A stretch of 64,000 nucleotides of DNA, taken from the NCBI GenBank assembly GCA_016875395.1, contig VGRF01000018.1, positions 1-64,000 of the forward strand, written 5' to 3'. Positions 1-64,000 of this stretch are shown here, in pieces. Each line of letters begins with the position of its first letter. The first letter of the stretch is position 1. The translations under genes and the position numbers were made by a program. Source of the stretch: Deltaproteobacteria bacterium (GTDB taxonomy: Bacteria > Myxococcota_A > UBA9160 > UBA6930). A model generated the notes under the pieces. The model searched no databases. It had not been told where the DNA came from and saw only the letters and a program-made list of their open reading frames with translations.

Positions 1-1036
1 CGAGCTGCGCGCGGCGCTCCCGCGCGAGCGCGCCGCCGCGCTGCACGAGCGCGCGCGTCAGCGCAGCGAGGCGCACGCGGCGCGCGACGAGGCGCGCGGT
101 CGGCGCGTGCGCGCGCAGCGTGCGCGCGAGGCCGGCGAGCGTTCGCCGCGCATCGCGCGTCCGCTCGAGCGCAGCGCGCGTGAGGGCGCGCTGCAGCGCG
201 TGCAGCTCGCTCTCCACCGCGTCGCGATCGGGCAGCGCGAGCTCCGCCGCGGCGGAGGGCGTCGCCGCGCGCGCGTCGGCCGCGAGGTCCGCGATCGTCA
301 CGTCCACCTCGTGCCCGACGCCCGCGATCACCGGCACCGGGCACGCGCGAATCGCGCGCGCGATGCGCTCGGTGTTGAACGGCATCAGATCCTCGAGCGA
401 GCCGCCGCCGCGCACGAGCAGGATCACGTCGACGTCGGGCACGCGCGCGAGCTGCGCGAGCGCGTGCGCGAGCTCCCCCTCGGCGCCTTCGCCCTGCACG
501 CGCGTGGGCGCCAATAACAACGGCGTCGCGGGAAAGCGCCGGCCCGTCACGAAGATCACGTCGTGGAGCGCAGCGCCGCTCGCGGACGTGACGATGCCGA
601 TGCGGCGCGGAAAGCGCGGCAGCTCGCGCTTGAGATCTTCCGCGAACAGGCCCTCCGCCTCGAGCCGCGCGCGCAGCTGCTCGAACGCGAGCTGCAGCGC
701 GCCGCGCCCGCGCGGCTCGAGCTGGCGCACGATCAGCTGAAGGTCGCCGCGCGCGCCGTAGACCGTGAGCTCGCCGCCCGCGATCACCTCGAGCCCCTCT
801 TCAGGATCGAACGGGACCCGCACCGCATTGCCGCGAAACAGCACCGCACGGAGCTGCGCGTCGTCGTCCTTCAGCGTGAAGTACGCGTGCCCCGAGCCCG
901 CGCGGCGCAGGTTGCTGATCTCTCCCACCACCCACACCGGCCCGAGCTCTTCTACCAGCTCGCGCACACCGCCGACCAGCTCCGCGACGCTCAGCACACG
1001 GCGCGGTCCGAAGCGAGTCGTCTCAATCTGCGGCAT
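1..1036 (-). CDS. xseA: Exodeoxyribonuclease VII large subunit (3' end cut by window edge)
   Basis: Catalytic large subunit of exonuclease VII, which degrades single-stranded DNA into oligonucleotides together with the small subunit XseB. The minus-strand frame opens with ATG at 1036 (MPQIETTRFGPRRVLSVAEL) and stays open to base 1. An N-terminal OB-fold segment (about residues 15-110, including VVGEISNLRRAGSGHAYFTL) is followed by the conserved catalytic-domain motifs RGGGSLEDLMPFN and GVGHEVDVTIADLAADARAA. About 345 codons are visible; the C-terminal coiled-coil part lies outside the window. A perfect hairpin repeat (1046-1111) sits just upstream, between this gene and envC. The assignment is firm from motifs; only the 3' end is missing. 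Confidence 0.93.
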   Translation of the reverse strand, partial: MPQIETTRFGPRRVLSVAELVGGVRELVEELGPVWVVGEISNLRRAGSGHAYFTLKDDDAQLRAVLFRGNAVRVPFDPEEGLEVIAGGELTVYGARGDLQLIVRQLEPRGRGALQLAFEQLRARLEAEGLFAEDLKRELPRFPRRIGIVTSASGAALHDVIFVTGRRFPATPLLLAPTRVQGEGAEGELAHALAQLARVPDVDVILLVRGGGSLEDLMPFNTERIARAIRACPVPVIAGVGHEVDVTIADLAADARAATPSAAAELALPDRDAVESELHALQRALTRAALERTRDARRTLAGLARTLRAHAPTARLVARRVRLAALTRALVQRGGALARERRAQL

Positions 1037-1045
1037 CGCGCGCAG

Positions 1046-1111
1046 CTTCGGGGACGTTCCGCAAGAAAAGCAACCAGCCGAAGTTTACTTTCTTGCGGAA
1101 CGTCCCCGAAG
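1046..1111. repeat. Dispersed hairpin repeat, GGGGACGTTCCGC family, copy 1
   Basis: Perfect inverted repeat: left arm 1046-1068, right arm 1089-1111, 23 bp each, with a 20-nt spacer. The core is GGGGACGTTCCGCAAG. Three relatives lie at 13260-13319, 27558-27617 and 27743-27802. It sits 10 bases upstream of the xseA start, so on RNA it would form a strong hairpin before that gene. Confidence 0.9.
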
Positions 1112-1178
1112 CGCGCCCCGTCCGCGGGTAGCCGGCGAGCGCCGCGCAACGAAGCCAGGCGGGCGAAGACGCCGCCGC

Positions 1179-2312
1179 TCAGAGGTTGGGCGCGAGGGCG
1201 AGCCACTCCTCGGGGTCGACCGCGTCGGCGCCGTTGCGAATCTCGAAGTAGAGGCGCGGGCCCGAGAGCGAGCCGGTCTCGCCGGCGGCGCCGAGGCGGT
1301 CGCCCGCGGCGACGCGCTGGCCGAGCTCGATGTCGATCGTGTCGAGATGGCCGGTCACGGTGAAGAAGCCGTCGCCGTGGTCGAGGATCACCATGCGCCC
1401 GTAGCCGGCGAACCAGTCGGCGAAGCGGACTTCGCCCGCGCTGACGGCGTAGACGGGCTCGCCGACTTCGACCGCGAAGTCGACGCCCTTCTGGAACGTC
1501 TCGGTGCGGTACTCCGCGTCGATCACCTTGCCGAAGCGCCGCAGCAGCTTGCCGGCGACGGGCGGATCGAGGTGCCCGCGCTGCGCGCGGAACGTCGGGG
1601 CCTCGGGCGGCGCCACGGTTGCCGCGGGCGTCGCATCGATCTCGGCGAGCTTGCCCTCGAGCGCGCGCGCCGCGGCTTCGAGCTCGTTCAGCAGGGCGCG
1701 CTCGCGCGCCTGGTCGCGGCGCACGCGCGCGAGCAGCTCGCGCTTCGCGAGGCGCTCGGCCTCGAGCTCGCCGCGGCGCTGGCGCAGCGCGGCGCGCGCG
1801 GCATCGCGCAGGCGCGTCGCCTCGGCGGCTGCGACGCGCGCCGCCTCGAGCTCGGCGCGCTCGGCGCGCGCCCGCGCAAGCAGGGCGCCGTCGTGGTCGA
1901 ACATGCGCTGCAGCGTGCGGATGCGCGTCAGCCGATCGCGCAGCGTGCCGGGCGCGAACACCAGCGCGAGCGAGCCGGCCTCGCCTGCCTTGTAGAGCGA
2001 GACCGCGCGCGTCCGTAACAACTGCTCGGTGCGCGCCACCTCGGCTTCGAGCGCGCTGCGCTTGCGCTCCAGCGTGACGTGCTTGACCGCCGCGTCGCGC
2101 GCCGCCTTCTCCGCGCGCGTCACCTCTTTCTTCAGCGCGCGCGCCGCTGCGTCCACCGCATCGATTGCAGCGAACAGGCCCTGCTCTTCGCGCTCGTACG
2201 CCGCGACGCGTTCGCGCCGCTCGTCGATCGCGCGCTTCAGCTCTGCGAGGTCCGCGTCCTGCGCGAGCGCCGCGCTGGCGGCAAGCACGAGCGCTGCGAC
2301 GAGCGCGCGCAT
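1179..2312 (-). CDS. envC: EnvC-like murein hydrolase activator (degenerate LytM/M23 domain)
   Basis: Periplasmic activator of cell-wall amidases at the division septum, controlled by FtsEX in the family's studied members. 377 aa: signal peptide (MRALVAALVLAASAALAQ), a long Arg/Glu/Ala-rich coiled coil (about residues 20-240), then a LytM/M23 domain (about 270-377). The M23 zinc ligands look lost: the usual HxxxD site reads QKGVDFA and the usual HxH site reads RLYFEIR, so it should activate rather than cut. The start at 2312 overlaps the ftsX stop by one base (TGATG), giving an ftsE-ftsX-envC order. The function rests on domain layout and this context. Confidence 0.85.
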   Translation of the reverse strand: MRALVAALVLAASAALAQDADLAELKRAIDERRERVAAYEREEQGLFAAIDAVDAAARALKKEVTRAEKAARDAAVKHVTLERKRSALEAEVARTEQLLRTRAVSLYKAGEAGSLALVFAPGTLRDRLTRIRTLQRMFDHDGALLARARAERAELEAARVAAAEATRLRDAARAALRQRRGELEAERLAKRELLARVRRDQARERALLNELEAAARALEGKLAEIDATPAATVAPPEAPTFRAQRGHLDPPVAGKLLRRFGKVIDAEYRTETFQKGVDFAVEVGEPVYAVSAGEVRFADWFAGYGRMVILDHGDGFFTVTGHLDTIDIELGQRVAAGDRLGAAGETGSLSGPRLYFEIRNGADAVDPEEWLALAPNL

Positions 2313-3217
2313 CAGCGGCCCTGGCGCGTCTGCAGCAGCGCAGCCGCAGAGCCGAGCACGCCGAGCAGCGCGCCGGCGCCGACGATCCACGCCGACGCCG
2401 CCGCGCTGAGAAAGCGCGGCTCGTTGTCGCCGATCAGCAGCGTGAGGCCGCCGCCCAGCAGCGGCGCGAGACCGCTCCAGCCGGCCCACAACGACGCGAG
2501 CCCGAGCAGTCCGCCCACGATGCCCTCGAGCAGGCCCTCGAGGAGGAACGGCGCCGCCACGTAGCTGCGGCTCGCGCCGACCAGGCGGAGGATGTCGATC
2601 TCGTCACGGCGCGCGTAGATCGAGAGCCGGATCGTGTTCGCGACGATCAGCAGCGTCGCGAGCGCGAGCACCGCGCCGATCGCGAGGCCGACGCCGCGGA
2701 TCAGCGCGACGGCTTGCGCGTAGCCCTCGATCCACTCGTTGCCGCTGCCGATCTCCGTGACGCCGTCGAGGCCCGCGAGCATCTCGGACACGGCGCGCAC
2801 GGCCTCGGAGCTGCGCTGTGCAGGCGCCAGCTGCAGCTCGATCGACGCCGGCAGCGGATTCGCTTCGAGGCCGTCGAGCAGCACTGCGCGCTCGGGCTGC
2901 GTGCGCCGGAAGCGCTCTGCGGCCTCTTCGGCGCTCACGTGCGTGACCGAGTCGACGCCCGGCTGCGCGAGCGCGCGCTCCATCAGCGCATCGACCTGAT
3001 GCGGCGGGAGGTCGGGCGCGAGGTACGCGACGACGTGCAGCTCCTCGCCGAAGCGCTCGAGGATCGCCTCCATGTTCGCGACCAGCACCGCGAACGCTCC
3101 CGCCAATACCAAGCACACCCCGATCGTGGCCGCCGCGATCGTGCTCGTGAGCGGGCTGCCGCGCAGGCCCGCGAGCGTGTTCGCCAGCGCCGAGCGCAGC
3201 TGCGCGAAGACACTCAT
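2312..3217 (-). CDS. ftsX: Cell division ABC transporter permease FtsX
   Basis: Inner-membrane partner of FtsE; the complex passes a cytoplasmic ATP signal to periplasmic hydrolase activators during septation. 301 aa with the FtsX topology: an N-terminal membrane segment (about 25-48), an extracellular loop (about 55-165, starting ELHVVAYLAPDLPPHQVD), then three C-terminal membrane segments (about 180-290). It is followed directly by envC, the expected output partner. It is separated from ftsE by 157 bases that look like a later insertion or duplication, because ftsE and ftsX normally abut. Confidence 0.9.
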   Translation of the reverse strand: MSVFAQLRSALANTLAGLRGSPLTSTIAAATIGVCLVLAGAFAVLVANMEAILERFGEELHVVAYLAPDLPPHQVDALMERALAQPGVDSVTHVSAEEAAERFRRTQPERAVLLDGLEANPLPASIELQLAPAQRSSEAVRAVSEMLAGLDGVTEIGSGNEWIEGYAQAVALIRGVGLAIGAVLALATLLIVANTIRLSIYARRDEIDILRLVGASRSYVAAPFLLEGLLEGIVGGLLGLASLWAGWSGLAPLLGGGLTLLIGDNEPRFLSAAASAWIVGAGALLGVLGSAAALLQTRQGR

Positions 3218-3396
3218 CGCGTGGGGCGGCCGTCGCCGGGCGCGCGTCTTTGCCCGTCAGGCTTCGTTGCGCTGCGCTCGCCGTATGTCGCAATACGCCT
3301 TCGCTCGCGCGCCTCACCTGCCGGGCACATCCGCGCGCCGGGCGAGCTCGAGGTTGTCGTTTGTGCGCGTCGACTCATCGCGTGGGGCGGCCGTCG
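3212..3396. repeat. 24-bp direct repeat bracketing the ftsE-ftsX spacer
   Basis: The sequence starting ACTCATCGCGTGGGGCGGCC occurs at 3212-3235 and again at 3373-3396, a period of 161 bp. The first copy carries the ftsX start codon; the second carries the ftsE stop codon. Collapsing the two would leave ftsE and ftsX overlapping as ATGA. The spacer holds a quasi-palindrome around 3270-3310 and no gene. Confidence 0.8.
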
Positions 3397-4100
3397 TGGA
3401 CGATCGCGCCGCCTTCGAGGCGCACGACGCGCTTGCCATAGCGCTGAACGAGCCCGTGATCGTGCGTCGCGACGAGGACCGCGGTGCCGCGCGCCGCGGC
3501 GTCCGCGATCAGATCCATGATCTCGACGGTGAGCTCCGGATCGAGGTTTCCCGTGGGCTCGTCCGCGAGCAGCAGCTCGGGCTCGGTCACGAGGGCGCGT
3601 GCGAGGGCGAGGCGCTGCTGCTCGCCGCCCGACAGCATCAGCGGATAGTGCTCGCGGCGGTGCTGCAGGCCCACGCGCTTCAGCATCGCGAAGACACGCG
3701 CCTTGCGATCGCGCGGCGGCACGCCGATCACGTCCAGTGCGACGCCCACGTTGTCCTCGACCGTGCGGCGCGTCAGCAGCTTGAAGTCTTGGAAGACGAC
3801 GCCGATGCGCCGGCGCAGTGCCGGGAGCCCCGCCGGCCCGAGCCGCGCGACGTTGCGCCCGAGCACGAGAATCTGGCCCTCGCTCGGGAGATCCGCGCCG
3901 AACATGAGGCGCATCAGCGTGGACTTGCCCGCGCCGCTCGGCCCGGTGAGGAACACGAACTCGCCCTTCGCGAGCTCGAGCGTGACGTCGCGCAGCGCGG
4001 GCGTGCCGGCGAGGTAGTTCTTCGAGACGTGGAACAACCGCACGAGGCCGCCGCCGAGCGCGGACAGCTCAGCTTCTCCGCTCCACGCCTCAGCGCTCAT
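3375..4100 (-). CDS. ftsE: Cell division ATP-binding protein FtsE
   Basis: ABC-type ATPase that drives FtsX. 241 aa, slightly longer than usual because of a roughly 18-residue N-terminal extension before the canonical [20 protein letters not shown] start. Walker [10 protein letters not shown] (about 53-61), Q-loop region VVFQDFKLL, signature [16 protein letters not shown], Walker [13 protein letters not shown] and H-loop VLVATHDHG are all intact. The last codons fall inside the 24-bp direct repeat shared with the ftsX start. FtsE identity, rather than another ABC ATPase, rests on the adjacent ftsX and envC. Confidence 0.92.
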
Positions 4101-4148
4101 CGCGGGCCCCGAGTCCGCACGCTCGCGCGTTCCGCCGCACCGCGCGCG

Positions 4149-4643
4149 TTACTTCGCACGGCGCTTGCGCGCGTTCTCGATCAGGTAGCCGAGGATCACG
4201 TCGTCGAGCGGACGGTCGCCGCTCCCGCCCTTCGCGCCGCTCGCTTGCGTCGTGGCGACGAGCTGCGCCGCAGTCGGCACCTCGGGCGCCGGCTCGGCCT
4301 CCGCCGCGAGCGGTGAAGTCTCGGTCGGCTTCGTCTTCGCCCGGTTGTCGCCGTCGCTCGCCGCTAGGACGTCGCCCAGGCGCTCCCGGATGGGGTCATC
4401 GAACTCGCCTGCGCGCAGGCGCTTCAGCACGGCCTTGTGCTGGCCTTCCATCAGACCACGCACCACGTCCTCGAGGTTCGCCTCGTCGACGCTCGCAGCG
4501 TACGAGCTCTTCTCTGAGTGGATGATCGTCCCGCCGTGATACAGGTGCGTGATGATGTGCGGATGCGCGCGCCCGCTGTCCTCACTCTGCACGTGAAACA
4601 GCACGCCGCGATGGCGAATGTTCGTGTTGAAGCCAGTGAGCAT
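4149..4643 (-). CDS. Conserved hypothetical protein (HVQSEDSG family)
   Basis: 164 aa starting MLTGFNTNIRHRGVLFHVQS. The N-terminal half (residues 1-90) is compact and looks conserved, with EDSGRAHPHIITHLYHGGTI and EDVVRGLMEGQHKAVLKRL. The C-terminal part (about 95-140) is a low-complexity Ala/Pro/Glu linker, ending in a short basic helix (DDVILGYLIENARKRRAK). I recall this N-terminal pattern from deltaproteobacterial hypothetical proteins, but no function is known to me. No signal peptide. The ATG at 4643 was chosen because conservation begins there. It lies between the ftsE operon and the exported-protein pair. Confidence 0.75.
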   Translation of the reverse strand: MLTGFNTNIRHRGVLFHVQSEDSGRAHPHIITHLYHGGTIIHSEKSSYAASVDEANLEDVVRGLMEGQHKAVLKRLRAGEFDDPIRERLGDVLAASDGDNRAKTKPTETSPLAAEAEPAPEVPTAAQLVATTQASGAKGGSGDRPLDDVILGYLIENARKRRAK

Positions 4644-4760
4644 CTTCGGGCCTAACCCCCCGCCGCCAACCCGAAAGCGCCGCGCAGTCTCCCGGACACA
4701 CCCCGCCCTTTCAATCTGCGTGGCGTTATCGGAGCGCGAGCGAGGCGCCTGAAGGCGTGC

Positions 4761-4790
4761 GGGCTGGGCGGCCGCAAGACCGCCCAGCCC
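4761..4790 (-). terminator. Hairpin downstream of the lamin-tail gene
   Basis: Inverted repeat with left arm GGGCTGGGCGG (4761-4771) and right arm CCGCCCAGCCC (4780-4790), 8-nt loop. It lies 48-77 bases past the stop of the minus-strand gene at 4838-5473. No U-tract is obvious, so termination is inferred from position and stem strength. Confidence 0.55.
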
Positions 4791-4837
4791 TGGGGATGGC
4801 GCGAGGCTGAGGAGCGGCTGCGCCATCGCGCGCGGTT

Positions 4838-5473
4838 TCACCCCGCGCGTGCCATGGAGCGCTTGCGTGCGAAGAGCGCGAGCCCCGTGATGCCGAAGAG
4901 CGCACCGAGCGGCGGCTCCGAGACGGGCTGCAAGCTCGCGCTGCCGGGCGTCGGCGCGCCGCCGATCCAGTCGGCGGCGTTGTCGTTCGTGTCGACGTTG
5001 GCGAAGACCCGCGCGATCGAGCTGCCTGCCAGTGGATCGACGGTCGGCGAGCCCTCGCCCGCGAACACGTCGCTCGCCGTGAAGACGCCGTAGCCGACGG
5101 CGTCGAGGATCGTCGCGCCGCTGCGCAGCACGACGGAGTCGGGCCCGTTCTGGAAATCGAAGTCGAGGATCAGGTCGGCGTTCGCGACGTTCGTCGTGCC
5201 GCCCGCGAGGCCGTCCGCGATCACGAACAGGCCGCTCGCGCCGATCGTTCCGGTCAGCGTGAGGGTGTGCGTGACGGTGCCGCCCGTGCCGTTGATGCCC
5301 TCGATCGTGAGGCCGTCGAGCACGCTGCCCGGCGTTCCCCAGATCTCGATGAAGCTGTTGCCGTCGTCCGCGCCGACCGCGTCGTAGAAGATCTCGGACA
5401 AGAGCGGAGCGGCGCCGGCCTGGGCCGCCCCTAACAAGCAGGCCGCGGCGAGCGCGGCGCGAAATGCGTTCAT
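4838..5473 (-). CDS. Exported lamin-tail-domain protein with PEP-CTERM-like tail
   Basis: 211 aa. Signal peptide MNAFRAALAAACLLGAAQAG, then a lamin-tail-type beta domain beginning PLLSEIFYDAVGADDGNSF and including FIEIWGTPGSVLDGLTIEG (about residues 25-170). The C-terminus reads VSEPPLGALFGITGLALF followed by ARKRS, that is, an EP dipeptide, a hydrophobic helix and a basic end. This resembles a degenerate PEP-CTERM sorting tail, which would imply processing by an exosortase-type enzyme; none is in this window. Its ATG overlaps the stop of the upstream propeller gene (ATGA), so the two are coupled. It is probably secreted or surface-exposed; substrate unknown. Confidence 0.75.
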   Translation of the reverse strand: MNAFRAALAAACLLGAAQAGAAPLLSEIFYDAVGADDGNSFIEIWGTPGSVLDGLTIEGINGTGGTVTHTLTLTGTIGASGLFVIADGLAGGTTNVANADLILDFDFQNGPDSVVLRSGATILDAVGYGVFTASDVFAGEGSPTVDPLAGSSIARVFANVDTNDNAADWIGGAPTPGSASLQPVSEPPLGALFGITGLALFARKRSMARAG

Positions 5474-6987
5474 GGTGTCGTCTCCAGTTCGTGTGCGGGA
5501 CCACGGGGTGAGAGCTGTGCGAGCTGCGCGTGCCACCAGCCGCCCGTCCAGGCGTCGAGGCCAGCGGCGAGCTCGTCGGCGCGAAGCGCAAGGCGCGCGG
5601 CGAGGTGCGGGTCGCGCTCGCGCGCGAGGTCGAGCAGCGCCCGGCGGCGCTCGAAGTAGAGCTGCGAGATCTCGTCGAGCACTTCGTCGCGCAGCTCGAG
5701 CCACTCGCGGGATTCGCGCGACGCGTCGATCTCCTCGGGGTGATAGATCGCGCCGGCGAGCTGCCAGACGAGCCGCGCGCCGGCGTCGAAATCGCGGCCG
5801 CGCTCGCGGCGGCGATCGAAGAACGTGCGGTCGAAGCCAGACGTGAAGGTCTCATCCCGATCGAGCTCGCGGCTGCGGTCGCCACCGATGCCGCCGTACA
5901 GCTCGAGCACCGGCGCGAGCGCGCTGCGCCGCGCGCGGCGCCCCAATGACGCGCTGCGCTCGGGATCGAGCGCGAGGTAGCGAAGCGCGGCGCGCTGCAC
6001 GGCGAGCACGCCGGGCTCGCGCGCGGGCTGCGCCGCGACCGTCGCGGGCGCCTCGTCGCGCGAGGCGGGAAGTTGCGCGTGAAGCTCGCCGCGCAGCACG
6101 CCGCGCGGGCCGGCGAGAAGGAGCGAGCGCTCGCCGAGCGCGAGCGCGGAAGTGGGGGCGCGGCCCGCGGGCGCGGAGAGGCGCTCGAACGCGGCGTCGA
6201 CGCGCGGCGCGAACAGCACGCCGGTCTCGGTCGCGAGGAACACACCGCGCGCATTCGCGGCGATGCGCGTCGGAGCGGCGCCGGGCGGCAGCGCGAGCGG
6301 CACGCGCTCCCAGCCCGCGTGGGTGCGGCGCGCGAGCCCGCGCTCGCGCAGCGCGACGACGTCGCCGCTCGCGCGCGCGAGATCGAGGGCGGCGCCGTCG
6401 CCCGCGGGCAGGTTCTCGCGCGCGGCGTCCGTAACAACTCGCGCAGCGGCGTCGAAGCGCACGCCCGCGATCTCGCCGCCGATCACGGCGATCAGCTCGC
6501 GATCGCTCGCGGCAACGAGCGCGGCGACCGCGCCCTCGGGAGCGGCGCCATTCGCGCGCACGAAGCCTTTGCCTCGCGCCCGGAACGCGAGCCCGTCCTC
6601 CGTGCCCACGGCGAGCGCGTCGCCAAGCCACGTCAGCCGGGTCGCTCGGCCGCTCGCGCCGAGGCCCGCTGCGTGCGGGGTCGCGACGGCGCCTGCAAAC
6701 GAGAACACCCCTCGATCGGAGGCCACCCAGAGCGTGCCGTCCGTGCCAAACGCGAGATCTCGCACCGCGCCCACGCGCAGCGCGCGCTGCGCGGTCTCAC
6801 CTCGCGCCGCGAGCCACACGCTGCTGCGCGTGCCGACCGCGACGCGCTCGCCGCTGGCATCGCTGGCGATCGCGGTAGCGCCGCGAACTCGCTCGAAGCC
6901 CGCGAGCGGCGCGAACTCTTGGGCGACGGGCGCGCTCGGGAGGGCGAGCGTGGTGAGGAGGCTGAGGAGTGACGTGAGGCGCGACAT
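5470..6987 (-). CDS. Secreted beta-propeller-like protein of unknown function
   Basis: 505 aa. Signal peptide MSRLTSLLSLLTTLALPSAP (residues 1-22). Residues about 30-330 contain repeated blade-like segments such as FGTDGTLWVASDRGVFSFAG and WLGDALAVGTEDGLAFRARG, like two-component-regulator or YVTN-type propeller repeats. The C-terminal 150 residues are charged and helical (LELRDEVLDEISQLYFERRR). ATG 6987 was preferred over an upstream in-frame start because it begins the signal peptide. It is coupled to the lamin-tail protein by an ATGA overlap. No enzymatic motif is visible; a scaffold or surface role is only a guess. Confidence 0.7.
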   Translation of the reverse strand: MSRLTSLLSLLTTLALPSAPVAQEFAPLAGFERVRGATAIASDASGERVAVGTRSSVWLAARGETAQRALRVGAVRDLAFGTDGTLWVASDRGVFSFAGAVATPHAAGLGASGRATRLTWLGDALAVGTEDGLAFRARGKGFVRANGAAPEGAVAALVAASDRELIAVIGGEIAGVRFDAAARVVTDAARENLPAGDGAALDLARASGDVVALRERGLARRTHAGWERVPLALPPGAAPTRIAANARGVFLATETGVLFAPRVDAAFERLSAPAGRAPTSALALGERSLLLAGPRGVLRGELHAQLPASRDEAPATVAAQPAREPGVLAVQRAALRYLALDPERSASLGRRARRSALAPVLELYGGIGGDRSRELDRDETFTSGFDRTFFDRRRERGRDFDAGARLVWQLAGAIYHPEEIDASRESREWLELRDEVLDEISQLYFERRRALLDLARERDPHLAARLALRADELAAGLDAWTGGWWHAQLAQLSPRGPAHELETTP

Positions 6988-7097
6988 GCCGCTCGCCAAA
7001 CGCAACGCGCGTGCCGCGACGCGCCGCCGCCAGACCGCGCGAGATCGCTGCAATTCCAAGCAGTTGCGGGCGGCTTGCGAAAGCTCTTGGCGAGCCG

Positions 7098-7118
7098 CGT
7101 GAACGAGCCTCGTTCACG
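7098..7118. promoter_or_regulatory. 21-bp palindrome between divergent genes, candidate operator
   Basis: CGTGAACGAG-C-CTCGTTCACG: perfect 10-bp arms with a one-base centre, in the 190-bp gap between the minus-strand gene ending its start at 6987 and the DUF4124 gene at 7178. A dimeric regulator could bind here. Its GTGAAC half-site also occurs in the palindrome at 46046-46061. Confidence 0.4.
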
Positions 7119-7177
7119 TGCCCGCGGAGCGCCGTTCGCCTTGACCCGCGCAGGCGCGCCGACAAGACTGCGCCTCC

Positions 7178-7669
7178 ATGCGCCCCACCGCCCTGCTCGC
7201 GCTCGCAGCACTGCTGGCCTCTCCGCTCGCGGCCGACGAAGACGCTGCGCCGCCGCGCATCTACCGCTGGGTCGACCAGAACGGCGTCGCGCACTACACG
7301 ACGGACCTCGAGCGCGTGCCCGAGGAGCTGCGCGAGCAGCCGCTGCGTCGCGAAGAGCTGAGCGCGAACGCGCCGGCCGCCGCGGACGCGTGGATCCGCC
7401 AAGAGCGCATCCCCGAGCCGCCCTCACCGTCCGTGAACACGAGCGCCGCGAGCACCGACCGCGCCGCCGCCCTCGATGCGCGCATCGCGGAGCTCGAGCA
7501 GGCGATCGCGGCAGACGAGGAGCTACTGAAGGGGCAGCTGATCGACGACGCCGCGGTGCAGTCGAACGACGCGCTCCGGGAAGTCGCAGGGCGCATGCCC
7601 GCGCGCATCCAGGAGCTGCAGAAGCTGAAGGCGGAGCGCGAGGCGCTCGGCGCGCCGAGCCGAGACTAG
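7178..7669 (+). CDS. DUF4124 domain-containing exported protein
   Basis: 163 aa. Signal peptide MRPTALLALAALLASPLAAD. A DUF4124 domain follows, with IYRWVDQNGVAHYTTDLERV (about residues 28-48). The remainder is Ala-rich with a predicted coiled coil (AALDARIAELEQAIAADEEL and LQKLKAEREAL). DUF4124 proteins are periplasmic, of unknown function and often near cell-envelope genes. The stop at 7669 is 2 bases before the cofD start, so it may be transcribed together with the F420 genes, although a functional link is not implied. ATG 7178 is the only good start. Confidence 0.82.
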   Translation: MRPTALLALAALLASPLAADEDAAPPRIYRWVDQNGVAHYTTDLERVPEELREQPLRREELSANAPAAADAWIRQERIPEPPSPSVNTSAASTDRAAALDARIAELEQAIAADEELLKGQLIDDAAVQSNDALREVAGRMPARIQELQKLKAEREALGAPSRD

Positions 7670-7671
7670 GC

Positions 7672-8640
7672 GTGCGCGTCGTCGCGCTCGCCGGCGGCGT
7701 GGGCGCGGCGCGCTTTCTGCGAGGCCTCGTGCGCGCGCTCGATCCCGCGCAGCTGACGATCGTGGTGAACACCGGCGACGACCGCGAGTTCTACGGCGTG
7801 CACGTCTCGCCCGACCTCGACATCGTGACCTACACGCTCGCGGGCCGCGTCGATGCCGAGCGCGGCTACGGCCTCAGCGGCGACACGTTCAGCGTGATCG
7901 AGGCGCTCGCCGCGTACGGGCATTCGACCTGGTTCCGCCTCGGCGACCGCGACCTCGCGACGTGCCTGCACCGAACGCAGCGGCTGCGCGCGGGCGCCGG
8001 CCTCGCGGTCGTTACGGACGAGGTGCGCCGCGCGCACGGGCTCGCCTGCCGCATCCTGCCCATGAGCGACGAGGCGTGCCCGACCTTCGTGCGCCTCTCG
8101 AATGGCGCGCGCGTGCACTTCGAGGAGTACCTGGTGCGCGACGGCGCGCCCGACGACGTCGAGAGCGTCGACCTCAGTGCGGCGCATGCGGCGCGAGCCG
8201 CTCCGGGCGTACTCGACGCGATCGCGAGCGCCGACGCGGTGCTCGTTTGCCCGAGCAACCCGATCGTCTCGATCGGGCCGATCCTCGCGCTGCCGGGCGT
8301 GCGCGAAGCGATCGTGCGCAGCGGCGCGCCGGTCGTCGCGATCTCGCCGATCATCGGCGGGATGCCCGTGAAAGGTCCCGCGGATCGCTTGTTACGGGGC
8401 ACCGGCGCCGAAGTGTCCGCGCGCGGTGTCGCGCAGCTCTACGCGAGCTGGTGCCACGGCTTCGTGCTCGATCAGCGCGACGCCGAGCAGGTGCGCGACA
8501 TCGAGGCGCTCGGTCTCGCCGCGCGCGCGGTGGACACGCTGATGCGCGATGTCGCGATCAGCGAGGCGCTGGCGCGCGTGTGCCTCGCCCTCGCGGAGGA
8601 AGTGCGCCCGCGCGCAGCGGCGCGAGCGCGAAACGCGTGA
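7672..8640 (+). CDS. cofD: 2-phospho-L-lactate transferase (F420 biosynthesis)
   Basis: Joins the activated phospholactate (or PEP-derived) moiety to the deazaflavin FO, making F420-0 (or dehydro-F420-0). 322 aa, the usual length. GTG start at 7672 gives VRVVALAGGVGAARFLRGLV, the family's N-terminal glycine motif. NTGDDREFYGVHVSPDLDIV (about 34-53), RLGDRDLATCLHRTQRLRAG and CPSNPIVSIGPIL are typical CofD/FbiA blocks. The TGA overlaps the GTG of cofC (GTGA), and cofE follows, so the identification is supported by both sequence and neighbourhood. Confidence 0.93.
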   Translation: MRVVALAGGVGAARFLRGLVRALDPAQLTIVVNTGDDREFYGVHVSPDLDIVTYTLAGRVDAERGYGLSGDTFSVIEALAAYGHSTWFRLGDRDLATCLHRTQRLRAGAGLAVVTDEVRRAHGLACRILPMSDEACPTFVRLSNGARVHFEEYLVRDGAPDDVESVDLSAAHAARAAPGVLDAIASADAVLVCPSNPIVSIGPILALPGVREAIVRSGAPVVAISPIIGGMPVKGPADRLLRGTGAEVSARGVAQLYASWCHGFVLDQRDAEQVRDIEALGLAARAVDTLMRDVAISEALARVCLALAEEVRPRAAARARNA

Positions 8641-9311
8641 CCCTCGCGCTCGTGCCGGTGAAGCGGCTCGGCGCCGCGAAGTCGCGGCTGCGCGGCGAGC
8701 TCGGCGCGCAGGCGGACGAGCTCACGCTCGCGATGCTCGCCGACGTGCTCGATGCGCTCGTCGCTTCCCCGCAGCTCGAGCGCGTGTGCGTGGTGACGCC
8801 CGACGCGGCCGTCGCCCAGGTGGCGCGCGCGGCCGGCGCGAACGCGCGCGTGGCCGAGGACGCGGGGCTGAACGAGGGCATCGCGGCGGCGTGCGAAGAG
8901 CTTGCGCGCGAGGACGAAGCGGTGCTCGTGGTATTGGGGGATGTCGCGGGCGCGACGCCGCGCGACTTCGCGGCGCTCTTCGATGCCCTCGCGCAGCTCG
9001 GCCGGCGCGGCGTCGTGCTCGCGCCCTCGCGCGACGGCGGCACCGCGGCGCTGCTGCGCGCGCCGCACTCCGTGATGCGCACGCGCTTCGGAGCGCAGAG
9101 CGCCGCCGCGCACCGTGCGATCGCGAGCGCTGCGGGCGCCGCGTTCCGTGAAGTCGCACGACCCGCGCTCGCGATCGACCTCGATCGCCCGGAGGATCTC
9201 GCCGCGCTGCTCGCGAGCGACAGCGCCGCAGCGCCGCGCACGCGGGCGCTGCTCGCGCGCCTCGGCTACGCAGCCGCGCCGCCCGGGAAGGCCGGGTCAG
9301 ACCCTGAGTAG
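8637..9311 (+). CDS. cofC: 2-phospho-L-lactate / PEP guanylyltransferase (F420 biosynthesis)
   Basis: Activates phospholactate or phosphoenolpyruvate with GTP to supply CofD. 224 aa, GTG start at 8637 overlapping the cofD stop. The nucleotidyltransferase motif VPVKRLGAAKSRLRGEL is at residues about 6-22; VLVVLGDVAGATPRDF and DGGTAALLRAPHS follow as in CofC/FbiD. Whether it uses phospholactate or PEP cannot be read from the sequence. The last residues (PGKAGSDPE) and the stop lie in GGGTCAGACCCTGAGTAG (9294 onward), which looks like half of a repeat element, so the native C-terminus may have been replaced. Confidence 0.88.
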   Translation: MTLALVPVKRLGAAKSRLRGELGAQADELTLAMLADVLDALVASPQLERVCVVTPDAAVAQVARAAGANARVAEDAGLNEGIAAACEELAREDEAVLVVLGDVAGATPRDFAALFDALAQLGRRGVVLAPSRDGGTAALLRAPHSVMRTRFGAQSAAAHRAIASAAGAAFREVARPALAIDLDRPEDLAALLASDSAAAPRTRALLARLGYAAAPPGKAGSDPE

Positions 9312-9337
9312 TTGAGAGCTTGGAGGCCGACTCCACG

Positions 9338-10087
9338 ATGAGCGACGCGATCACCCTCACGCCTCTGCGCGGCCTGCCCGAGATCCGGCCCGGCGACGAT
9401 CTCGCCGCGCTCGTGCACGAGAGCGCGCGGAAGAGCGGCGTCGCTCTTTCGAACGGTGTGCTGTGCGTGTGCCAGAAGATCGTGTCGAAGGCGGAGGGCG
9501 CGTTGGTCGACCTGCGCACGCTCGAGCCGCGGCCCGAGGCGATCGCGATCGCCGCGGAGGACGAGAAGGACCCGCGCCACATCGAGCTGATCCTGCGCGA
9601 GAGCGTGCGCACGGTGCGGCGCGCGAAGTACGTGCTGATCACCGAGACGATTCACGGCTTCGTGTGCGCGAACGCGGGGGTCGACCTCTCGAACGCGCCC
9701 GACGACTTCACCGCGGTGATCCTGCCGCGCGACCCCGACGCCTCCGCGCGCCGCCTCCGCGCGGGCCTCGCCGCGCTCGGCTGCGGGCCGCTCGCGGTGG
9801 TTGTTACGGACACCTTCGGCCGCCCGTGGCGCGAAGGGCTCGTCGACGTTGCGCTCGGCGTCTCCGGCATCGCGCCGCTCGACGACCTGCGCGGCAGCAC
9901 CGATCGCCGCGGCCGCGAGCTGCAGGTGACGATCCCCGCAACCGCGGACGCGCTCGCGGCGGCCGCGGGCCTGTTGATGAAGAAAGCCGACGGCGTGCCC
10001 GCGGTGTGGATCAGCGGCGTGGAGCTACGCGGCGACGGGAGCGCGCGGCAACTGGTGCGCGACTCGAAGCTGGATCTGTTTCGTTAG
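9338..10087 (+). CDS. cofE: Coenzyme F420-0:L-glutamate ligase
   Basis: Adds glutamate residues to F420-0 with GTP, forming polyglutamylated F420. 249 aa: a stand-alone CofE domain lacking the C-terminal FMN domain present in actinobacterial FbiB. Visible motifs are CVCQKIVSKAEGALVDL (about 42-58), ETIHGFVCANAGVD, VVTDTFGRPWREGLVDVALG and LLMKKADGVPAVWI. ATG 9338 was chosen because GGAGG at 9322-9326 precedes it; an in-frame TTG at 9320 lies within that region. It completes cofD-cofC-cofE. FO synthase (cofG/cofH or fbiC) is not in the window. Confidence 0.93.
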   Translation: MSDAITLTPLRGLPEIRPGDDLAALVHESARKSGVALSNGVLCVCQKIVSKAEGALVDLRTLEPRPEAIAIAAEDEKDPRHIELILRESVRTVRRAKYVLITETIHGFVCANAGVDLSNAPDDFTAVILPRDPDASARRLRAGLAALGCGPLAVVVTDTFGRPWREGLVDVALGVSGIAPLDDLRGSTDRRGRELQVTIPATADALAAAAGLLMKKADGVPAVWISGVELRGDGSARQLVRDSKLDLFR

Positions 10088-10614
10088 CGCCGCCGCCGAG
10101 CACCGCGCTTCTTCCACCACGCGTCGATCGCTTGCTCTCGCGTCGCACCGGGGTTTGCAGCGAAGAACTCGCGGGTGTGGCGGTTGTACTCGAACTGTTC
10201 GCCGATCTCGGGCGCGGGCGCAGTCAGGCTCGACTCGTAGTGCGCGAGCGCCTCGGCGAGCGTTCGGCCCGCTCCGTCGTGGATGAAGTCGCGCAGCGCG
10301 GCGTTGAAGCGAAAGCTGGCGCCGGTGTGCTCGCGGAAGAACTCGCGGAGCGCCTGTGAACAGCGCCAGCCCTCTCCGATCCTCGAGCTGAGCGTGAAAC
10401 GCTCCGGCATCGGGGCGACCGCACGGCGACCGCGCGGCGCTTGGGATCGCGCGCGGCCGCCCAGCTGCGCGGCAATCTGCTCGGTCAGCGTTAGCTTCGA
10501 GCCAGCCGTGCGCAGTCCGGCAGCGCGGCAATACGCGATCAGCTCGCTCTTGAGCCAGTACCAGCGCCGAAACTCTGCGGCCGAGAGCCCGGACGTCAGC
10601 GGCGGCCTCTTCAT
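10084..10614 (-). CDS. SAP-like / DUF6434 domain protein
   Basis: 176 aa, convergent with cofE and overlapping its last bases (stop 10084-10086). The N-terminal part, SAAEFRRWYWLKSELIAYCR through LTLTEQIAAQLGG (about 11-52), looks like a SAP-type DNA-binding helix-extension-helix. The C-terminal block FEYNRHTREFFAANPGATRE (about 142-161) with DAWWKKRG matches my memory of DUF6434. A basic linker rich in Arg lies between, and the tail is RGARRRR. A nucleic-acid-binding role is inferred only. It is unrelated in strand or pathway to the flanking F420 genes. Confidence 0.75.
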   Translation of the reverse strand: MKRPPLTSGLSAAEFRRWYWLKSELIAYCRAAGLRTAGSKLTLTEQIAAQLGGRARSQAPRGRRAVAPMPERFTLSSRIGEGWRCSQALREFFREHTGASFRFNAALRDFIHDGAGRTLAEALAHYESSLTAPAPEIGEQFEYNRHTREFFAANPGATREQAIDAWWKKRGARRRR

Positions 10615-10717
10615 CTCGCGAAGCTAGGCCGTGTTCTGACCGGCCGCGCCGTGTCGCCATCGGCTGCGGGAGACCGGCCGCCTCGCGTAGGCTCGCGGCC
10701 AACCCGGAGTCACGCCC

Positions 10718-11953
10718 TTGCCCAATCCGCCGCTGCGCTTCGGCGCGTTCATCGCGCCCTTCCATCCCGACGACGAGAGCCCGACCGAGCAGATCCATCG
10801 CGATCTCGCGCTCGTCCAGCACATGGACGCGCTCGGCTACGACGAGGCGTGGATCGGCGAGCACCACTCGGGCTCGTACGAAATCATCGGCTCGCCGGAG
10901 ATCCTCATCGCGCACGCTGCGGCGATCACGCAGCGTATCCGCCTCGGCACGGGCGTGACTTCGCTCTCGTACCACCACCCGCTGCTCGTCGCCGACCGCA
11001 TGCTGCAGCTCGATCACCAGACGCGCGGGCGCGTGATGCTGGGGATGGGGCCCGGGCAGCTGCCGAGCGACGCGTTCATGCTCGGCGTCGACGTCGCGAC
11101 GCAGCGGCGGCGCATGAACGAAGCGATCGAGGTGATCTGCGCGCTCTTCCGCGGCGAGACGGTGACGCGCAAGAGCGACTGGTTCGAGCTGAACGAGGGC
11201 AGGCTCCAGCTGCCGAACTTCTCGTACCCGCACCTCGAGCTCGCCGTCGCGAGCGCGATCTCGCCGAGCGGCGCGCGCGCGGCGGGGCAGAACGGGATCG
11301 GCCTGCTGTCGGTCGCGGCCAGCACGACCGAGGGCTTCGAGCAGCTGCCGAAGCACTGGGACGTGTGCGAGGAGAAGGCACGCGAGCACGGCAAGAGCGT
11401 TTCCCGTAACAACTGGCGCCTGGTCGCCCCGATGCACATCGCCGAGACGCGCGCGCAGGCCGAGGCCGACATGGCGCACGGGACGCTGCGGCTGCTGCGG
11501 TACACGACCAAGCTCGGCGGCATCGAGCCCGAGTACGCGCGCTCGCACGACGCCGCGCTCGATTCGTGGGTGAACAAAGGCATCGCCACGTTCGGGAAGC
11601 TCACGCTCGGTACGCCCGACGACGCCATCGCCGCGATCGAAGCGGTGCGCGAGCACAGCGGAGGCTTCGGCTGCTTCTTGTTACTGGCGCACAACTGCGC
11701 GAACTGGGAAGCCACGAGGCGCAGCTACGAGCTGATCGCGCGCCACGTGATGCCCGCGGTGAATCGCGCCAACGCTCCGCGTCACGCGAGCATCGACTGG
11801 GCGAGCGCGAACGCACCTCGCTTCATCGGCGCGATGGTCGGCGCGATCGGGACCGCGATCGCGCAGCACGAGCAGGAGCGCAGCGAGCGCGGCGGCAAGG
11901 GCACCGCGTGGGGAGCGGGCGCGGGCAGCTTCATTCCCGATGGGAAGAACTAG
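10718..11953 (+). CDS. LLM-class flavin/F420-dependent oxidoreductase
   Basis: Luciferase-like monooxygenase or reductase using FMN or F420. 411 aa; TTG start at 10718 preceded by GGAG (about 10705-10708). TIM-barrel motifs: RFGAFIAPFHPDDESPTEQI at the N-terminus, GYDEAWIGEHHSGSYEIIGS (about 41-60), RIRLGTGVTSLSYHHPLLVA and QLDHQTRGRVMLGMGPG. The bulk of the family uses FMNH2, but this one lies directly after three F420 biosynthesis genes and before a deazaflavin-dependent reductase, so F420 use is a reasonable inference. The substrate is unknown. Confidence 0.88.
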   Translation: MPNPPLRFGAFIAPFHPDDESPTEQIHRDLALVQHMDALGYDEAWIGEHHSGSYEIIGSPEILIAHAAAITQRIRLGTGVTSLSYHHPLLVADRMLQLDHQTRGRVMLGMGPGQLPSDAFMLGVDVATQRRRMNEAIEVICALFRGETVTRKSDWFELNEGRLQLPNFSYPHLELAVASAISPSGARAAGQNGIGLLSVAASTTEGFEQLPKHWDVCEEKAREHGKSVSRNNWRLVAPMHIAETRAQAEADMAHGTLRLLRYTTKLGGIEPEYARSHDAALDSWVNKGIATFGKLTLGTPDDAIAAIEAVREHSGGFGCFLLLAHNCANWEATRRSYELIARHVMPAVNRANAPRHASIDWASANAPRFIGAMVGAIGTAIAQHEQERSERGGKGTAWGAGAGSFIPDGKN

Positions 11954-11964
11954 GAGGACTGCAG

Positions 11965-12399
11965 ATGGCCGAGTACATCCCGCCCACGCTCGAGTGGGTT
12001 CGCAAGCAGGTCGAGCTCTACGAGGGCAGCGGCGGCACGAAGGGCACGACGCTGCTCGATACGGGCATGCCCTGCATCATCGTGACGCACCGCGGGAACA
12101 AGACAGGGGGCATCCGCAAGATCCCGCTGATGCGCGTGAAGGTGGGTGCGGGTTACGTGCTGGTCGGCTCGATGGGCGGGCAACCGAAGAATCCGGTGTG
12201 GGTCTACAACCTGCGGGCGGACCCGAACGTCGAGATCCGCGACGCCACGGTCGTGACGAAGATGCGCGCGCGCGAAGTCACCGACGAGGCGGAGCGCTCG
12301 CGGTTGTGGACCGCGAGCGTCGCGGCGTATCCGCCGTACGCGGAGTATCAGGCGCGCACCACGCGCAAGATTCCCGTGTTCCTCGCGGAGCCGAGCTAG
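11965..12399 (+). CDS. Nitroreductase-family deazaflavin-dependent oxidoreductase (DDN-like)
   Basis: 144 aa with the split-barrel deazaflavin-dependent fold: TTLLDTGMPCIIVTHRGNKT (about 28-47), GGIRKIPLMRVKVGAGYVLV and QPKNPVWVYNLRADPNVEIR. The HRGxKTGxxRxxPL block is typical of F420H2-dependent quinone or nitro reductases of the mycobacterial Ddn family. AGGAGG at 11952-11957 precedes the ATG at 11965, and it follows the LLM gene by 11 bases, so both should be co-expressed. Together with cofDCE this makes a biosynthesis-plus-user block. Substrate unknown. Confidence 0.88.
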   Translation: MAEYIPPTLEWVRKQVELYEGSGGTKGTTLLDTGMPCIIVTHRGNKTGGIRKIPLMRVKVGAGYVLVGSMGGQPKNPVWVYNLRADPNVEIRDATVVTKMRAREVTDEAERSRLWTASVAAYPPYAEYQARTTRKIPVFLAEPS

Positions 12400-12452
12400 G
12401 CGCGGGTGATGGCTGCGCCGAGGTGAGTCCCGAGCGCGGAAGCGCGTGGAGA

Positions 12453-12554
12453 TCACCCTCGCCCGCGTGCGCCGCGCGCTCGCTCGAGCCAGTCGAAGCA
12501 CGGCTGCGAGGGAAGCACGACGCCGTCCAGGTCGAAGGCGACGCAGCGAATCAC
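12453..12554 (-). pseudogene. Truncated HAD-like hydrolase start
   Basis: A GTG at 12554 overlaps the engB stop (GTGA) and begins VIRCVAFDLDGVVLPSQPCF followed by DWLERARGARGRG, then TGA after 33 codons. DLDGV is HAD motif I and the following residues fit the family, but no other HAD motif follows before the convergent reductase gene. This is best read as the surviving 5' end of a HAD gene once coupled to engB. A functional 33-aa peptide is possible but unlikely. Confidence 0.5.
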
Positions 12555-13162
12555 GGGGCGCCCTCGCCGCGCGCCACCAGCGCATCGATCTCGCTCCAGA
12601 GCGCGTCCACGCCCAGCCCCGTGTGCGCGCTGGTCAGCACGAACGCCTCGCGCGGGATGCCGAGCTCCTTCGTGATCGCGCGCAGGCGCATGTCGCGCTC
12701 CGAAGCGTTCAGCTTGTCGATCTTCGTGACGACGAGCCGCACGGGGATCGCGCGCTCCGCGAGCCACGGCAGAAAGTCGCGCTCGTCGTCGCCCGGATCG
12801 CGGCGCGCGTCCAGCAACAACAGCACCGCGCGGAGCGGCCCGCGGCCGTCGAGATAGCCCTCGATCAGCTTCTGCCACTCGGCGCGCTCTTTGCGTGCGA
12901 CGCGCGCCCAGCCGTACCCGGGTAGGTCGACGAAGAGCACCGGCGCGCGCTCGCGGCGCTCGATGCGGAAGAAGTTCACGAGGCGAGTCTTCCCGGGCGT
13001 CGCGCTCGTGCGCGCGAGCGCGCGCCGCTGCGCGAGCTTGTTCAGCAGCGACGACTTACCCACGTTCGAGCGCCCCACGAACGCGACCTCGGGCAGCCCC
13101 TCGCCAGGAAAGCCCGCGCGGCTCGCGGCGGACGTGACGAACTCGGCGCGCAGGATCTGCAT
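12551..13162 (-). CDS. engB: Ribosome biogenesis GTP-binding protein EngB (YihA/YsxC)
   Basis: Essential GTPase for large ribosomal subunit assembly. 203 aa starting MQILRAEFVTSAASRAGFPG, matching the family N-terminus, so ATG 13162 was preferred to the ATG at 13177. G1 GRSNVGKSSLLNKL (about 30-43), switch RTSATPGKTRLVNFF, G3 FVDLPGYGWARV, G4 VTKIDKLN and G5 TSAHTGLG are all present. The gene is followed by the HAD fragment and preceded by a hairpin repeat (13260-13319), divergent from the CobW gene. Confidence 0.95.
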   Translation of the reverse strand: MQILRAEFVTSAASRAGFPGEGLPEVAFVGRSNVGKSSLLNKLAQRRALARTSATPGKTRLVNFFRIERRERAPVLFVDLPGYGWARVARKERAEWQKLIEGYLDGRGPLRAVLLLLDARRDPGDDERDFLPWLAERAIPVRLVVTKIDKLNASERDMRLRAITKELGIPREAFVLTSAHTGLGVDALWSEIDALVARGEGAP

Positions 13163-13259
13163 GAGGGCGCGCAGCATAGGCGTGGCGCACGAGCCGGGGC
13201 GCGGGCGCGGGCGAACGAGGGGCGGTCGGAGCGGGGGGGTCGAACGGGGACGTCGAACC

Positions 13260-13319
13260 GGGGACGCTCCGCAAGAAAGTAAAGCGAGAGTTTCTTTACT
13301 TGCTTGCGGAACGTCCCCG
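13260..13319. repeat. Dispersed hairpin repeat, GGGGACGTTCCGC family, copy 2
   Basis: Left arm begins GGGGACGCTCCGCAAGAAAG, right arm ends TTGCGGAACGTCCCC. The left arm carries GACGCTCC rather than GACGTTCC, giving one G-T type mismatch. It occupies the gap between the divergent engB and CobW genes. Confidence 0.88.
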
Positions 13320-13399
13320 ATCGCGCGTCCCGATCCGGGGCACCGCGATCCGCCCGCAGCGACGCCGTTACACTGCCGCGCCTTCGAGGGGTGGCGCGC

Positions 13400-14761
13400 A
13401 TGGCGGTTCCGGTTCACATCGTCGCGGGGTTCTTGGGCACGGGGAAGACGACCGCGATTCGCCACCAGCTCTCGTCGCGCACGCACGAGAAGGTCGCCGT
13501 CATCGTCAACGACTTCGGCGATGCGGGGCTCGACGAAGCGGTGCTCGCGGGCGAGCAGTCGTTCGCGATCCGCAACATCCCCGGCGGCTGCGTGTGCTGC
13601 ACCGCGCCCGAGGGTTTCGTCGACGCGCTCGGCGCCGTGCTCGCCGAGCAGCCCGATCGCCTGATCATCGAGCCCACCGGCCTGGCGCGACCGCAGGACA
13701 TCGTCGACACGATCCGCCGCTCGCCGCACAAGGACGCGCTCGCGCTCGGCCCGCTCGTCGTGCTCGTCGATCCTGCGAGGCTCGGCGCGAAGTCGCACGA
13801 CGAGGCCGAGCTGATCGCGCTGCAGGCGGGCATCGCGGACGTGCTCGTCGCGAATCGCACGGACCTCGCGAGCCCCGACGCGCTCGCGAAGTTCGACGCG
13901 CTGGCCGACTCGCTCTGGCCGCGCCCGCTCTCGGTGCACAAGACCACGCGCGGCAAGCTCCCGACCGAGGCGTTCGAGTGGCCCGCGAACGAAGGCGCGC
14001 GCCTGCCGCGCGCGGGCAAGCACGCGCACGATCACGACCACGCGCACTCGCACGCGTCCACTTCCGCGCACACGGTGCGCTCGTTCCGCTGGTCGCCCGA
14101 CACGGTGTTCTCGCGCGAGCGCATCTCGCGCGCGGCGCTGCGCGCGAGCGAAGGGCTCGCCGGTGCGAAGCTCGCGCGCTGGAAGGGCATCTTCCGAACC
14201 GACGAAGGCGTGGTGTTGCTAGAGGTCGCGGGCGGACAGATGCACGAGGAGCGCAGCCCCTTCCGCCGCGACTCGCGCCTCGACGTCATCCTCGAAGGCG
14301 GCGGCGAGGACGCGTTCGCGCGCATCGGGAGCTGGCTCGCGGGCGCCGTGCTCAGCGACAGCGACCTCGCGGCGCGCGCGACGCGCGTCGAGCTGGTGTT
14401 CCCGAACGGGCGCACGCGCTTCGTCACGCGCGACGAGCTGTTGGGGCTGCCCGGCGGCGTCGACGACGTCGCCGCGCTCGTGCCGAAGCGCAGCGGCGCG
14501 GCGGCTCGCGTGTCGGCGCTGCTCGCGGCGCACAAGGCGCCCGAGGAAGGCAGCGCCGTGGTGTGCGCAGCCGACGGCTTCGCGAGCGAGCCGGTGCCCC
14601 TCGCCGCGCTGCGCGAGGGCCTGCTCGTGCACAGCGTGAACGGCGAGCCGCTCGATGCGAAGCAAGGCGGCCCCTACCGGCTGCTGATTCCCGAAGGCGT
14701 GCCCGGTGCGCCGAGCGCGTGCGCGAACGTGAAGGGCGTCGTGCGGATCGTGCTGAAGTGA
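13400..14761 (+). CDS. CobW/G3E-family metal chaperone GTPase with C-terminal molybdopterin-domain-like tail
   Basis: 453 aa. Walker A GFLGTGKTT (residues 10-18), the GGCVCC metal site (about 61-66), Walker B-like LIIEPTGLARPQDIVD and NRTD guanine-recognition motif place it in the G3E zinc/cobalt chaperone family. A His/Asp-rich linker (HAHDHDHAHSHAS, about 207-219) precedes the CobW C-terminal domain. The last ~80 residues (VVCAADGFASEPVPLAALRE and VNGEPLDAKQGGPYRLLIP) resemble part of an oxidoreductase molybdopterin-binding domain, an unusual fusion. ATG 13400 starts the GTPase domain directly. It may serve zinc handling, but there is no metalloprotein client next door. Confidence 0.85.
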   Translation: MAVPVHIVAGFLGTGKTTAIRHQLSSRTHEKVAVIVNDFGDAGLDEAVLAGEQSFAIRNIPGGCVCCTAPEGFVDALGAVLAEQPDRLIIEPTGLARPQDIVDTIRRSPHKDALALGPLVVLVDPARLGAKSHDEAELIALQAGIADVLVANRTDLASPDALAKFDALADSLWPRPLSVHKTTRGKLPTEAFEWPANEGARLPRAGKHAHDHDHAHSHASTSAHTVRSFRWSPDTVFSRERISRAALRASEGLAGAKLARWKGIFRTDEGVVLLEVAGGQMHEERSPFRRDSRLDVILEGGGEDAFARIGSWLAGAVLSDSDLAARATRVELVFPNGRTRFVTRDELLGLPGGVDDVAALVPKRSGAAARVSALLAAHKAPEEGSAVVCAADGFASEPVPLAALREGLLVHSVNGEPLDAKQGGPYRLLIPEGVPGAPSACANVKGVVRIVLK

Positions 14762-14771
14762 TCCGCGCGCG

Positions 14772-16478
14772 ATGACCGTGATCACGCGCTTCGCGCCCTC
14801 GCCCACCGGGCACCTGCACGTTGGCGGCGCGCGCACCGCGCTGTTCAACTGGGCGCTCGCGCAAAGGCTCGGCGGGCACTTCTTGTTACGGATCGAAGAC
14901 ACGGACCAGGCGCGCAACTCGCACGAGGCGGTGCGCGGCATCCTCGACGACCTCGCGTGGCTCGGCATCCAGTGGCACGAGGGTCCCGTGCACGCCGGCA
15001 TCGGCGGCGACCCGCGCGGCGTCGGCCCGTTCTTCCAGAGCGAGCGCCTCGCGCGGTACGACGCCGCGATCGAAGAGCTCGTCGCGAAGGACCTCGCCTA
15101 CCCCGCCTTCGATACGACCGAGGAGCTCGACGCGCTGCGCAGAGTCGCGAGCGCCGAGAAGCGCGCGTTCCGCTACGTGCGCAGCGCGGCTTGGAAGCGC
15201 GACGCCGCGCTCGCGCGCATGCAGCGCGAGCCGCACGTGATCCGCCTGCGCGCGCCCGACGAGACGATCGTGGTGAGCGACCAGATCCTCGGCGACGTGT
15301 CGTTCGGGCCCGAGCAGATCGACGACTTCGTGCTGCGCAAGCGCGACGGCTTCCCCACCTATCACCTCGCGGTCGTGGTCGACGACGAGGCGATGGCGGT
15401 CACGCACGTGCTGCGCGGGCCAGAGCACCTCAACAACACGCCGAAGCACATCGCGCTGCAGCGCGCGCTCGGATACGCGACACCGATCTACGCGCACATC
15501 CCGTCGATCCAGAACGCCGACGGCTCGAAGATGAGCAAGCGCGACAAGGACAAGGCGGCGCGCACCCTCGCGCAGCAGGCATTCGCGGCGGACGCGGCGC
15601 AGCGCGCGCGCGCGGAGAGCGCGGTCGCCGCGACGCGGCTCGCCGCGTGGCTCGCGGACACGAAGTCGCAGCTCGAGACGAGCGAGGTGGACGCGCTCGA
15701 GCGCGCGCTCGGACTCGATCTCCCGAGCGTCTCGGTCGAGGACTTTCGCCACGCGGGCTATTTGCCCGAAACCGTGGTGAACTACATCGCGTTGTTGGGC
15801 TGGAACCCCGGCGAGAAGCTCGCCGACGGCCGCGATCGCGAGCGCTTCACGCTGGCGGAGATCGCGGAGAAGTTCTCGCTCGAACGCGTGGGCCGCGGCG
15901 CCGCGAAGTTCGATCGCGCGAAGCTGCTCGCCTTCTCGCAGGAGCAGCTCGCGGCGCTCCCAGACGCCGAGTGGCTCGCGCGCTGGCGCGCGTGGTGCGA
16001 GCGCTATCGCGAGCACGTCGGCCGATCCGGCGCCGATCCGCAGCGCGTGCTCGCCGATCCTCGGCGTGCCCTCGTGTTCGCGGCGTCGATGAAGACGCGC
16101 TGCGCGACGCTCGCCGCCGCCAGCGCCGCGAACGGTCCCGGCCGCTTCGCGCTCGTGGCGGACGACGCGTTCGCGTACGACGAGAAGGCCGTCGCGAAGT
16201 GGCTCGCCAAGGGCGAGCCGAGCGGGCACACCGTGCTGCGCGACGCGCGCGGCGCACTCGACGCGATCGCCGCGTTCGAGCCCGCCGCGATCGAGGCCGC
16301 GGTCGCGAGCTTCTGCGAAGCGCGCGGCCTCGGCATGGGCAAAGTCGCGCAGCCGCTGCGCGTCGCCCTGACCGGCACTGCCGCGAGCCCGCCGCTCGGC
16401 GAGACGCTCGCCGTGCTCGGGCGCGAGTCCGTGCTCGGGCGCATCGACCGCTGTCTCCGCGAAACCGTCGCGCCCTAA
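14772..16478 (+). CDS. gltX: Glutamyl-tRNA synthetase
   Basis: Charges tRNA-Glu. 568 aa, longer than the usual 470-500. HIGH-type motif SPTGHLHVGGARTALFNW (about 9-26), LRIEDTDQARNS, LRGPEHLNNTPKHIALQRAL and KMSKR (about 253-257) are intact. Instead of the usual short step from KMSKR to the GYLPE block, about 70 residues separate them (DKDKAARTLAQQAFAADAAQ onward; GYLPETVVNYIALLGWNPG near 328), an Ala-rich insertion that explains most of the extra length. ATG 14772 is 10 bases after the CobW stop, so the two may be co-transcribed. Confidence 0.95.
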   Translation: MTVITRFAPSPTGHLHVGGARTALFNWALAQRLGGHFLLRIEDTDQARNSHEAVRGILDDLAWLGIQWHEGPVHAGIGGDPRGVGPFFQSERLARYDAAIEELVAKDLAYPAFDTTEELDALRRVASAEKRAFRYVRSAAWKRDAALARMQREPHVIRLRAPDETIVVSDQILGDVSFGPEQIDDFVLRKRDGFPTYHLAVVVDDEAMAVTHVLRGPEHLNNTPKHIALQRALGYATPIYAHIPSIQNADGSKMSKRDKDKAARTLAQQAFAADAAQRARAESAVAATRLAAWLADTKSQLETSEVDALERALGLDLPSVSVEDFRHAGYLPETVVNYIALLGWNPGEKLADGRDRERFTLAEIAEKFSLERVGRGAAKFDRAKLLAFSQEQLAALPDAEWLARWRAWCERYREHVGRSGADPQRVLADPRRALVFAASMKTRCATLAAASAANGPGRFALVADDAFAYDEKAVAKWLAKGEPSGHTVLRDARGALDAIAAFEPAAIEAAVASFCEARGLGMGKVAQPLRVALTGTAASPPLGETLAVLGRESVLGRIDRCLRETVAP

Positions 16479-16490
16479 CAAGGAGCTCCC

Positions 16491-17315
16491 ATGCAACATC
16501 TCGCTCGCTTCGCCTTCGTCACTCTCACGGCGCTGCTCGCAGCGCCGTCGTTCGCCTCGACCGAAGACGCGATCCGCGCCGCGCTCGCCGACCCCGCGCG
16601 CAAGGAAGCCGATCGCGCGCGCGATGCGCAGCGGCACCCGCTCGAGACCTTGACGTTCTTCGGCCTGAAGCCGGACATGCACGTGCTCGAGCTGTGGCCG
16701 GGCGGCGGCTGGTACACCGAGGTGCTCGGCCCGGTGCTGCGCGAGAAGGGCAAGCTGAGCGTCACGAACGCCGACCCGAACGGGCCGCAGGACAAGTACG
16801 CCCACAAGCTGGCCCGCGGCTATGCGGACCATCTCGCCGCGAACGAAGCGCGGCTCGGAAAAGTCTCGGCGCACATCGTCGCGCCGCCGGATCAGCTCTC
16901 GTTCGGCGAGGCCGACTCGGTCGACATGATCGTCACCTTCCGTAACAACCACAGCTGGCTGAACGGCGGCTATCAGGACGCCGTCTACCGCGAAGCGCTC
17001 CGCGTGCTGAAGCCCGGCGGCGTGCTCGGCGTCGTGCAGCACCGCGCGGCGGAAGGCGCCGATCCCGCGGTCGCGATGAAGACCGGCTACTTGCCCGAGG
17101 CCGCCGTGATCGCGCCCGCCGAAGCTGCCGGCTTCGTGCTCGACGCCAAGAGCGAGATCAACGCCAACCCGCGCGACACGAAGGACTACCCGAAGGGCGT
17201 GTGGACGTTGCCGCCGAACTTCGCCGAAGGAGACACGGACCGCGCGAAGTACGAGGCGATCGGCGAGAGCGACCGCATGACGCTGCGCTTCGTGAAGCCG
17301 AAGGCGGCGAAGTAA
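16491..17315 (+). CDS. Exported class I SAM-dependent methyltransferase-like protein
   Basis: 274 aa. It has a clear signal peptide (MQHLARFAFVTLTALLAAPS, ending near Ala-Ser) ahead of a class I methyltransferase fold: motif I HVLELWPGGGWYTEVLGPVL (about 64-83), NADPNGPQDKYAHKLARGY, and VYREALRVLKPGGVLGVVQH. AAGGAG at about 16480-16485 gives a good ribosome site. Periplasmic methyltransferases are puzzling because SAM is cytoplasmic; the protein may bind a different ligand. The stop is followed by an inverted repeat that probably terminates this gltX-linked unit. Confidence 0.85.
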   Translation: MQHLARFAFVTLTALLAAPSFASTEDAIRAALADPARKEADRARDAQRHPLETLTFFGLKPDMHVLELWPGGGWYTEVLGPVLREKGKLSVTNADPNGPQDKYAHKLARGYADHLAANEARLGKVSAHIVAPPDQLSFGEADSVDMIVTFRNNHSWLNGGYQDAVYREALRVLKPGGVLGVVQHRAAEGADPAVAMKTGYLPEAAVIAPAEAAGFVLDAKSEINANPRDTKDYPKGVWTLPPNFAEGDTDRAKYEAIGESDRMTLRFVKPKAAK

Positions 17316-17327
17316 CTCGAATCCCAC

Positions 17328-17362
17328 CGCTGCGCGGGTGCGCCTCGTTCACCCGCGCAGCG
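17328..17362 (+). terminator. Hairpin after the exported methyltransferase gene
   Basis: Inverted repeat CGCTGCGCGGGTG (17328-17340) and CACCCGCGCAGCG (17350-17362), a 13-bp perfect stem with a 9-nt loop, starting 13 bases after the stop. No U-tract follows, so intrinsic termination is plausible but not certain. Confidence 0.5.
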
Positions 17363-17423
17363 CGGTGCGAGCGCTGTCCTGACGCCTGCGCTGCCGCTCA
17401 AGCATCTCCTGCTCGCCCTCGCC

Positions 17424-18268
17424 GTGGTCGCGGTGTGGGGCTCGAACTTCGTCGTGATCGAGCTCGCGCTGGCGAAGCTCCCGCCGCTCACGCTGGCGAC
17501 GCTGCGTTTCGCGAGCGCGTTCCTGCCGGGAGCGCTGCTGCTGCGTCGCCCGCGCGTTTCGCTGCGCGCGCTCGCGGGATATGGCGTTGCGATCGGCGTC
17601 GGCCAGTTCGCGCTGCTCTACCTCGCGATGACTCGTTTCATCTCGCCCGGCCTCGCGTCGCTCGTCGTCCAGACGCAAGTTTTCTTCTCGATCGGGCTCG
17701 CTCTGGTCGCGCTGCGCGAGCGGGTGCGGCCGCACCAGCTCGCCGCGCTCGCGCTCGCGGCGGCGGGCATCGCGTGGATCGCACTGCACACGGAAGGCGA
17801 TGCAACCCCGCTCGGCCTCGCGCTCGTCCTGTGCGCCGCTCTCGGCTGGGCGAGCGGCAACCTCGTCGCGAAGCGCGCGCTGCCCGACGACATGCTCGCG
17901 TTCACGGTGTGGTCGAGCGCGTTCGCGGTGCCGCCGCTGCTCGCGCTCGCGCTGCTCTTCGAGGGCGCGCCGGCGATCGCGGCGGGCATCGCTCGCGCGG
18001 ATGCGTTCACGTGGGCGGCGGTGCTCTTCCAAGGCTGGGGCAACGCCTTGTTCGGCTACGGGGGCTGGAACTGGCTGCTCGCGCGTCACCCGGTGGCGCG
18101 TGTCGCGCCGCTCTCGTTGCTCGTGCCGGTCGTCGGGATGGCGGGCAGCGCCTGGCTGCTGGGCGAGGCGCTGCCCGCGTGGAAGCTCGGAGCGGCCGGG
18201 CTCGTGCTCGGCGGCCTCGCGCTCAACGCGCTCTGGCCGCTGCCCGCCGCGCCCCCCGAGAGCGCCCG

Positions 18269-18272
<4 letters not shown>
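17424..18272 (+). CDS. EamA-family drug/metabolite transporter
   Basis: 282 aa from GTG 17424; about ten hydrophobic segments in two EamA repeats, for example AVWGSNFVVIELALAKLPPL, VGQFALLYLAMTRFISPGLA and ALGWASGNLVAKRALP. The first membrane helix seems to begin upstream: the frame is open from about 17379 (TPALPLKHLLLALAVV) but only a CTG codon is available there, so the true start may be CTG 17379 or the gene may be slightly N-truncated. It exports or imports small metabolites; the substrate cannot be inferred. It overlaps the 3' end of the convergent TonB receptor gene by a few bases. Confidence 0.8.
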
Positions 18273-20326
<2,054 letters not shown>

Positions 20327-20387
20327 GAGAAACCTCGGATGGGTGGATGGATGACGGCGCGCGCAGCCGTGCTGCGCGCGCGAGCGG

Positions 20388-20726
20388 TCAGCCGATCCGA
20401 GGCGGTGCGCGCGGGGCGAGGCGTTCGAGGAGGACGCGCGGCGGCGAGGAGCGCTCGCAGACGCGCGTGAGGCCGCGACCCAGCCCGACGACCGTCGCGC
20501 TCGCGGGCGCCAGCGCCGCGCCGTGCGCGAGGCGCTCGCCATGCGCGCAGAGTGCGCAGCCGAAGTCCGCGACGCTCCCGTGCGCAGCGCCGGCAGCCTC
20601 CGCCGCGAGCGCAGGCCCGCGCGCCGGCGTCGCGTGCGTGTGCGCGCTGCTCGCGAGCGTCGCGAGCAACACCAGCGCTGCGAACAGCGTGGGCACGAAG
20701 CGGCGAGCGAGCGAAGCGAAGCGCAT
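20388..20726 (-). CDS. Small DUF2946-like exported protein
   Basis: 112 aa. N-terminal hydrophobic signal or anchor (RRFVPTLFAALVLLATLASS, about residues 8-27) followed by HTHA. A CALC pair at about residues 59-62 (DFGCALCAHGE) and a C-terminus ending RAPPRIG fit the DUF2946 pattern, whose members often sit beside metal-responsive TonB receptors. Upstream bases are a simple-sequence AGCGA-rich tract. It lies between the receptor and the divergent CDF/znu operon, so a role in metal stress or uptake is likely but unproven. ATG 20726 begins the signal segment. Confidence 0.65.
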   Translation of the reverse strand: MRFASLARRFVPTLFAALVLLATLASSAHTHATPARGPALAAEAAGAAHGSVADFGCALCAHGERLAHGAALAPASATVVGLGRGLTRVCERSSPPRVLLERLAPRAPPRIG

Positions 20727-20777
20727 CTCGCGCGGCAGGGAAGCGAAGCGAACGCGCGCCGTCAACGCGAGGTCACG

Positions 20778-20848
20778 CCGCGGCCACGTGGGGTCTGGCA
20801 CCGAACGGCGAAAATCGCCGTTTCGTGCCAGACCCCACGTGGCCGCGG
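20778..20848. repeat. Long hairpin, GGGGTCTGGCAC family
   Basis: Left arm 20778-20810, loop 20811-20815, right arm 20816-20848: 33-bp arms with two mismatches, outer part CCGCGGCCACGTGGGGTCTG. It is unrelated to the GGGGACGTTCCGC hairpins. It sits in the 160-bp gap between the divergent DUF2946-like gene and the CDF/znu operon, where it could influence transcripts of either. Confidence 0.9.
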
Positions 20849-20886
20849 TAGCGCAGCGCGGGCCCGCCGCGGATGATCCCCGGCGC

Positions 20887-21801
20887 ATGCACGCGCACGC
20901 GCACGACCACGCAGGCCACGCGCACCCGCACGGGGCGCGCGCGAGCTCGCAGCGGCGGCTGGCGGCGACGCTCGCGCTCGTGGGCGCCTACCTCGTGGTC
21001 GAGGCGATCGCGGGCTGGCTGACGGGCTCGCTGGCGCTGCTCGCGGATGCAGTGCACATGCTCGCGGATGCCGGCGCGCTCGCGCTCGCGCTGTTCGCGA
21101 TCTGGCTCGCGTCGCGCCCCGCCCCCGCAGCGCACACGTTCGGCTACCGGCGCGCGGAGATTCTCGCGGCGCTCGCGAACGGCGTGGCGCTCGCGGTCGT
21201 CGCGGTCTTCATCGCGCTCGAAGCTTTCGGGCGCTTCGCCGCGCCGCCCGCCGTCGACGCCGGGCCGGCGCTCGCCGTCGCCGCGGGCGGGCTCGCGGTG
21301 AACCTCGCCGGCATCGCGCTTCTCCACGCGTCGCGGGGTGACGGGCTCAACCTGCGCGGCGCGTGGCTGCACGTCGTCTCCGACGCGCTCGGCAGCGCCG
21401 CCGCGATCGCGGCGAACGCGGCGATCTGGCTCGCGGACGCGCGCATCGCCGACCCGCTCGCGAGCCTCGCAATCGCCGCGCTCGTGCTGCGCAGCGCGTG
21501 GTCGCTCCTTCGCGAGACGGTCGACGTGCTGCTCGAAGCGGCGCCTGCGCACCTCGACGTCGACGCGCTGCGCCGCGCGCTGGAGACGCAGTCCGGCGTC
21601 GCGTCGGTGCACGACCTCCACGTGTGGACGATCACGAGCGGAATGGTCTCGCTCTCCTGCCATGTCGAGGCCGCCAGCGGGGTAGACGGGCACGAGCTGC
21701 TCTCGCGCATCACCCACGAGCTGCGGGAACGCTTCGCGATCCAGCACGCCACGATCCAGCTCGAGCCCGCCGGCTTCCGCGCGCGCGAAGAAGTGTGCTG
21801 A
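20887..21801 (+). CDS. Cation diffusion facilitator (zinc/cation efflux)
   Basis: 304 aa CDF transporter. The His-rich start MHAHAHDHAGHAHPHG binds metal; six membrane helices follow, with the paired metal-site motifs ALLADAVHMLADAGALALAL (helix II, HxxxD) and LHVVSDALGSAAAIAANAAI (helix V). A cytoplasmic C-terminal domain includes VHDLHVWTITSGMVSLSCHV. These are CzcD/ZitB-type zinc exporters that use proton antiport. It is the first gene of an operon continuing into znuA (TGATG overlap), which is odd because that operon encodes an importer. ATG 20887 lies 39 bp after the hairpin. Confidence 0.92.
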   Translation: MHAHAHDHAGHAHPHGARASSQRRLAATLALVGAYLVVEAIAGWLTGSLALLADAVHMLADAGALALALFAIWLASRPAPAAHTFGYRRAEILAALANGVALAVVAVFIALEAFGRFAAPPAVDAGPALAVAAGGLAVNLAGIALLHASRGDGLNLRGAWLHVVSDALGSAAAIAANAAIWLADARIADPLASLAIAALVLRSAWSLLRETVDVLLEAAPAHLDVDALRRALETQSGVASVHDLHVWTITSGMVSLSCHVEAASGVDGHELLSRITHELRERFAIQHATIQLEPAGFRAREEVC

Positions 21802-22646
21802 TGCGCGCCCTCGCAGCCGCACTCGCGCTCTGCGCCGCGCCCGCGCTCGCGGCGGAGCCGCTGCGGGTCGTCGCGACGATCGAGCCGCTCTGCATGCTCG
21901 TGCGCGAGATCGGCGGCGACGCGCTCGCGTGCACCACGCTCGTGCCGCCCGGCGCGAGCCCGCACGCCTACGAGCCGCGCCCGAGCGCGATGGCGGCCGT
22001 GGCGCGCGCCGACTTGTTGGTGCGCGCGGGGAACGGCATCGACGACTGGGCCGGGCCGCTGGCCAATGCCGGGACCGAGCGCTGGGTAGTGCTCGGCCCG
22101 GAGTGCGCGCGCGACGACTCCGCTTGCGCGCACTTCTGGCTCGACCCCAAGCGCGCGGGGCACGCGTTCGCCTCCGCGCTCATGCCCCTGCTCGCGGCGC
22201 GCGCGCCGGAGCACGCGGACGCATTCGTGGCGCGCGAGAAGGCCTTCGGTGCGGCGCTGCTCGCCGCCACCTACGACGCGATGGCCACGCTCGAGCCGGC
22301 GCGCGGCTCGAGCTTCCTCGCGTTCCACCCCGCGTGGTCTGGCTTCGCCGGCTTCTTCGGTCTCGTCGATCTCGGCGCGATCCAGTCGCACGGCGCCGAG
22401 GAGTCGACGCCCGGGCGGCTCGCCGAGCTGATTCGCAGCGCGCGCGCCGCGAACGTGCGCGCCGTACTCGTCGAGCCGCAGCTCGACCCGCACACCGCGC
22501 GCATCGTGGCCGAAGAGCTCGGCGCGCGAGTTGTTACGGTCGACCCGCTCGGCGATCCGCGCGACCCCGAGCGCGCGAGCTATACCGCCCTGCTCGCCTG
22601 GAACGCGCGCCAGCTCGCGGCCGGGCTCGCGAAGGAACCTCGATGA
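21801..22646 (+). CDS. znuA: Zinc ABC transporter substrate-binding protein
   Basis: Periplasmic metal-binding protein of the cluster A-I family. 281 aa: signal peptide MRALAAALALCAAPALAA, then LRVVATIEPLCMLVREIGGD (about 21-40), the metal-ligand segment PPGASPHAYEPRPSAM, CAHFWLDPKRA, FLAFHPAWSGFAGFFGL and VEPQLDPHTARIVAEELGA. The candidate ligands (His in SPHAYE, in CAHFW and in FHPAW) are present. The His-rich loop typical of enterobacterial ZnuA is absent. It overlaps both the CDF gene upstream and znuC downstream. Zinc rather than manganese is inferred from the CDF and ZnuBC neighbours. Confidence 0.88.
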   Translation: MRALAAALALCAAPALAAEPLRVVATIEPLCMLVREIGGDALACTTLVPPGASPHAYEPRPSAMAAVARADLLVRAGNGIDDWAGPLANAGTERWVVLGPECARDDSACAHFWLDPKRAGHAFASALMPLLAARAPEHADAFVAREKAFGAALLAATYDAMATLEPARGSSFLAFHPAWSGFAGFFGLVDLGAIQSHGAEESTPGRLAELIRSARAANVRAVLVEPQLDPHTARIVAEELGARVVTVDPLGDPRDPERASYTALLAWNARQLAAGLAKEPR

Positions 22647-23476
22647 GTGCGGTCGTCTCGCTCGACAGCGTGTGCGTGAAGCGCGGCGGCGACATCGTGC
22701 TCGAAGACATCGCGTTCGACGTCGCGCCCGGGCAGTTCGTCGGCATCTGCGGCCCGAACGGCGCGGGCAAGACCACGCTGCTGAAGGCGATCCTCGGCCT
22801 TGCGCCGATCACGTCGGGGACCATCACGGTCCTCGGCAAGCAGATCGAGCGCCGCGAAGCGGCGCAGATCGCGCGCAGCGAGCCGAAGGCGAGCGAAGTT
22901 CGCGAAAGGCGTGGCGAGCACGCGCGCCGTGGCATCGGCTACGTGCCCCAGCGAAGCGCGATTCCCGAGGCATTCCCCGCCACCGCGCTCGACATCGTGC
23001 TGCTCGGGCGCCTCGGCGGCGGCTTCTCGCTGCGCGTGTCGCGCGCCGATCGCGAGGCCGCGCTCGAAGCGCTCGCGCGGGTCGGCATCGCCGAGCACGC
23101 GCAGCGTCCGGTCGGCGCGCTCTCGGGCGGCCTCCAGCGCCGCGTGACCCTCGCGCAGGCGCTCGTCGCGAGCCGCGCGCTGCTCGTGCTCGACGAGCCC
23201 ACGATCGGCCTCGACCTGCCCGCCGAGCACGAGTTCTACGAGTTGTTACGGCGCCTCCAGCGCGAGCTGAACCTCGCGGTGCTCGCCGTCTCGCACGATC
23301 TCGTCGCGCTCGCGGGGCAAGCGGACCAGCTCGTCTGCATCAACAAGCGCATGCACGTGCACGGCCATCCCGACGAAGTCGTGCACAGCCACGCGCTGAA
23401 GGCCGCTTACGCGTGCGAGTTCGACTTCCTCGCGGGCGAGCTGGATCACCACGGCCGCCACGGGCCGGGTCATTAG
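22643..23476 (+). CDS. znuC: Zinc ABC transporter ATP-binding protein
   Basis: 277 aa. Walker A CGPNGAGKTTLLKAILGL (about 34-51), signature ALSGGLQRRVTLAQAL, Walker B LLVLDEPTIGLDLPA and H-loop AVSHDLVAL are intact. Between the QIERREAAQ segment and the Q-loop region (GIGYVPQRSAIPE) sits an extra stretch, IARSEPKASEVRERRGEHAR, coded by a member of the dispersed AGCGA repeat family (22871-22910), an apparent in-frame insertion relative to what ZnuC needs. The C-terminus is His-rich (HHGRHGPGH). ATG 22643 overlaps the znuA stop (ATGA). Confidence 0.9.
   Translation: MSAVVSLDSVCVKRGGDIVLEDIAFDVAPGQFVGICGPNGAGKTTLLKAILGLAPITSGTITVLGKQIERREAAQIARSEPKASEVRERRGEHARRGIGYVPQRSAIPEAFPATALDIVLLGRLGGGFSLRVSRADREAALEALARVGIAEHAQRPVGALSGGLQRRVTLAQALVASRALLVLDEPTIGLDLPAEHEFYELLRRLQRELNLAVLAVSHDLVALAGQADQLVCINKRMHVHGHPDEVVHSHALKAAYACEFDFLAGELDHHGRHGPGH
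22871..22910. repeat. Dispersed AGCGA repeat copy inside znuC
   Basis: GCGCGCAGCGAGCCGAAGGC followed by GAGCGAAGTTCGCGAAAGGC. The same pattern occurs between genes at 28431-28474, 39249-39300, 43950-44000 and 47601-47660. Here it is translated in frame within znuC. Confidence 0.7.
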
Positions 23477-23483
23477 GTCCGCG

Positions 23484-24077
23484 ATGCGCGTCGCGCTCGG
23501 CTGGAAGGCGCATTCGGGCTGGGCCGCGCTCGTGGCGGTGGGCGGCGACGCGCGCGAGCCGCACGTCGTGGAGCGCGCGCGGATCGCCCTCGTGCCCGAC
23601 GACGAGCCGTTCGCGAAGGCGCCCTATCACGCGGGCGAGCGCGTCGGCGGCGCCGAAGCGCGCGAGATCGCGGAGCGTGGCGTCGCATCGGTGCAGCAGT
23701 ACGTGCCGGGTGCCATCCAACGCGTGCTGAAGCGCTGCACCGATGCGGGCCACGCAGTCTGTGGCTGCGCCGTACTCGTCGGTTCCGGCATGCCCGCTTG
23801 GACCACGGACGAGATCCTCGCCGTGCACTTCCGCATGCACAAAGCCGAGGGCGAGCTGTTCCGCGATGCGCTCGTCGCCGGCACGCGCGCGTGCGGCCTC
23901 GCGCTCACGACGCTGCCCGACAAGAGCGCGCTCGACGCCGCCGCGAAAGCGCTCGCGACGACGCGCACGAAGCTCGATGCGACCCTCGCCGCGCTCGGCA
24001 AGATCGCGGGCGCGCCCTGGGGCAAGGACCAGAAGGAAGCGGCAGCGGCGGCGCTGGTCGCGCTGGCGAAGGCGTAG
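23484..24077 (+). CDS. Conserved hypothetical protein within the znu operon
   Basis: 197 aa, starting MRVALGWKAHSGWAALVAVG. No signal peptide or membrane segment. Visible features: AKAPYHAGERVGGAEAREIA (about 48-67), VCGCAVLVGSGMPAWTTDEI with a CGC motif, HFRMHKAEGELFRDALVAGT, and an Ala/Lys-rich C-terminus. I recall similar stand-alone hypothetical proteins but no function. It sits 7 bp after znuC and 3 bp before znuB, so it is co-transcribed with a zinc importer. A metal-related role is possible because of the Cys/His content but is not shown. Confidence 0.75.
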   Translation: MRVALGWKAHSGWAALVAVGGDAREPHVVERARIALVPDDEPFAKAPYHAGERVGGAEAREIAERGVASVQQYVPGAIQRVLKRCTDAGHAVCGCAVLVGSGMPAWTTDEILAVHFRMHKAEGELFRDALVAGTRACGLALTTLPDKSALDAAAKALATTRTKLDATLAALGKIAGAPWGKDQKEAAAAALVALAKA

Positions 24078-24080
24078 CCC

Positions 24081-24875
24081 GTGCTCGAGTTCGCGTTCAT
24101 GCAGCGCGCGTTCGCGGCGGCGGTCCTCGTGGGCGTCGTGTGCGGCGTGCTCGGCTTCTTCGTCGTGCTGCGGCGGCTCGCGTTCATCGGCGTCGGCATC
24201 TCGCACTCCGCGCTCGGCGGCGTCGCGCTCGGCTTGTTGTTGGGCGTGTCGCCGCTGCTCACCGGCGGCGCCTTCGCGCTCGCGGTGGCGATCGGCATCG
24301 CGCTCATGGGCCAACGCAGCGGGCTCGGTCGCGACACGGTGATCGGCGTCTTCTTCAGCGGCGCGATGGCGCTCGGCGTCGTGCTCGCGAGCCTCGAGCA
24401 CGGCGCGCAGCAGGAGCTGTTCGGATACCTGTTCGGCAACGTGCTCGCCGTAACAAGCGGGGAGCTCGGCGCGCTCGCCATCGGCGGCGCGCTGGTGGTC
24501 GCGGCACTGCTCGCCCTACTCCGCCCGCAGCTCTTCCTCGCCTTCGACGAAGAGATCGCGCGCGCCTACGGCCAGCGCGCGCAGCTGCTCGACCTCGCGC
24601 TGCTCGCGCTGCTCGCCGCCACGATCGTGATCGGCGTGCGCCTCGTCGGCGTGCTCTTGATCGAGGCGCTGCTCGTCGTGCCGGCCGCCACCGCCGCGCT
24701 GCTCGCGCGCCACTACCGCGCGCAGCTCGCGCTCAGCGTCGCGATCTCCGTCGCGAGCGCGCTCGGCGGCCTCGCGCTCGCCTGGCGCCTCGACGTCGCG
24801 CCGGGCGGGATGATCGCGCTGACGGCGGTGGGCGTGTTTTTTGGGGCGTTGGGGGTCGCACGCCGGAGCTCGTAG
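24081..24875 (+). CDS. znuB: Zinc ABC transporter permease
   Basis: 264 aa integral membrane protein of the ABC-3 family, about eight hydrophobic helices. Diagnostic segments: CGVLGFFVVLRRLAFIGVGI with SHSALGGVALG (about 26-55), MGQRSGLGRDTVIGVFFSGA, GYLFGNVLAVTSGELGALAI and VGVLLIEALLVVPAATAALL. GTG start at 24081 directly after the hypothetical gene. It completes the importer: ZnuA (binding), ZnuC (ATPase), ZnuB (channel). It ends convergently with the MFS gene 75 bp away. Confidence 0.92.
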   Translation: MLEFAFMQRAFAAAVLVGVVCGVLGFFVVLRRLAFIGVGISHSALGGVALGLLLGVSPLLTGGAFALAVAIGIALMGQRSGLGRDTVIGVFFSGAMALGVVLASLEHGAQQELFGYLFGNVLAVTSGELGALAIGGALVVAALLALLRPQLFLAFDEEIARAYGQRAQLLDLALLALLAATIVIGVRLVGVLLIEALLVVPAATAALLARHYRAQLALSVAISVASALGGLALAWRLDVAPGGMIALTAVGVFFGALGVARRSS

Positions 24876-24950
24876 CGGGCGCCGCTCAGTCGCTCTCGAC
24901 GAGCTCGTTGCGACAGCGTATCGATCCGACCGCTCCGCGGCCGGCGCACG

Positions 24951-26246
24951 TCATCGCTCACCATCCGCGCGCACCACGTCCCGCTCCATCCGCGCATCGA
25001 GCCCGCGCAGCGCCTCGCTTCCGTAATAAAACGCGACCGACGCGAGCATCGCGAGCACGGCGAAGACGGAGATCGCGAGCGGCGCGCCGAGCGGCTTCGC
25101 GGCCGCGCCGATCACGAGGGAGCCGAGCATCGGCAGCGAGAAGGACATCATCAGGAAGCTCGAGACGCGGCCGCGCATGTCGTCGGGGATGAGCAGCTGG
25201 ATCGCGGTGTTGTTGAGCGTGCCGAACCAGCTCGCGAAGGCGTTGGCGAGGAAGATCAGCGGGATCGCGGCGAGAAAGAGCGGCGAGTAGCTGAAGGCGA
25301 CGAGCAGCACGCCGAACGCCAGCATCGAGAGCAGCATGTTGCGCGCGCGGCCGCTCGCGTGGGTCCAGCGCGCGACGACCATCGAGCCGACGATGCCGCC
25401 GAGGCCCATCGCGACGGAGAGCTGCGAGAGGCCGCGCGGGCCTTCGTGCCAGATGTCTTCGGCGAAGACCACGAGCAGCGTCTGGAACGGCATCGCGAGG
25501 AACATCGGGACGAGGCCGAACACGAGCAGCACGAGCACGGCGCGATCGGCGCGCACGTAGCGCACGCCTTCCATCACGCGCGTCATGACGCTAGCGCGCG
25601 AGGCGGTGTCGGGCGGCGGCGCCGGGTCGAGGCGCAGGCCGCACACGAAGGCGATCACGTACAGGACGACGCCGAGCAGGTACGCCCACTTCACCCCGAG
25701 CTCGTCGATGAAGAAGCCGGGCAGCGCGGGGCCGATCACGCGCGTGGCGTTGATCAGCGTGGTGGTGCTCGCGATGGCGCTGCCGAGCAGGCGGCGGCCG
25801 ACGAGATTCGCGACGACGGATTGGCGCGCGGGCATCAGGAACGGGAACACGCAGCCCATCACGGACGCGGTGCCGACGAGATGCCAGAACTGGAGGCGGT
25901 CGGTCCACAGCAGCGCGAGCGTGACGAGCTCGCCGAGCAGCGCGACGGCCTGCGCGCCGAGGATGATGCGGCGGCGGTCGATGCGATCCGCCGCGACGCC
26001 GCCGAACGGGCCGAGCAGCAGCATCGGGAGCGCGACGGCGAAGGTGACGACGCCGAGCAGGAACGTGTCCTTGGTGAACGTGTAGGCGAGATACGGGCGC
26101 ACCACGCCCTGGCTGCCCATCGCGAGGAAGAACGCGACGTTGCTCGCGGTCAGCCAGCGAAACTGCGGGAACGCGAAGACCTCGCGCGTGCCGCTCTCGG
26201 GGCGCGACTCGGGCGCAGCATCCGGAGCGGGTTCGCGGCGCAGCAT
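24951..26246 (-). CDS. MFS transporter (enterobactin-exporter-like, MFS_3 type)
   Basis: 431 aa, about twelve membrane helices. FAFPQFRWLTASNVAFFLAM opens helix 1; the conserved loop 2-3 motif reads FGGVAADRIDRRRIILGAQA (about 80-99). Later segments SVMGCVFPFLMPARQSVVAN and FASWFGTLNNTAIQLLIPDD are typical of the MFS_3/EntS-like branch. ATG 26246 was preferred to an upstream TTG at 26255. Substrate unknown. No operon partner is evident: the next minus-strand gene upstream, the aminotransferase, ends 85 bp away. Confidence 0.85.
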   Translation of the reverse strand: MLRREPAPDAAPESRPESGTREVFAFPQFRWLTASNVAFFLAMGSQGVVRPYLAYTFTKDTFLLGVVTFAVALPMLLLGPFGGVAADRIDRRRIILGAQAVALLGELVTLALLWTDRLQFWHLVGTASVMGCVFPFLMPARQSVVANLVGRRLLGSAIASTTTLINATRVIGPALPGFFIDELGVKWAYLLGVVLYVIAFVCGLRLDPAPPPDTASRASVMTRVMEGVRYVRADRAVLVLLVFGLVPMFLAMPFQTLLVVFAEDIWHEGPRGLSQLSVAMGLGGIVGSMVVARWTHASGRARNMLLSMLAFGVLLVAFSYSPLFLAAIPLIFLANAFASWFGTLNNTAIQLLIPDDMRGRVSSFLMMSFSLPMLGSLVIGAAAKPLGAPLAISVFAVLAMLASVAFYYGSEALRGLDARMERDVVRADGER

Positions 26247-26331
26247 GCGCGGCAACGTAGGCCAGCGCGCGGCGCGATCGGCCGGCCGCGAGCGCGTGGC
26301 GGGGGCAAAGTCGGCCCGGCCTGCTTTGCCC

Positions 26332-27492
26332 CTACCCGCGCGCCTTCCGCAGCTCCCCCAGCACCGGCGCCATGCGCGCGAGCGCCTCGCGGATCGCGTC
26401 CTCGATCGCGGCGTAGCAGAAGCGCAGGGAGCCCTCGCCCGCGGCGCCGAAGTCGACGCCCGGCGTGCAGGCGACCCGCGCGCGCTCGAGCAGCGCGCTC
26501 GCGAGCGCGACCGAGTCGCGGCCGAAGGCGCGCGCGTCGGCGAACACGTAGAAGGCGCCGGCGGGCTCGCGCGCGACGCCGAAGCCGAGCGCGCGCAGGC
26601 CCGCGACGAGCAGCGCGCGGCGCTTCGCGTAGGCGGCGCGCGCAGCGGCGACGGTGGGCGCGCCCTCGCGCAGCGCGGCGACGCCGGCGAGCTGCACGAA
26701 CTCGCTCGCCGAGATGAACAGGTTCTGCTGCAGCGTCTGGAGCGTGCGCATCGCCGCGCGCGGCGCGATGGCGTAGCCGAGGCGGAAGCCGGTCATCGCG
26801 TAGCGCTTCGAGAAGCCGTCGAGCACGAAGGCGTCGCTCGCGACTTCGAGCGCGCTGGTCACGCGCGCGCCGTCGTAGACGAGCCCGTCGTAGATCTCGT
26901 CGGAGACGAGCGGCACGCCGAGGCCCGCGAGCGCGGCCATCACCTCGCGCGACTGCACGGCGCCGGTCGGGTTCGCGGGCGAGCCGATCACGATCGCGCG
27001 CGTGCGGGGTGTGATCGCGCGCTTCACCGCGTCGGGATCGATCGCGTACCCGCTCGCGGGATCGCACGGAACGGCGACCGGCTCCACGCCCACGAAGCGC
27101 GCGAAGTTCGGGTAGCAGGCGTAGTGCGGCGCGGGGATGATCACCTCGCTGCCGCGCTCGCACAGCGCGGCAAACACCATCAGCAGCGCGGGCGACGTGC
27201 CGCTCGTGACGAGCACGCGCTCGGGATCGACCGCGACGCCCGTACGCGCGCGCTTGTCGGCCGCGATCGCCTCGCGCAGCTCGGGCAGGCCGACGCTCGC
27301 CGTGTACTTCGTGCGGCCCGCGGCGAGCGCCGCCTGCGCCGCCGCGATCGCGGCCGGCGGCGGCGCGAAGTCCGGCTCGCCGATCTCGAGGTGAATCACG
27401 CTCGCGCCGCCGCGCTCCATCGCCATCGCGCGCTCCATCACCTCCATCGCGAGAAACGGCGACAGCGCGCGAATCGAGTCCGGGATCTGCAT
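26332..27492 (-). CDS. Class I/II PLP-dependent aminotransferase
   Basis: 386 aa fold-type I aminotransferase (AspC/AlaT-like). Motifs: HLEIGEPDFAPPPAAIAAAQ (about 34-53), KYTASVGLPELREAIA, PAPHYACYPNFARFVG, VIGSPANPTGAVQSREVM, the aspartate strand LVSDEIYDGLVYDG and the PLP lysine in FSKRYAMTGFRLGYAI. The terminal Arg motif SLRFCYAA is close to the usual substrate-carboxylate arginine site. Its first codons (MQIPDSIRALSP) are repeated about 184 bp upstream as MRIPDSIRALSP in a decayed partial duplication. Substrate not resolvable. Confidence 0.9.
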   Translation of the reverse strand: MQIPDSIRALSPFLAMEVMERAMAMERGGASVIHLEIGEPDFAPPPAAIAAAQAALAAGRTKYTASVGLPELREAIAADKRARTGVAVDPERVLVTSGTSPALLMVFAALCERGSEVIIPAPHYACYPNFARFVGVEPVAVPCDPASGYAIDPDAVKRAITPRTRAIVIGSPANPTGAVQSREVMAALAGLGVPLVSDEIYDGLVYDGARVTSALEVASDAFVLDGFSKRYAMTGFRLGYAIAPRAAMRTLQTLQQNLFISASEFVQLAGVAALREGAPTVAAARAAYAKRRALLVAGLRALGFGVAREPAGAFYVFADARAFGRDSVALASALLERARVACTPGVDFGAAGEGSLRFCYAAIEDAIREALARMAPVLGELRKARG

Positions 27493-27557
27493 GGCGCGCG
27501 AGTAGAGCAGATCGAGGACGCTGGGGCCGCGGGCGAGCCGCCGAGCGACGGCGATGC

Positions 27558-27617
27558 GGGGACGTTCCGCAAGTAAGTAAAGAAGGTCCGCACTTTACTT
27601 TCTTGCGGAACGTCCCC
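27558..27617. repeat. Dispersed hairpin repeat, GGGGACGTTCCGC family, copy 3
   Basis: Arms start GGGGACGTTCCGCAAGTAAG and end CTTGCGGAACGTCCCC; the inner stem adds AGTAAAG against CTTTACT. It lies upstream of the aminotransferase start, within the tandem duplication. Confidence 0.9.
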
Positions 27618-27742
27618 GGCTCTTGCGTCCCCGGCTTTTGCGGCGAGAGCGCGCGAATCGAGTCGGGAATCCGCATGGCGCGCGAATAGACCAGATCGAG
27701 GACGCGGGAGCCGTGGGCGAGCCGCCGAGCGGCGGCGAATGC

Positions 27743-27802
27743 GGGGACGTTCCGCAAGTAAGTAAAGAAAGTCCGCGCTTTACTTTCTTGCGGAACGTCC
27801 CC
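27743..27802. repeat. Dispersed hairpin repeat, GGGGACGTTCCGC family, copy 4
   Basis: Nearly identical to copy 3, with the centre AAGTCCGCGC instead of AGGTCCGCAC. It lies between the duplicated aminotransferase fragment and the divergent ccm operon. Confidence 0.9.
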
Positions 27803-27950
27803 GGCTTTACGTCCCCAGCTCCATCTGCCCATCCCCAGTTTGCCCGCCCGTAATCCGCGCACCCGCTGCGCCATCGTGCTGGCGTCGTGTGACGAAACTC
27901 ACGGCCCGCCGCGTTGCCCGCTCCGCGCGCTCTCCCTAGCTTGCTCGGCC

Positions 27951-28391
27951 ATGTCGAAGGGCCTTCAGATCGCGGTTGGCGCCCTCCTCGTCGCCGGCCT
28001 GCTGGTGTGGTTCGGCGCGTCACGCAGCGGCGAGGACGCGTTCACGTACTTCCAGACCTTGGGCGAGTTCCAGGCGCGCGGCGCGGTGGGCGAGCCGGTG
28101 CGCGTTCACGGCTACGTCGCCCTCGGCACGATCGAGCGGGACGTCGCCGCAAAGCGCGTCACGTTCGCGGTGCAGGAGAAGGCGCCGCACGCAGGCGGGT
28201 CGCCCGACGGCGCGCTCGTGGTCGAGTACGCGAGCCTCGAGACGCCGGACTTGTTCAAGGACGGCGCCGAGGTGGTGGTCGAGGGGAAGCTCGCGCCAGG
28301 CGGCACTTTCCACGCGACGAACCTGCTGGCGAAGTGCCCGTCGAAGTTCGAGGCGAAGGAAGAAGCGGCGGCGCGCGCACAGAACGTCTAA
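27951..28391 (+). CDS. ccmE: Cytochrome c maturation heme chaperone CcmE, Cys-type
   Basis: Membrane-anchored periplasmic protein that binds heme covalently and passes it to CcmF. 146 aa: membrane anchor LQIAVGALLVAGLLVWFGAS (about 5-24), then an OB-fold with VHGYVALGTIERDVAAKRVT and VVVEGKLAPGGTFHATNLL. The usual heme-attachment HxxxY is replaced: the motif reads LLAKCPSKF, Cys at 129 and Phe at 133. A Cys-type CcmE (CxxxY) defines the variant System I* known from Desulfovibrio and archaea; here even the Tyr is changed. First gene of the ccm operon; ATG 27951. Confidence 0.9.
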   Translation: MSKGLQIAVGALLVAGLLVWFGASRSGEDAFTYFQTLGEFQARGAVGEPVRVHGYVALGTIERDVAAKRVTFAVQEKAPHAGGSPDGALVVEYASLETPDLFKDGAEVVVEGKLAPGGTFHATNLLAKCPSKFEAKEEAAARAQNV

Positions 28392-28430
28392 CGATCCGCT
28401 GGCGCCCGCAGGCGGCGCTTCGCCGCGCGC

Positions 28431-28474
28431 AGCGAGCCGCAGGCGAGCGAAGTCCACGCGGTAGCAGCGGAGCC
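28431..28474. repeat. Dispersed AGCGA repeat copy between ccmE and ccmF
   Basis: GCCGCGCGCAGCGAGCCGCA then GGCGAGCGAAGTCCACGCGG and TAGCAGCGGAGCC. It fills most of the 90-bp gap between ccmE and ccmF, in an operon whose other junctions overlap. Confidence 0.75.
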
Positions 28475-28481
28475 ATTTCTC

Positions 28482-30434
28482 GTGAGCGATCTCGGTTACT
28501 ACGCGTCTCTCCTTGCCCTGCTCGCTGCCGGCGCCGCCGCGGTCGCCGGCGCGATCGGCGGCGTCACGCGCTCCGAGGAGTGGGCGACCGTCGCGCGCCG
28601 CGGCATCTACGGCTTGTTCGCACTGACCAGCGTCGCGCTCGCGTGCCTCTTCTACGCCTTCGCGACGTTCGATTTCCAGCTCGAGTACGTCTCCCAGAAC
28701 GCCGCGCGCACGATGCCCACGCACTATCGCCTCGCCGCGGTGTGGGGCGCGCAGGCGGGCTCGCTGCTGTTGTGGACGTGGATGACCGCGGCCTACGCGG
28801 CCATCGCGATCACCGTGCAGCGCCGCGAGCGCGCGCTGATTCCGTGGGTGTGCCTCGTCCTCGGCCTCAACGCGGCGTTCTTCCTCGTGCTGCTGAACTT
28901 CGTCTCGAACCCGTTCGAGAAGCTGCCGGCGACCCACGTGATGTCCGACGGCAACGGCATGAACCCGCTGCTGCAGCACCCGGTGATGATGATTCACCCC
29001 CTCGTGCTCTACCTCGGCATGACGGGCTTCTCGGTGCCGTTCGCCTTCGCGCTCGCCGCGCTCGCCTCCGGTCAGCTCGGCACGACCTGGATGCGCGTGA
29101 CGCGGCGCTGGACGCTGTGGGCGTGGTGCTTCCTCTCGATCGGCATCCTGCTCGGCGGGCGCTGGGCCTACGAAGTGCTCGGCTGGGGCGGCTACTGGGC
29201 GTGGGATCCCGTCGAGAACGCCTCGTTCATGCCCTGGCTCGCGGGCACGGCCTACTTGCACTCGGTGATGGTGCAAGAGAAGCGCGACATGCTGAAGATT
29301 TGGAACTTCGTGCTGATCGGCCTCACTTACGGGCTGTGCTTGTTCGGCACGATGATCACGCGCGCAGGGCTCGTCAGGTCCGTCCACGCCTTTGCCCAGA
29401 CCGAGATCTTCGGCGTGCTGTTCGCGTGGTACGTCGGCGCCGTGCTCCTGGCGTTCGTCGTGGCTGTGCTCTGGCGCGTGCCGCAGCTGCGCTCGCCGAA
29501 CCGGCTCGAGTCCGTCGTCTCGCGCGAGGCGAGCTTCGTCATCAACAACTGGCTGTTCATGGCGATCCTCGCGGTCGTGTTCTTCGGGACGCTCTACCCG
29601 AAGTTCTCGACGCTGATCCAAGGCAAGGAAGTGCTGTTCGGGCCGCAGTGGTTCGACCTCTGGCTCGCACCGATCGGCATCGGCCTGCTCTTCCTCACGG
29701 GCGTCGGCCCGCTGCTCGCGTGGCGCCGCGCGACTCCCGCGAACCTGCGCCGCCAGCTGATCTTCCCCGCCGCCTGCGGCGCGCTCACCTTCGCGGCGCT
29801 GCTCGCGCTGTTGGGGACCGACGAGTGGCTCGCGGCGCTGACGTGGGGTATCGCGGCGCTCGTCACGGGGACGATCTGCGAGGAGTTCTGGCGCGCGACG
29901 AAGGCGAAGATGCGCGGCGGCGACTCCGCGCCCAGCGCGCTCGCGAAGCTGTTCCGCATGAACCAGCAGCGCTACGGCGGCTACGTCGTGCACCTCGGCG
30001 TGGTGTTCTTCTTCATTGGCTTCACCGGCCAGGCCCTCGACACCGAGCGACTCGAGAACCTCGCGCCCGGCGGCACGCTCGAAGTGCGCGACTACAAGCT
30101 GAAGTACCTCACGGCTGAGCCGATCCTCGGCGAGCACCACGGCGGCGCCGAGGCGCGCCTCGCGCTCTACAAGAACGACGAGCCGCTCGCGACGCTCACG
30201 CCCGAGAAGCGCATGTACTGGCTCGAGCAGCAGCCGAATTCGATCCCAGCGGTCTACTCGACGTTCGCCGAAGACTTCTACGTGATCCTCACCGCGATCG
30301 AGCCGAACGGCTCCGCCACGCTGAAGGTGTTCGTGAACCCGCTCGTGAGCTGGATCTGGCTCGGCGGCCTCACGTTCGTGATCGGCACGGTGCTCGTGAT
30401 GTGGCCGCACCCACGCCGCGCAGCCGCCGCGTGA
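28482..30434 (+). CDS. ccmF: Cytochrome c heme lyase subunit CcmF
   Basis: Large inner-membrane protein that takes heme from CcmE and attaches it to apocytochrome c. 650 aa, about 15 hydrophobic segments. The tryptophan-rich WWD-type region reads LGWGGYWAWDPVENASFMPW (about 233-252), and HYRLAAVWGAQAGSLLLWTW and FGTMITRAGLVRSVHAFAQT are further family motifs with conserved His. GTG start at 28482. The stop overlaps the next gene's ATG (TGATG). No CcmH or CcmG gene is in the window, consistent with the System I*-like CcmE. Confidence 0.95.
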   Translation: MSDLGYYASLLALLAAGAAAVAGAIGGVTRSEEWATVARRGIYGLFALTSVALACLFYAFATFDFQLEYVSQNAARTMPTHYRLAAVWGAQAGSLLLWTWMTAAYAAIAITVQRRERALIPWVCLVLGLNAAFFLVLLNFVSNPFEKLPATHVMSDGNGMNPLLQHPVMMIHPLVLYLGMTGFSVPFAFALAALASGQLGTTWMRVTRRWTLWAWCFLSIGILLGGRWAYEVLGWGGYWAWDPVENASFMPWLAGTAYLHSVMVQEKRDMLKIWNFVLIGLTYGLCLFGTMITRAGLVRSVHAFAQTEIFGVLFAWYVGAVLLAFVVAVLWRVPQLRSPNRLESVVSREASFVINNWLFMAILAVVFFGTLYPKFSTLIQGKEVLFGPQWFDLWLAPIGIGLLFLTGVGPLLAWRRATPANLRRQLIFPAACGALTFAALLALLGTDEWLAALTWGIAALVTGTICEEFWRATKAKMRGGDSAPSALAKLFRMNQQRYGGYVVHLGVVFFFIGFTGQALDTERLENLAPGGTLEVRDYKLKYLTAEPILGEHHGGAEARLALYKNDEPLATLTPEKRMYWLEQQPNSIPAVYSTFAEDFYVILTAIEPNGSATLKVFVNPLVSWIWLGGLTFVIGTVLVMWPHPRRAAAA

Positions 30435-32224
30435 TGCTCCGCCGCGCGCTCACAGTCCTCATCGCTCTCGCTCTCGCAGCCGGCGCGAGCGCGGAGGGCG
30501 AAGCTCCGCCCGACGTGCCCGCCGGCGAGGCGCGCATCAGCGGGCGCGTGCTGAAGGGCGAGACGACCACGCCGATCGCCGGGGTCGAGGTCGTGCTCTA
30601 CGCGCTCAGCGCCGACGGCGTGCCGGGCCTGCGCCGCGCGACCAGCGATGCGAGCGGCGCGTTCGCGTTCGAGAAGATCTCCGGCTCGGCGCAGATCGCG
30701 TATCTCGTCGGCGCGCGGTACGAGGGCATCCCGGTTCCGGGCGGGCGCATCGCCTTCGAGCCGGGCCAGACGAGCGCGACTGCGGACATCCGCGTCGCGC
30801 CGGTCTCGCGTGATCTCTCCCGCGTTCGCGTGCGCGCGCAGACGCTGCGCCTCTATCGCGAAGCCGAGGGCCTGCGCGTGGAGGAGACGCTCGACATCGA
30901 GCAGACGGGCGCGGAGATCGCGCACGCGCCGAAGGATGCGCGCGCGCGCGTGATCGCACCGGTGCGCGCGACGCTGCCGGCGGGGGCCTCCGACTTCCGC
31001 ATGCCGCTCGGCGTGATTCCCGAAGGCCTCGAACGCGAGGGCAGCACGGTCCGGTACTTCGGCCCCTTCTATCCGGGCCGCCAGGATCTGGTGTGGGCCT
31101 ACCGCCTGGGCGCGGCCGAGACGACGCCGGACGGCGCGAGCTTCCGCTTCGCGTTCACGCCCGCGGCCGGCGCCGAGAGCGTCAGCGTGCTCGTTCCGAA
31201 CGAGGTCCGCGCGTTCAGCGCTCCCGGCCTCGCGAGCGAAGGCGCTGCCGACGACAACGGCCGCAGCGTCACGCGCTACAGCGGGGCGCCCGCGCGAGGC
31301 CTCGAGATCTCGCTCGTCGCGCAGGCGGCGCGGGTCGACCCGAACGCGCTCAGCACGCCCGAAGTGCAGATCGTCGTGCAGGCCGACGACGCAGCGATGA
31401 CCGTGAGCGAGATGCACCTGCTGCGCGCGACGGGCGACGGCCTCCTGCTCGGAACGCCGCAGGCGCCCCTGCTGCGCGTGCCGCTGCCCGAGGGCGCGAG
31501 CGACGTGCGCTTCGGCAGCGAGGCGAAGGGGCTCGAGTTCGCGCCGGGACCCGGCGGCGCCGTGGACGTGCTCGGCAGCTTCGCGCCGGGCGAAGCGCCG
31601 GTGCAGATCGCGTATCGGCTCGCGGTGCCTGCGAGCGGCGCGCGGCTCGCGCGCGAGTTCGGCGTGCGCGTCCCGCTCGTGCGCGTGTTCGTGGTCGATC
31701 ACGGGCGGCTCGCGCCGAGTGCCGAGCGCCTTCACCGCGCGCGCCCCGTGCGCACGAACGATCTCAACTACCTCGCGTTCGAGGCCTTCGACGTCGCGCC
31801 CGGCGAGCGGGTCGCTCTCACGCTCGGCGCGCTCCCGCCGCGCAGCAGCGCGAGCCCGACTGCCGCGCGCGCGGTCGCAGCGCTCGGCGCGCTCGCGCTC
31901 GTGTTCTGGCTGCTGCGCCACGTGACGACTCGCGCGGCCGCGGAGCCGGCGGCGGCCGCCGAGCCCGAGCGCAACGAGCGCGAGGCGCTCTACGACGCGA
32001 TCCGCGATCTCGACCACGACTTCGAGACAGCGAAGGTCTCGGCGGAGGATCACGCGCAGCTGCGCGGCGAGCTGCGCGCGAAGGCGGCGGCGCTGATCGC
32101 CGCGCAGGAAGGTGCGCCCGCGCCAGCCGAGCAGCCGCGCGCGTGTCCGCAGTGCGCGGTCGCAGCGGCGCCAGAGCACCGCTTCTGCGCGAGCTGCGGC
32201 ACGCCGCTCGGGTCGCCCGCGTGA
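30434..32224 (+). CDS. Ccm-operon membrane protein with CcmI-like segment and C-terminal zinc ribbon
   Basis: 596 aa. Signal peptide MLRRALTVLIALALAAGASA, a carboxypeptidase-regulatory-like beta domain (ARISGRVLKGETTTPIAGVE, about 32-51), a long periplasmic beta-rich region, then a single membrane helix (about 478-495, ALGALALVFWLLRHV). The cytoplasmic tail has EREALYDAIRDLDHDFETAK followed by VSAEDHAQLRGEL, resembling the CcmI/CcmH 'DLD.D...GK.S.EDY' helix, and ends in a zinc ribbon ACPQCAV...FCASCGTPLG (CxxC x2). It overlaps ccmF and ccmA (GTGA), so a role in cytochrome c assembly is likely. It may stand in for the missing CcmH/CcmI; that is inference. Confidence 0.75.
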   Translation: MLRRALTVLIALALAAGASAEGEAPPDVPAGEARISGRVLKGETTTPIAGVEVVLYALSADGVPGLRRATSDASGAFAFEKISGSAQIAYLVGARYEGIPVPGGRIAFEPGQTSATADIRVAPVSRDLSRVRVRAQTLRLYREAEGLRVEETLDIEQTGAEIAHAPKDARARVIAPVRATLPAGASDFRMPLGVIPEGLEREGSTVRYFGPFYPGRQDLVWAYRLGAAETTPDGASFRFAFTPAAGAESVSVLVPNEVRAFSAPGLASEGAADDNGRSVTRYSGAPARGLEISLVAQAARVDPNALSTPEVQIVVQADDAAMTVSEMHLLRATGDGLLLGTPQAPLLRVPLPEGASDVRFGSEAKGLEFAPGPGGAVDVLGSFAPGEAPVQIAYRLAVPASGARLAREFGVRVPLVRVFVVDHGRLAPSAERLHRARPVRTNDLNYLAFEAFDVAPGERVALTLGALPPRSSASPTAARAVAALGALALVFWLLRHVTTRAAAEPAAAAEPERNEREALYDAIRDLDHDFETAKVSAEDHAQLRGELRAKAAALIAAQEGAPAPAEQPRACPQCAVAAAPEHRFCASCGTPLGSPA

Positions 32225-32934
32225 GCGAGCTGGTGCGCGCGCGCGGGCTGGCCAAGCGCTTCGGGCCCCTCGCTGCGCTGCACCCCCTCGACCTCACACT
32301 CGCGGCCGGCGAGACGCTCGCGCTGCTCGGCCCGAACGGCGCAGGCAAGTCCACGCTTCTGCGCCTCCTCGCCGGCCTCGCACGCCCGAGCGCGGGCGCG
32401 GTGGAAGTCGTCGCCGCGGCGTCGCGCCCGGAGCAGCGGGCGGCCGTGGGCCTCCTCGCGCACGCAACCTTTCTCTATGGGCAGCTCACGGCGCGCGAGA
32501 ACCTCGCGCTCGCAGCGAAGCTCTACGGCGTGCGCGACCCGAACGCGCGCGCAGCGGCGCTGATCGCGGCGCACGAGCTCGCGCCGGTCGCGGAGCGCGC
32601 GGCGGGCGCCCTCTCGCGCGGCTGGGCGCAGCGCGTCGCGATCGCACGCGCGCTCGTGCACGAGCCGCGCCTGCTCTTGCTCGACGAGCCGTTCACCGGG
32701 CTCGATCCCCGCGCTGCCGACAAGCTCGCGGAGCGCCTGTCTGCGCAGCGCGGCGGCGGGCGCGCCGCCGTGCTCGTCACGCACGAGCTCTCGCGCGCCG
32801 CGCAGCTGGCAACGCGCGCGCTCGTGCTCGTGCGCGGCCGCGCGCGTGAGCTGGCCGCGGACGCGCTCGCGAGCGCAGGCGCGCTCGAAGCCGCGTATCG
32901 CGACACGGTCGCAGCGCTGGAGACGGCGCCGTGA
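32221..32934 (+). CDS. ccmA: Cytochrome c maturation ABC ATPase CcmA
   Basis: ATPase that, with CcmB-CcmC-CcmD, releases holo-CcmE. 237 aa. Walker A LLGPNGAGKSTLLRLLAGL (about 37-55), a CcmA-type signature ALSRGWAQRVAIARALV (SRGWAQ in place of SGGQ), Walker B LLLLDEPFTGLD and H-loop VLVTHELSRA. GTG start overlapping the previous stop and the next GTG overlapping its TGA: the whole ccm unit is translationally linked. The Ala-rich C-terminus ends ALETAP. Confidence 0.92.
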   Translation: MSELVRARGLAKRFGPLAALHPLDLTLAAGETLALLGPNGAGKSTLLRLLAGLARPSAGAVEVVAAASRPEQRAAVGLLAHATFLYGQLTARENLALAAKLYGVRDPNARAAALIAAHELAPVAERAAGALSRGWAQRVAIARALVHEPRLLLLDEPFTGLDPRAADKLAERLSAQRGGGRAAVLVTHELSRAAQLATRALVLVRGRARELAADALASAGALEAAYRDTVAALETAP

Positions 32935-33596
32935 GCGCGCTGCTTGCCGTGCTCTGGAAGGACCTCGCGACCGAGTGGCGCAGCCGCGACCGCTTCGCCG
33001 CGATGCTCGTGTTCTCGGTGCTGGTCGTGGTGGTGCTCTACTTCGCCGCGCCGCCTTCGATCGACGCGAGGCTGAACGGGTACGTGCCGGGGCTGCTGTG
33101 GGTCGCGTACTTGTTCGCGGGCGTGCTGGGCATGAACCGCGCCTTCGCCGCGGAGCTGGAGAACGACGCGCTCTCCGCGCTCGCGCTCGCGCCCGTCGAC
33201 CGCGGCTTTCTCTTCCTCGGCAAGGCGCTCGCGAGCTTCGTCGTGCTCGCCGCAGTCCAGGCGATCACGGCGGTCGTGTTCGCGCTGGCGTTCGGCCTCG
33301 ATCTCGCGCCGGTCGCGCTGAAGCTCGCGGCCGTGGCGGGGCTCGGCGCGTTCGGCATCGCCTGCGCCGGCACGCTGCTCGCCGCGATCTCCGTCCGCAC
33401 GCGCTACCGCGAGGTGATGCTGCCGCTGCTCCTCTTGCCGCTGCTCGTGCCCGTGCTGCTCGGCGCGGTGCGCGCCACCACGCAGCTGCTCGCGACCGGG
33501 TCGCTACCGTGGCCACCCGTTCAGCTGCTGCTCGTCGCGGACGCGATCTACCTGATCGTGTCGTTCTTGTGCTTCGAGTACGTGCTCGATGAGTGA
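32931..33596 (+). CDS. ccmB: Cytochrome c maturation permease CcmB
   Basis: 221 aa, six hydrophobic segments. The N-terminus LLAVLWKDLATEWRSRDRFA with the following AMLVFSVLVVVVLYFA is the classic CcmB start. LLWVAYLFAGVLGMNRAFAA and LSALALAPVDRGFLFLGKAL are also diagnostic. GTG 32931 overlaps the ccmA stop. It forms the membrane part of the CcmAB complex needed to free heme-loaded CcmE. Confidence 0.93.
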   Translation: MSALLAVLWKDLATEWRSRDRFAAMLVFSVLVVVVLYFAAPPSIDARLNGYVPGLLWVAYLFAGVLGMNRAFAAELENDALSALALAPVDRGFLFLGKALASFVVLAAVQAITAVVFALAFGLDLAPVALKLAAVAGLGAFGIACAGTLLAAISVRTRYREVMLPLLLLPLLVPVLLGAVRATTQLLATGSLPWPPVQLLLVADAIYLIVSFLCFEYVLDE

Positions 33597-33599
33597 GGC

Positions 33600-34289
33600 G
33601 TGAGGCGGATGCAGCAGTGGAAAACATGGACGGCCGCCGCCCTCGCCGTGCTCGGCGCGTGGTGGCTGTACGCGGTCTGGCAGGCGCCTCTCGATTCCGT
33701 TCAGGGCGTGATCCAGAAGATCCTCTACGTCCACCCGCCCCTCGCCTTCGCCTGCTACGCGGGCTTCATCGGCGCCGCGATCGGCGGCGCGCTCTTCCTG
33801 GCGCGTGGCGACGAGCGCTTCGACCGCTTCGCTGCGGCGTCCGCCGAGGTCGGCGTGGTGTTCGCCACGCTGATGCTGGTCACCGGCCCCATATGGGCGA
33901 GGGGCACCTGGGGCAAGTGGTGGACTTGGGACCCGCGGCTCACCGTGACGCTGATCCTCTACCTCACGTACGTGGCCTACCTGCTGCTGCGCTCGTTCAC
34001 GGAGGGCAGCGAGCGCGCGGCGCGCTTCGCGGCGGTGTACGGGATCCTGGGCGCGGCGCTGATCCCGCTGAACTACTACGCGATCGAGCTGTTCGGGAAC
34101 CGCGCGCTGCATCCCGACAACCTCGGGCGCGGGAGCCTGGGTGAGGGCATGGGGCTTCCGTTCCTGCTCGGCGTGCTCGCGACGTTCGCGGCCTTCGCGT
34201 TCCTGCTGGTGTGGCGGGTCGAGCTCGGGAACCTGCGCGCCGCGCGCGCCGAGCAGCTCGCCCTCGCGGCCGAGCGGGAGGACGCGTGA
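33600..34289 (+). CDS. ccmC: Cytochrome c maturation protein CcmC
   Basis: Loads heme onto CcmE. 229 aa, six membrane helices. The WWD domain reads RGTWGKWWTWDPRLTVTLIL (about 101-120), and the flanking ligand His is in KILYVHPPLAFACYAGF (about 40-56). The second His candidate is in NRALHPDNLGRG. GTG 33600 and ATG 33609 are both possible starts (4 codons apart up to MQQ); neither has a clear ribosome site. The stop overlaps the ccmD GTG. Confidence 0.93.
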   Translation: MRRMQQWKTWTAAALAVLGAWWLYAVWQAPLDSVQGVIQKILYVHPPLAFACYAGFIGAAIGGALFLARGDERFDRFAAASAEVGVVFATLMLVTGPIWARGTWGKWWTWDPRLTVTLILYLTYVAYLLLRSFTEGSERAARFAAVYGILGAALIPLNYYAIELFGNRALHPDNLGRGSLGEGMGLPFLLGVLATFAAFAFLLVWRVELGNLRAARAEQLALAAEREDA

Positions 34290-34411
34290 GCTACTTGATC
34301 TCCGCCTACGCCGTGACTTTGGGCGCGCTGCTGGCCTACGGGGTTCAGCTCCGGGTGAGTGCGCGGCGACTGCGCGAAGAAATCACGCGCGCCGAGTCAA
34401 ATCGCGGTTGA
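34286..34411 (+). CDS. ccmD: Small heme exporter subunit CcmD
   Basis: 41 aa, GTG start at 34286 overlapping the ccmC stop (GTGA). One membrane helix (YLISAYAVTLGALLAYGVQL, residues 3-22) followed by a basic cytoplasmic tail RVSARRLREEITRAESNR, exactly the CcmD pattern. It holds CcmE to CcmABC. Identification depends on size, topology and position at the operon end. Confidence 0.85.
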   Translation: MSYLISAYAVTLGALLAYGVQLRVSARRLREEITRAESNRG

Positions 34412-34807
34412 CGCTCGCGCGCGCGCGGCGGTACAAACCCGAAGCCCATTTCCGCTCCGCCTTCAGCGCTCGTTGCCCCTCCCGACGCCGTCTCCCCCTC
34501 TCGTTCCATGCTCCGGACGCCGTCTCGAGGTGCGAAGAAAGCTGCGGCGTCGCGGGCCGATTCGGCAGCGGTGGGCGGTTCGTTTCTCAACCTCGCGCTT
34601 CGACTGCTCTCGCCCTCTTGGAACGAGCTTCGGTCGCGGCGGCAACTTCGACGCAATCCCAACCCCCAACCCCTTCCCCCAACAACTCGACTCGCCACGG
34701 CGCTCCCCCCAACCCCTCGCGTGGCACGGTGCTCGCATTCGTCCCGCCTCGTGCGGCGCGCGTACGAGCAGGGCGCCGCGGCAATCGACCGGAGGCTCCC
34801 CACTCCC
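34412..34807. other. 396-bp region without a recognised gene
   Basis: Between ccmD and the zinc-ribbon gene. It is pyrimidine-rich and less GC-rich than its surroundings, with runs such as CCCCAACCCCTTCCCCCAAC (near 34661-34685). A reading frame continuous with the downstream gene exists but has no conserved look. It probably contains the leader and promoter of the gene at 34808; no clear hairpin or riboswitch was recognised. Confidence 0.5.
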
Positions 34808-35305
34808 ATGGCCAGCATGAAGCGCGGCGTCGGCTACTGCGAGAACACCGACTGCGAGGACTACGCCAAGGGCGTGTTCCTGCTGAATCACGGCGACACC
34901 TTCTACTGCCCGCGCTGCCGCCAGCTGGGCAAGGTCGAGAAGGAACGCGGCTTCTACACCGGCAACTCGGACATCTTCAAAGAGGTGCGCGTCGAGTACA
35001 ACTTCGACCCGATCAACGGCGTGTACCGCGAGATCGCGATCGTGCGCGACGAGAGCCTCTGGGGCCGTAACAACGTCTACACGCTGCAGTCGCCGCTGAT
35101 CAAGACGGAGAAGCGCGCGCTGAAGGTCGCGGAGGCGATCCTCGCCAACCTGAACCGCTACCGCGGCCTGCTCAACGGCGACGAGATCCCGCGCACGACC
35201 GAGATCATCCTCTCGTTCGACGAGCCCCTCGACGAGTTCAAGCGCAAGGTCGCCCAGCTCGGCCGCGAGCTCGAGGCGAGCGGCCTGCGCGACGCGCGCG
35301 GCTGA
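34808..35305 (+). CDS. Zinc-ribbon protein of unknown function
   Basis: 165 aa. The N-terminus YCENTDCEDYAKGVFLLNHG and TFYCPRCRQLGK carries two Cys pairs (CENTDC and CPRC) that can make a zinc ribbon (about residues 11-38). The rest has YTGNSDIFKEVRVEYNFDPI and a Lys/Arg-rich C-terminal half. Strong conservation-like character throughout suggests a real protein, but I do not recognise the family. ATG 34808 begins the Cys-containing domain; in-frame codons upstream look non-coding. It ends in a strong terminator. Confidence 0.75.
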   Translation: MASMKRGVGYCENTDCEDYAKGVFLLNHGDTFYCPRCRQLGKVEKERGFYTGNSDIFKEVRVEYNFDPINGVYREIAIVRDESLWGRNNVYTLQSPLIKTEKRALKVAEAILANLNRYRGLLNGDEIPRTTEIILSFDEPLDEFKRKVAQLGRELEASGLRDARG

Positions 35306-35352
35306 CCCTCCTTCGCGGCGCGCCGAGTGAAGCCGGCGCCCGCGCAGACATG

Positions 35353-35395
35353 CCGCCCACCTGCGATTGGCGTTGCAGGTGGGCGGTTTGCTTTT
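35353..35395 (+). terminator. Rho-independent terminator after the zinc-ribbon gene
   Basis: Stem CCGCCCACCTGC (35353-35364) with GCAGGTGGGCGG (35375-35386), 10-nt loop, followed by TTTGCTTTT. This is a textbook intrinsic terminator, 48 bp past the stop. Confidence 0.88.
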
Positions 35396-35417
35396 CTGCG
35401 CGGCGAGGGAGAGCGAG

Positions 35418-36149
35418 ATGCCGCGAGCCGCGATCGTCGTAGGTGTGGGCCCGAGCGCTGGACTCGGCGCGGCGCTGTGCCGGCGCTTCGCGCGCGAGGG
35501 CATGCACGTATTCGCGGCGGCGCGCAGCGAGGAGCGCACCGAGGAGCTCGCGCGGGAGATCGCCGCGACAGGCGGGCGCGCGAGCGCGCAGCGCTGCGAC
35601 ACGACGCAGAGCGCCGATGTCGCGGTGCTGTTCGACGCCGCGCAGCGCGAGACCGGCGCGCCGCCGGCGTGCGTCGTCTACAACGCGGGCAACAACCGCA
35701 TGAGCCCGCTGCTCGAGATGACGGACGAGTTCTTCGAGCAGACGTGGCGGACGAGTTGTTACGGGGGCTTCCTCGTCGGGCGCGAGGCGGCCCGGCGCAT
35801 GCTGCCCGCCGGCGGGGGCACGCTGATCTTCACGGGCGCCACTGCATCGCTGCGCGCGCGGCCGCCCTTCACGGCCTTCGCGTCGGCGAAGGCGGCGCTG
35901 CGCAGCGTCGCGTTCGGGATGGCGCGCGAGTTCGGCGCGCGCGGGCTTCACGTGGGCCACGTGATCGTCGACGGCGTCATCGACGGCGATCAAGTCAACG
36001 CGCGATTTCCTCAGCTGAAAGAACGACTTGGCGCGGACGGCATGCTCGCGCCGGACGACATCGCCGAGGCGTACTGGCAGCTCCACCGCCAGCCGCGCAG
36101 CGCATGGACGCTCGAGCTCGACCTGCGGCCGTACAAAGAGAGCTTCTGA
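35418..36149 (+). CDS. SDR-family oxidoreductase with Tyr-to-Phe active site
   Basis: 243 aa short-chain dehydrogenase/reductase. The cofactor loop reads GVGPSAGLGAALCRRFAREG (about 8-27) instead of TGxxxGxG; VVYNAGNNRMSPL is the NAG motif and TLIFTGATASL carries a Thr-Gly where the catalytic Ser usually lies. The YxxxK motif reads FTAFASAKAAL: Phe replaces the catalytic Tyr, Lys is kept. A subgroup of SDRs shows this change and may not perform classical hydride transfer. GAGGGAGAG precedes ATG 35418. It is flanked by terminator hairpins and has no operon partner. Confidence 0.85.
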   Translation: MPRAAIVVGVGPSAGLGAALCRRFAREGMHVFAAARSEERTEELAREIAATGGRASAQRCDTTQSADVAVLFDAAQRETGAPPACVVYNAGNNRMSPLLEMTDEFFEQTWRTSCYGGFLVGREAARRMLPAGGGTLIFTGATASLRARPPFTAFASAKAALRSVAFGMAREFGARGLHVGHVIVDGVIDGDQVNARFPQLKERLGADGMLAPDDIAEAYWQLHRQPRSAWTLELDLRPYKESF

Positions 36150-36182
36150 GCGCGGCTGGCGCACTCGCATTCGCGCGCCAGT

Positions 36183-36195
36183 TTCGGCCCAAACC
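36183..36195 (+). promoter_or_regulatory. Candidate upstream element TTCGGCCCAAACC
   Basis: This 13-mer lies 79 bp before the gene at 36274 and recurs exactly at 61195-61207, 100 bp before the ECF sigma gene at 61307; a relative (TTCGGCCCCAAGT) lies at 37090-37102 before the MoxR gene. A shared promoter or binding site is possible; it is not a known consensus. Confidence 0.3.
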
Positions 36196-36273
36196 AAACC
36201 TCCTTGCGTCGAGGTGGATACTGGGTGGAACGCGGGCGCCTCTCGCGGCCCGTGAAACTGGGGGTCGAGAGAT

Positions 36274-37014
36274 ATGTCTGCGCTTCATCCGTTCCTCTAC
36301 TACCAGCGCCCGCGCTGTGAAGGGCGCAAGGTGCGCGTCGCGTACCACGTCGACGTCGCCGCGCTGCTGAATCTCGCCGGCGCTCTGCAGCGCGACGGCT
36401 ACCTGATCGGTGAGCTGCTCTTCAACTACCCGGCGCTCGCCGGCGACGCCGACGAGGCGCTCGGCTTCGAGAAGGCCGACTTCGACGCCGATGGCCTCGT
36501 CGCCACCGCGACGCGCTTCGAGCGCGCACGGCAGTACAAGAAGTTCGTGCAGCGCGGCGACACGCCGCTCGAGCGCGCGGTCGAGCGCGCCTGGCGCCCG
36601 TTCATCCTCGACAGCGCGCGCTTGCAGATGGTCCTGCAGCCGCGCGCCGCACGTCACTTGAAGCAAGGCTTCGAGTCGCGCGCCAACGTCACGTTCTACC
36701 AAGGTGAGGGTGCGCGTTACAAAGAGCTCCTGACGGCGCAGGGCTTCCGCAAGCAGAAGGACCGCGCGACGGCCGCCTACGTGCTGCGCGTGAAGCGCCT
36801 CTGGGACGGCGGCCCGGGTTACATCGGTGCGTTCGGCATGGACAGCACGACGTCGCTGATCTGGTCTTACCTCCTTCGCCACCGCCACCCGGAGCTGCTG
36901 CGCGAAGACGGCTTCGCGATGGCCGAGCTCTCCGGCCCGATCCCGGGGCGCGTGCCCGACCTCCGCTTCTCCCAGGAGTGGCGCAGCGAGATCATCCTGC
37001 GCGCGCCGGCCTAA
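36274..37014 (+). CDS. Conserved hypothetical protein
   Basis: 246 aa beginning MSALHPFLYYQRPRCEGRKV. No signal peptide or membrane helix. Recognisable blocks: RVAYHVDVAALLNLAGALQR (about 21-40), ARQYKKFVQRGDTPLERAVE, RLQMVLQPRAARHLKQGFES and GYIGAFGMDSTTSLIWSYLL. I do not recognise the family. The ATG at 36274 is preceded by GAGAGATAT and a possible promoter motif at 36183. It ends at a perfect palindromic terminator, so it appears to be a single-gene unit just upstream of the MoxR/VWA pair. Confidence 0.72.
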   Translation: MSALHPFLYYQRPRCEGRKVRVAYHVDVAALLNLAGALQRDGYLIGELLFNYPALAGDADEALGFEKADFDADGLVATATRFERARQYKKFVQRGDTPLERAVERAWRPFILDSARLQMVLQPRAARHLKQGFESRANVTFYQGEGARYKELLTAQGFRKQKDRATAAYVLRVKRLWDGGPGYIGAFGMDSTTSLIWSYLLRHRHPELLREDGFAMAELSGPIPGRVPDLRFSQEWRSEIILRAPA

Positions 37015-37032
37015 CAACTAGTCCGCAAGGCT

Positions 37033-37072
37033 CGACGGGCCGCGCTGGCGCCAGCGCGGCCCGTCGCATTTT
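37033..37072 (+). terminator. Perfect 34-bp palindrome terminator
   Basis: CGACGGGCCGCGCTGGC against GCCAGCGCGGCCCGTCG (37033-37066) with no spacer, followed by CATTTTC. It separates the hypothetical gene (stop 37014) from the MoxR/VWA unit. Confidence 0.8.
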
Positions 37073-37184
37073 CAGCGCCCAGCTTTCAGTTCGGCCCCAA
37101 GTGGAGTTGGGGTCTTTCTCCGCGGCGAAGCTGCAGCCGTGATTCTCCCCACTCCTCTCAACCACTCGACAGGGAGAATTCGAA

Positions 37185-37928
37185 ATGAGCGACGACAAGA
37201 AGAGCAAGGGCAACGTCAAGCGCAGCGACGCGGCGAGCGCGCGCGTCACGTGGCAGCTGATCGAGCACGCGCTCGCGTGCGAGCTGCTCGGGCGCATCTA
37301 CCTGTTCGGCCCGCCCGGCGTCGGCAAGACGTACGCCGCGTACGTCTACGGGCGCACCGAGCGTGAGCTGTACGCGTGCACGCTGACGCAAGAGACGCCC
37401 GCGGCGGAGCTGCGCGGCACGTATCTGCCGCAGGGCGACACGCTCGCGTGGCACGACGGCCCGGTCGTGCGCGCGATGAAGGAAGGCGCGCGGCTCGTGC
37501 TGAACGAGCTCTCGCACGCGAGCGACGACGCGCTCGCGTTCCTCTACCCCGTGCTCGAGCACCCGGAGACGGCGCGCATCACGCTGCCGACGGGCGAGAC
37601 GGTGCGGCCCGCGCAGGGCTTCCACGTGGTCGTTACGGACAACCTCGCGCCGGACGGCCTGCCGCCGGCGCTGCGCGATCGCTTCGACGCGCTGCTCGAG
37701 ATCTGCGAGCCGCATCCGTCGGCGCTCGCGCGCCTCAGCGAGCCCTTGCGCGAGGCGGCGCGGCGCAGCTTCTCGCTCGGCGACGACCGCCGCGTGAGCG
37801 TGCGCAGCTGGCTCACGCTCGACCGCGTGCGCCACGTGCTCGGCCTCGAAGCCGCCTGCCTCGTGGTGTTCGGCGCCGAGCGCGGCTCGCAGATCTTCGA
37901 CGCCCTCGTGCTGGCGGTGGTGAAGTGA
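37185..37928 (+). CDS. Short MoxR-type AAA+ ATPase
   Basis: 247 aa. Walker A FGPPGVGKTYAAYVYGR (G42-T49 core), a MoxR-like segment TLTQETPAAELRGTYLPQGD, Walker B region GARLVLNELSHASDDALAFL with Asn-Glu, sensor block GFHVVVTDNLAP and RDRFDALLEICEP. It lacks the C-terminal lid domain of full MoxR proteins. AGGGAG at about 37171-37176 precedes ATG 37185. The TGA overlaps the ATG of the VWA partner (TGATG), the standard MoxR-VWA chaperone arrangement used to insert metals or remodel complexes. Client unknown. Confidence 0.85.
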   Translation: MSDDKKSKGNVKRSDAASARVTWQLIEHALACELLGRIYLFGPPGVGKTYAAYVYGRTERELYACTLTQETPAAELRGTYLPQGDTLAWHDGPVVRAMKEGARLVLNELSHASDDALAFLYPVLEHPETARITLPTGETVRPAQGFHVVVTDNLAPDGLPPALRDRFDALLEICEPHPSALARLSEPLREAARRSFSLGDDRRVSVRSWLTLDRVRHVLGLEAACLVVFGAERGSQIFDALVLAVVK

Positions 37929-39238
37929 TGCGCGACGAGCTGAACACCCGCTACCTGCCCTACCCCGAGCTCGTGGAGCTCACGCCGTTCGCCGAACGCG
38001 CTCGCGGCTACGAGATCGTCGACTCGGTCGGGCGCGAAGACGTGACGGGCGCCGTCGACAAAGTCGCGCGGCGCATGCTCGTGCCGCTCGAGGCTTACGG
38101 GCGCTCGACCGTGCGGCACGAGCTCGGGCACGTGCGTTGGTCGCCGCTGCGCCCGCCGCGCGTGCAGTTCGATCGTCGCGTGCTCGCGGCCGTCGAGGAC
38201 GCGCGCATCAACCTCGCGCTCGCGGCGAACCGTGTGCCGCTCGAGCTCGGCCCCGAGTCCGAGCTGCACGTCGCGTGGCTGCTCGCGCGCGACATGAAGC
38301 GTGGCGACGCGCTCGCGGTGTGGCTGCGCTCGGTCGCCGCGATCGGCACGAGCTGCGAGCCGATGCTGCGCACGCTGCTGCTCAGCTGGCGCGCGGGCGA
38401 CGGCGACCTCGTGCTGCAGCGCATCGCGCGCATCCGTAACAAGCTCGAGGAGGCGCGCAGCGAACGCGGCGGCGAGGTCGCTCCCGAGCTGCGCGCCCGC
38501 GCACTCGCGCGCGAGCTCGCGCGCTTGCTGCGCGCCGAGGGCGTGCTCGACGCGAGCGGCCAGTCGCAGAGCGAGTTCGCGATCGACTGCTGCACGGTGG
38601 AAGGCCACGAGCACGACGAGGACGAGGTCGGCCGGCGGCGCTGGCGCAAGGAAGCGGACGAGCCCGAGGGCGGGGTGAAGCCCGGCGAGCTCACTATCAC
38701 ACGCGCGCCGCTGCAGCGCGCACGGAGTGGCGGCGGGGCGCCGCGCGGCTGGCGCGCTGCGAGTGAGGGCAGCGTCGTGCGCTACGCGCATCGCTGGACC
38801 GCGGACCGCGCGATCTTTCGCCGCAAGGCGCGGCTCGCCCGCGGCACGCTGCTGATCGACGTGAGCGGCTCGATGTCGCTGAAGCCCGCCGATCTCGACG
38901 CGATGCTCGCGAGCACGAACGCGGGCCTCGTCGTCGCGATCTACAGCGGCAAGGGCGACAAGGGCGAGCTGCGCGTGGTGGCCCAGGGCGCAGCGCGCGC
39001 CGCCGACAAGCACCTCGCAGCGCCTGGCGGAGGCAACATCGTCGACCTGCCCGCGCTCGGCTGGCTCGCGCGCCAGCCCGGCCCGCGCCTCTGGATCAGC
39101 GACGGCCTCGTCACCGGCGTGGGGGACCAAGCGAGCAAAGCGCTGACGGCGCAGTGCAAGGCGGTCTGCAAGCGCGCGCGCATCCAGCGCGTCGCGAAGC
39201 TCGCCGACGCCGCGAAGGTGCTCGGCGCGCGGGGATGA
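37928..39238 (+). CDS. Metallopeptidase-like protein with C-terminal VWA domain
   Basis: 436 aa. Residues 62-68 read VRHELGH, an HExxH zinc-protease-type motif, followed by AAVEDARINLALAANRVPL (about 87-105) where an ED pair could supply the third ligand, as in DUF2201 and CobT-like proteins. A charged middle region contains CC at about 221 and a basic/acidic linker. The C-terminal VWA domain has the MIDAS motif TLLIDVSGSMSLKPADLDAM (about 308-327) and LWISDGLVTG. It overlaps the MoxR ATPase upstream. The pair likely works as an AAA-driven remodelling unit; whether the HELGH site is catalytic is unknown. Confidence 0.82.
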   Translation: MRDELNTRYLPYPELVELTPFAERARGYEIVDSVGREDVTGAVDKVARRMLVPLEAYGRSTVRHELGHVRWSPLRPPRVQFDRRVLAAVEDARINLALAANRVPLELGPESELHVAWLLARDMKRGDALAVWLRSVAAIGTSCEPMLRTLLLSWRAGDGDLVLQRIARIRNKLEEARSERGGEVAPELRARALARELARLLRAEGVLDASGQSQSEFAIDCCTVEGHEHDEDEVGRRRWRKEADEPEGGVKPGELTITRAPLQRARSGGGAPRGWRAASEGSVVRYAHRWTADRAIFRRKARLARGTLLIDVSGSMSLKPADLDAMLASTNAGLVVAIYSGKGDKGELRVVAQGAARAADKHLAAPGGGNIVDLPALGWLARQPGPRLWISDGLVTGVGDQASKALTAQCKAVCKRARIQRVAKLADAAKVLGARG

Positions 39239-39248
39239 TCCGCAAGCG

Positions 39249-39300
39249 CCGCGCGCAGCGAGGCGAAGCCGAGCGAAGTCAACGCGATAGCGGTGGAGCC
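39249..39300. repeat. Dispersed AGCGA repeat copy at the Nudix 3' end
   Basis: CGCGCGCAGCGAGGCGAAGC then CGAGCGAAGTCAACGCGATA and GCGGTGGAGCC. It begins 11 bases after the VWA gene and runs into the 3' end of the convergent Nudix gene, supplying that gene's stop codon (39279-39281). Confidence 0.8.
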
Positions 39301-39863
39301 TCCGCGAAAGCAGAGGCTCCACCGCGCAGCCGCACGCTCAGGTCGATCGCGAAGCCCGCGCTGATCGCAGCGAGTCCGAGCCGCTCCTCGCGGATCCGCG
39401 GCGCTCCTCCACGCAGTGCATCCTCGAGCGGCGCGCGAAACCACGGGAACAGCTCGCGCGGCAGCGCGTCGACCGGGTACCAGCGCACCGCGGGCGCCTC
39501 CACGCTGGGCGTAATCACTCCGCCGACCACGCGCGCCTCGTACACCCGCGCGCGATGCGCGAAGAAGCCCGTGCGCCGGTACTCGCCCACGATCCGCACC
39601 ACCCCGACTGCGAGCCCCGTCTCCTCCGACACCTCGCGCACGATCGCGCGCTCCTCGGACTCGCCGGGAAGCGCGCTGCCGCCCGGCAGCTCCCACCCCA
39701 TGAGGTCGCTGCGCAGGGAGAGCAGCACGCCGGCGTCGGACCTAACCACTGCCTGCACCACGGTGCGCGCCCGCAAGCGCCCGGCGAACACGCCCTTCAG
39801 CGCGTTGCGCCCGTGATCGAGCGGCAGCCGCGCGAGCGCCGACAGCGCGCTGACGGCTCTCAC
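39279..39863 (-). CDS. Nudix hydrolase
   Basis: 194 aa, GTG start at 39863. The Nudix box is complete, beginning GGSALPGESEERAIVREVSE and ending ETG (about 61-83; REVSEE core). An N-terminal extension (1-30) precedes the fold; RWYPVDALPRELFPWFRAPL follows it. Nudix enzymes cleave nucleoside diphosphate derivatives; the substrate is not evident. The last ~12 residues (GGASAFAEAPPLSR) lie in a dispersed repeat with its own hairpin (39296-39319), so the native C-terminus may have been altered. Confidence 0.85.
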   Translation of the reverse strand: MRAVSALSALARLPLDHGRNALKGVFAGRLRARTVVQAVVRSDAGVLLSLRSDLMGWELPGGSALPGESEERAIVREVSEETGLAVGVVRIVGEYRRTGFFAHRARVYEARVVGGVITPSVEAPAVRWYPVDALPRELFPWFRAPLEDALRGGAPRIREERLGLAAISAGFAIDLSVRLRGGASAFAEAPPLSR

Positions 39864-39915
39864 GGCGAGGCGTCCGCGCTTGCGTCGCCTCGGCGCGGTT
39901 CACTCCGCGGCAGCC

Positions 39916-40806
39916 TCACCCAACGATCTTGGAGAGCGGATACTCGACGATGCCGCGGGCGCCGCGGTCCACGAGCTCGGGGATCAGCTCGCGCACGAGC
40001 TTCTCCTCGACCACGGTGTTGAGCGCCACCCAGCTCTCGTCCGCGAGCGTCGAGATCGTGGGCGTCGCGAGCGCCGGCAGCACGTCGAGCACCTTCGCGA
40101 GGTGCGAGCGCGGCACGTTCATCATCAGGCCCACGCGCCCGGCCGCCGCGATCGCGCCGTTCAGCAGTAACAACAGGCGCTCCATCTTGCGCCGCTTCCA
40201 CTCGTCCGCGTACGCGTCCCTGTTCGCGATGAAGCGCGGCGTCGACTCGAGCACCGTGTCGATCACGCGCAGCCGGTTCGCGCGAATCGACGAGCCCGTC
40301 TCGCTCACGTCGACGATCGCGTCGGCGAGCAGCGGCGGCTTCACCTCGGTGGCGCCATACGAGAACTCCACCTCGGCCTTCACGCCGTGCTGCTTCAAGT
40401 ATCGCTTGGTGAGGCCCACCGTCTCGGTCGCGATGCGCCCGCCTTCGAGGTCCTTCACGGTCTTGATGTGCGAGTCCTCTTTCACGGCGAGCAGCCAGCG
40501 CACGGGGCGATAGTTCGGCCACGGCGCGCGCAGGTCCGCGAGCTCCTTCACCTTCGCGCCGTTCTCCAGCACCCAGTCGACGCCGGTGATGCCCGCGTCG
40601 AGCACGCCCTGCTCGACGTAGCGCGCGACTTCCTGCGCGCGGATCAGCACGCAGGAGAGCTCGGGGTCGTCGATCTCGGGGTAGTAGGAGCGATCGGGAA
40701 TGCGCAGGTTGAAGCCCGCGGTGGCGAAGAGCTTCGCGGTCGTGTCCTGCAGGCTGCCCTTCGGGAGACCGAGCACGAGCTGACGTTTTCCATCCACGCG
40801 CTTCAT
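39916..40806 (-). CDS. hisG: ATP phosphoribosyltransferase (long form)
   Basis: First step of histidine synthesis (ATP plus PRPP). 296 aa, the hexameric long form with a C-terminal ACT-like regulatory domain, so it should not need HisZ. Motifs: LVLGLPKGSLQDTTAKLFAT (about 9-28), RAQEVARYVEQGVLDAGITG, ATETVGLTKRYLKQHGV and the PRPP-binding SETGSSIRANRLRVID. The C-terminal part runs MMNVPRSHLAKVLDVLPALA (histidine-feedback domain). ATGA overlap with the hisI stop: hisI-hisG are coupled. Confidence 0.95.
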   Translation of the reverse strand: MKRVDGKRQLVLGLPKGSLQDTTAKLFATAGFNLRIPDRSYYPEIDDPELSCVLIRAQEVARYVEQGVLDAGITGVDWVLENGAKVKELADLRAPWPNYRPVRWLLAVKEDSHIKTVKDLEGGRIATETVGLTKRYLKQHGVKAEVEFSYGATEVKPPLLADAIVDVSETGSSIRANRLRVIDTVLESTPRFIANRDAYADEWKRRKMERLLLLLNGAIAAAGRVGLMMNVPRSHLAKVLDVLPALATPTISTLADESWVALNTVVEEKLVRELIPELVDRGARGIVEYPLSKIVG

Positions 40807-41189
40807 CGCTTGTACACCTGATCGGGGTCGAACACCGGCTCCATCGTCGTCTTCCAGCCCTCGCCCTCGCGCAGGCGATAGAAGCAGCTGCGCCGGCCGG
40901 TGTGGCACGCCGCGCCGCCCTTCTGCTCGACCTGCAGCACGACGGCGTCGCCGTCGCAGTCGATGCGCAGCGACTTCAGCGTCTGCGTGTTGCCGCTCGA
41001 GTCGCCCTTGTGCCAGAGCTCGTTGCGAGAGGTGCTCCAGTACACGACCTCGCCGCGCGCGAGCGTCGCCTTGAACGACTCCTCGTTCATGTAGGCGACC
41101 ATCAGGATCTCGCCGGAAGCGAAGTCTTGCGCGATCGCAGTGATTAGGCCGCCGCGCTTCGCGAAGTCAGGGAGATTTTCCGTAGACAT
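40803..41189 (-). CDS. hisI: Phosphoribosyl-AMP cyclohydrolase
   Basis: Third step of histidine synthesis. 128 aa, stand-alone HisI without the HisE domain. GEILMVAYMNEESFKATLAR (about 26-45), VVYWSTSRNELWHKGDSSGN (about 48-67), the metal site LRIDCDGDAVVLQV and GGAACHTGRRSCFYR (the second and third zinc Cys) are canonical. ATG 41189. The gene precedes hisG in transcription order with a 4-base overlap; the rest of the his pathway is elsewhere. Confidence 0.95.
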   Translation of the reverse strand: MSTENLPDFAKRGGLITAIAQDFASGEILMVAYMNEESFKATLARGEVVYWSTSRNELWHKGDSSGNTQTLKSLRIDCDGDAVVLQVEQKGGAACHTGRRSCFYRLREGEGWKTTMEPVFDPDQVYKR

Positions 41190-41202
41190 GAGGCGCGAGA
41201 AC

Positions 41203-43803
41203 TTACCCAGAGGCCAATTCCGCTGCCAGACGAGCGCGCAGGCCCGCGAGCTCGCCGAACGCCGGGCCGCGCCCATACGCGGCCTCGCGCGCGTCGCTCT
41301 TCACACGCGCGAGCACACCGCGCTGCGCCATCAGCTCGAGCGCGTTGCCGAACGTGACGGGGTTCCAGCCTTCTGGCCGCCGCACCTCGCCGAGTAGCTG
41401 CGCGCGCGAGTGATAGGTCTCGCTCGCTTTCTCGAGGGCCTTCGCGGTGAGGGGCTCCGTCACGTTCTCGAATGTGCAGAAGGCGACGTAATAAGCCTCG
41501 AGCACGCTGCGCGTCTGCTCCGCGAGGAACGTGAGCAGCGAGCGGCCGGTCTCGCTCACGCGCAGGGGGCCGCCTTCGCGCTCGACCACCGCGTCCTGCA
41601 GGAACGCGGCGAGGAACTCGCCGAACTGCTGCTGCTGAATCTCCGCGCGCGGCGCGAACCACTCGACGTCCAGCAGCTCGAGCCAGAACGAGACCTCCGC
41701 GCGCAGCTCCGCCTCGGTGACGGAGCTCTCGAGCAGCCGCCGCGCGATCAGGCTCGGCGCGGCGAGCGCGTGGTAGATGCCGTTGCGGTAGACGTCGAGC
41801 GCGCGGCGCTGCGATTCGTCGAAGTAGATCAGCTCGCCGCGCAGGTCGAGCTCGCGGCGGACCATGCCGAGCCGCAGCATGAAGTCGATCGAGTCGTTGA
41901 AGCCGTTCTCGACGTCGGCTTCGAGCGCGTCGGTGAGCGTCACGTTCTGCATGCGCAAGAGCGCGACGATCTGCGTCATGCGCGCCGCGAGCTGCCTGCG
42001 AAAGAGCCCGCGGTGCGGCTCGCCGAGCAGCGCGGCCGCAGCCACGTTCGTCGCGGTCGCCACCATGCCACAGTTGATGCGCTCGACCAGCTCGCGCCCG
42101 AGCCCCTCGACGATCGCGCGCCGCTCGGGCTCCACCTCGTCGCCGCGCTTCCACAGCTCGCCGCGGCCCGCGAGCACCTCCGCGAGCGAGACGGGCTCCG
42201 CGAAGTTCACGTGCACGCTGCCGAAGTTGCGCTTCAGCACGCTGCGCGCGCGCACGAGCCCGGCCATCGACTCCTGCTGCTTCGCGCCGCCCTCGAGCTC
42301 CGAGACCATCGCGCCCTCTTCGACGAGGCGTTCGTAAGAGATCGCGACGGGCACGAAGAAGAGATCGCGGCGCCCGCTGTCGACGAAGCCCTGCACGTTC
42401 CACGCGAGCATGCCCATGCGCGGCGCGAGCGTCTTGCCCGTGCGCGAGCGGCCGCCCTCGATGAAGAACTCTTGCGTGAAGCCCTCGCGCACGAGGTGCA
42501 TCACGTAGGCGCGGAACACGGCCTTGTAGACGGGGTCGCTGAAATCGCGGCGCAGGAAGAACGCGCCGGCGCGGCGGAACAGGAAGCCGAACGGGCCGAA
42601 ACCCATGTTCTCGCGCGCCGCGATGTGGGGCGGCACGACGTAGTTGTTATAGAAAAACCAGGAGAGGATCAGAAAGTCGAAGTACGAGCGGTGGCTCGGC
42701 ACGAGCACCACCGGATGCCGACGCGCGTGATCGGCCACGCGCTCGAGCCCGCGCGTCTCGATGCGCGTGAAGAGGCGCCCGAAGATCCACGACACGAGCG
42801 CCGCGAGCGCCGCGATCACGGTGGAGGACATGTTCGCGGCGATCTCGGCGAAGGCGCGCTCCGCCTCCGCGCGCGCCGCCTCGCGCGAGCTGCCGCTCTG
42901 CGCGCGCGCCTCGATGGCTTCCTGCACGCCGGGGTCGGAGAGCACCGCTTCCTGCACCTTGTGCCGCGGCCTCAGCACCGGCCCCTCGGCCACGCGCTCC
43001 TCGGCGGAGACGAACTGCAGCATCTTGCGCCGCAGCCGCCGCACCTGCGCGTCGCGCGTGCCGCCCTCGTGGGCGAGGAACGACGCGACGTCGACCGGAT
43101 CGCCCGTCTTGATCGAGAGCTCGCGGTACGTGAGCAGGAACGACGTGATCTTCGCGAGATCGCCGGGCCTCGCAGAGGCGCCGCGATAGAGGTTCAAGAA
43201 GCGCCGTTCCGCCCGCGGACCTTTGCTCCAGAAGAGCGCGAGCGGCACGACGTGCACGGGCTTGCCCTCGGCCGCGAGATCGGCGAGCTCGTCGATCAGC
43301 TCGAGCTCGCGGTGCGCCCGCTCGATCGCTTCCTGCGGGCTCCGCAAGAGCGCCGCGAGGCGCGCGGTGCGCAGGAACAGAAAGCTCGACTCGCCCGCCG
43401 CGACGACGCGCCGCAAGTCCTCCCGCCCGCGCTTCACCGGGTCGGCGCCGCGCCAACCGCGCAGCGCCCGTAACAGGAACGCGGGCACCGAGCGCCACCA
43501 CGGGCGGTAGTACCAGTACGCGATGCCGTTGGCGTACGAGGAGAGGCGGAGTCCCTCGCGCGCGAACAGCGTGTTGAACAGGAAGTAGTCGAGGCGGCTC
43601 GCGTACCGCATCACGTACACGACCGCGCCCTTCGCCTCCGCATCGCGCAGCTTCGCGACCGTCTCGTCGTCGATGTCGAGATGAGCGAAGAAGCGCCGCG
43701 CGAACCAACGGAACAGGATCTGGAAGCGCGGCGTCATCGCCGTCGCGGGATCGAGCACGCTCGGATTCGCCGCGCGAACGCGGGGCAGCTCGGCGTTCGT
43801 CAT
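41203..43803 (-). CDS. plsB: Glycerol-3-phosphate 1-O-acyltransferase PlsB
   Basis: Commits glycerol-3-phosphate to phospholipid synthesis using acyl-ACP or acyl-CoA. 866 aa, close to the usual ~800. Acyltransferase motifs: VVLVPSHRSYFDFLILSWFF (HRSYFD, motif I), MGFGPFGFLFRRAGAFFLRR (motif II), TQEFFIEGGRSRTGKTLAPR (EGGRSRTGK, motif III) and FVPVAISYERLVEEGAM (motif IV). It has a long N-terminal region and the C-terminal helical domain. ATG 43803 was chosen as the first start after the upstream repeat tract. The stop lies 13 bp before the hisI start, so his genes may be read from the same transcript. Confidence 0.93.
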   Translation of the reverse strand: MTNAELPRVRAANPSVLDPATAMTPRFQILFRWFARRFFAHLDIDDETVAKLRDAEAKGAVVYVMRYASRLDYFLFNTLFAREGLRLSSYANGIAYWYYRPWWRSVPAFLLRALRGWRGADPVKRGREDLRRVVAAGESSFLFLRTARLAALLRSPQEAIERAHRELELIDELADLAAEGKPVHVVPLALFWSKGPRAERRFLNLYRGASARPGDLAKITSFLLTYRELSIKTGDPVDVASFLAHEGGTRDAQVRRLRRKMLQFVSAEERVAEGPVLRPRHKVQEAVLSDPGVQEAIEARAQSGSSREAARAEAERAFAEIAANMSSTVIAALAALVSWIFGRLFTRIETRGLERVADHARRHPVVLVPSHRSYFDFLILSWFFYNNYVVPPHIAARENMGFGPFGFLFRRAGAFFLRRDFSDPVYKAVFRAYVMHLVREGFTQEFFIEGGRSRTGKTLAPRMGMLAWNVQGFVDSGRRDLFFVPVAISYERLVEEGAMVSELEGGAKQQESMAGLVRARSVLKRNFGSVHVNFAEPVSLAEVLAGRGELWKRGDEVEPERRAIVEGLGRELVERINCGMVATATNVAAAALLGEPHRGLFRRQLAARMTQIVALLRMQNVTLTDALEADVENGFNDSIDFMLRLGMVRRELDLRGELIYFDESQRRALDVYRNGIYHALAAPSLIARRLLESSVTEAELRAEVSFWLELLDVEWFAPRAEIQQQQFGEFLAAFLQDAVVEREGGPLRVSETGRSLLTFLAEQTRSVLEAYYVAFCTFENVTEPLTAKALEKASETYHSRAQLLGEVRRPEGWNPVTFGNALELMAQRGVLARVKSDAREAAYGRGPAFGELAGLRARLAAELASG

Positions 43804-43949
43804 GGCGCGAAGGGTTAGCCCCGGGCAAGAGCCCGCGCCGCAGCGCGCGTCACCAACGGCCGAGCGCACGATCACGCCGACGCTCACCGCGCTGTCAGGA
43901 CGACCTCGAAGTCGGACGCTCCTGCGAAGCAGGTCGGCCGAGGCAGCAA

Positions 43950-44000
43950 GCGGAGCGCGCAGCGAGGCGGAGTCCGCGGAGCCGAGCGAAGTCAACAAGG
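43950..44000. repeat. Dispersed AGCGA repeat copy upstream of plsB
   Basis: GGAGCGCGCAGCGAGGCGGA, GTCCGCGGAGCCGAGCGAAG and TCAACAAGG. It lies in the 256-bp gap between plsB and the SDR gene, with a second small inverted repeat (CGACCTCGAAGTCGG around 43909). The gap has no gene. Confidence 0.7.
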
Positions 44001-44059
44001 AACGGCGCCGACGCGCCCTCGATGCGGGAGACGAGTCCCACCTCGGCGCGCGTCGGCGC

Positions 44060-44088
44060 GGGTTGATCGCGCCTCGCGCGATCAACCC
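44060..44088 (-). terminator. Hairpin at the end of the SDR gene
   Basis: GGGTTGATCGCGC (44060-44072) with GCGCGATCAACCC (44076-44088), 3-nt loop. The stem overlaps the last codons of the SDR gene (stop 44082-44084), so it may terminate or stabilise that transcript. No U-tract. Confidence 0.55.
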
Positions 44089-44942
44089 GGCAGCATGATG
44101 TCCTTGATGCGCGCCGCGACTTCCTCGGCGCTCCACAGGCCGCCGTTGTCGGTCTTGTTCACGCCGGGCGCCGTCACCATGCGCATCTCCGCAATGCGTC
44201 CGCCGCCCACGAGGAACGTCTTGTCGGTGAGGTCGGCCGCGAGGTCGCTGGCGAGGAACACCACGAGCGGCGAGACGAGCTTCGGATTCATCTTCTCCTG
44301 CATCGACGGATCCTGGAAGCCCGCGAGGTCACCGGTCAGACGCGTGTGCGCGATCGGCGCGAGCGCGTAGGCGCGAATGCGGTTCTTCTTGCCCTCGATC
44401 GCGACGCAGCGCGTGAAGCCCCAAATGCCGGCCTTCGCGGCTCCGTAGTTCGACTGCCCGAAGTTGCCGTTCAGGCCGCTCGTCGACGAGGTGTTGATGA
44501 TCACGCCGCCCTGCCCGCGCTCCTTCATGTGCGTGAAGGCGGGCCGCGTGACGCAGTACGTCCCCTTGAGGTGGACCTGGTTCACGATGTCCCACATGTC
44601 TTCCGTGGTGTTCGTGAGCGACTTGTCGCGCAGGATGCCCGCGTTGTTCACGCAGATGTCGAGCTTCCCGAACGCGTCGATGGCCGCCTTCACGATGCGC
44701 TCGCCGCCCTCGACCGTCGCGACGCTGTCGTACTGCGCCACCGCCTGGCCGCCAGCCGCCTTGATCTCCGCGACGACTTGATCCGCCATCGAGTGACCGC
44801 CGCTGCCGCTGCCGTCGCGCGCGCCGCCGAGATCGTTCACGACCACCTTCGCGCCCTCGCGCGCCATGGCGAGCGCATGCTCGCGACCGAGACCACCACC
44901 CGCGCCCGTCACGAGCGCGACCTTGCCATCGAGAAGACCCAT
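44082..44942 (-). CDS. SDR oxidoreductase of the hydroxyacyl-CoA dehydrogenase (MFE-2-like) type
   Basis: 286 aa. Glycine motif VALVTGAGGGLGREHALAMA (about 8-27), NDLGGARDGSGSG typical of MFE-2/17-beta-HSD4-like enzymes, CVNNAGILRDKSL, catalytic Ser in GVIINTSSTSGLNGNF and YGAAKAGIWGFTRCVAIEGK carrying YxxxK. Such enzymes act on (R)-3-hydroxyacyl-CoA in beta-oxidation or related pathways. GGAG lies about 8 bases before ATG 44942. No partner hydratase or thiolase is adjacent, so the substrate is inferred from the family only. Confidence 0.88.
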   Translation of the reverse strand: MGLLDGKVALVTGAGGGLGREHALAMAREGAKVVVNDLGGARDGSGSGGHSMADQVVAEIKAAGGQAVAQYDSVATVEGGERIVKAAIDAFGKLDICVNNAGILRDKSLTNTTEDMWDIVNQVHLKGTYCVTRPAFTHMKERGQGGVIINTSSTSGLNGNFGQSNYGAAKAGIWGFTRCVAIEGKKNRIRAYALAPIAHTRLTGDLAGFQDPSMQEKMNPKLVSPLVVFLASDLAADLTDKTFLVGGGRIAEMRMVTAPGVNKTDNGGLWSAEEVAARIKDIMLPG

Positions 44943-45196
44943 CGAATTGACTCCAACGAGAGTTAGGGGTTGCGAAAGGCGAAGCACGCTAGCAGCGACG
45001 GGCACCCGAGTCGTCGTCGCGATGTGCCCCGCCGCTGCTGGGTGGCGCGGCGGCTGCGCGGGATGGCTCGCTGCGGGCCTGCCGGTCGAGGCCGCCCGCA
45101 CGTCTGGCGTCGTGGCGCGACGGCCTCTACGCGGTGCCCGTGCGAGCGCTCTGGGAATCCTGAGCACCGCCGCTTCGGCGGCGCGGGAACGTCTTG

Positions 45197-45616
45197 TTAC
45201 GTGCGCGCCCGTTTGCGTGAACGGCTGCGGGCTTGGCGCCGACTAGGTGTCACGGCGGCGCGCTTGGAACCCTCCGGGAGTCCGATGCGATCGTCGGTTG
45301 CGCTCGCGGTCCCCGCGAACCCCGCGACGCGCACTTCCGCCTTCGGGAAGCGAGCGACCAGCTCGAGCGTGCCGCCCAGCGCGCGGACGTAGGCGGCGAG
45401 GTTGCTGAGCAGTACGTCCTCGCGCTGCTCGAGCTGCGAGATCGCGCCCTGCGTCACTTCCATCAGCTCGGCGACCTCGCTTTGCGTCAGCCCCGACACC
45501 TCCTGCCGTAGCTCCGCGAGCCGCATTGCGCGCAAGCTCGCGCGCACGCGGTTGCGCACCCGCGCGCGCGCCGCCGCGCTCATGCGGTCGCGCAGTTCCT
45601 TGAACGGACGTGCCAT
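45197..45616 (-). CDS. XRE-family antitoxin-like transcriptional regulator
   Basis: 139 aa. A helix-turn-helix of the Cro/XRE type lies at about 43-67 (LTQSEVAELMEVTQGAISQL), followed by a HigA-like stretch LSNLAAYVRALGGTLELVAR. The N-terminal 40 residues are basic; the C-terminus (about 100-139) is a poorly conserved Arg/Ser-rich tail ending RSRSRKRART, rich in repeats of CGC/CGT codons. It follows a frameshifted RelE-type toxin gene by 12 bases, the toxin-first HigBA arrangement. It would bind its own promoter region and the toxin. Confidence 0.8.
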   Translation of the reverse strand: MARPFKELRDRMSAAARARVRNRVRASLRAMRLAELRQEVSGLTQSEVAELMEVTQGAISQLEQREDVLLSNLAAYVRALGGTLELVARFPKAEVRVAGFAGTASATDDRIGLPEGSKRAAVTPSRRQARSRSRKRART

Positions 45617-45628
45617 CGCTTTCTCCTT

Positions 45629-45987
45629 TCAGATCAATCGTTCGCGCCGCAGCTGCGCGAGGTGCTCGTCGTAGAGCCGGTCCGCGACCGGCGTCAGCCG
45701 CTCGTAGAACCGCTCATCCCCCGTCTTGTCGCCCGCGATCAACAGAATGGCCGCGCGCCGCGGATCGAACGCGTAGAAGATCCGTATCGGCCGGCCACGG
45801 TGCTGCACGCGAAGCTCCCGCATGTGCGGATGCCTCGAGCCGCGATCCCGGAACTGAACGGAAACCCGAGCCGCGCTCCGCGGGCCGCCAGCAACTCGAC
45901 CACGTGCGCCACGCTCTCCTGTTCCGCCTCGCTCAGCGCCTCCCACCACCGCCCGAACTCGTCCGTGTACTCAACCTGCACCACCAC
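45629..45987 (-). pseudogene. RelE/HigB-type toxin gene broken by a frameshift
   Basis: The N-terminal half reads from GTG 45987 (VVQVEYTDEFGRWWEALSEA to LGFPFSSGI), then conservation jumps frame: the C-terminal half continues in the next frame as RHPHMRELRVQHRGRPIRIF and LLIAGDKTGDERFYERLTPV to the stop at 45629. The switch falls near 45838-45846 and is a one-base change, so the toxin is inactive unless it is a sequence error. Both halves fit one RelE/HigB-like toxin of about 118 aa. The antitoxin gene next to it is intact. Confidence 0.8.
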
Positions 45988-46045
45988 TCAGCCACCGCGG
46001 GACCGGGGCGAGCCGCAGATTAGCTTCGACTAATCCCTCGCCAAT

Positions 46046-46061
46046 GTGAACCGCGGTTCAC
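46046..46061. promoter_or_regulatory. 16-bp perfect palindrome upstream of the toxin-antitoxin genes
   Basis: GTGAACCGCGGTTCAC, 59 bp upstream of the toxin start at 45987. Position and symmetry fit an autoregulatory operator for the XRE-type antitoxin; that is inference. Its GTGAAC half-site recurs at 7098-7118. Confidence 0.5.
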
Positions 46062-46499
46062 TTCACCCGTCCCACGCACCCCCGCACACCTCGCTGCGCC
46101 CTACATCTCAAAGCCACGACGCACGGGCGCCCCTCGAGCCCGCCCTCACCAACCGCCTTTCACGCGCCGCGCAGAAGGGATCGAAGCCCCGCCGCTCAGC
46201 CGAGGCAGCGCCCAAAACCGCCCCCTCATCTCCAAAACAACCCCCCATGCGAAGCCGCAAAGCGGCGAGCCCTCGATCCCTCGATCGAGCGCCCACCTCC
46301 GCCCCACACCACGCAAGGACGAGCGTGCGCGCGAAGCGCGAAGCGGCGGGGCCTCGATGGCCCCGCCGCTTCGCCCGTCTCCCAAGCCTCGATGCGCAGA
46401 GCCCGTCCCGGACCGCGTGAGCCGAGCCGCAGTGCAGGCAACCCAGCCCCGCACGAGATCTTCCCTCGCTCCCCCGCGCCAATAACAACTCCGCGCGGG
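46062..46499. other. 438-bp region without a recognised gene
   Basis: Between the toxin-antitoxin promoter and the GNAT gene. It is Pro/Arg-coding in some frames but nothing conserved. It contains a strong hairpin (46338-46353 with 46359-46374, 16-bp perfect stem GCGAAGCGGCGGGGCC, loop TCGAT) and a variant of the TTGTTA motif near 46480. Confidence 0.55.
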
Positions 46500-47342
46500 C
46501 TACCCGAACAGCACCGTCCGCAGTCGCGCGAACCTCACGAACCCGAGCTGCTCATACAGCGCGATCGCCGCCGCATTCCCGTCCACCACCGCCAGCTGCA
46601 CATGCTCCGCCCCCGCCGCGAACGCGCGCCGGCAGATCTCCGCCACGCCCACGCGCGCCAGCCCGCGCCGCCGGAACGACGGCCACGTGTACACGCCCTG
46701 AACGAGCCACCCCCGCGCACATTGCACATCCGCATACCCGACGAACCCGACGCGCCCGCGCTCCTCCGCCACCACGGCCTGCTTCACGCGCCCCGCCACC
46801 CAGCGCCGAAACCCGCCCGGATCCGACTCGGTCGGGTCCGGCCGATCCTCCTCCAACAAGCTCGCCCGCGAAGCCTCGATCAATGCGGGCAGATCCTCCG
46901 TCTCCGCACTCCGCACGATCACGTCGCGCGGCGCCTGCGGCAGCTTCGCGCCGGAAGCATCGAGCGCGAACGCGTGCTCGATGCGGTCCAGCAGAATCTG
47001 GCGCCCGTGATTCTCGAGCCACTCATAGAGCGGCGTCACCACCTGCTCGGTGCTCTTCACCAGCCCGTTCGCCACCGCCCCGAGATGCGGGAAGAACGCC
47101 GCGAGCGCCGCGGGCTCCGCGGTCGCATCCAGCACGAGCGACGGATGCACGCTCGCGACCCCGATCAGCGCCTCGTCACGAAACGCCCCTAACAGCTCGC
47201 TGCGCGCGCCCCCCGGCGTTTGCTCGGTCATGCGCAGCGCGAGATCGATCAGGTAGAGATTCAAGCGCGCGGCGCGCTCGAGGCGCGCAAGTACCTCGGG
47301 CTGATCGCGCGCAGTCAGCGGGCGCACGCGCACCCGACTCAT
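46500..47342 (-). CDS. GNAT-family N-acetyltransferase
   Basis: 280 aa. The C-terminal GNAT fold (about 140-280) has VQGVYTWPSFRRRGLARVGV, the acetyl-CoA-binding Q/RxxGxG/A-type motif, followed by AEHVQLAVVDGNAAAIALYE and QLGFVRF, the usual end. The N-terminal half (about 1-130, VRPLTARDQPEVLARLERAA onward) resembles a DUF4081-type domain found in two-domain GNATs. ATG 47342 lies 2 bp after the stop of the biotin-carrier gene, so they are co-transcribed. Acetyl acceptor unknown. Confidence 0.85.
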   Translation of the reverse strand: MSRVRVRPLTARDQPEVLARLERAARLNLYLIDLALRMTEQTPGGARSELLGAFRDEALIGVASVHPSLVLDATAEPAALAAFFPHLGAVANGLVKSTEQVVTPLYEWLENHGRQILLDRIEHAFALDASGAKLPQAPRDVIVRSAETEDLPALIEASRASLLEEDRPDPTESDPGGFRRWVAGRVKQAVVAEERGRVGFVGYADVQCARGWLVQGVYTWPSFRRRGLARVGVAEICRRAFAAGAEHVQLAVVDGNAAAIALYEQLGFVRFARLRTVLFG

Positions 47343-47344
47343 CG

Positions 47345-47560
47345 CTACTCGATCACGGCCAGAACGGCGCCCTCTTCGACGTTCTGCCCTTCGCGCACGC
47401 GCAGCTCTACGAGCCGCCCGCTGCACGGCGCCTCGACCGGAATCTCCATCTTCATCGACTCGAGAATCAGGATCACGTCCTCGGGCGCGAGCAAGTCGCC
47501 GACCTTCTTCTCGACCTTCCACACATTCCCGGTCACCTGCGCTTCCACCTGCGTCGGCAT
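47345..47560 (-). CDS. Short biotin carboxyl carrier-like protein
   Basis: 71 aa, just a biotinyl/lipoyl domain. The attachment motif is ESMKME (Lys about residue 37) in VILILESMKMEIPVEAPCSG; EAQVTGNVWKVEKKVGDLLA and LRVREGQNVEEGAVLAVIE complete the fold. Free-standing carriers of this size serve acyl-CoA carboxylases; no carboxylase subunit is adjacent. The GNAT gene follows 2 bp downstream, so they share a transcript. ATG 47560. Confidence 0.88.
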   Translation of the reverse strand: MPTQVEAQVTGNVWKVEKKVGDLLAPEDVILILESMKMEIPVEAPCSGRLVELRVREGQNVEEGAVLAVIE

Positions 47561-47600
47561 CTCGCCCTCATCTCGTTGATTCGCGGCGCACGTTAACCAC

Positions 47601-47660
47601 GCCGCAAGCGAAGCGCGCAGCGAGGCGAAGCCGAGCGAAGCACAACAAGTAGTCGACGCG
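47601..47660. repeat. Dispersed AGCGA repeat copy upstream of ffh
   Basis: GCCGCAAGCGAAGCGCGCAG, CGAGGCGAAGCCGAGCGAAG, then CACAACAAGTAGTCGACGCG. It lies in the 151-bp gap between the divergent biotin-carrier and ffh genes, and so within the region expected to hold their promoters. Confidence 0.8.
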
Positions 47661-47711
47661 CTCGATTGCCTCCTTATCTTCCGCCGACTTTTCGCCGGGA
47701 GCTGCGACTTC

Positions 47712-49259
47712 ATGCTCGAAACGCTGACGCAAGGCTTCAAGAGCGCGCGCGAGCGCCTGGCCGGCGTGCGCGAGCTGTCGGACGCGAACGTCGACGAAGC
47801 GCTGCAAGCGGTGCGCGCGTCGCTGCTCGAGGCCGACGTCGACTTCGCAGTCGTGAAGGACTTCCTGGCGCGCGTGAAGACGCGCTGTGTCGGTGAGAAG
47901 GTCGAGACGCGGGTGAAGACCGCGGACGGGCGCGTGCTGAACGTGACGCCGGGACAGCACTTCATCGCCGCGTGCGAGCAAGAGCTCGTCGCACTGATGG
48001 GCCCGGTGGACCCGACCCTGGCGCGCGATGCGAGCGGCACGACTTCGATCCTGCTGCTCGGTCTGCAGGGCGTGGGCAAGACCACGGTCGCGGCGAAGAT
48101 CGCGCGGCATCTCGCGAAGCAGGGCAAGAAGCCGCTGCTCGTCGCGGCCGACGTGTACCGGCCCGCGGCTGCGGAGCAGCTCGCGCAGCTCGGCGCCGCG
48201 ATCGGCGTGCCGGTGCATCGCGTCGAGGGCAGCACCGATGCGGTCGCGATCTGCCGCGCGGCGCACGAGCGCGCGCGCGCCGAGGGCCGCGGCGCGATCG
48301 TCTACGACACCGCGGGCCGCCTCGCGATCGACGACGAGCTGATGCGCGAGCTCGAAGCCATCGACGCCGCCGTCGCGCCTGCGAATCGCATCCTCGTGTG
48401 CGACGCGCTGATGGGCCGCGATGCGGTGAACGTGGCCGAGGCGTTCGCGGCGCGGCTCGCGCTCGACGGCCTCGTGCTCACGAAGCTCGACGGCGACGCG
48501 CGCGGCGGCGCGGCGCTCGCGGTGAAGGCGAAGACCGGCGTCCCGATCAAGCTCTTGGGGACCGGCGAGACCACCGATCGCCTCGAAGAGTTCCGGCCCG
48601 AAGGCCTCGCCTCGCGCATCCTCGGCATGGGCGACGTCGTCGGACTTGTTAAGGACTTCGAGGAGGTCGTCGACGCGAAGCAGGCCGAAGCCGACGCAGC
48701 GCGCATGCTGAAGGGCCAGTTCGGCATGGACGACCTGCTCGCCCAGCTGCGCATGATCCAGAAGATGGGCCCGCTGAAGGACGTGCTCGGCAAGCTCCCG
48801 ATGTTCGGCGAGCTCGCGGATCAGGTGGACGAGCGCGAGCTCGTGAAGACGCAGGCGATGATCCAGTCGATGACGCGCGCCGAGCGCGCGAAGCCGGAGC
48901 TGATCGACGACAGCCGCGCGCGCCGCATCGCGAAGGGCTCGGGCCGCGAGAAGCACGAAGTCAGCGAGCTCGTGAAGCGCTTCCGCCAGATGCGCGAGAT
49001 GATGGGCATGCTCGGCGGCGCGATGGGCGGCGCCGGCGGCGGCCTGCTCTCGAAGATTCCGGGCCTCGGCAAGCTCGCCGGCGGCGGGATGCCGGGCTTG
49101 CCGGGGATGGGCGGCATGCCGGCGGGCTTCGACCCGATGGCGATGATGGGCGCCATGGGAAATCGCCAGATGCGCCGGCAGGCGAAGGCGATGGACAAGT
49201 CGGCGGCAAAGAAGAAGCGCAAGCAGGAAAAGCTGGCGCGGAAGAAAGGCCGCAGGTGA
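47712..49259 (+). CDS. ffh: Signal recognition particle protein Ffh
   Basis: GTPase of the signal recognition particle that targets membrane proteins. 515 aa, slightly long. N domain MLETLTQGFKSARERLAGVR; G1 LLGLQGVGKTTVAAKIARHL (about 112-131), DVYRPAAAEQL, G3 VYDTAGRLAIDDELM, G4 LVLTKLDGDARGGAALAVKA; M domain SRARRIAKGSGREKHEVSEL and methionine-rich loops such as MREMMGMLGG. A Gly/Met-rich tail then a Lys/Arg-rich end (KKKRKQEKLARKKGRR). ATG 47712. Confidence 0.96.
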   Translation: MLETLTQGFKSARERLAGVRELSDANVDEALQAVRASLLEADVDFAVVKDFLARVKTRCVGEKVETRVKTADGRVLNVTPGQHFIAACEQELVALMGPVDPTLARDASGTTSILLLGLQGVGKTTVAAKIARHLAKQGKKPLLVAADVYRPAAAEQLAQLGAAIGVPVHRVEGSTDAVAICRAAHERARAEGRGAIVYDTAGRLAIDDELMRELEAIDAAVAPANRILVCDALMGRDAVNVAEAFAARLALDGLVLTKLDGDARGGAALAVKAKTGVPIKLLGTGETTDRLEEFRPEGLASRILGMGDVVGLVKDFEEVVDAKQAEADAARMLKGQFGMDDLLAQLRMIQKMGPLKDVLGKLPMFGELADQVDERELVKTQAMIQSMTRAERAKPELIDDSRARRIAKGSGREKHEVSELVKRFRQMREMMGMLGGAMGGAGGGLLSKIPGLGKLAGGGMPGLPGMGGMPAGFDPMAMMGAMGNRQMRRQAKAMDKSAAKKKRKQEKLARKKGRR

Positions 49260-49341
49260 GCGCAATCACCCCGCGACCGAGTAATGAGGCCGGGGTTTGC
49301 GTCCGATAGAGATGGGATCGCGCAGCCGTGGGTGGGGGGAC

Positions 49342-51378
49342 ATGCGCAATCGCTGGATCGCAGCAGCACTGGGACTCGTGTTCGCACTCGTCAGTGCGAG
49401 CGCGGTCGCAGCGCCTGAAGACTTCCCGAAGCCGGCGAAGCTGGTGCCGCGCGTCGAGTTCTGGAAGCGCGTGTACACCGAGGTGGGCACGGACGGCGGC
49501 TTCCTCCACGACCCTGACGACCTCACGCTCGTGTACGAGCGCATCTCGCTGCCGAACGGGCAATGGGACAAGGCGGGCTACAAGCACGTCGAGGCGCGCA
49601 AGAAGCACGTCGCGCACGTGCTGAGCACGCTCGCGAACGGAAAGCGCGGCGGACTTTCCGAGGACGAGCAGCGCATCCTCGCGCTGTTCGAAACGCCGGT
49701 GTCGACGCGCAAGCTCAAGGATGCGGCCGCCAAGGTGCGCTTCCAGCTCGGCCAGTCGGACAAGTTCCGCGCCGGCCTCGCGCGCCAGGGCCGCTGGGAC
49801 GGACACATCCGCCAGGTTCTCGCGGAGCGCGGCCTCCCGACCGAGCTCGGCGCCCTGCCCCACGTCGAGTCCTCGTTCAATCCCGCGGCGCGCTCATCCG
49901 TCGGCGCGTCGGGCATCTGGCAGTTCATGCCCTCGACCGGCCGCCTCTACATGCGCGTCGACTCCGCGGTCGACGAGCGCAACGACCCGTTCATGGCGAC
50001 GGTCGCCGCCGCGCGCCTCCTCAAGTCCAACTACGAGGCGATCGGCTCCTGGCCGCTCGCGATCACGGGCTACAACCACGGCCTCGGCGGCACGTCGCGC
50101 GCGGCGCGGCAGCTCGGCACGAAGGACATCGCGGTCATCATCGACCGCTACCAGAGCCGCTCGTTCGGCTTCGCGTCGAAGAATTTCTACGCGTCGTTCG
50201 TGGCCGCGATGGAGATCGACCGCGAGCCGGAGAAGTACTTCGGCGCGGTGCGGCGCGATCCGCCCGAAGATCCCGAGCGCGTGATCCTCGACGCGTACTA
50301 CCGGCCGTCGACGCTCGCCCAGGCGTTCGGCGTGAGCATGGCTGCGCTGCGCGAAGTGAACCCCGCCGTGAGCGAGTCGGTGTGGTCCGGCCGCCGCCAC
50401 CTGCCGCGCGGCTACGAGCTGCGCGTGCCGCGCGATCCGATGCGCGCGTCGCCGAAGGTGGTGCTCGCGAGCATCGGCGGCGGAGAGCGCATCCACGCCC
50501 AGGTCGCGGACTCGAGCGGCACGCACAAAGTGCGGCGCGGCGAGACGCTCGCCGGCATTGCCAAGAAGTACGGCGTGTCGACGAAGGCGCTGCAGCGCGC
50601 GAACGGGCTGCGCAGCGCAAACCTGATCCGCGTCGGACAGCGCCTCAAGATCCCGGGCTACGCGCCGCCGCATCCGCAGGAAGCGGCGCCCCCGAGCGCG
50701 ACGACGGCGAGCGCCGCGGTGGAGCCGTCGCCCACGCAGGGTGTCTACCGCGTGAAGCGTGGCGACACGCTCGCCTCGATCGCGCGCCGCTTCGGCGTCT
50801 CCGCGCGCGATCTCGCCACCGTGAACCACATCCGCAACGCGAACGAGATTCACCCCGGCCAGGTCATCGAGCTGCCGGGCGGCTCCCTGACCGCTCGGCC
50901 CGGCGATCGCTCGCACGCGGGCGTCTACAGCGTGCGCCGCGGCGACACGCTCGACTCGATCGCAAAGAAGTTCGACGTGGACGTGAAGGCGCTGCTCGCC
51001 CTCAACGAGATCCGTAACAAGAACGTGATCCGCGTCGGGCAGACGATCTACGTGCCGGGACCGCCCGAGCCGCCGGCGACGGAAGCACCTGCGGAAGCGG
51101 TCGCTCCGGCGCCCGTCACGGAAGCCGCCGCAGCCGCCCCCGAGCTCGCGCCCACGTCCTACGTCGTGCGCCGCGGCGACACGCTCGAGAAAATCGCGTC
51201 GCGCACGGGCGTGGCGGCCAGTGAGCTGATCGCGCTCAACGGCATCCGCAACAGGAACCTGATCGCGGTGGGTCAGACGCTCGTGCTGAGCGCGCCTCCC
51301 GCACCCGCCGCGCAGCCCGAAGCGCCGGTCGCCGAGGAGCCCGCGGCGATTCCGCCGGCAACGCCGAGCGGGAGGTAG
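49342..51378 (+). CDS. MltD-like lytic transglycosylase with four LysM domains
   Basis: Cuts peptidoglycan glycan strands. 678 aa: signal peptide MRNRWIAAALGLVFALVSAS, then an SLT domain with catalytic Glu in LGALPHVESSFNPAARSSVG and ASGIWQFMPSTG (about 170-200), and SWPLAITGYNHGLGGTSRAA. Four LysM repeats follow, at about 395-437, 468-510, 530-570 and 610-650 (each starting V/Y-x-V-R/K-RGDTL or RGETL). GGGGGA before ATG 49342 is a good ribosome site. MltD is the closest described architecture. It is downstream of ffh but has its own promoter space (82 bp). Confidence 0.9.
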   Translation: MRNRWIAAALGLVFALVSASAVAAPEDFPKPAKLVPRVEFWKRVYTEVGTDGGFLHDPDDLTLVYERISLPNGQWDKAGYKHVEARKKHVAHVLSTLANGKRGGLSEDEQRILALFETPVSTRKLKDAAAKVRFQLGQSDKFRAGLARQGRWDGHIRQVLAERGLPTELGALPHVESSFNPAARSSVGASGIWQFMPSTGRLYMRVDSAVDERNDPFMATVAAARLLKSNYEAIGSWPLAITGYNHGLGGTSRAARQLGTKDIAVIIDRYQSRSFGFASKNFYASFVAAMEIDREPEKYFGAVRRDPPEDPERVILDAYYRPSTLAQAFGVSMAALREVNPAVSESVWSGRRHLPRGYELRVPRDPMRASPKVVLASIGGGERIHAQVADSSGTHKVRRGETLAGIAKKYGVSTKALQRANGLRSANLIRVGQRLKIPGYAPPHPQEAAPPSATTASAAVEPSPTQGVYRVKRGDTLASIARRFGVSARDLATVNHIRNANEIHPGQVIELPGGSLTARPGDRSHAGVYSVRRGDTLDSIAKKFDVDVKALLALNEIRNKNVIRVGQTIYVPGPPEPPATEAPAEAVAPAPVTEAAAAAPELAPTSYVVRRGDTLEKIASRTGVAASELIALNGIRNRNLIAVGQTLVLSAPPAPAAQPEAPVAEEPAAIPPATPSGR

Positions 51379-51418
51379 CCGCGGCGGCGCGGCTCCGTGC
51401 CGGGCCCCACGCGCTCGC

Positions 51419-52099
51419 TCAATCCGCTTGAACGATCGTCTCGTCGGGGAGCCGAATTGCGGTCAGCAAGCCGCCGTAGATCGCGCCGGTGTCGATCCCG
51501 ATCGAGAACGGCTCGTTCCAGCGCACGCTGAAGTCCGCGCGCGGCGTGTGGCCGTAGACGACCGTCACTCCGAGGTTGTGCGGCAGGTCCGCGGTCGTGC
51601 GGTTCCACAACAAGTCCTCGGGGCGCGAGACGCGGAGCGCGTAGGCGGGGTCGGCGGACTGGAGGCCGCGCTCGCCGAGGCCGGCATGCACGAACAAGTA
51701 GTCGCCCTCCGCGTGCGAGAGCACGAGCTGCTCGTAAAACGCCTCGTGCGCGGGCGGCAGCTCGAACGTCTCGGGATCGGAGTCGCAGCGGCCGAAGTAG
51801 CCGTAGCTCGCGAGCGTGCGGTCGCCGCCGTTCATCAGGAACGCGTCGCCGCCGAAGTACGCCGCGCCGCGCCAGCCGAGGAAGTCGAGGAACATCGACT
51901 CGTGGTTGCCCATCAGGAACTTGCACTCGAAATGGCGCGAAAGCTCGATCAGCCGCGCCACCACGGCCGCGGACTCGTGGCCGCGGTCGATGTAGTCGCC
52001 GAGGAAGACGAGGCGGTCCCCGCTCGCGAGGGCGAGCTTCGCGAGCAGCGCATCGAGCTTGCGCAGATCGCCGTGGATGTCTCCGACCGCGTAGAGCAT
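51419..52099 (-). CDS. Serine/threonine-type metallophosphatase (PPP family)
   Basis: 226 aa calcineurin-like phosphoesterase. The metal motifs are in order: YAVGDIHGDLRKLDALLAKL (GDxHG, about 3-22), VFLGDYIDRGHESA (GDxxDRG), KFLMGNHESMFLDFLGW (GNHE), YLFVHAGLGERG and VYGHTPRADF. It resembles bacterial PPP/ApaH-type phosphatases; target proteins or nucleotides cannot be assigned. ATG 52099; the upstream rlmN gene ends 14 bp away, so it is the last gene of the vapBC-trmB-rlmN run on this strand. Confidence 0.9.
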   Translation of the reverse strand: MLYAVGDIHGDLRKLDALLAKLALASGDRLVFLGDYIDRGHESAAVVARLIELSRHFECKFLMGNHESMFLDFLGWRGAAYFGGDAFLMNGGDRTLASYGYFGRCDSDPETFELPPAHEAFYEQLVLSHAEGDYLFVHAGLGERGLQSADPAYALRVSRPEDLLWNRTTADLPHNLGVTVVYGHTPRADFSVRWNEPFSIGIDTGAIYGGLLTAIRLPDETIVQAD

Positions 52100-52113
52100 T
52101 CGCGCCTCTTCGG

Positions 52114-53181
52114 TCAGCCGGCGGTGGCGCCTGACGGGGCGCTGGCCGGGCGCCTCGCGGCGAGCTGACCGCAGGCGGCGTCGATGTCGGCGCCGCGACT
52201 GCGCCGGAGCGTCACCGTGATGCCCGCACGCGACAGCACGCCCATGAAGCGATCCGCGACGTCGTCGTCGGGCGCGCGGTAGGGCGAGCCTGCGTGCGGA
52301 TTCACCGGGATGAGGTTCACCTTCGCCGGCACGTCCCGTAACAGCTCCACGAGCCGCCGCGCATCGTCGAGCGAGTCGTTCACGCCCGCGAGCAGCGTGT
52401 ACTCGAAGAAGATCGGGTGGCGGCGCGAGAGCCTCGGAATGCTGCGCAGCGCGCCGAACAGCTCCGCGAGCGGAAAGCGCTTGTTGATGGGCACGAGCTC
52501 GTCGCGCTGCGCATCGGTCGGCGCGTGCAGCGAGACGGCGAGGTTCACCGGCACTTGCTCCAGCAAGTCGGCGATGCGCGGCACCACGCCCGCGGTCGAC
52601 ACCGTCACGCGCCGCGGCGCCATCGCGAAGCCTTTCGGGTGAATCAGCGTCTTCACCGCCTCCACCACGTTCTTGAGATTGAGCAGCGGCTCGCCCATGC
52701 CCATGAACACGATGTTCGTGATGCGGCGCCCTTCGGGCAGCAGCGCGCCCATGCGCACGACCTGCTCGACGATTTCCGCCACACCGAGATTGCGATCGAG
52801 CCCGAGCGTGCCGGTGGCGCAAAAGGAGCACGCGAGGGGGCAGCCGACCTGCGTCGACACGCACAGCGTGGTGCGCTCCTCCTCGGGGATCAGCACCGCC
52901 TCGAGCACGGCGCCATCGCGCGCGACGAGCGCGGCCTTGATCGTGCCGTCCACCGAGAACTGCGGATCGCGCACCTCGAGCGCGCGCGTTTCATAGTCAC
53001 TCGCAAGCCGCTCGCGCAGCTCGGCGGGCAAATCCGTCATCAGCGCCGGATCGTCGACGCCGCGCGCATACAGCCACTGCACGACTTGATCCGCGCGATA
53101 CGGCGAGATGCCCTCGCTCTTGAAGCGCGCGCGCAGCGCGTCGGGCGAGAAGTCGCGCAGCTGCGGGCGCGCCGGCTTCAC
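52114..53181 (-). CDS. rlmN: Dual-specificity RNA methyltransferase RlmN
   Basis: Radical-SAM enzyme that methylates A2503 of 23S rRNA and A37 of some tRNAs. 355 aa. RADQVVQWLYARGVDDPALM opens the family domain; the iron-sulfur motif is GCPLACSFCATGTLGLDRNL (CxxxCxxC); later RITNIVFMGMGEPLLNLKNV, VTVSTAGVVPRIADLLEQ, AVSLHAPTDAQRDELVPINK and the catalytic-Cys end SRGADIDAACGQLA. GTG 53181 overlaps the trmB stop (GTGA), so trmB and rlmN are coupled. Confidence 0.95.
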   Translation of the reverse strand: MKPARPQLRDFSPDALRARFKSEGISPYRADQVVQWLYARGVDDPALMTDLPAELRERLASDYETRALEVRDPQFSVDGTIKAALVARDGAVLEAVLIPEEERTTLCVSTQVGCPLACSFCATGTLGLDRNLGVAEIVEQVVRMGALLPEGRRITNIVFMGMGEPLLNLKNVVEAVKTLIHPKGFAMAPRRVTVSTAGVVPRIADLLEQVPVNLAVSLHAPTDAQRDELVPINKRFPLAELFGALRSIPRLSRRHPIFFEYTLLAGVNDSLDDARRLVELLRDVPAKVNLIPVNPHAGSPYRAPDDDVADRFMGVLSRAGITVTLRRSRGADIDAACGQLAARRPASAPSGATAG

Positions 53182-53822
53182 GACGCGCGCCTTCGGTACG
53201 TGAAGAAGTGCAGCGGTCGCCCTTCCTCGCGCCACATCGCCTCGTACGCCGTCACGGGCCGCCCCGCGATCTCCGGCAGCCAGCGCGCGGGGAGCGCGTT
53301 CTCGAGCAGCGCCTCGGCTCCTAACACCTCGTCGATGTGCTGCGCGTACGGCACGTCGTCCGTCGCGACGTGCAGGATCCCGCCCGGCACGAGCCGCTTC
53401 GCGAGCTGCCGCACGAGGGGCGTCTGGATCAGCCGGCGCCGGTGATGCCGCGCCTTCGGCCACGGATCGGAGAAGTTGATCCAGAACGTCGCGACGCTCG
53501 CGTCGCCCACGACTTCCTGCAGCACGTCCTCGCCGCGCGCACACACGAGGCGAATGTTCGGATCGCCCGCCTTCGCGATCCGCCGCGCCATCTTCAGCAC
53601 GCGCTTCCACGACAGCTCGATGCCGACGTGCGGCGTCGCGAGATCGTTCGCAGCGAGCTGCCGCAGGAACTCGCCGCGCCCGAACCCGATCTCGACCACG
53701 AGCGGCGCCAACGGCTCGCGAAGCTCGGGCGCAAACAAAGCGCCCCACCCCTTCGCGCGCACGTCGTCGATCGTGACGCGCCGGTCGGGGCCGGGGATGT
53801 CGTGCTTGAGCGTGCGAGACAT
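53178..53822 (-). CDS. trmB: tRNA (guanine-N7-)-methyltransferase
   Basis: Forms m7G46 in tRNA. 214 aa. LVVEIGFGRGEFLRQLAAND (SAM motif I, about 42-61), HVGIELSWKRVLKMARRIAK, the signature FWINFSDPWPKARHHRRRLI (about 113-132) and HVATDDVPYAQHIDEVLG are typical. ATG 53822 lies 2 bp after the vapC stop on the same strand, and the stop overlaps rlmN, so a tRNA/rRNA methylation pair is in the same transcript as a toxin-antitoxin pair. Confidence 0.94.
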   Translation of the reverse strand: MSRTLKHDIPGPDRRVTIDDVRAKGWGALFAPELREPLAPLVVEIGFGRGEFLRQLAANDLATPHVGIELSWKRVLKMARRIAKAGDPNIRLVCARGEDVLQEVVGDASVATFWINFSDPWPKARHHRRRLIQTPLVRQLAKRLVPGGILHVATDDVPYAQHIDEVLGAEALLENALPARWLPEIAGRPVTAYEAMWREEGRPLHFFTYRRRAS

Positions 53823-53824
53823 CG

Positions 53825-54235
53825 CTAGGCGCCCTCGGCGACGACCGCTCGCAGCGATCGGGCGACGCCCGGGAACTCTCGCAGGATTCGGCTGTCCGTC
53901 GTGATCAAGCTGAAGCCCAGCTCGCGGGCGAGAACGACGAACTCGCAGTCGTATGCGGAGCACGTCGAGGAAGAAATCGCCTCGAGCACCTCGGCCGAGC
54001 CGACGACGTACTCGCGGCCTCGCACGACGCCCGCCGCCCGCTCCGCGATCCGCGTCGCGGTCGGCAGATCGACGCTGCTGCGGCGCAGAAAGCCGGCGAG
54101 CACGCTCCGGAACTCCGAGCGCCAGAGCAGCGGCACGCACCAATCCGGGTCGATCTCGTACAGCTGCTCCGCGGCGCGCGTGAAGGGCCCCGGCAGCAGC
54201 AGGTACGCGAGAACGTTCGTGTCGACGACGATCAC
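53825..54235 (-). CDS. PIN-domain toxin (VapC-like)
   Basis: 136 aa. PIN fold with the acidic residues of VDTNVLAYLLLPGPF (D5 region), LWRSEFRSVLAGFL (E), YDCEFVVLARELG and SLITTDSRIL (D). Family members are Mg-dependent RNases that cleave tRNA or rRNA. GTG 54235 overlaps the antitoxin stop (GTGA). It resembles the second gene of VapBC or FitAB pairs. The trmB gene follows 2 bp downstream, so toxin and tRNA-modification genes share a transcript. Confidence 0.88.
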   Translation of the reverse strand: MIVVDTNVLAYLLLPGPFTRAAEQLYEIDPDWCVPLLWRSEFRSVLAGFLRRSSVDLPTATRIAERAAGVVRGREYVVGSAEVLEAISSSTCSAYDCEFVVLARELGFSLITTDSRILREFPGVARSLRAVVAEGA

Positions 54236-54471
54236 GGCCGTCCGCGTCCCTTCAGCTTCGCGAGCTGCCGTTCGCTCAGCTTCCCATTCACGCGTGCACG
54301 CAGCTCGCGAATCTCAGCCAGCATCATCTCCGGATCCACCTGCCTCACACCAGTTGCCTCGCGTAGGCACTCGATGGCTTCGCGGTTGAGGCTCATCCGA
54401 TGGCGACGTGCACGGGCCTTGAGCCTTCGATGCACGTCGGGCGGCACGTTCTTCAGGGTCAGGCTGGGCAT
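54232..54471 (-). CDS. FitA/VapB-type ribbon-helix-helix antitoxin
   Basis: 79 aa. N-terminal ribbon-helix-helix: MPSLTLKNVPPDVHRRLKAR then ARRHRMSLNREAIECLREAT (about 1-40), typical of FitA/VapB antitoxins (TLKNVP.....L..RA). The C-terminal half (AEIRELRARVNGKLSERQL) would wrap the PIN toxin. GTGA overlap with the toxin gene. It probably binds its own promoter; no palindrome was resolved upstream. ATG 54471. Confidence 0.88.
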   Translation of the reverse strand: MPSLTLKNVPPDVHRRLKARARRHRMSLNREAIECLREATGVRQVDPEMMLAEIRELRARVNGKLSERQLAKLKGRGRP

Positions 54472-54540
54472 GGACGCTCCCGGTTGCAAAACGGAACCGT
54501 AGCGGTGCCGCTCCGAGCGCGTTACGGCATCGACTTCAGC

Positions 54541-54570
54541 CTGCGGCGAGGCGAGCGAAGTCAAGGAGCG
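54541..54570. repeat. Short AGCGA repeat relative upstream of the antitoxin gene
   Basis: CTGCGGCGAGGCGAGCGAAG TCAAGGAGCG, a partial relative of the repeat at 39249 and 47601. It lies in the 188-bp gap before the VWA gene, with a TTGTTA variant at 54634. No gene in the gap. Confidence 0.5.
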
Positions 54571-54659
54571 CGCCGCTCGCCGCTGGGTGGCGCGCGATCG
54601 TCGCGAAGGAAGGAGCGGACCGCCTCGAAGCTCCTAACAACACGCCGCGTGCGAGCGAA

Positions 54660-56291
54660 TCAACCGCGGCTTCGAGAGCGCTTGTGGTTGAGGTAGTCCA
54701 CCGTGAGAAACGAGCCGAGCGCCGTCGGCGACGTGAAGAACGCGCGCCCGCGATTGATCTCGGTCATGCGCTCGACGAACCCCACGAGCTCCGGCGAATC
54801 GTCGAGCATGAACGTGTTGATCGTGACGCCGCGCCCCGTCACGCGGCGCACCGTCTTCAGCGTCTCCGCCACCGCGTGCGGCGAGACGCCGCCGAAACCC
54901 ATGGGCCACTCCACGTGCAGCTCCTTGCCGCGGAAGTAGGCCGTGGGCTGGCCGTCCGTGATCACGAGGATCTGCGGGCTCGGACTCGGGTTCTCGAGGA
55001 TCAGCTGCTCGGCGCGCATCAGACCTTCTTGCAGGTTCGTGAACGGGTCGCCCATGTCCCACGTCGCGTACGGCAGCTTCTGGATCGGGAGATCCTTCGC
55101 GCGCGTCGAGAAGCCCACCACGAAGAACTTGTCGCGCGGGTAGCGCGTGCGAATCAGGTGATCGAGCGCCATCGCGACCCGCTTCGCGGCGGGGAAACGG
55201 CCCGCCCACGACATCGACCAGCTCATGTCCAGTAACAACACCGTGGTCGTCTGCGTCGAGTAGTCGCACTCGTTCACTTCGAGGTCGTCGAGCGTGAGCG
55301 GAATCGCTCCGCCGCTCAGCGGGCGCGACTCCATCGCCGCGCGCTTCACGCCGTTCAGCAGCGTGCGCACCACGTGCAGGTTCAGCGCGTCGCCGAACTC
55401 CCAGCCGCGCGTCTCGTCGGGGCGGATCGTCGCGACGCCGTGCGCCACGGTGTCGTGGCTGCCGGGGCGCCCCTTGCGCAGCTGGCTGTAGACCGCGGCG
55501 AGCGCCTGCGCGCCGATCCGGCGAATCGCGCGCGGCGTCAGCTCCGCGCCGTCCTTGCCGTCGCGCAGGAAACCCGCGTCGCGCAGTTTCTGATCGAGGT
55601 CGCGCAGGATGATCAGGCTGCGCGCGCCCTCTTCCGAGAGCAGCTCGCGCAGCTGCTCGGGCGTGAGGCGCTCGAAGTTGCCGCTGCGCAGTTCCTGCGC
55701 GAGCTGCTGCAGGGCTTGCAGGCGCTCGCGGATCTCCTGCGCCTTCTCGTAGTCCGCGCCCTCCTTGCCGCGGAAGCGCTGCGCGTTGTCGCGCATGAAG
55801 TCCTCGAGCTCGCGCAGGCGATCCGCCTCTTCGAGCAGCGCGCGGAACTCCTCGCCCGCTTCTTCGTCGAGAAACTCGTGGTCGCGAAACGCCTCGATCT
55901 TGTCGGCGAGCGAGGTGCGCTCGCGGTGGCGCTTCTCGAGGAACTCGTTCAGCGCGCGCGACTCCTGCCCGTGCTGCGCTCGCTGGGCGCTCTCTTCGCG
56001 ATTCAAGATGTCGTCGAGCTTCTGCGCGATCTCGTCCGTCGCGTGATCGAGGTTGTATTGCTGCAGCAGCTTCTGCGCCTCGCGCCGCAGCTCCTGGATG
56101 AGCTCCTCGGTGCCCATCACGCGGAAGTCCATGCCCGCCATCTCGAACCCGCCGCGGCGCATCATCTCGAGCGCCTCCTCCGGCGAGAGGCCCTCCATCA
56201 TCAGGTCGGAGAGCGCGTCGAGCGCGCGGCGCACGTCGAGCGAGAACTCGCTCTGCGTGCCGTCCCAAGCGCTGTAGCGCCAGGCTTTCAC
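54660..56291 (-). CDS. VWA-domain protein, partner of the MoxR-type ATPase
   Basis: 543 aa. A long charged helical N-terminal region (about 1-330; EEADRLRELEDFMRDNAQRF and similar) precedes a C-terminal VWA domain with the MIDAS motif VLLLDMSWSMSWAGRFPAAK (about 348-367), PQILVITDGQPTA and a Thr/Asp coordination site near TINTFMLDDSPEL. GTG 56291 overlaps the MoxR stop (GTGA). This ChlD-like partner plus the MoxR ATPase is a separate module from 37185-39238, and lacks the HExxH domain seen there. Confidence 0.87.
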   Translation of the reverse strand: MKAWRYSAWDGTQSEFSLDVRRALDALSDLMMEGLSPEEALEMMRRGGFEMAGMDFRVMGTEELIQELRREAQKLLQQYNLDHATDEIAQKLDDILNREESAQRAQHGQESRALNEFLEKRHRERTSLADKIEAFRDHEFLDEEAGEEFRALLEEADRLRELEDFMRDNAQRFRGKEGADYEKAQEIRERLQALQQLAQELRSGNFERLTPEQLRELLSEEGARSLIILRDLDQKLRDAGFLRDGKDGAELTPRAIRRIGAQALAAVYSQLRKGRPGSHDTVAHGVATIRPDETRGWEFGDALNLHVVRTLLNGVKRAAMESRPLSGGAIPLTLDDLEVNECDYSTQTTTVLLLDMSWSMSWAGRFPAAKRVAMALDHLIRTRYPRDKFFVVGFSTRAKDLPIQKLPYATWDMGDPFTNLQEGLMRAEQLILENPSPSPQILVITDGQPTAYFRGKELHVEWPMGFGGVSPHAVAETLKTVRRVTGRGVTINTFMLDDSPELVGFVERMTEINRGRAFFTSPTALGSFLTVDYLNHKRSRSRG

Positions 56292-57727
56292 TTCTTGCTT
56301 CCGCCGGTGCCGGCGCCGCCGTAGCGGGCGCCACCCTCCGTCTCCGACTTGTTGAGGCGGTTCGCGAGGTGCAGCCCTTCGAGAATGAACTCGATCGCGC
56401 TCGCGAGATGCTCCGGCTTGTCGCCTCCGGCGAGCAGCGCCGCCGCCTCGCGCAGGCCCTTGATCTCTTCGAGGCCGTCGAGGTAGCCGCCCGCCGGCAT
56501 GTCGGCAGCGACCTCGACCTTCCAGCCTTGGTTGAACGACTCGACCACCGAGGCCACGCCTTCACCGGGCACGAGCGCGTCGAACACCAGGCGCACGGCG
56601 CGCTGCGCGATGCCGCGCACGATCTCCGTCTCGCTGCGTTCCTCGCCGGCGTACTCGAGCTCGAGCTTGCCCGCGGTCGATTGCACGATCGACTCGAGAT
56701 CCGTGATGCGCGGCACCGCGAGCTGCTCGCCGAGCTTCAGCGCGCGCCGCAGCGCGTTCGCCACGAGCGTCTCGTAGTTCGCGATCGACATGCGAACCGA
56801 GACGCCACTCGCTTGGTTCACGTCTGGGCTCGAGCGCGCCTGCAGCGTCATCTCGCCCACGATCGCTTCGATGAACGCGGGCACGTGCACCTTCACTCCC
56901 GGCGCTTGCGGCAGCTTCGCCTCCTGGCGCACGACCGCGAGCTCGAGCTCGCGCGTCGGCGGGTAGTGCGTGCGCACCTGCGCGGCGTAGCGGTCCTTCA
57001 GCGGGGTGATGATGCGGCCGCGGCTCGTGTAGTCCTCGGGGTTCGCGCTCGCGACCACGAGCACGTCGAGCGGCAGGCGCACCGCGTAGCCCTTCACCTG
57101 CACGTCGCGCTCTTGCATCACGTTGAACAGGCCCACCTGCACCTTCTCCGTGAGATCGGGCAGCTCGTTGATGCAGAAGATTCCGCGGTTCGTGCGCGGC
57201 AGGAGCCCGAAGTGGATCGTGAGCTCGTCCCCTAATGATCGGCCTTGGGCGACCTTGATCGGATCGACGTCGCCGATCAGGTCCGCGATCGAGACGTCCG
57301 GCGTCGCGAGCTTCTCCGCGTAGCGCGCGTCGCGCGCGACCCACGCGATCGGCGTCGCGTCGCCCTTCTCCGCGACCAGCTGGCGCGCGTACGCGGACAC
57401 GGGCGCGAAGGGGTCGTCGTTGATCTCGCTGCCGGCGACGACGGGCAGCCACTCGTCGAGCAGGTTCACGAAGGCGCGGATCATGCGGCTCTTCGCCTGC
57501 CCGCGTTCACCGAGAAAGATCAGATCGTGGCCGCACAAGAGCGCGTTCTCGACCGCGGGGACGACGCTGTCCTCGTAGCCGAGGATGCCGGGGAAGAGCT
57601 CCTCGCCCTTGCGCAGCTTTCCTAACAAGTTCGCGCGGATCTCTTCGCGCAGCGTGCGCGGGGCGTAGCCCGCCTTCTTCAGCTCTCCGAGCGTGCGGGG
57701 GGAAGGCGCGGCGGGCGATGCGGGCAT
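56288..57727 (-). CDS. MoxR/ChlI-type AAA+ ATPase
   Basis: 479 aa. A N-terminal helical part, then the AAA core with Walker A FLGERGQAKSRMIRAF (G73-S80; GxxGxxKS with Ala before Lys), the Walker B region RGIFCINELPDLTEKVQVGL (Asn-Glu), ASANPEDYTSRGRIITPLKD with the sensor Asn and arginine finger, and a helical lid after residue 330 (MSIANYETLVANALRRALKL). It matches the magnesium-chelatase I-like AAA family. Coupled to the VWA gene. ATG 57727. Its protein client is not apparent; both neighbours are unrelated proteases or kinases. Confidence 0.87.
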   Translation of the reverse strand: MPASPAAPSPRTLGELKKAGYAPRTLREEIRANLLGKLRKGEELFPGILGYEDSVVPAVENALLCGHDLIFLGERGQAKSRMIRAFVNLLDEWLPVVAGSEINDDPFAPVSAYARQLVAEKGDATPIAWVARDARYAEKLATPDVSIADLIGDVDPIKVAQGRSLGDELTIHFGLLPRTNRGIFCINELPDLTEKVQVGLFNVMQERDVQVKGYAVRLPLDVLVVASANPEDYTSRGRIITPLKDRYAAQVRTHYPPTRELELAVVRQEAKLPQAPGVKVHVPAFIEAIVGEMTLQARSSPDVNQASGVSVRMSIANYETLVANALRRALKLGEQLAVPRITDLESIVQSTAGKLELEYAGEERSETEIVRGIAQRAVRLVFDALVPGEGVASVVESFNQGWKVEVAADMPAGGYLDGLEEIKGLREAAALLAGGDKPEHLASAIEFILEGLHLANRLNKSETEGGARYGGAGTGGSKK

Positions 57728-57780
57728 GCGGGCTCCTCGGCGCTCGCGCCGAGGGATACCACGCGCGTCCGGGATCGCGC

Positions 57781-58614
57781 TCAGCGCAAGCGGTCGTCCG
57801 CCCTCTTTTCGCGCGCCTTCGTGAGCAGCCGAATGCGGTGCTGGATGATCTCGAGCTTGCCGTTGTCGTCGACCTTGAGGTCCTCGCTCAGCTTCACCTT
57901 CGCGATCAGCGCGCGCGTCGCGGCGGAGCGCTCAGCGCTCGCGGGGTGGCTCGAGAAGAACGTAGGTACCCGAGTCTGCCCGGAGGCGGACATCACGTCG
58001 AAGAAGTTCGCGATGCCGTCGGGGTGGTAGCCCGCGCGCGGCACGACCTCGACGGCGAACGCGTCGGCCTCTTCCTCCGCCTCGCGCTTGAAGGTGTTCA
58101 TGATGCCAAGCGCGCCAAAACCGGTGGCGGCGTCCGTGATCGCGGGATGAACGCCGCCGATCATGCCGCCGATGACCGCCGCGTTGCGAAGCAGGCCGGC
58201 GTTCTGTGCGCGCGCCATGTTGTCGGCGACGTGGCGCTTCACGACGTGCCCGACTTCGTGCCCGAGCACGCCCGCGAGCTCGCTCACGTTGCGCGTTAGC
58301 GTGATCAGGCCGGTGTGGACGAAAATTTGCCCGCCGAACGTCGCGGACGCGTTCAGCGAGTCGTCCTCGAGCACGGTGAACGTGTACTCGAACGGCTGCG
58401 GCCCCGCGGCCTGCACGAGCCGCTGCCCGATGTCCTCGACGTAAGTCACGACCACGTCGTCGTAGAGCACTTTGGCGTGGCGCCGGATTTCCTGGGCCGC
58501 CTGGCGCCCGAGCTCTTCCTCGTCGCTGACGGTGGGCGCCGAACACGCGGCGAGCGCAGCTCCGATCGTCAGGGCGAGAACGCGCTTCACGAGATCAGTC
58601 CGTTGAGTTGCCAC
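57781..58614 (-). CDS. M48-family metalloprotease lipoprotein
   Basis: 277 aa. Lipobox LAAC (Cys 24) after the signal RVLALTIGAALAAC marks a lipoprotein. Peptidase motifs: SELAGVLGHEVGHVVKRHVA (HExxH at 119-123) and the downstream Glu in KREAEEEADAFAVEVVPRAG. Related proteins (BepA, LoiP) act in outer-membrane protein quality control. AAGGAG (58621-58626 on the minus strand) places the start at GTG 58614. It overlaps the 3' end of the upstream kinase-like gene by 20 bases. Confidence 0.9.
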   Translation of the reverse strand: MATQRTDLVKRVLALTIGAALAACSAPTVSDEEELGRQAAQEIRRHAKVLYDDVVVTYVEDIGQRLVQAAGPQPFEYTFTVLEDDSLNASATFGGQIFVHTGLITLTRNVSELAGVLGHEVGHVVKRHVADNMARAQNAGLLRNAAVIGGMIGGVHPAITDAATGFGALGIMNTFKREAEEEADAFAVEVVPRAGYHPDGIANFFDVMSASGQTRVPTFFSSHPASAERSAATRALIAKVKLSEDLKVDDNGKLEIIQHRIRLLTKAREKRADDRLR

Positions 58615-59773
58615 TGGATTCTCCTTGCGTGCGAAGGCTTTCGGTGACGTGCCGAAGGATCGAGAGCACCGAGTCGTCGAACGACCGGTTGTCCACGATC
58701 GGGAGATCCTGCGCCTCGGCGAGCTCGAGGATGTGGTCCTGGATGCGCAGAATCGAGCCGAGATTCTCGAGATAGCGATGCGGCGCGCGCTGCTTCGCTT
58801 CGCTGGCGCGCGCGGCAAAGCGGCTGCGGAAAGCGTCGGGCTCGAGCGTCGAGACCGCGAGGAAGATCACGTGCGCGTCGGCGGCGTGGCGCGCGGGGTC
58901 GACGAGGCCGGGCAGGATCGAGACGCCTTCCATGATCATGCTCGTGTTCTCTTCGATCGCGCGCCCGATCATCGCGCGCACGCCCACCGTCACCGCGGTC
59001 GCCTGCGCGCGGAAGCCTGCGATCACCGCGTCGTCGCCGGCGTGGTGCTCGGGCAGGTTCACGTGCGCGTCGTAGGACGAGGCGTGGATCTCGGGCATGA
59101 GCTCCTTCGAGAGCATGATGCGCATGACCTGGCGAATGGCGTCGGTCGAGTAAACCCGCGTGATGCCGAGTCGTGTCGCGACGGCCTGCGCGAGCGCGCT
59201 TTTTCCCACACCCGCAGCGCCGCCGAGCAGCAGGATGAGCGGCTTGCCCGTCTCCTGGAACGCCCGCCACGCGCGGTAGCGCTGCCCGACGCGCGTGCCG
59301 AGCTTCGCGCCGAGCGTCTCCTGCGCGATGCGGCGCAGCTCTTCGCGCGAGATCTCGCGCACGCGCCGCGCGAGCAGCGAGGTCTCGATGTCGCGCGCGA
59401 CGGCGAAGGCATCGTCGGGATCGATCGCCGCGGCGAGCAGCGACTGCGCGAGGATGCCCTTCGAGAACGGCATGGTCTCGTCGTCGCTCGCGCGGTCATC
59501 GCGCACTTGGATCGCGGGCGGCACGCCGTGGCTTACCGGCGGATTCTCGAGCGACGGCCCGAGCAGCTCACTCACGATCGCCGCCAGCTCGTCGCGGCCG
59601 ACGAGCTCCCGCCCGCGAATCTTGTCGCGCACCGCAGTCGCGGTGCGGAAGGCCTCGTCGAAGGTCGCGCCGCGCGAGAGCAGCGAGTGAACCATGATCC
59701 CGCGCATGAACGGGCGGCGCCCCGTCGCATCCTCGACGAGCGGCATGTCGGAAGCGCGGCCGGGCGTGCTCAT
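58595..59773 (-). CDS. 2-phosphoglycerate-kinase-like protein with ATP-cone-like N-terminus
   Basis: 392 aa. The N-terminal region holds two related helical repeats resembling ATP-cone domains: FMRGIMVHSLLSRGATFDEA (about 22-41) and FSKGILAQSLLAAAIDPDDA (about 101-120). A P-loop kinase domain follows: ILLLGGAAGVGKSALAQAVA (about 179-198) and GITRVYSTDAIRQVMRIMLS. Archaeal 2-phosphoglycerate kinases, which make cyclic-2,3-diphosphoglycerate precursor in methanogens, have this layout. Whether this one phosphorylates 2-phosphoglycerate in a bacterium is unknown. ATG 59773. It overlaps the M48 gene. Confidence 0.75.
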   Translation of the reverse strand: MSTPGRASDMPLVEDATGRRPFMRGIMVHSLLSRGATFDEAFRTATAVRDKIRGRELVGRDELAAIVSELLGPSLENPPVSHGVPPAIQVRDDRASDDETMPFSKGILAQSLLAAAIDPDDAFAVARDIETSLLARRVREISREELRRIAQETLGAKLGTRVGQRYRAWRAFQETGKPLILLLGGAAGVGKSALAQAVATRLGITRVYSTDAIRQVMRIMLSKELMPEIHASSYDAHVNLPEHHAGDDAVIAGFRAQATAVTVGVRAMIGRAIEENTSMIMEGVSILPGLVDPARHAADAHVIFLAVSTLEPDAFRSRFAARASEAKQRAPHRYLENLGSILRIQDHILELAEAQDLPIVDNRSFDDSVLSILRHVTESLRTQGESSGNSTD

Positions 59774-60090
59774 TTTTCGAAGCTACCCGAGGGCACCTGG
59801 GGCAGCGAGCAAGCGCGCTCGCCTCGGGCGTGCAGTCGCGGTTCGCAACTCGAACGCTAGAGCTGCGAAGTTGCAGGGCAAAACGTTGACTCGGAGTCGC
59901 TCCGCGGTAGCTTGCGCGATCGGGGATGAGGGGAGCGATCTGACTTCGAGGGCGTCTCGTCTCGATTTCTCTCGCCGACCGCGATTCTGCCGCGCACGCG
60001 CACGCTGCCGCCGCGACTGATTAGGGATTCGTTGGGCTCGCCTCCTCCCGACTGGCGAACGCGCGCAGCCCGCGCGTGCTCGGAGGGGAC
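59774..60090. other. 317-bp divergent intergenic region
   Basis: Between the kinase-like gene (minus) and the ParA gene (plus). It should hold both promoters. It is somewhat AT-richer than average (for example AAAACGTTGACTCGGAG near 59880). No gene, hairpin repeat or motif copy was recognised. Confidence 0.5.
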
Positions 60091-61092
60091 ATGCGCACGA
60101 TCGCGGTAGTCAACCAGAAGGGCGGCTGCGGCAAGACCACCACCGCGGTGAACCTCGCCGGCGCCCTCGCGGAGCAAGGCGCGCGCGTGCTCGTGGTCGA
60201 CATGGACCCGCAGGCGCACGCGACGCTCGCGCTGGGCATCGACCCGGACACGCTCGACGAGAACCTCTACGAGATTCTGATCGCGCCGCTCGGCTCGCCC
60301 GACGCGCAGCGCCTCCCCAAGGTCATCCGCGCTCATTCGGAGACGCTGCACGTCGCACCGTCCGGCATCGTGCTCTCGGCGCTCGAGCAGAAGCTCACCG
60401 CCGAGCGCGCGGAGGGGCGCACGGAGCGCCTCGCGGGCGCGCTCGCGAACGTCGCGAGCGCCTACGACTTCGCGCTGATCGACTGCCCGCCGAACGTCGG
60501 CGTCCTCACCTTCAACGCGCTGCGGGCCGCAAGCGAAGTGATCGTGCCGCTCGAGACCAGCGAGTTCGCCGTGCACGGCGTTCAGAAGCTGCTCGAGACG
60601 ATCGCGCTGCTCGCGGAGCGCGTCGGCCACAAGCTCACGATTCGCGTGCTGCCCACGCTCTACGACGGCCGCACGCGCTACGCGCGAGAGACGCTCGGCG
60701 AGATCCGCGCGCTGTTCCCCGAGCTCTGCTTCGACACCGTGATCCGCGCGAACGTGAAGCTGCGCGAAGCGGCGCGCAGCGGGAAGCCGATCCAAAGCAC
60801 CGCGCCGCACGCCGCCGGCGCTGCCGACTACGCCGCGCTTGCGCTCGAGGTCTCGCTCGCGGGCGCCGGCGACGTCCCGATAGCGGCCTCCGACCGCGCG
60901 CTGCGGGAGGTCACGGTCTCGTTCCGCGACGCCGCCGCCACTGACGTTCGGATCGCCGGCGACTTCAATGGCTGGGTCCCCGACAAGAACGTCCGCTCGC
61001 GCGTCGAGGTCGCCGGGGAGGAGCGCGTGTGGACGAAGGTCCTCGCGGTTCCTCCGGGGACCTACCGCTACCGCTACCTCGTCGACGGGTAG
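60091..61092 (+). CDS. ParA-family ATPase fused to a CBM48-like domain, ending at an in-frame TAG
   Basis: 333 aa to the TAG at 61090-61092. ParA domain: deviant Walker A MRTIAVVNQKGGCGKTTTAV (residues 1-20), VVDMDPQAHATLALGI, ALIDCPPNVGVLTFNALRAA and VIVPLETSEFAVHGVQKLLE. From about residue 268 a carbohydrate-recognition (AMPK/CBM48-type) fold starts: RIAGDFNGWVPDKNVRSRVE then LAVPPGTYRYRYLVDG, and stops exactly where the domain should continue; the next 22 codons after TAG keep the domain (WRDDAAAPAKAP to SVLVVR, 61093-61161). GGAGG precedes ATG 60091. No parB is adjacent, so orphan ParA-like positioning of another system is likely. Confidence 0.85.
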   Translation: MRTIAVVNQKGGCGKTTTAVNLAGALAEQGARVLVVDMDPQAHATLALGIDPDTLDENLYEILIAPLGSPDAQRLPKVIRAHSETLHVAPSGIVLSALEQKLTAERAEGRTERLAGALANVASAYDFALIDCPPNVGVLTFNALRAASEVIVPLETSEFAVHGVQKLLETIALLAERVGHKLTIRVLPTLYDGRTRYARETLGEIRALFPELCFDTVIRANVKLREAARSGKPIQSTAPHAAGAADYAALALEVSLAGAGDVPIAASDRALREVTVSFRDAAATDVRIAGDFNGWVPDKNVRSRVEVAGEERVWTKVLAVPPGTYRYRYLVDG

Positions 61093-61161
61093 TGGCGCGA
61101 CGACGCCGCTGCGCCCGCCAAGGCGCCCGGGACCCGCCAGTCGGTGCTGGTCGTCCGCTAG
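61090..61161 (+). other. Continuation of the CBM48-like domain beyond the in-frame TAG
   Basis: Reading through TAG 61090-61092 in the same frame gives W-R-D-D-A-A-A-P, then SVLVVR and a second TAG (61159-61161). CBM48-type domains usually read YRYLVDG-x-W-x-D and end in a V-V-V strand, so this looks like the missing end of the upstream protein. Confidence 0.65.
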
Positions 61162-61194
61162 CGCGGGCCTGCGCCCTCCCCCTGGGACTTTTCC

Positions 61195-61207
61195 TTCGGC
61201 CCAAACC
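61195..61207 (+). promoter_or_regulatory. Candidate upstream element TTCGGCCCAAACC
   Basis: Exact copy of the 13-mer at 36183-36195, 100 bp before the ECF sigma factor gene. It is followed by GTGAC-T7-GTCAC (about 61217-61233), a small stem with a T-rich loop. It could be a promoter of the sigma gene or the end of the ParA transcript. Confidence 0.3.
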
Positions 61208-61306
61208 CGAACGCGAGTGACTTTTTTTGTCACCTCGTCACCTGTGGCGTCCACAACACGCTTTGGGGTGAATCGCACCTTTGGGGAGCCGGAAGGGGAA
61301 GCTGGC

Positions 61307-61903
61307 ATGGCGGAGTCGAGCCGGGCGGGAGCTGGGGCGGCCGGACAGTTAGGCGAGAGCGACGAACAGTTAGTGGAGCGCGTCCGCAGCGGGGACCGCG
61401 AGGCGTTCGAGGCGCTCTACCGGCGTTTCTTCCCGCGCATCTACCGCTTCGTCTCGAAGCGCATGGGCGCGCGCTTCGACGTCGAAGAGACCGTGCAGGA
61501 GATCTTCATCGCGGCATTCTCGTCGCTCGACGCGTACAGCGGCGAGGCGCCGTTCGGCGCTTGGGTGTACGGACTCGCGCGCCGCACCGTCGCGAACCGG
61601 TTCAAGCGCCGACGCGCGGACACCGTCCCGTGGAACGACACCGATGTCGCGCTCTCGGATGCCGTCGCGGAAGTGCGCGGCGACGCGAGCGGCGACGACC
61701 CGCACGCGGCCTACGAGCGCAGCGAGCGCCTCGCGCAGCTCGAGGACGCCGCGCGCCGGTTATCTCCGTCGCAGTGGGAGTACTTCCGCCTGCACCACCT
61801 CGAGGACATGCCGATCGAGGACATCGCGCGCCAAGCGCAGTGCAGCCGCGACGCCGTCAAGTCTCACCTGTATCGCGCGCGCAAGATGTTATTGGCGCGC
61901 TAG
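61307..61903 (+). CDS. ECF RNA polymerase sigma factor
   Basis: 198 aa. Region 2: DREAFEALYRRFFPRIYRFV (about 27-46) and DVEETVQEIFIAAFSSLDAY (RpoD-like core contact); region 4: LSPSQWEYFRLHHLEDMPIE then DIARQAQCSRDAVKSHLYRA, a helix-turn-helix that would read the -35 element. An acidic linker holds the pair. GGAAGGGGA before ATG 61307. No anti-sigma factor is adjacent: the next gene encodes a cytoplasmic alpha/beta hydrolase-like protein. Confidence 0.9.
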   Translation: MAESSRAGAGAAGQLGESDEQLVERVRSGDREAFEALYRRFFPRIYRFVSKRMGARFDVEETVQEIFIAAFSSLDAYSGEAPFGAWVYGLARRTVANRFKRRRADTVPWNDTDVALSDAVAEVRGDASGDDPHAAYERSERLAQLEDAARRLSPSQWEYFRLHHLEDMPIEDIARQAQCSRDAVKSHLYRARKMLLAR

Positions 61904-61975
61904 CCAGCGCAAGCGAAGTCGCGCGGGCCCTCTGCACGCGGTGAACGCGCGCTGCGCGCGGGCTAGGTTGGCCGC

Positions 61976-62593
61976 GTGAGCGACTCGCACCCGGCAGGCT
62001 CAGGACTGAAGCCGAGAGCCGCCTGGCTTTCTCCTCCGCGTGACGCCGGCGCCTTCGCGGAGCATCGCTTCGAGTGCACGAGCGATGGCGACTGCGTGAG
62101 CGGGCGCCTGTGGCTACCGCGCGGCGCCGCCCGCGATCGCCTCGTGCTCGCGCTGCACCCGCTGGGCTCGAGCGCGCGCGATGCCGCCGTCGCGACCGCC
62201 GGAGCCCGCTGCGCGGCGGCCGGGATCGCGCTCGCCGCAATCGACCTGCCGCTTCACGGCGATCGCCACAACGCGAAGCTCTCGAAGCGCGCGGTCGCTG
62301 CGGCGAGCGGCGCCGAGACGGCGCCCGACGCGCTGCTCTGGCGCGGACTCCTCGCGCAGGCCGTGCGCGACCTGTCGCGCGCGCTCGACGCGCTTCGCGG
62401 CAGCGCGCCCTCGCGCGTCGCGACCGTCGCGTTCGCGGGAACGCTGCCGATCGGCCTCGCGCACCGCGCGGCCGACGCACGCATCGAGCGGCTCGTCGCG
62501 ATCGCGCGACCCGCGAGCGCGCCGCTCGCCGAGAAATCCGTCGCGTGGGTCGAGCGGCTGGACGATCTCTTGCCTGCGCTCGATCCGTGGTGA
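61976..62593 (+). CDS. Degenerate alpha/beta-hydrolase-like protein
   Basis: 205 aa. GTG start at 61976. The order of strands fits an alpha/beta hydrolase: LVLALHPLGSSARDAAVATA (about 56-75) carries the HxxG oxyanion-type motif, IALAAIDLPLHGDRHNAKLS follows. The nucleophile elbow reads VAFAGTLPIGLAHRA; the GxSxG serine is replaced by Thr in AGTLPIG, so it may be inactive or use Thr. No signal peptide. It is downstream of the sigma factor by 72 bp and has no obvious pathway. Confidence 0.6.
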   Translation: MSDSHPAGSGLKPRAAWLSPPRDAGAFAEHRFECTSDGDCVSGRLWLPRGAARDRLVLALHPLGSSARDAAVATAGARCAAAGIALAAIDLPLHGDRHNAKLSKRAVAAASGAETAPDALLWRGLLAQAVRDLSRALDALRGSAPSRVATVAFAGTLPIGLAHRAADARIERLVAIARPASAPLAEKSVAWVERLDDLLPALDPW

Positions 62594-62642
62594 CTCCGCG
62601 CGTGCCTGCTAACGCATCGCCCCGCCCCAACGAGGTTCTTCG

Positions 62643-63686
62643 ATGAAATCGCTTCGCGTTTCCGTGCTGTTCGCGCTGACCGTGCTCGCACTCGTCGCCT
62701 GCAACGGCGCTTCGTCAGGAAAGGCCGCGGATGCGTCGGGCGCACCCGTCGCGCGCGTCGCCGGCGAGACCATCTCCGAGGGCGAGCTCGACGCGTGGAT
62801 CAAGGACGAGCTGTGGCGCAGCCAAACCGAAGACGGCAACGCCTCGAAGGTGTACGCCCTGCGCGCACGCGGGCTCGAGCGCATGATCGATCAGCGGCTG
62901 CTCGACGCAGAGGCCGGCAAGCGCGGCGTCGATGCCGACACGCTCCTCGACCAAGAGGCCGCGAAGCGCGTGCAGGTGAGCGACGCGGACGTGAAGGCGT
63001 TCTGGGATCAGCACGCGGCCGAGTGGGGCGAGCGCAAGTTCGAGACCGAGGCGGCGGGCATTCGCCAGTACCTCGAGCGCAGCAAAGGCACCGATGCCGC
63101 GCAGACCTACATCGCCGAGCTGCGCGCCGCCGCGAACGTCGAGACGCTGCTCGTGCAGCCGCGCGTCACGGTCGCGGGCAAGGGCGCCGCGAAGGGACCG
63201 GCGGATGCGCCGGTCACGGTGATCGAGTTCAGCGACTACGAGTGCCCGTTCTGCAAGCGCGCAGAGCCGACCGTCGCGCAGATGATGAAGGAGTACGCGG
63301 GCAAGGTGCGCCTCGAGTTCCGCCACTTCCCGCTCGAGAGCATTCACCCGCAGGCGCGCGGCGCCGCCGAAGCGGCCGTGTGCGCGGAGGAGCATGGACG
63401 CTTCTGGGAGTTCCACGAGCTGCTGTACACCGGAGGTGGCCTCGCGGCACCGAAGCTGCTCGAGCACGCCACCAAGGCCGGCCTCGACGTGAACGCGTAC
63501 CAAGCGTGTCTCGCCTCCGGCCGCGGCAAACAGCGCGTCGACGCCGATCTCGCCGCGGGAAAAGCGGTCGGCGTGTCGGGCACGCCTGCGTTCTTCGTGA
63601 ACGGCGTGGCCTACTCGGGCGCGATCCCGATCGAGGATTTCCGCAAGGCGATCGACAGCGAGCTGGCGAAGCCGCCGCAGAGCTGA
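62643..63686 (+). CDS. DsbA-like lipoprotein with SurA-type N-terminal domain
   Basis: 347 aa. Lipobox LVAC (Cys 20). Residues about 35-120 (VARVAGETISEGELDAWIKD, ARGLERMIDQRLLDAEAGKR) look like a SurA/PpiC-type peptidyl-prolyl isomerase N-terminal segment. From about 180 a DsbA/thioredoxin domain follows: PVTVIEFSDYECPFCKRAEP with CPFC at 201-204, and the cis-Pro loop VGVSGTPAFFVNGVAYSGAI. Such fusions oxidise or isomerise disulfides in exported proteins. The CPFC pair and GTPAF are intact, so activity is plausible. ATG 62643. Confidence 0.9.
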   Translation: MKSLRVSVLFALTVLALVACNGASSGKAADASGAPVARVAGETISEGELDAWIKDELWRSQTEDGNASKVYALRARGLERMIDQRLLDAEAGKRGVDADTLLDQEAAKRVQVSDADVKAFWDQHAAEWGERKFETEAAGIRQYLERSKGTDAAQTYIAELRAAANVETLLVQPRVTVAGKGAAKGPADAPVTVIEFSDYECPFCKRAEPTVAQMMKEYAGKVRLEFRHFPLESIHPQARGAAEAAVCAEEHGRFWEFHELLYTGGGLAAPKLLEHATKAGLDVNAYQACLASGRGKQRVDADLAAGKAVGVSGTPAFFVNGVAYSGAIPIEDFRKAIDSELAKPPQS

Positions 63687-63726
63687 CGGCTGCGGAGCGA
63701 GAGGCGCCGCTCGACCGCCTGCTCGT

Positions 63727-64000
63727 TCAGGCGTGACCGCCGATGCGCGCGAGCATCGCGTCGCGCTCGGCGCACATGCGCGTCGCGGTCTTCGCCTCGA
63801 GGTTCAGGCGCAGCAGCGGCTCCGTGTTCGAGGGCCGCAGGTTGAACCACCAGTCGTCGTAGCGGACGAGCAGGCCGTCGAGGCGCGAGACCTCGCGCGC
63901 GCTGGCGTGCTCGCGCGCCACGGCATCGATGATCGCGCGCGGGTCGTCCACGTGGCGATTGATCTCGCCGCTCGCGTGATAGCGGCGTAGCGGCGCGATC
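63727..64000 (-). CDS. Phosphoglucomutase/phosphomannomutase, C-terminal end (5' end outside the window)
   Basis: Last 91 codons of an alpha-D-phosphohexomutase; the gene continues past base 64000. The C-terminal domain motif is clear: SRLDGLLVRYDDWWFNLRPS then NTEPLLRLNLEAKTATRMCA, the SNTEP phosphate-binding loop of PMM/PGM enzymes. YHASGEINRHVDDPRAIIDA precedes it. It ends with MLARIGGHA. Enzymes of this type convert mannose- or glucose-6-phosphate to the 1-phosphate for glycan precursors. Mannose versus glucose preference is not decidable here. Confidence 0.9.
   Translation of the reverse strand, partial: IAPLRRYHASGEINRHVDDPRAIIDAVAREHASAREVSRLDGLLVRYDDWWFNLRPSNTEPLLRLNLEAKTATRMCAERDAMLARIGGHA

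Follow-up and report, generated by a model that had tools for sequence, protein, structure and literature searches.

Among the described pathways of cytochrome c maturation, those closest to the locus analyzed here are System I and its variant, System I*. In System I of E. coli (CcmABCDEFGH), the heme chaperone CcmE carries the motif HxxxY, which is the canonical mark of this system, whereas in System I* the His is replaced by Cys, in the majority form with a Tyr four residues past the Cys. In Desulfovibrio (D. desulfuricans and D. vulgaris), a CcmE of this CxxxY type is combined with the ccmABCDEF core in an operon that lacks ccmG and ccmH, and the archaeal Ccm of Methanosarcina acetivorans (CcmABCEF, also CxxxY) does without CcmD, CcmH and CcmI. 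The absence of CcmH was stated to be a mark of System I* in 2006 and was withdrawn as a characteristic feature in a 2011 review, which found that roughly a third of System I* bacteria have CcmH and that Phe replaces Tyr in 4 System I* genomes, and cited work showing that the Tyr can be removed from E. coli CcmE without loss (PMC3601427). Given these four cases and the finding of Shevket et al. (2018) that about 3% of CcmE have Phe at this position (PMC6204919), the combination of Cys and Phe is already known and rare. The manner in which CcmE holds heme, and releases it when it is linked to a Cys, is a standing problem in the study of cytochrome c maturation.

The locus considered here lies in a 64,000-nucleotide stretch of DNA (the window, at its full length), and the genes from ccmE to ccmD described below are on the forward strand. 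With System I of E. coli it shares homologues of CcmABCDEF and all known heme-ligand His residues of CcmC and CcmF but differs in having Cys and Phe for His and Tyr, and a CcmH that is encoded outside the operon and lacks LRCxxC. The similarity to the Desulfovibrio system extends to the Cys that replaces the His, the ccmABCDEF core, the absence of ccmG and ccmH from the operon and the OB-fold of CcmE (match to 2kct); the differences are Phe for Tyr, an 8-residue xPPHAG hairpin insertion, the unlinked CcmH and a 596-aa zinc-ribbon protein encoded between ccmF and ccmA. The archaeal system of M. acetivorans likewise has a Cys-type CcmE and a short operon, whereas CcmD and CcmH are present here and the CcmE has Phe rather than Tyr.

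The ccmE gene (27951..28391) encodes a 146-aa protein that belongs to the CcmE family by its match to PF03100 (74.8 bits, E=7e-21, against a cut-off of 24.6 bits). In the AlphaFold2 model (mean pLDDT 88.7), an N-terminal transmembrane helix is followed by an OB-fold barrel and a C-terminal heme-binding tail; the best PDB match of the model is 8ce8_E, and other CcmE structures, 1j6q, 1sr3 and 2kct (the D. vulgaris Cys-type CcmE), are also matched. The heme site reads LLAKCPSKF (residues A127-K128-C129-P-S-K-F133), so that CPSKF stands in place of HxxxY. The motif C129-P-S-K-F133 (28335..28349) occupies the position of H130...Y134 of E. coli CcmE and is invariant in a 37-sequence alignment, with C129 encoded by TGC (28335-28337) and F133 by TTC (28347-28349). 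Thus, the preliminary description of this DNA was right in reporting a Cys in place of the heme-binding His and a Tyr to Phe change in the same motif, and in assigning the protein to the Cys type characteristic of System I*. No second CcmE, of the HxxxY type or any other, was found in the genome (4.5 Mb, 96% complete), so the preliminary description's reservation that such a protein might do the job does not apply, and the copy in the window is the only CcmE.

To place the motif in context, we compared CcmE proteins from related genomes, which are uncultured Deltaproteobacteria/Myxococcota MAGs; the order in question we infer to be GTDB UBA9160. CcmE was found in 76 of the 80 genomes of the order, and 75 of these proteins have CPSKF, all 75 Cys-type CcmE of the order having the Phe that corresponds to F133; the remaining one, in genome G006, has HxxxY. 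Outside the order but within the phylum, none of the 54 CcmE read has CPSKF. The sister family f12 of the same class (loci L186-L190) has CPSKY in all five of its CcmE, and elsewhere in the phylum the Tyr is kept in 18 of 18 sampled Cys-type proteins, while 31 sampled CcmE are HxxxY. A 21-base pattern for [AVTI]-K-C-P-x-K-F, run over 379 genomes of the phylum, matched 75 of the 80 genomes of the order versus one of about 299 others; this sole outside match (G296) is not in a CcmE, and neither is a second match in G003. The occurrence of CPSKF in the order is far beyond chance. In a CcmE tree built with the motif and the insertion left out of the input, one change suffices to explain the distribution of Phe and Tyr, and one that of Cys and His; with few columns and many open forks, this tree supports a single origin of the Phe, short of proof. 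Given the order-wide presence of CPSKF, the near absence of the pattern elsewhere and the single Phe/Tyr change on the tree, CxxxF is a clade character. The HxxxY protein of G006, a bin with 7% contamination, is accompanied by a linked CcmH with LRCxxC and by no CPSKF copy, and is treated here as a contaminant or a product of transfer. Canonical LRCxxC CcmH occur in two genomes of the order, G006 (L047/L128, contig G006:C47) and G070 (L129, G070:C54), and these contigs are probably contaminants or products of transfer as well.

The operon continues from ccmE (27951) with ccmF (28482), the gene for the zinc-ribbon protein (30434), ccmA (32221), ccmB (32931), ccmC (33600) and ccmD (34286), which agrees with the grouping of ccmE, F, A, B, C and D with an inserted membrane protein reported in the preliminary description. 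CcmF (28482..30434), the heme lyase with the WWD domain, matches PF16327 (198 bits) and PF01578 (118 bits); when it was aligned to Thermus CcmF (6zmq), all four heme-ligand His residues (H172, H260, H302 and H504) were found to be kept, and these residues and the WWD domain are retained in the window as well as in the sampled genomes of the order. CcmC (33600..34289), the heme-handling protein with a WWD domain (PF01578, 104.7 bits), was aligned to E. coli CcmC (7f02) and retains the WWD and both P-His residues, H45 and H171, in the window and in the sampled genomes of the order, where the two His are invariant. The ABC permease CcmB (32931..33596) matches PF03379 with 106.6 bits, and CcmE, CcmF, CcmB and CcmC all score well over the family cut-offs. 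The calls of the ABC ATPase CcmA (32221..32934; PF00005; TIGR01189 at 126.6 bits, just under the cut-off of 131.6) and of the 41-aa CcmD (34286..34411; PF04995 at 20.9 bits, below the cut-off of 25.6), with scores under the curated cut-offs, rest partly on position in the operon; Tyr8 of CcmD is conserved in the window and in the sampled genomes of the order. The gene order ccmE-ccmF-zinc-ribbon protein-ccmA-ccmB-ccmC runs through the order and the sister family f12, which shares the operon genes including that for the zinc-ribbon protein, the Cys-type CcmE and, in the f12 genomes read, a CPG-type CcmH, but differs from the UBA9160 order in having CPSKY and no PPH insertion in CcmE. The gene that follows ccmD in nearly all intact operons of the order, as well as in four of the five sister-family operons, encodes a conserved four-Cys zinc-finger-like protein (34508-35305 in the window).

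The 596-aa protein encoded between ccmF and ccmA (30434..32224; model pLDDT 84.8), the place of which is conserved throughout the order and the sister family, consists of a signal peptide, periplasmic beta domains, a transmembrane helix (475-496), a helical hairpin (511-558) and a C-terminal zinc ribbon, the cellular placement of these parts following from the domain layout. The hairpin resembles the N-terminal region of CcmI, and 14 of 19 orthologues give a match to the corresponding model, TIGR03142 (4.8e-6 for the best), the window copy reaching 14 bits against a cut-off of 29; the zinc ribbon is present in all 19. The earlier label "CcmI-like zinc-ribbon membrane protein" thus stands for the zinc ribbon and for the membrane and helical segment, to which the likeness to CcmI, as judged by sequence, appears to be limited. 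No TPR domain was matched in Pfam, which is no proof that there is none. In Foldseek searches, the beta domains resemble those of ribophorin I and M1 aminopeptidases (E 2e-13); with TM-scores near 0.2, we draw no function from these relatives. A role of this protein in apocytochrome handling appears plausible.

At the level of the operon, the absence of ccmG and ccmH noted in the preliminary description is real, neither gene being found inside or beside it. The claim fails for the genome as a whole: a gene on another contig (G000:C11:107125-107466; ORF L033:8949-9515) encodes a protein of the CcmH family, with a PF03918 score of about 61 bits (61.2-61.5; cut-off 25). The preliminary description had itself named a ccmH gene in the genome as an observation that would speak against its reading, and such a gene is present. 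Furthermore, PF03918 proteins are encoded in 75 of the 80 genomes of the order, including all 38 of the good ones, and the unlinked ccmH nearly always lies between cysE and pduO, in a cysE-ccmH-pduO-meaB arrangement well removed from the ccm genes. The LRCxxC redox motif is absent from this CcmH, which in this genome reads MSPWCPGFSLPDCSS; in the relatives, the motif is MSP[FY]CPGRTLxxCPS or, more widely, MSP[FYW]CPGxxLxxC. The high-scoring CcmH read from elsewhere in the phylum carry LRCxxC, and the coordinates place most of their genes on the contig of an HxxxY ccmE, some 3 kb downstream of it. Cys-type genomes have a CcmH of the CPG type, of the CCWN type or fused to CcmF, or none that was detectable, the CCWN-type and fused forms occurring in other Cys-type Myxococcota. 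CcmH has not been lost; we propose that its gene left the operon and that its cysteine motif was altered. The link of the CPG-type CcmH to the ccm operon is suggested by family membership and co-occurrence. In this order, Cys-type CcmE goes together with CcmH, and the latter, being unlinked and altered in its cysteine motif, is overlooked when only gene neighborhoods are read.

A candidate for the role of CcmG is a membrane-anchored ResA/TlpA-type thioredoxin with the motif WCAPC (L275; C20:65227-65613), which scores best against the ResA model and reaches 58 bits with the dsbE model, against a cut-off of 123. DsbD/CcdA (PF02683), which bears on how a CcmG-like thioredoxin would obtain its electrons, was not detected in this genome even at E<=1, owing to either loss or an assembly gap; one is encoded in 75 of the 80 genomes of the order, so that the lack of it here does not characterize the system. 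The genome encodes c-type cytochromes, with at least 13 cytochrome c domains of PF13442 over the cut-off. A third PF01578 gene, considered as a System II CcsA, was rejected because it is hemX, adjoining hemA, and no System II was seen among the PF01578 genes of the genome.

Observed directly are the gene content, the motif, the retention of all known heme-ligand residues of CcmC and CcmF, the c-type cytochromes and the lack of another CcmE; in our assessment, the operon very probably encodes a functional Cys-type System I* that lacks the Tyr ligand and retains an unlinked CcmH, a prediction made from the genes. Under this scenario, CcmABCD would load Cys129 of CcmE with heme from CcmC, with its His45, His171 and WWD domain; CcmE would then take the heme on to CcmF for attachment to apocytochromes. 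The heme would be held by Cys129, either covalently or as a thiolate. The Tyr axial ligand appears to have been lost once in the clade, with Phe fixed in its place; since even E. coli CcmE can do without this Tyr, such a loss should be tolerated. Phe may retain aromatic packing while the iron takes a different ligand, be it water, the thiolate of the Cys or some other residue. The job of CcmG probably falls to the ResA/TlpA-like membrane thioredoxin, and that of CcmI, likewise probably, to the zinc-ribbon protein and its CcmI-like anchor.

Several other readings have to be weighed against this one. That CcmE binds heme exclusively non-covalently, through the Cys thiolate, hence making the Tyr dispensable, follows the report that the D. 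vulgaris Cys-type CcmE binds ferric heme non-covalently via C127 (PMC3884852); however, the Cys-type CcmE of D. desulfuricans (PMC3601427) and M. acetivorans (PMC9084895) have been reported to bind heme covalently, and we regard this reading as unlikely. The version advanced in the preliminary description, a third flavor of System I* with no real need of CcmH and CcmG, draws on the lack of both genes from the operon and on the ability of the Desulfovibrio operon to work in E. coli without them (PMC3601427), but it conflicts with the conserved locus at which this genome and almost all others of the order encode CcmH, and with the presence of ResA/TlpA-type thioredoxins, which leaves it very improbable. 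The term was also an overstatement, given that Phe for Tyr and CcmH have both already been recorded in System I* (PMC3601427). If this CcmE were in decay or had been put to another use, with heme transport given up, the loss of an otherwise near-universal Tyr would be explained; with C129 and its neighbors invariant, this protein the only CcmE in the genome and many c-type cytochromes present, such a fate is hardly credible.

A ligand swap, in which the lost Tyr would be replaced as axial heme ligand by H80 of a new hairpin loop, xPPHAG, yielding a Cys-attached, His-ligated carrier, would give the iron a specific partner. The order-specific insertion A78-P79-H80-A-G-G-S-P (28182..28205; order consensus xPPHAGG), with the codon for His80 at 28188-28190, follows the strand FxVQ and comprises 8 residues (78-85, APHAGGSP). 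Among the aligned sequences, every one of the 75 CPSKF proteins carries the insertion and all 55 Tyr proteins lack it, as do the sister family and the rest of the phylum; residue 80 is His in 72 of the 75 and Met in one, and the loop is modeled by AlphaFold2 with good confidence. However, two of these proteins have Gln at position 80, and the Phe and the insertion represent one evolutionary event only, so their coupling could be due to hitch-hiking. Furthermore, by the strand order of the model (E69-75, loop, E89-93, with the tail after E120-127), the loop should sit at the end of the barrel opposite C129. We therefore consider the swap decidedly doubtful, and a functional Cys-type System I* without the Tyr ligand remains the preferred reading. 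The insertion nevertheless points to a particular candidate ligand of the iron that can be put to the test, and an entire order with Phe fixed at the ligand position is a natural set of mutants. In the open-access literature, we found nothing relevant on CPSKF, or on UBA9160 in connection with cytochromes, and no description of the order-wide fixation of CPSKF, of the xPPHAG insertion coupled to it or of a CPG-type CcmH that is stably unlinked.

Outside the operon, the window contains four copies of a REP-like palindrome, GGGGACGTTCCGCAAG...CTTGCGGAACGTCCCC (27554-27621, 27739-27806, 1050-1107 and 13260-13318), the arms of which are 26 nt long in the two copies measured. Two copies lie within a tandemly duplicated segment (about 184 bp) that takes in the 5' end of an aminotransferase gene located upstream of ccmE.
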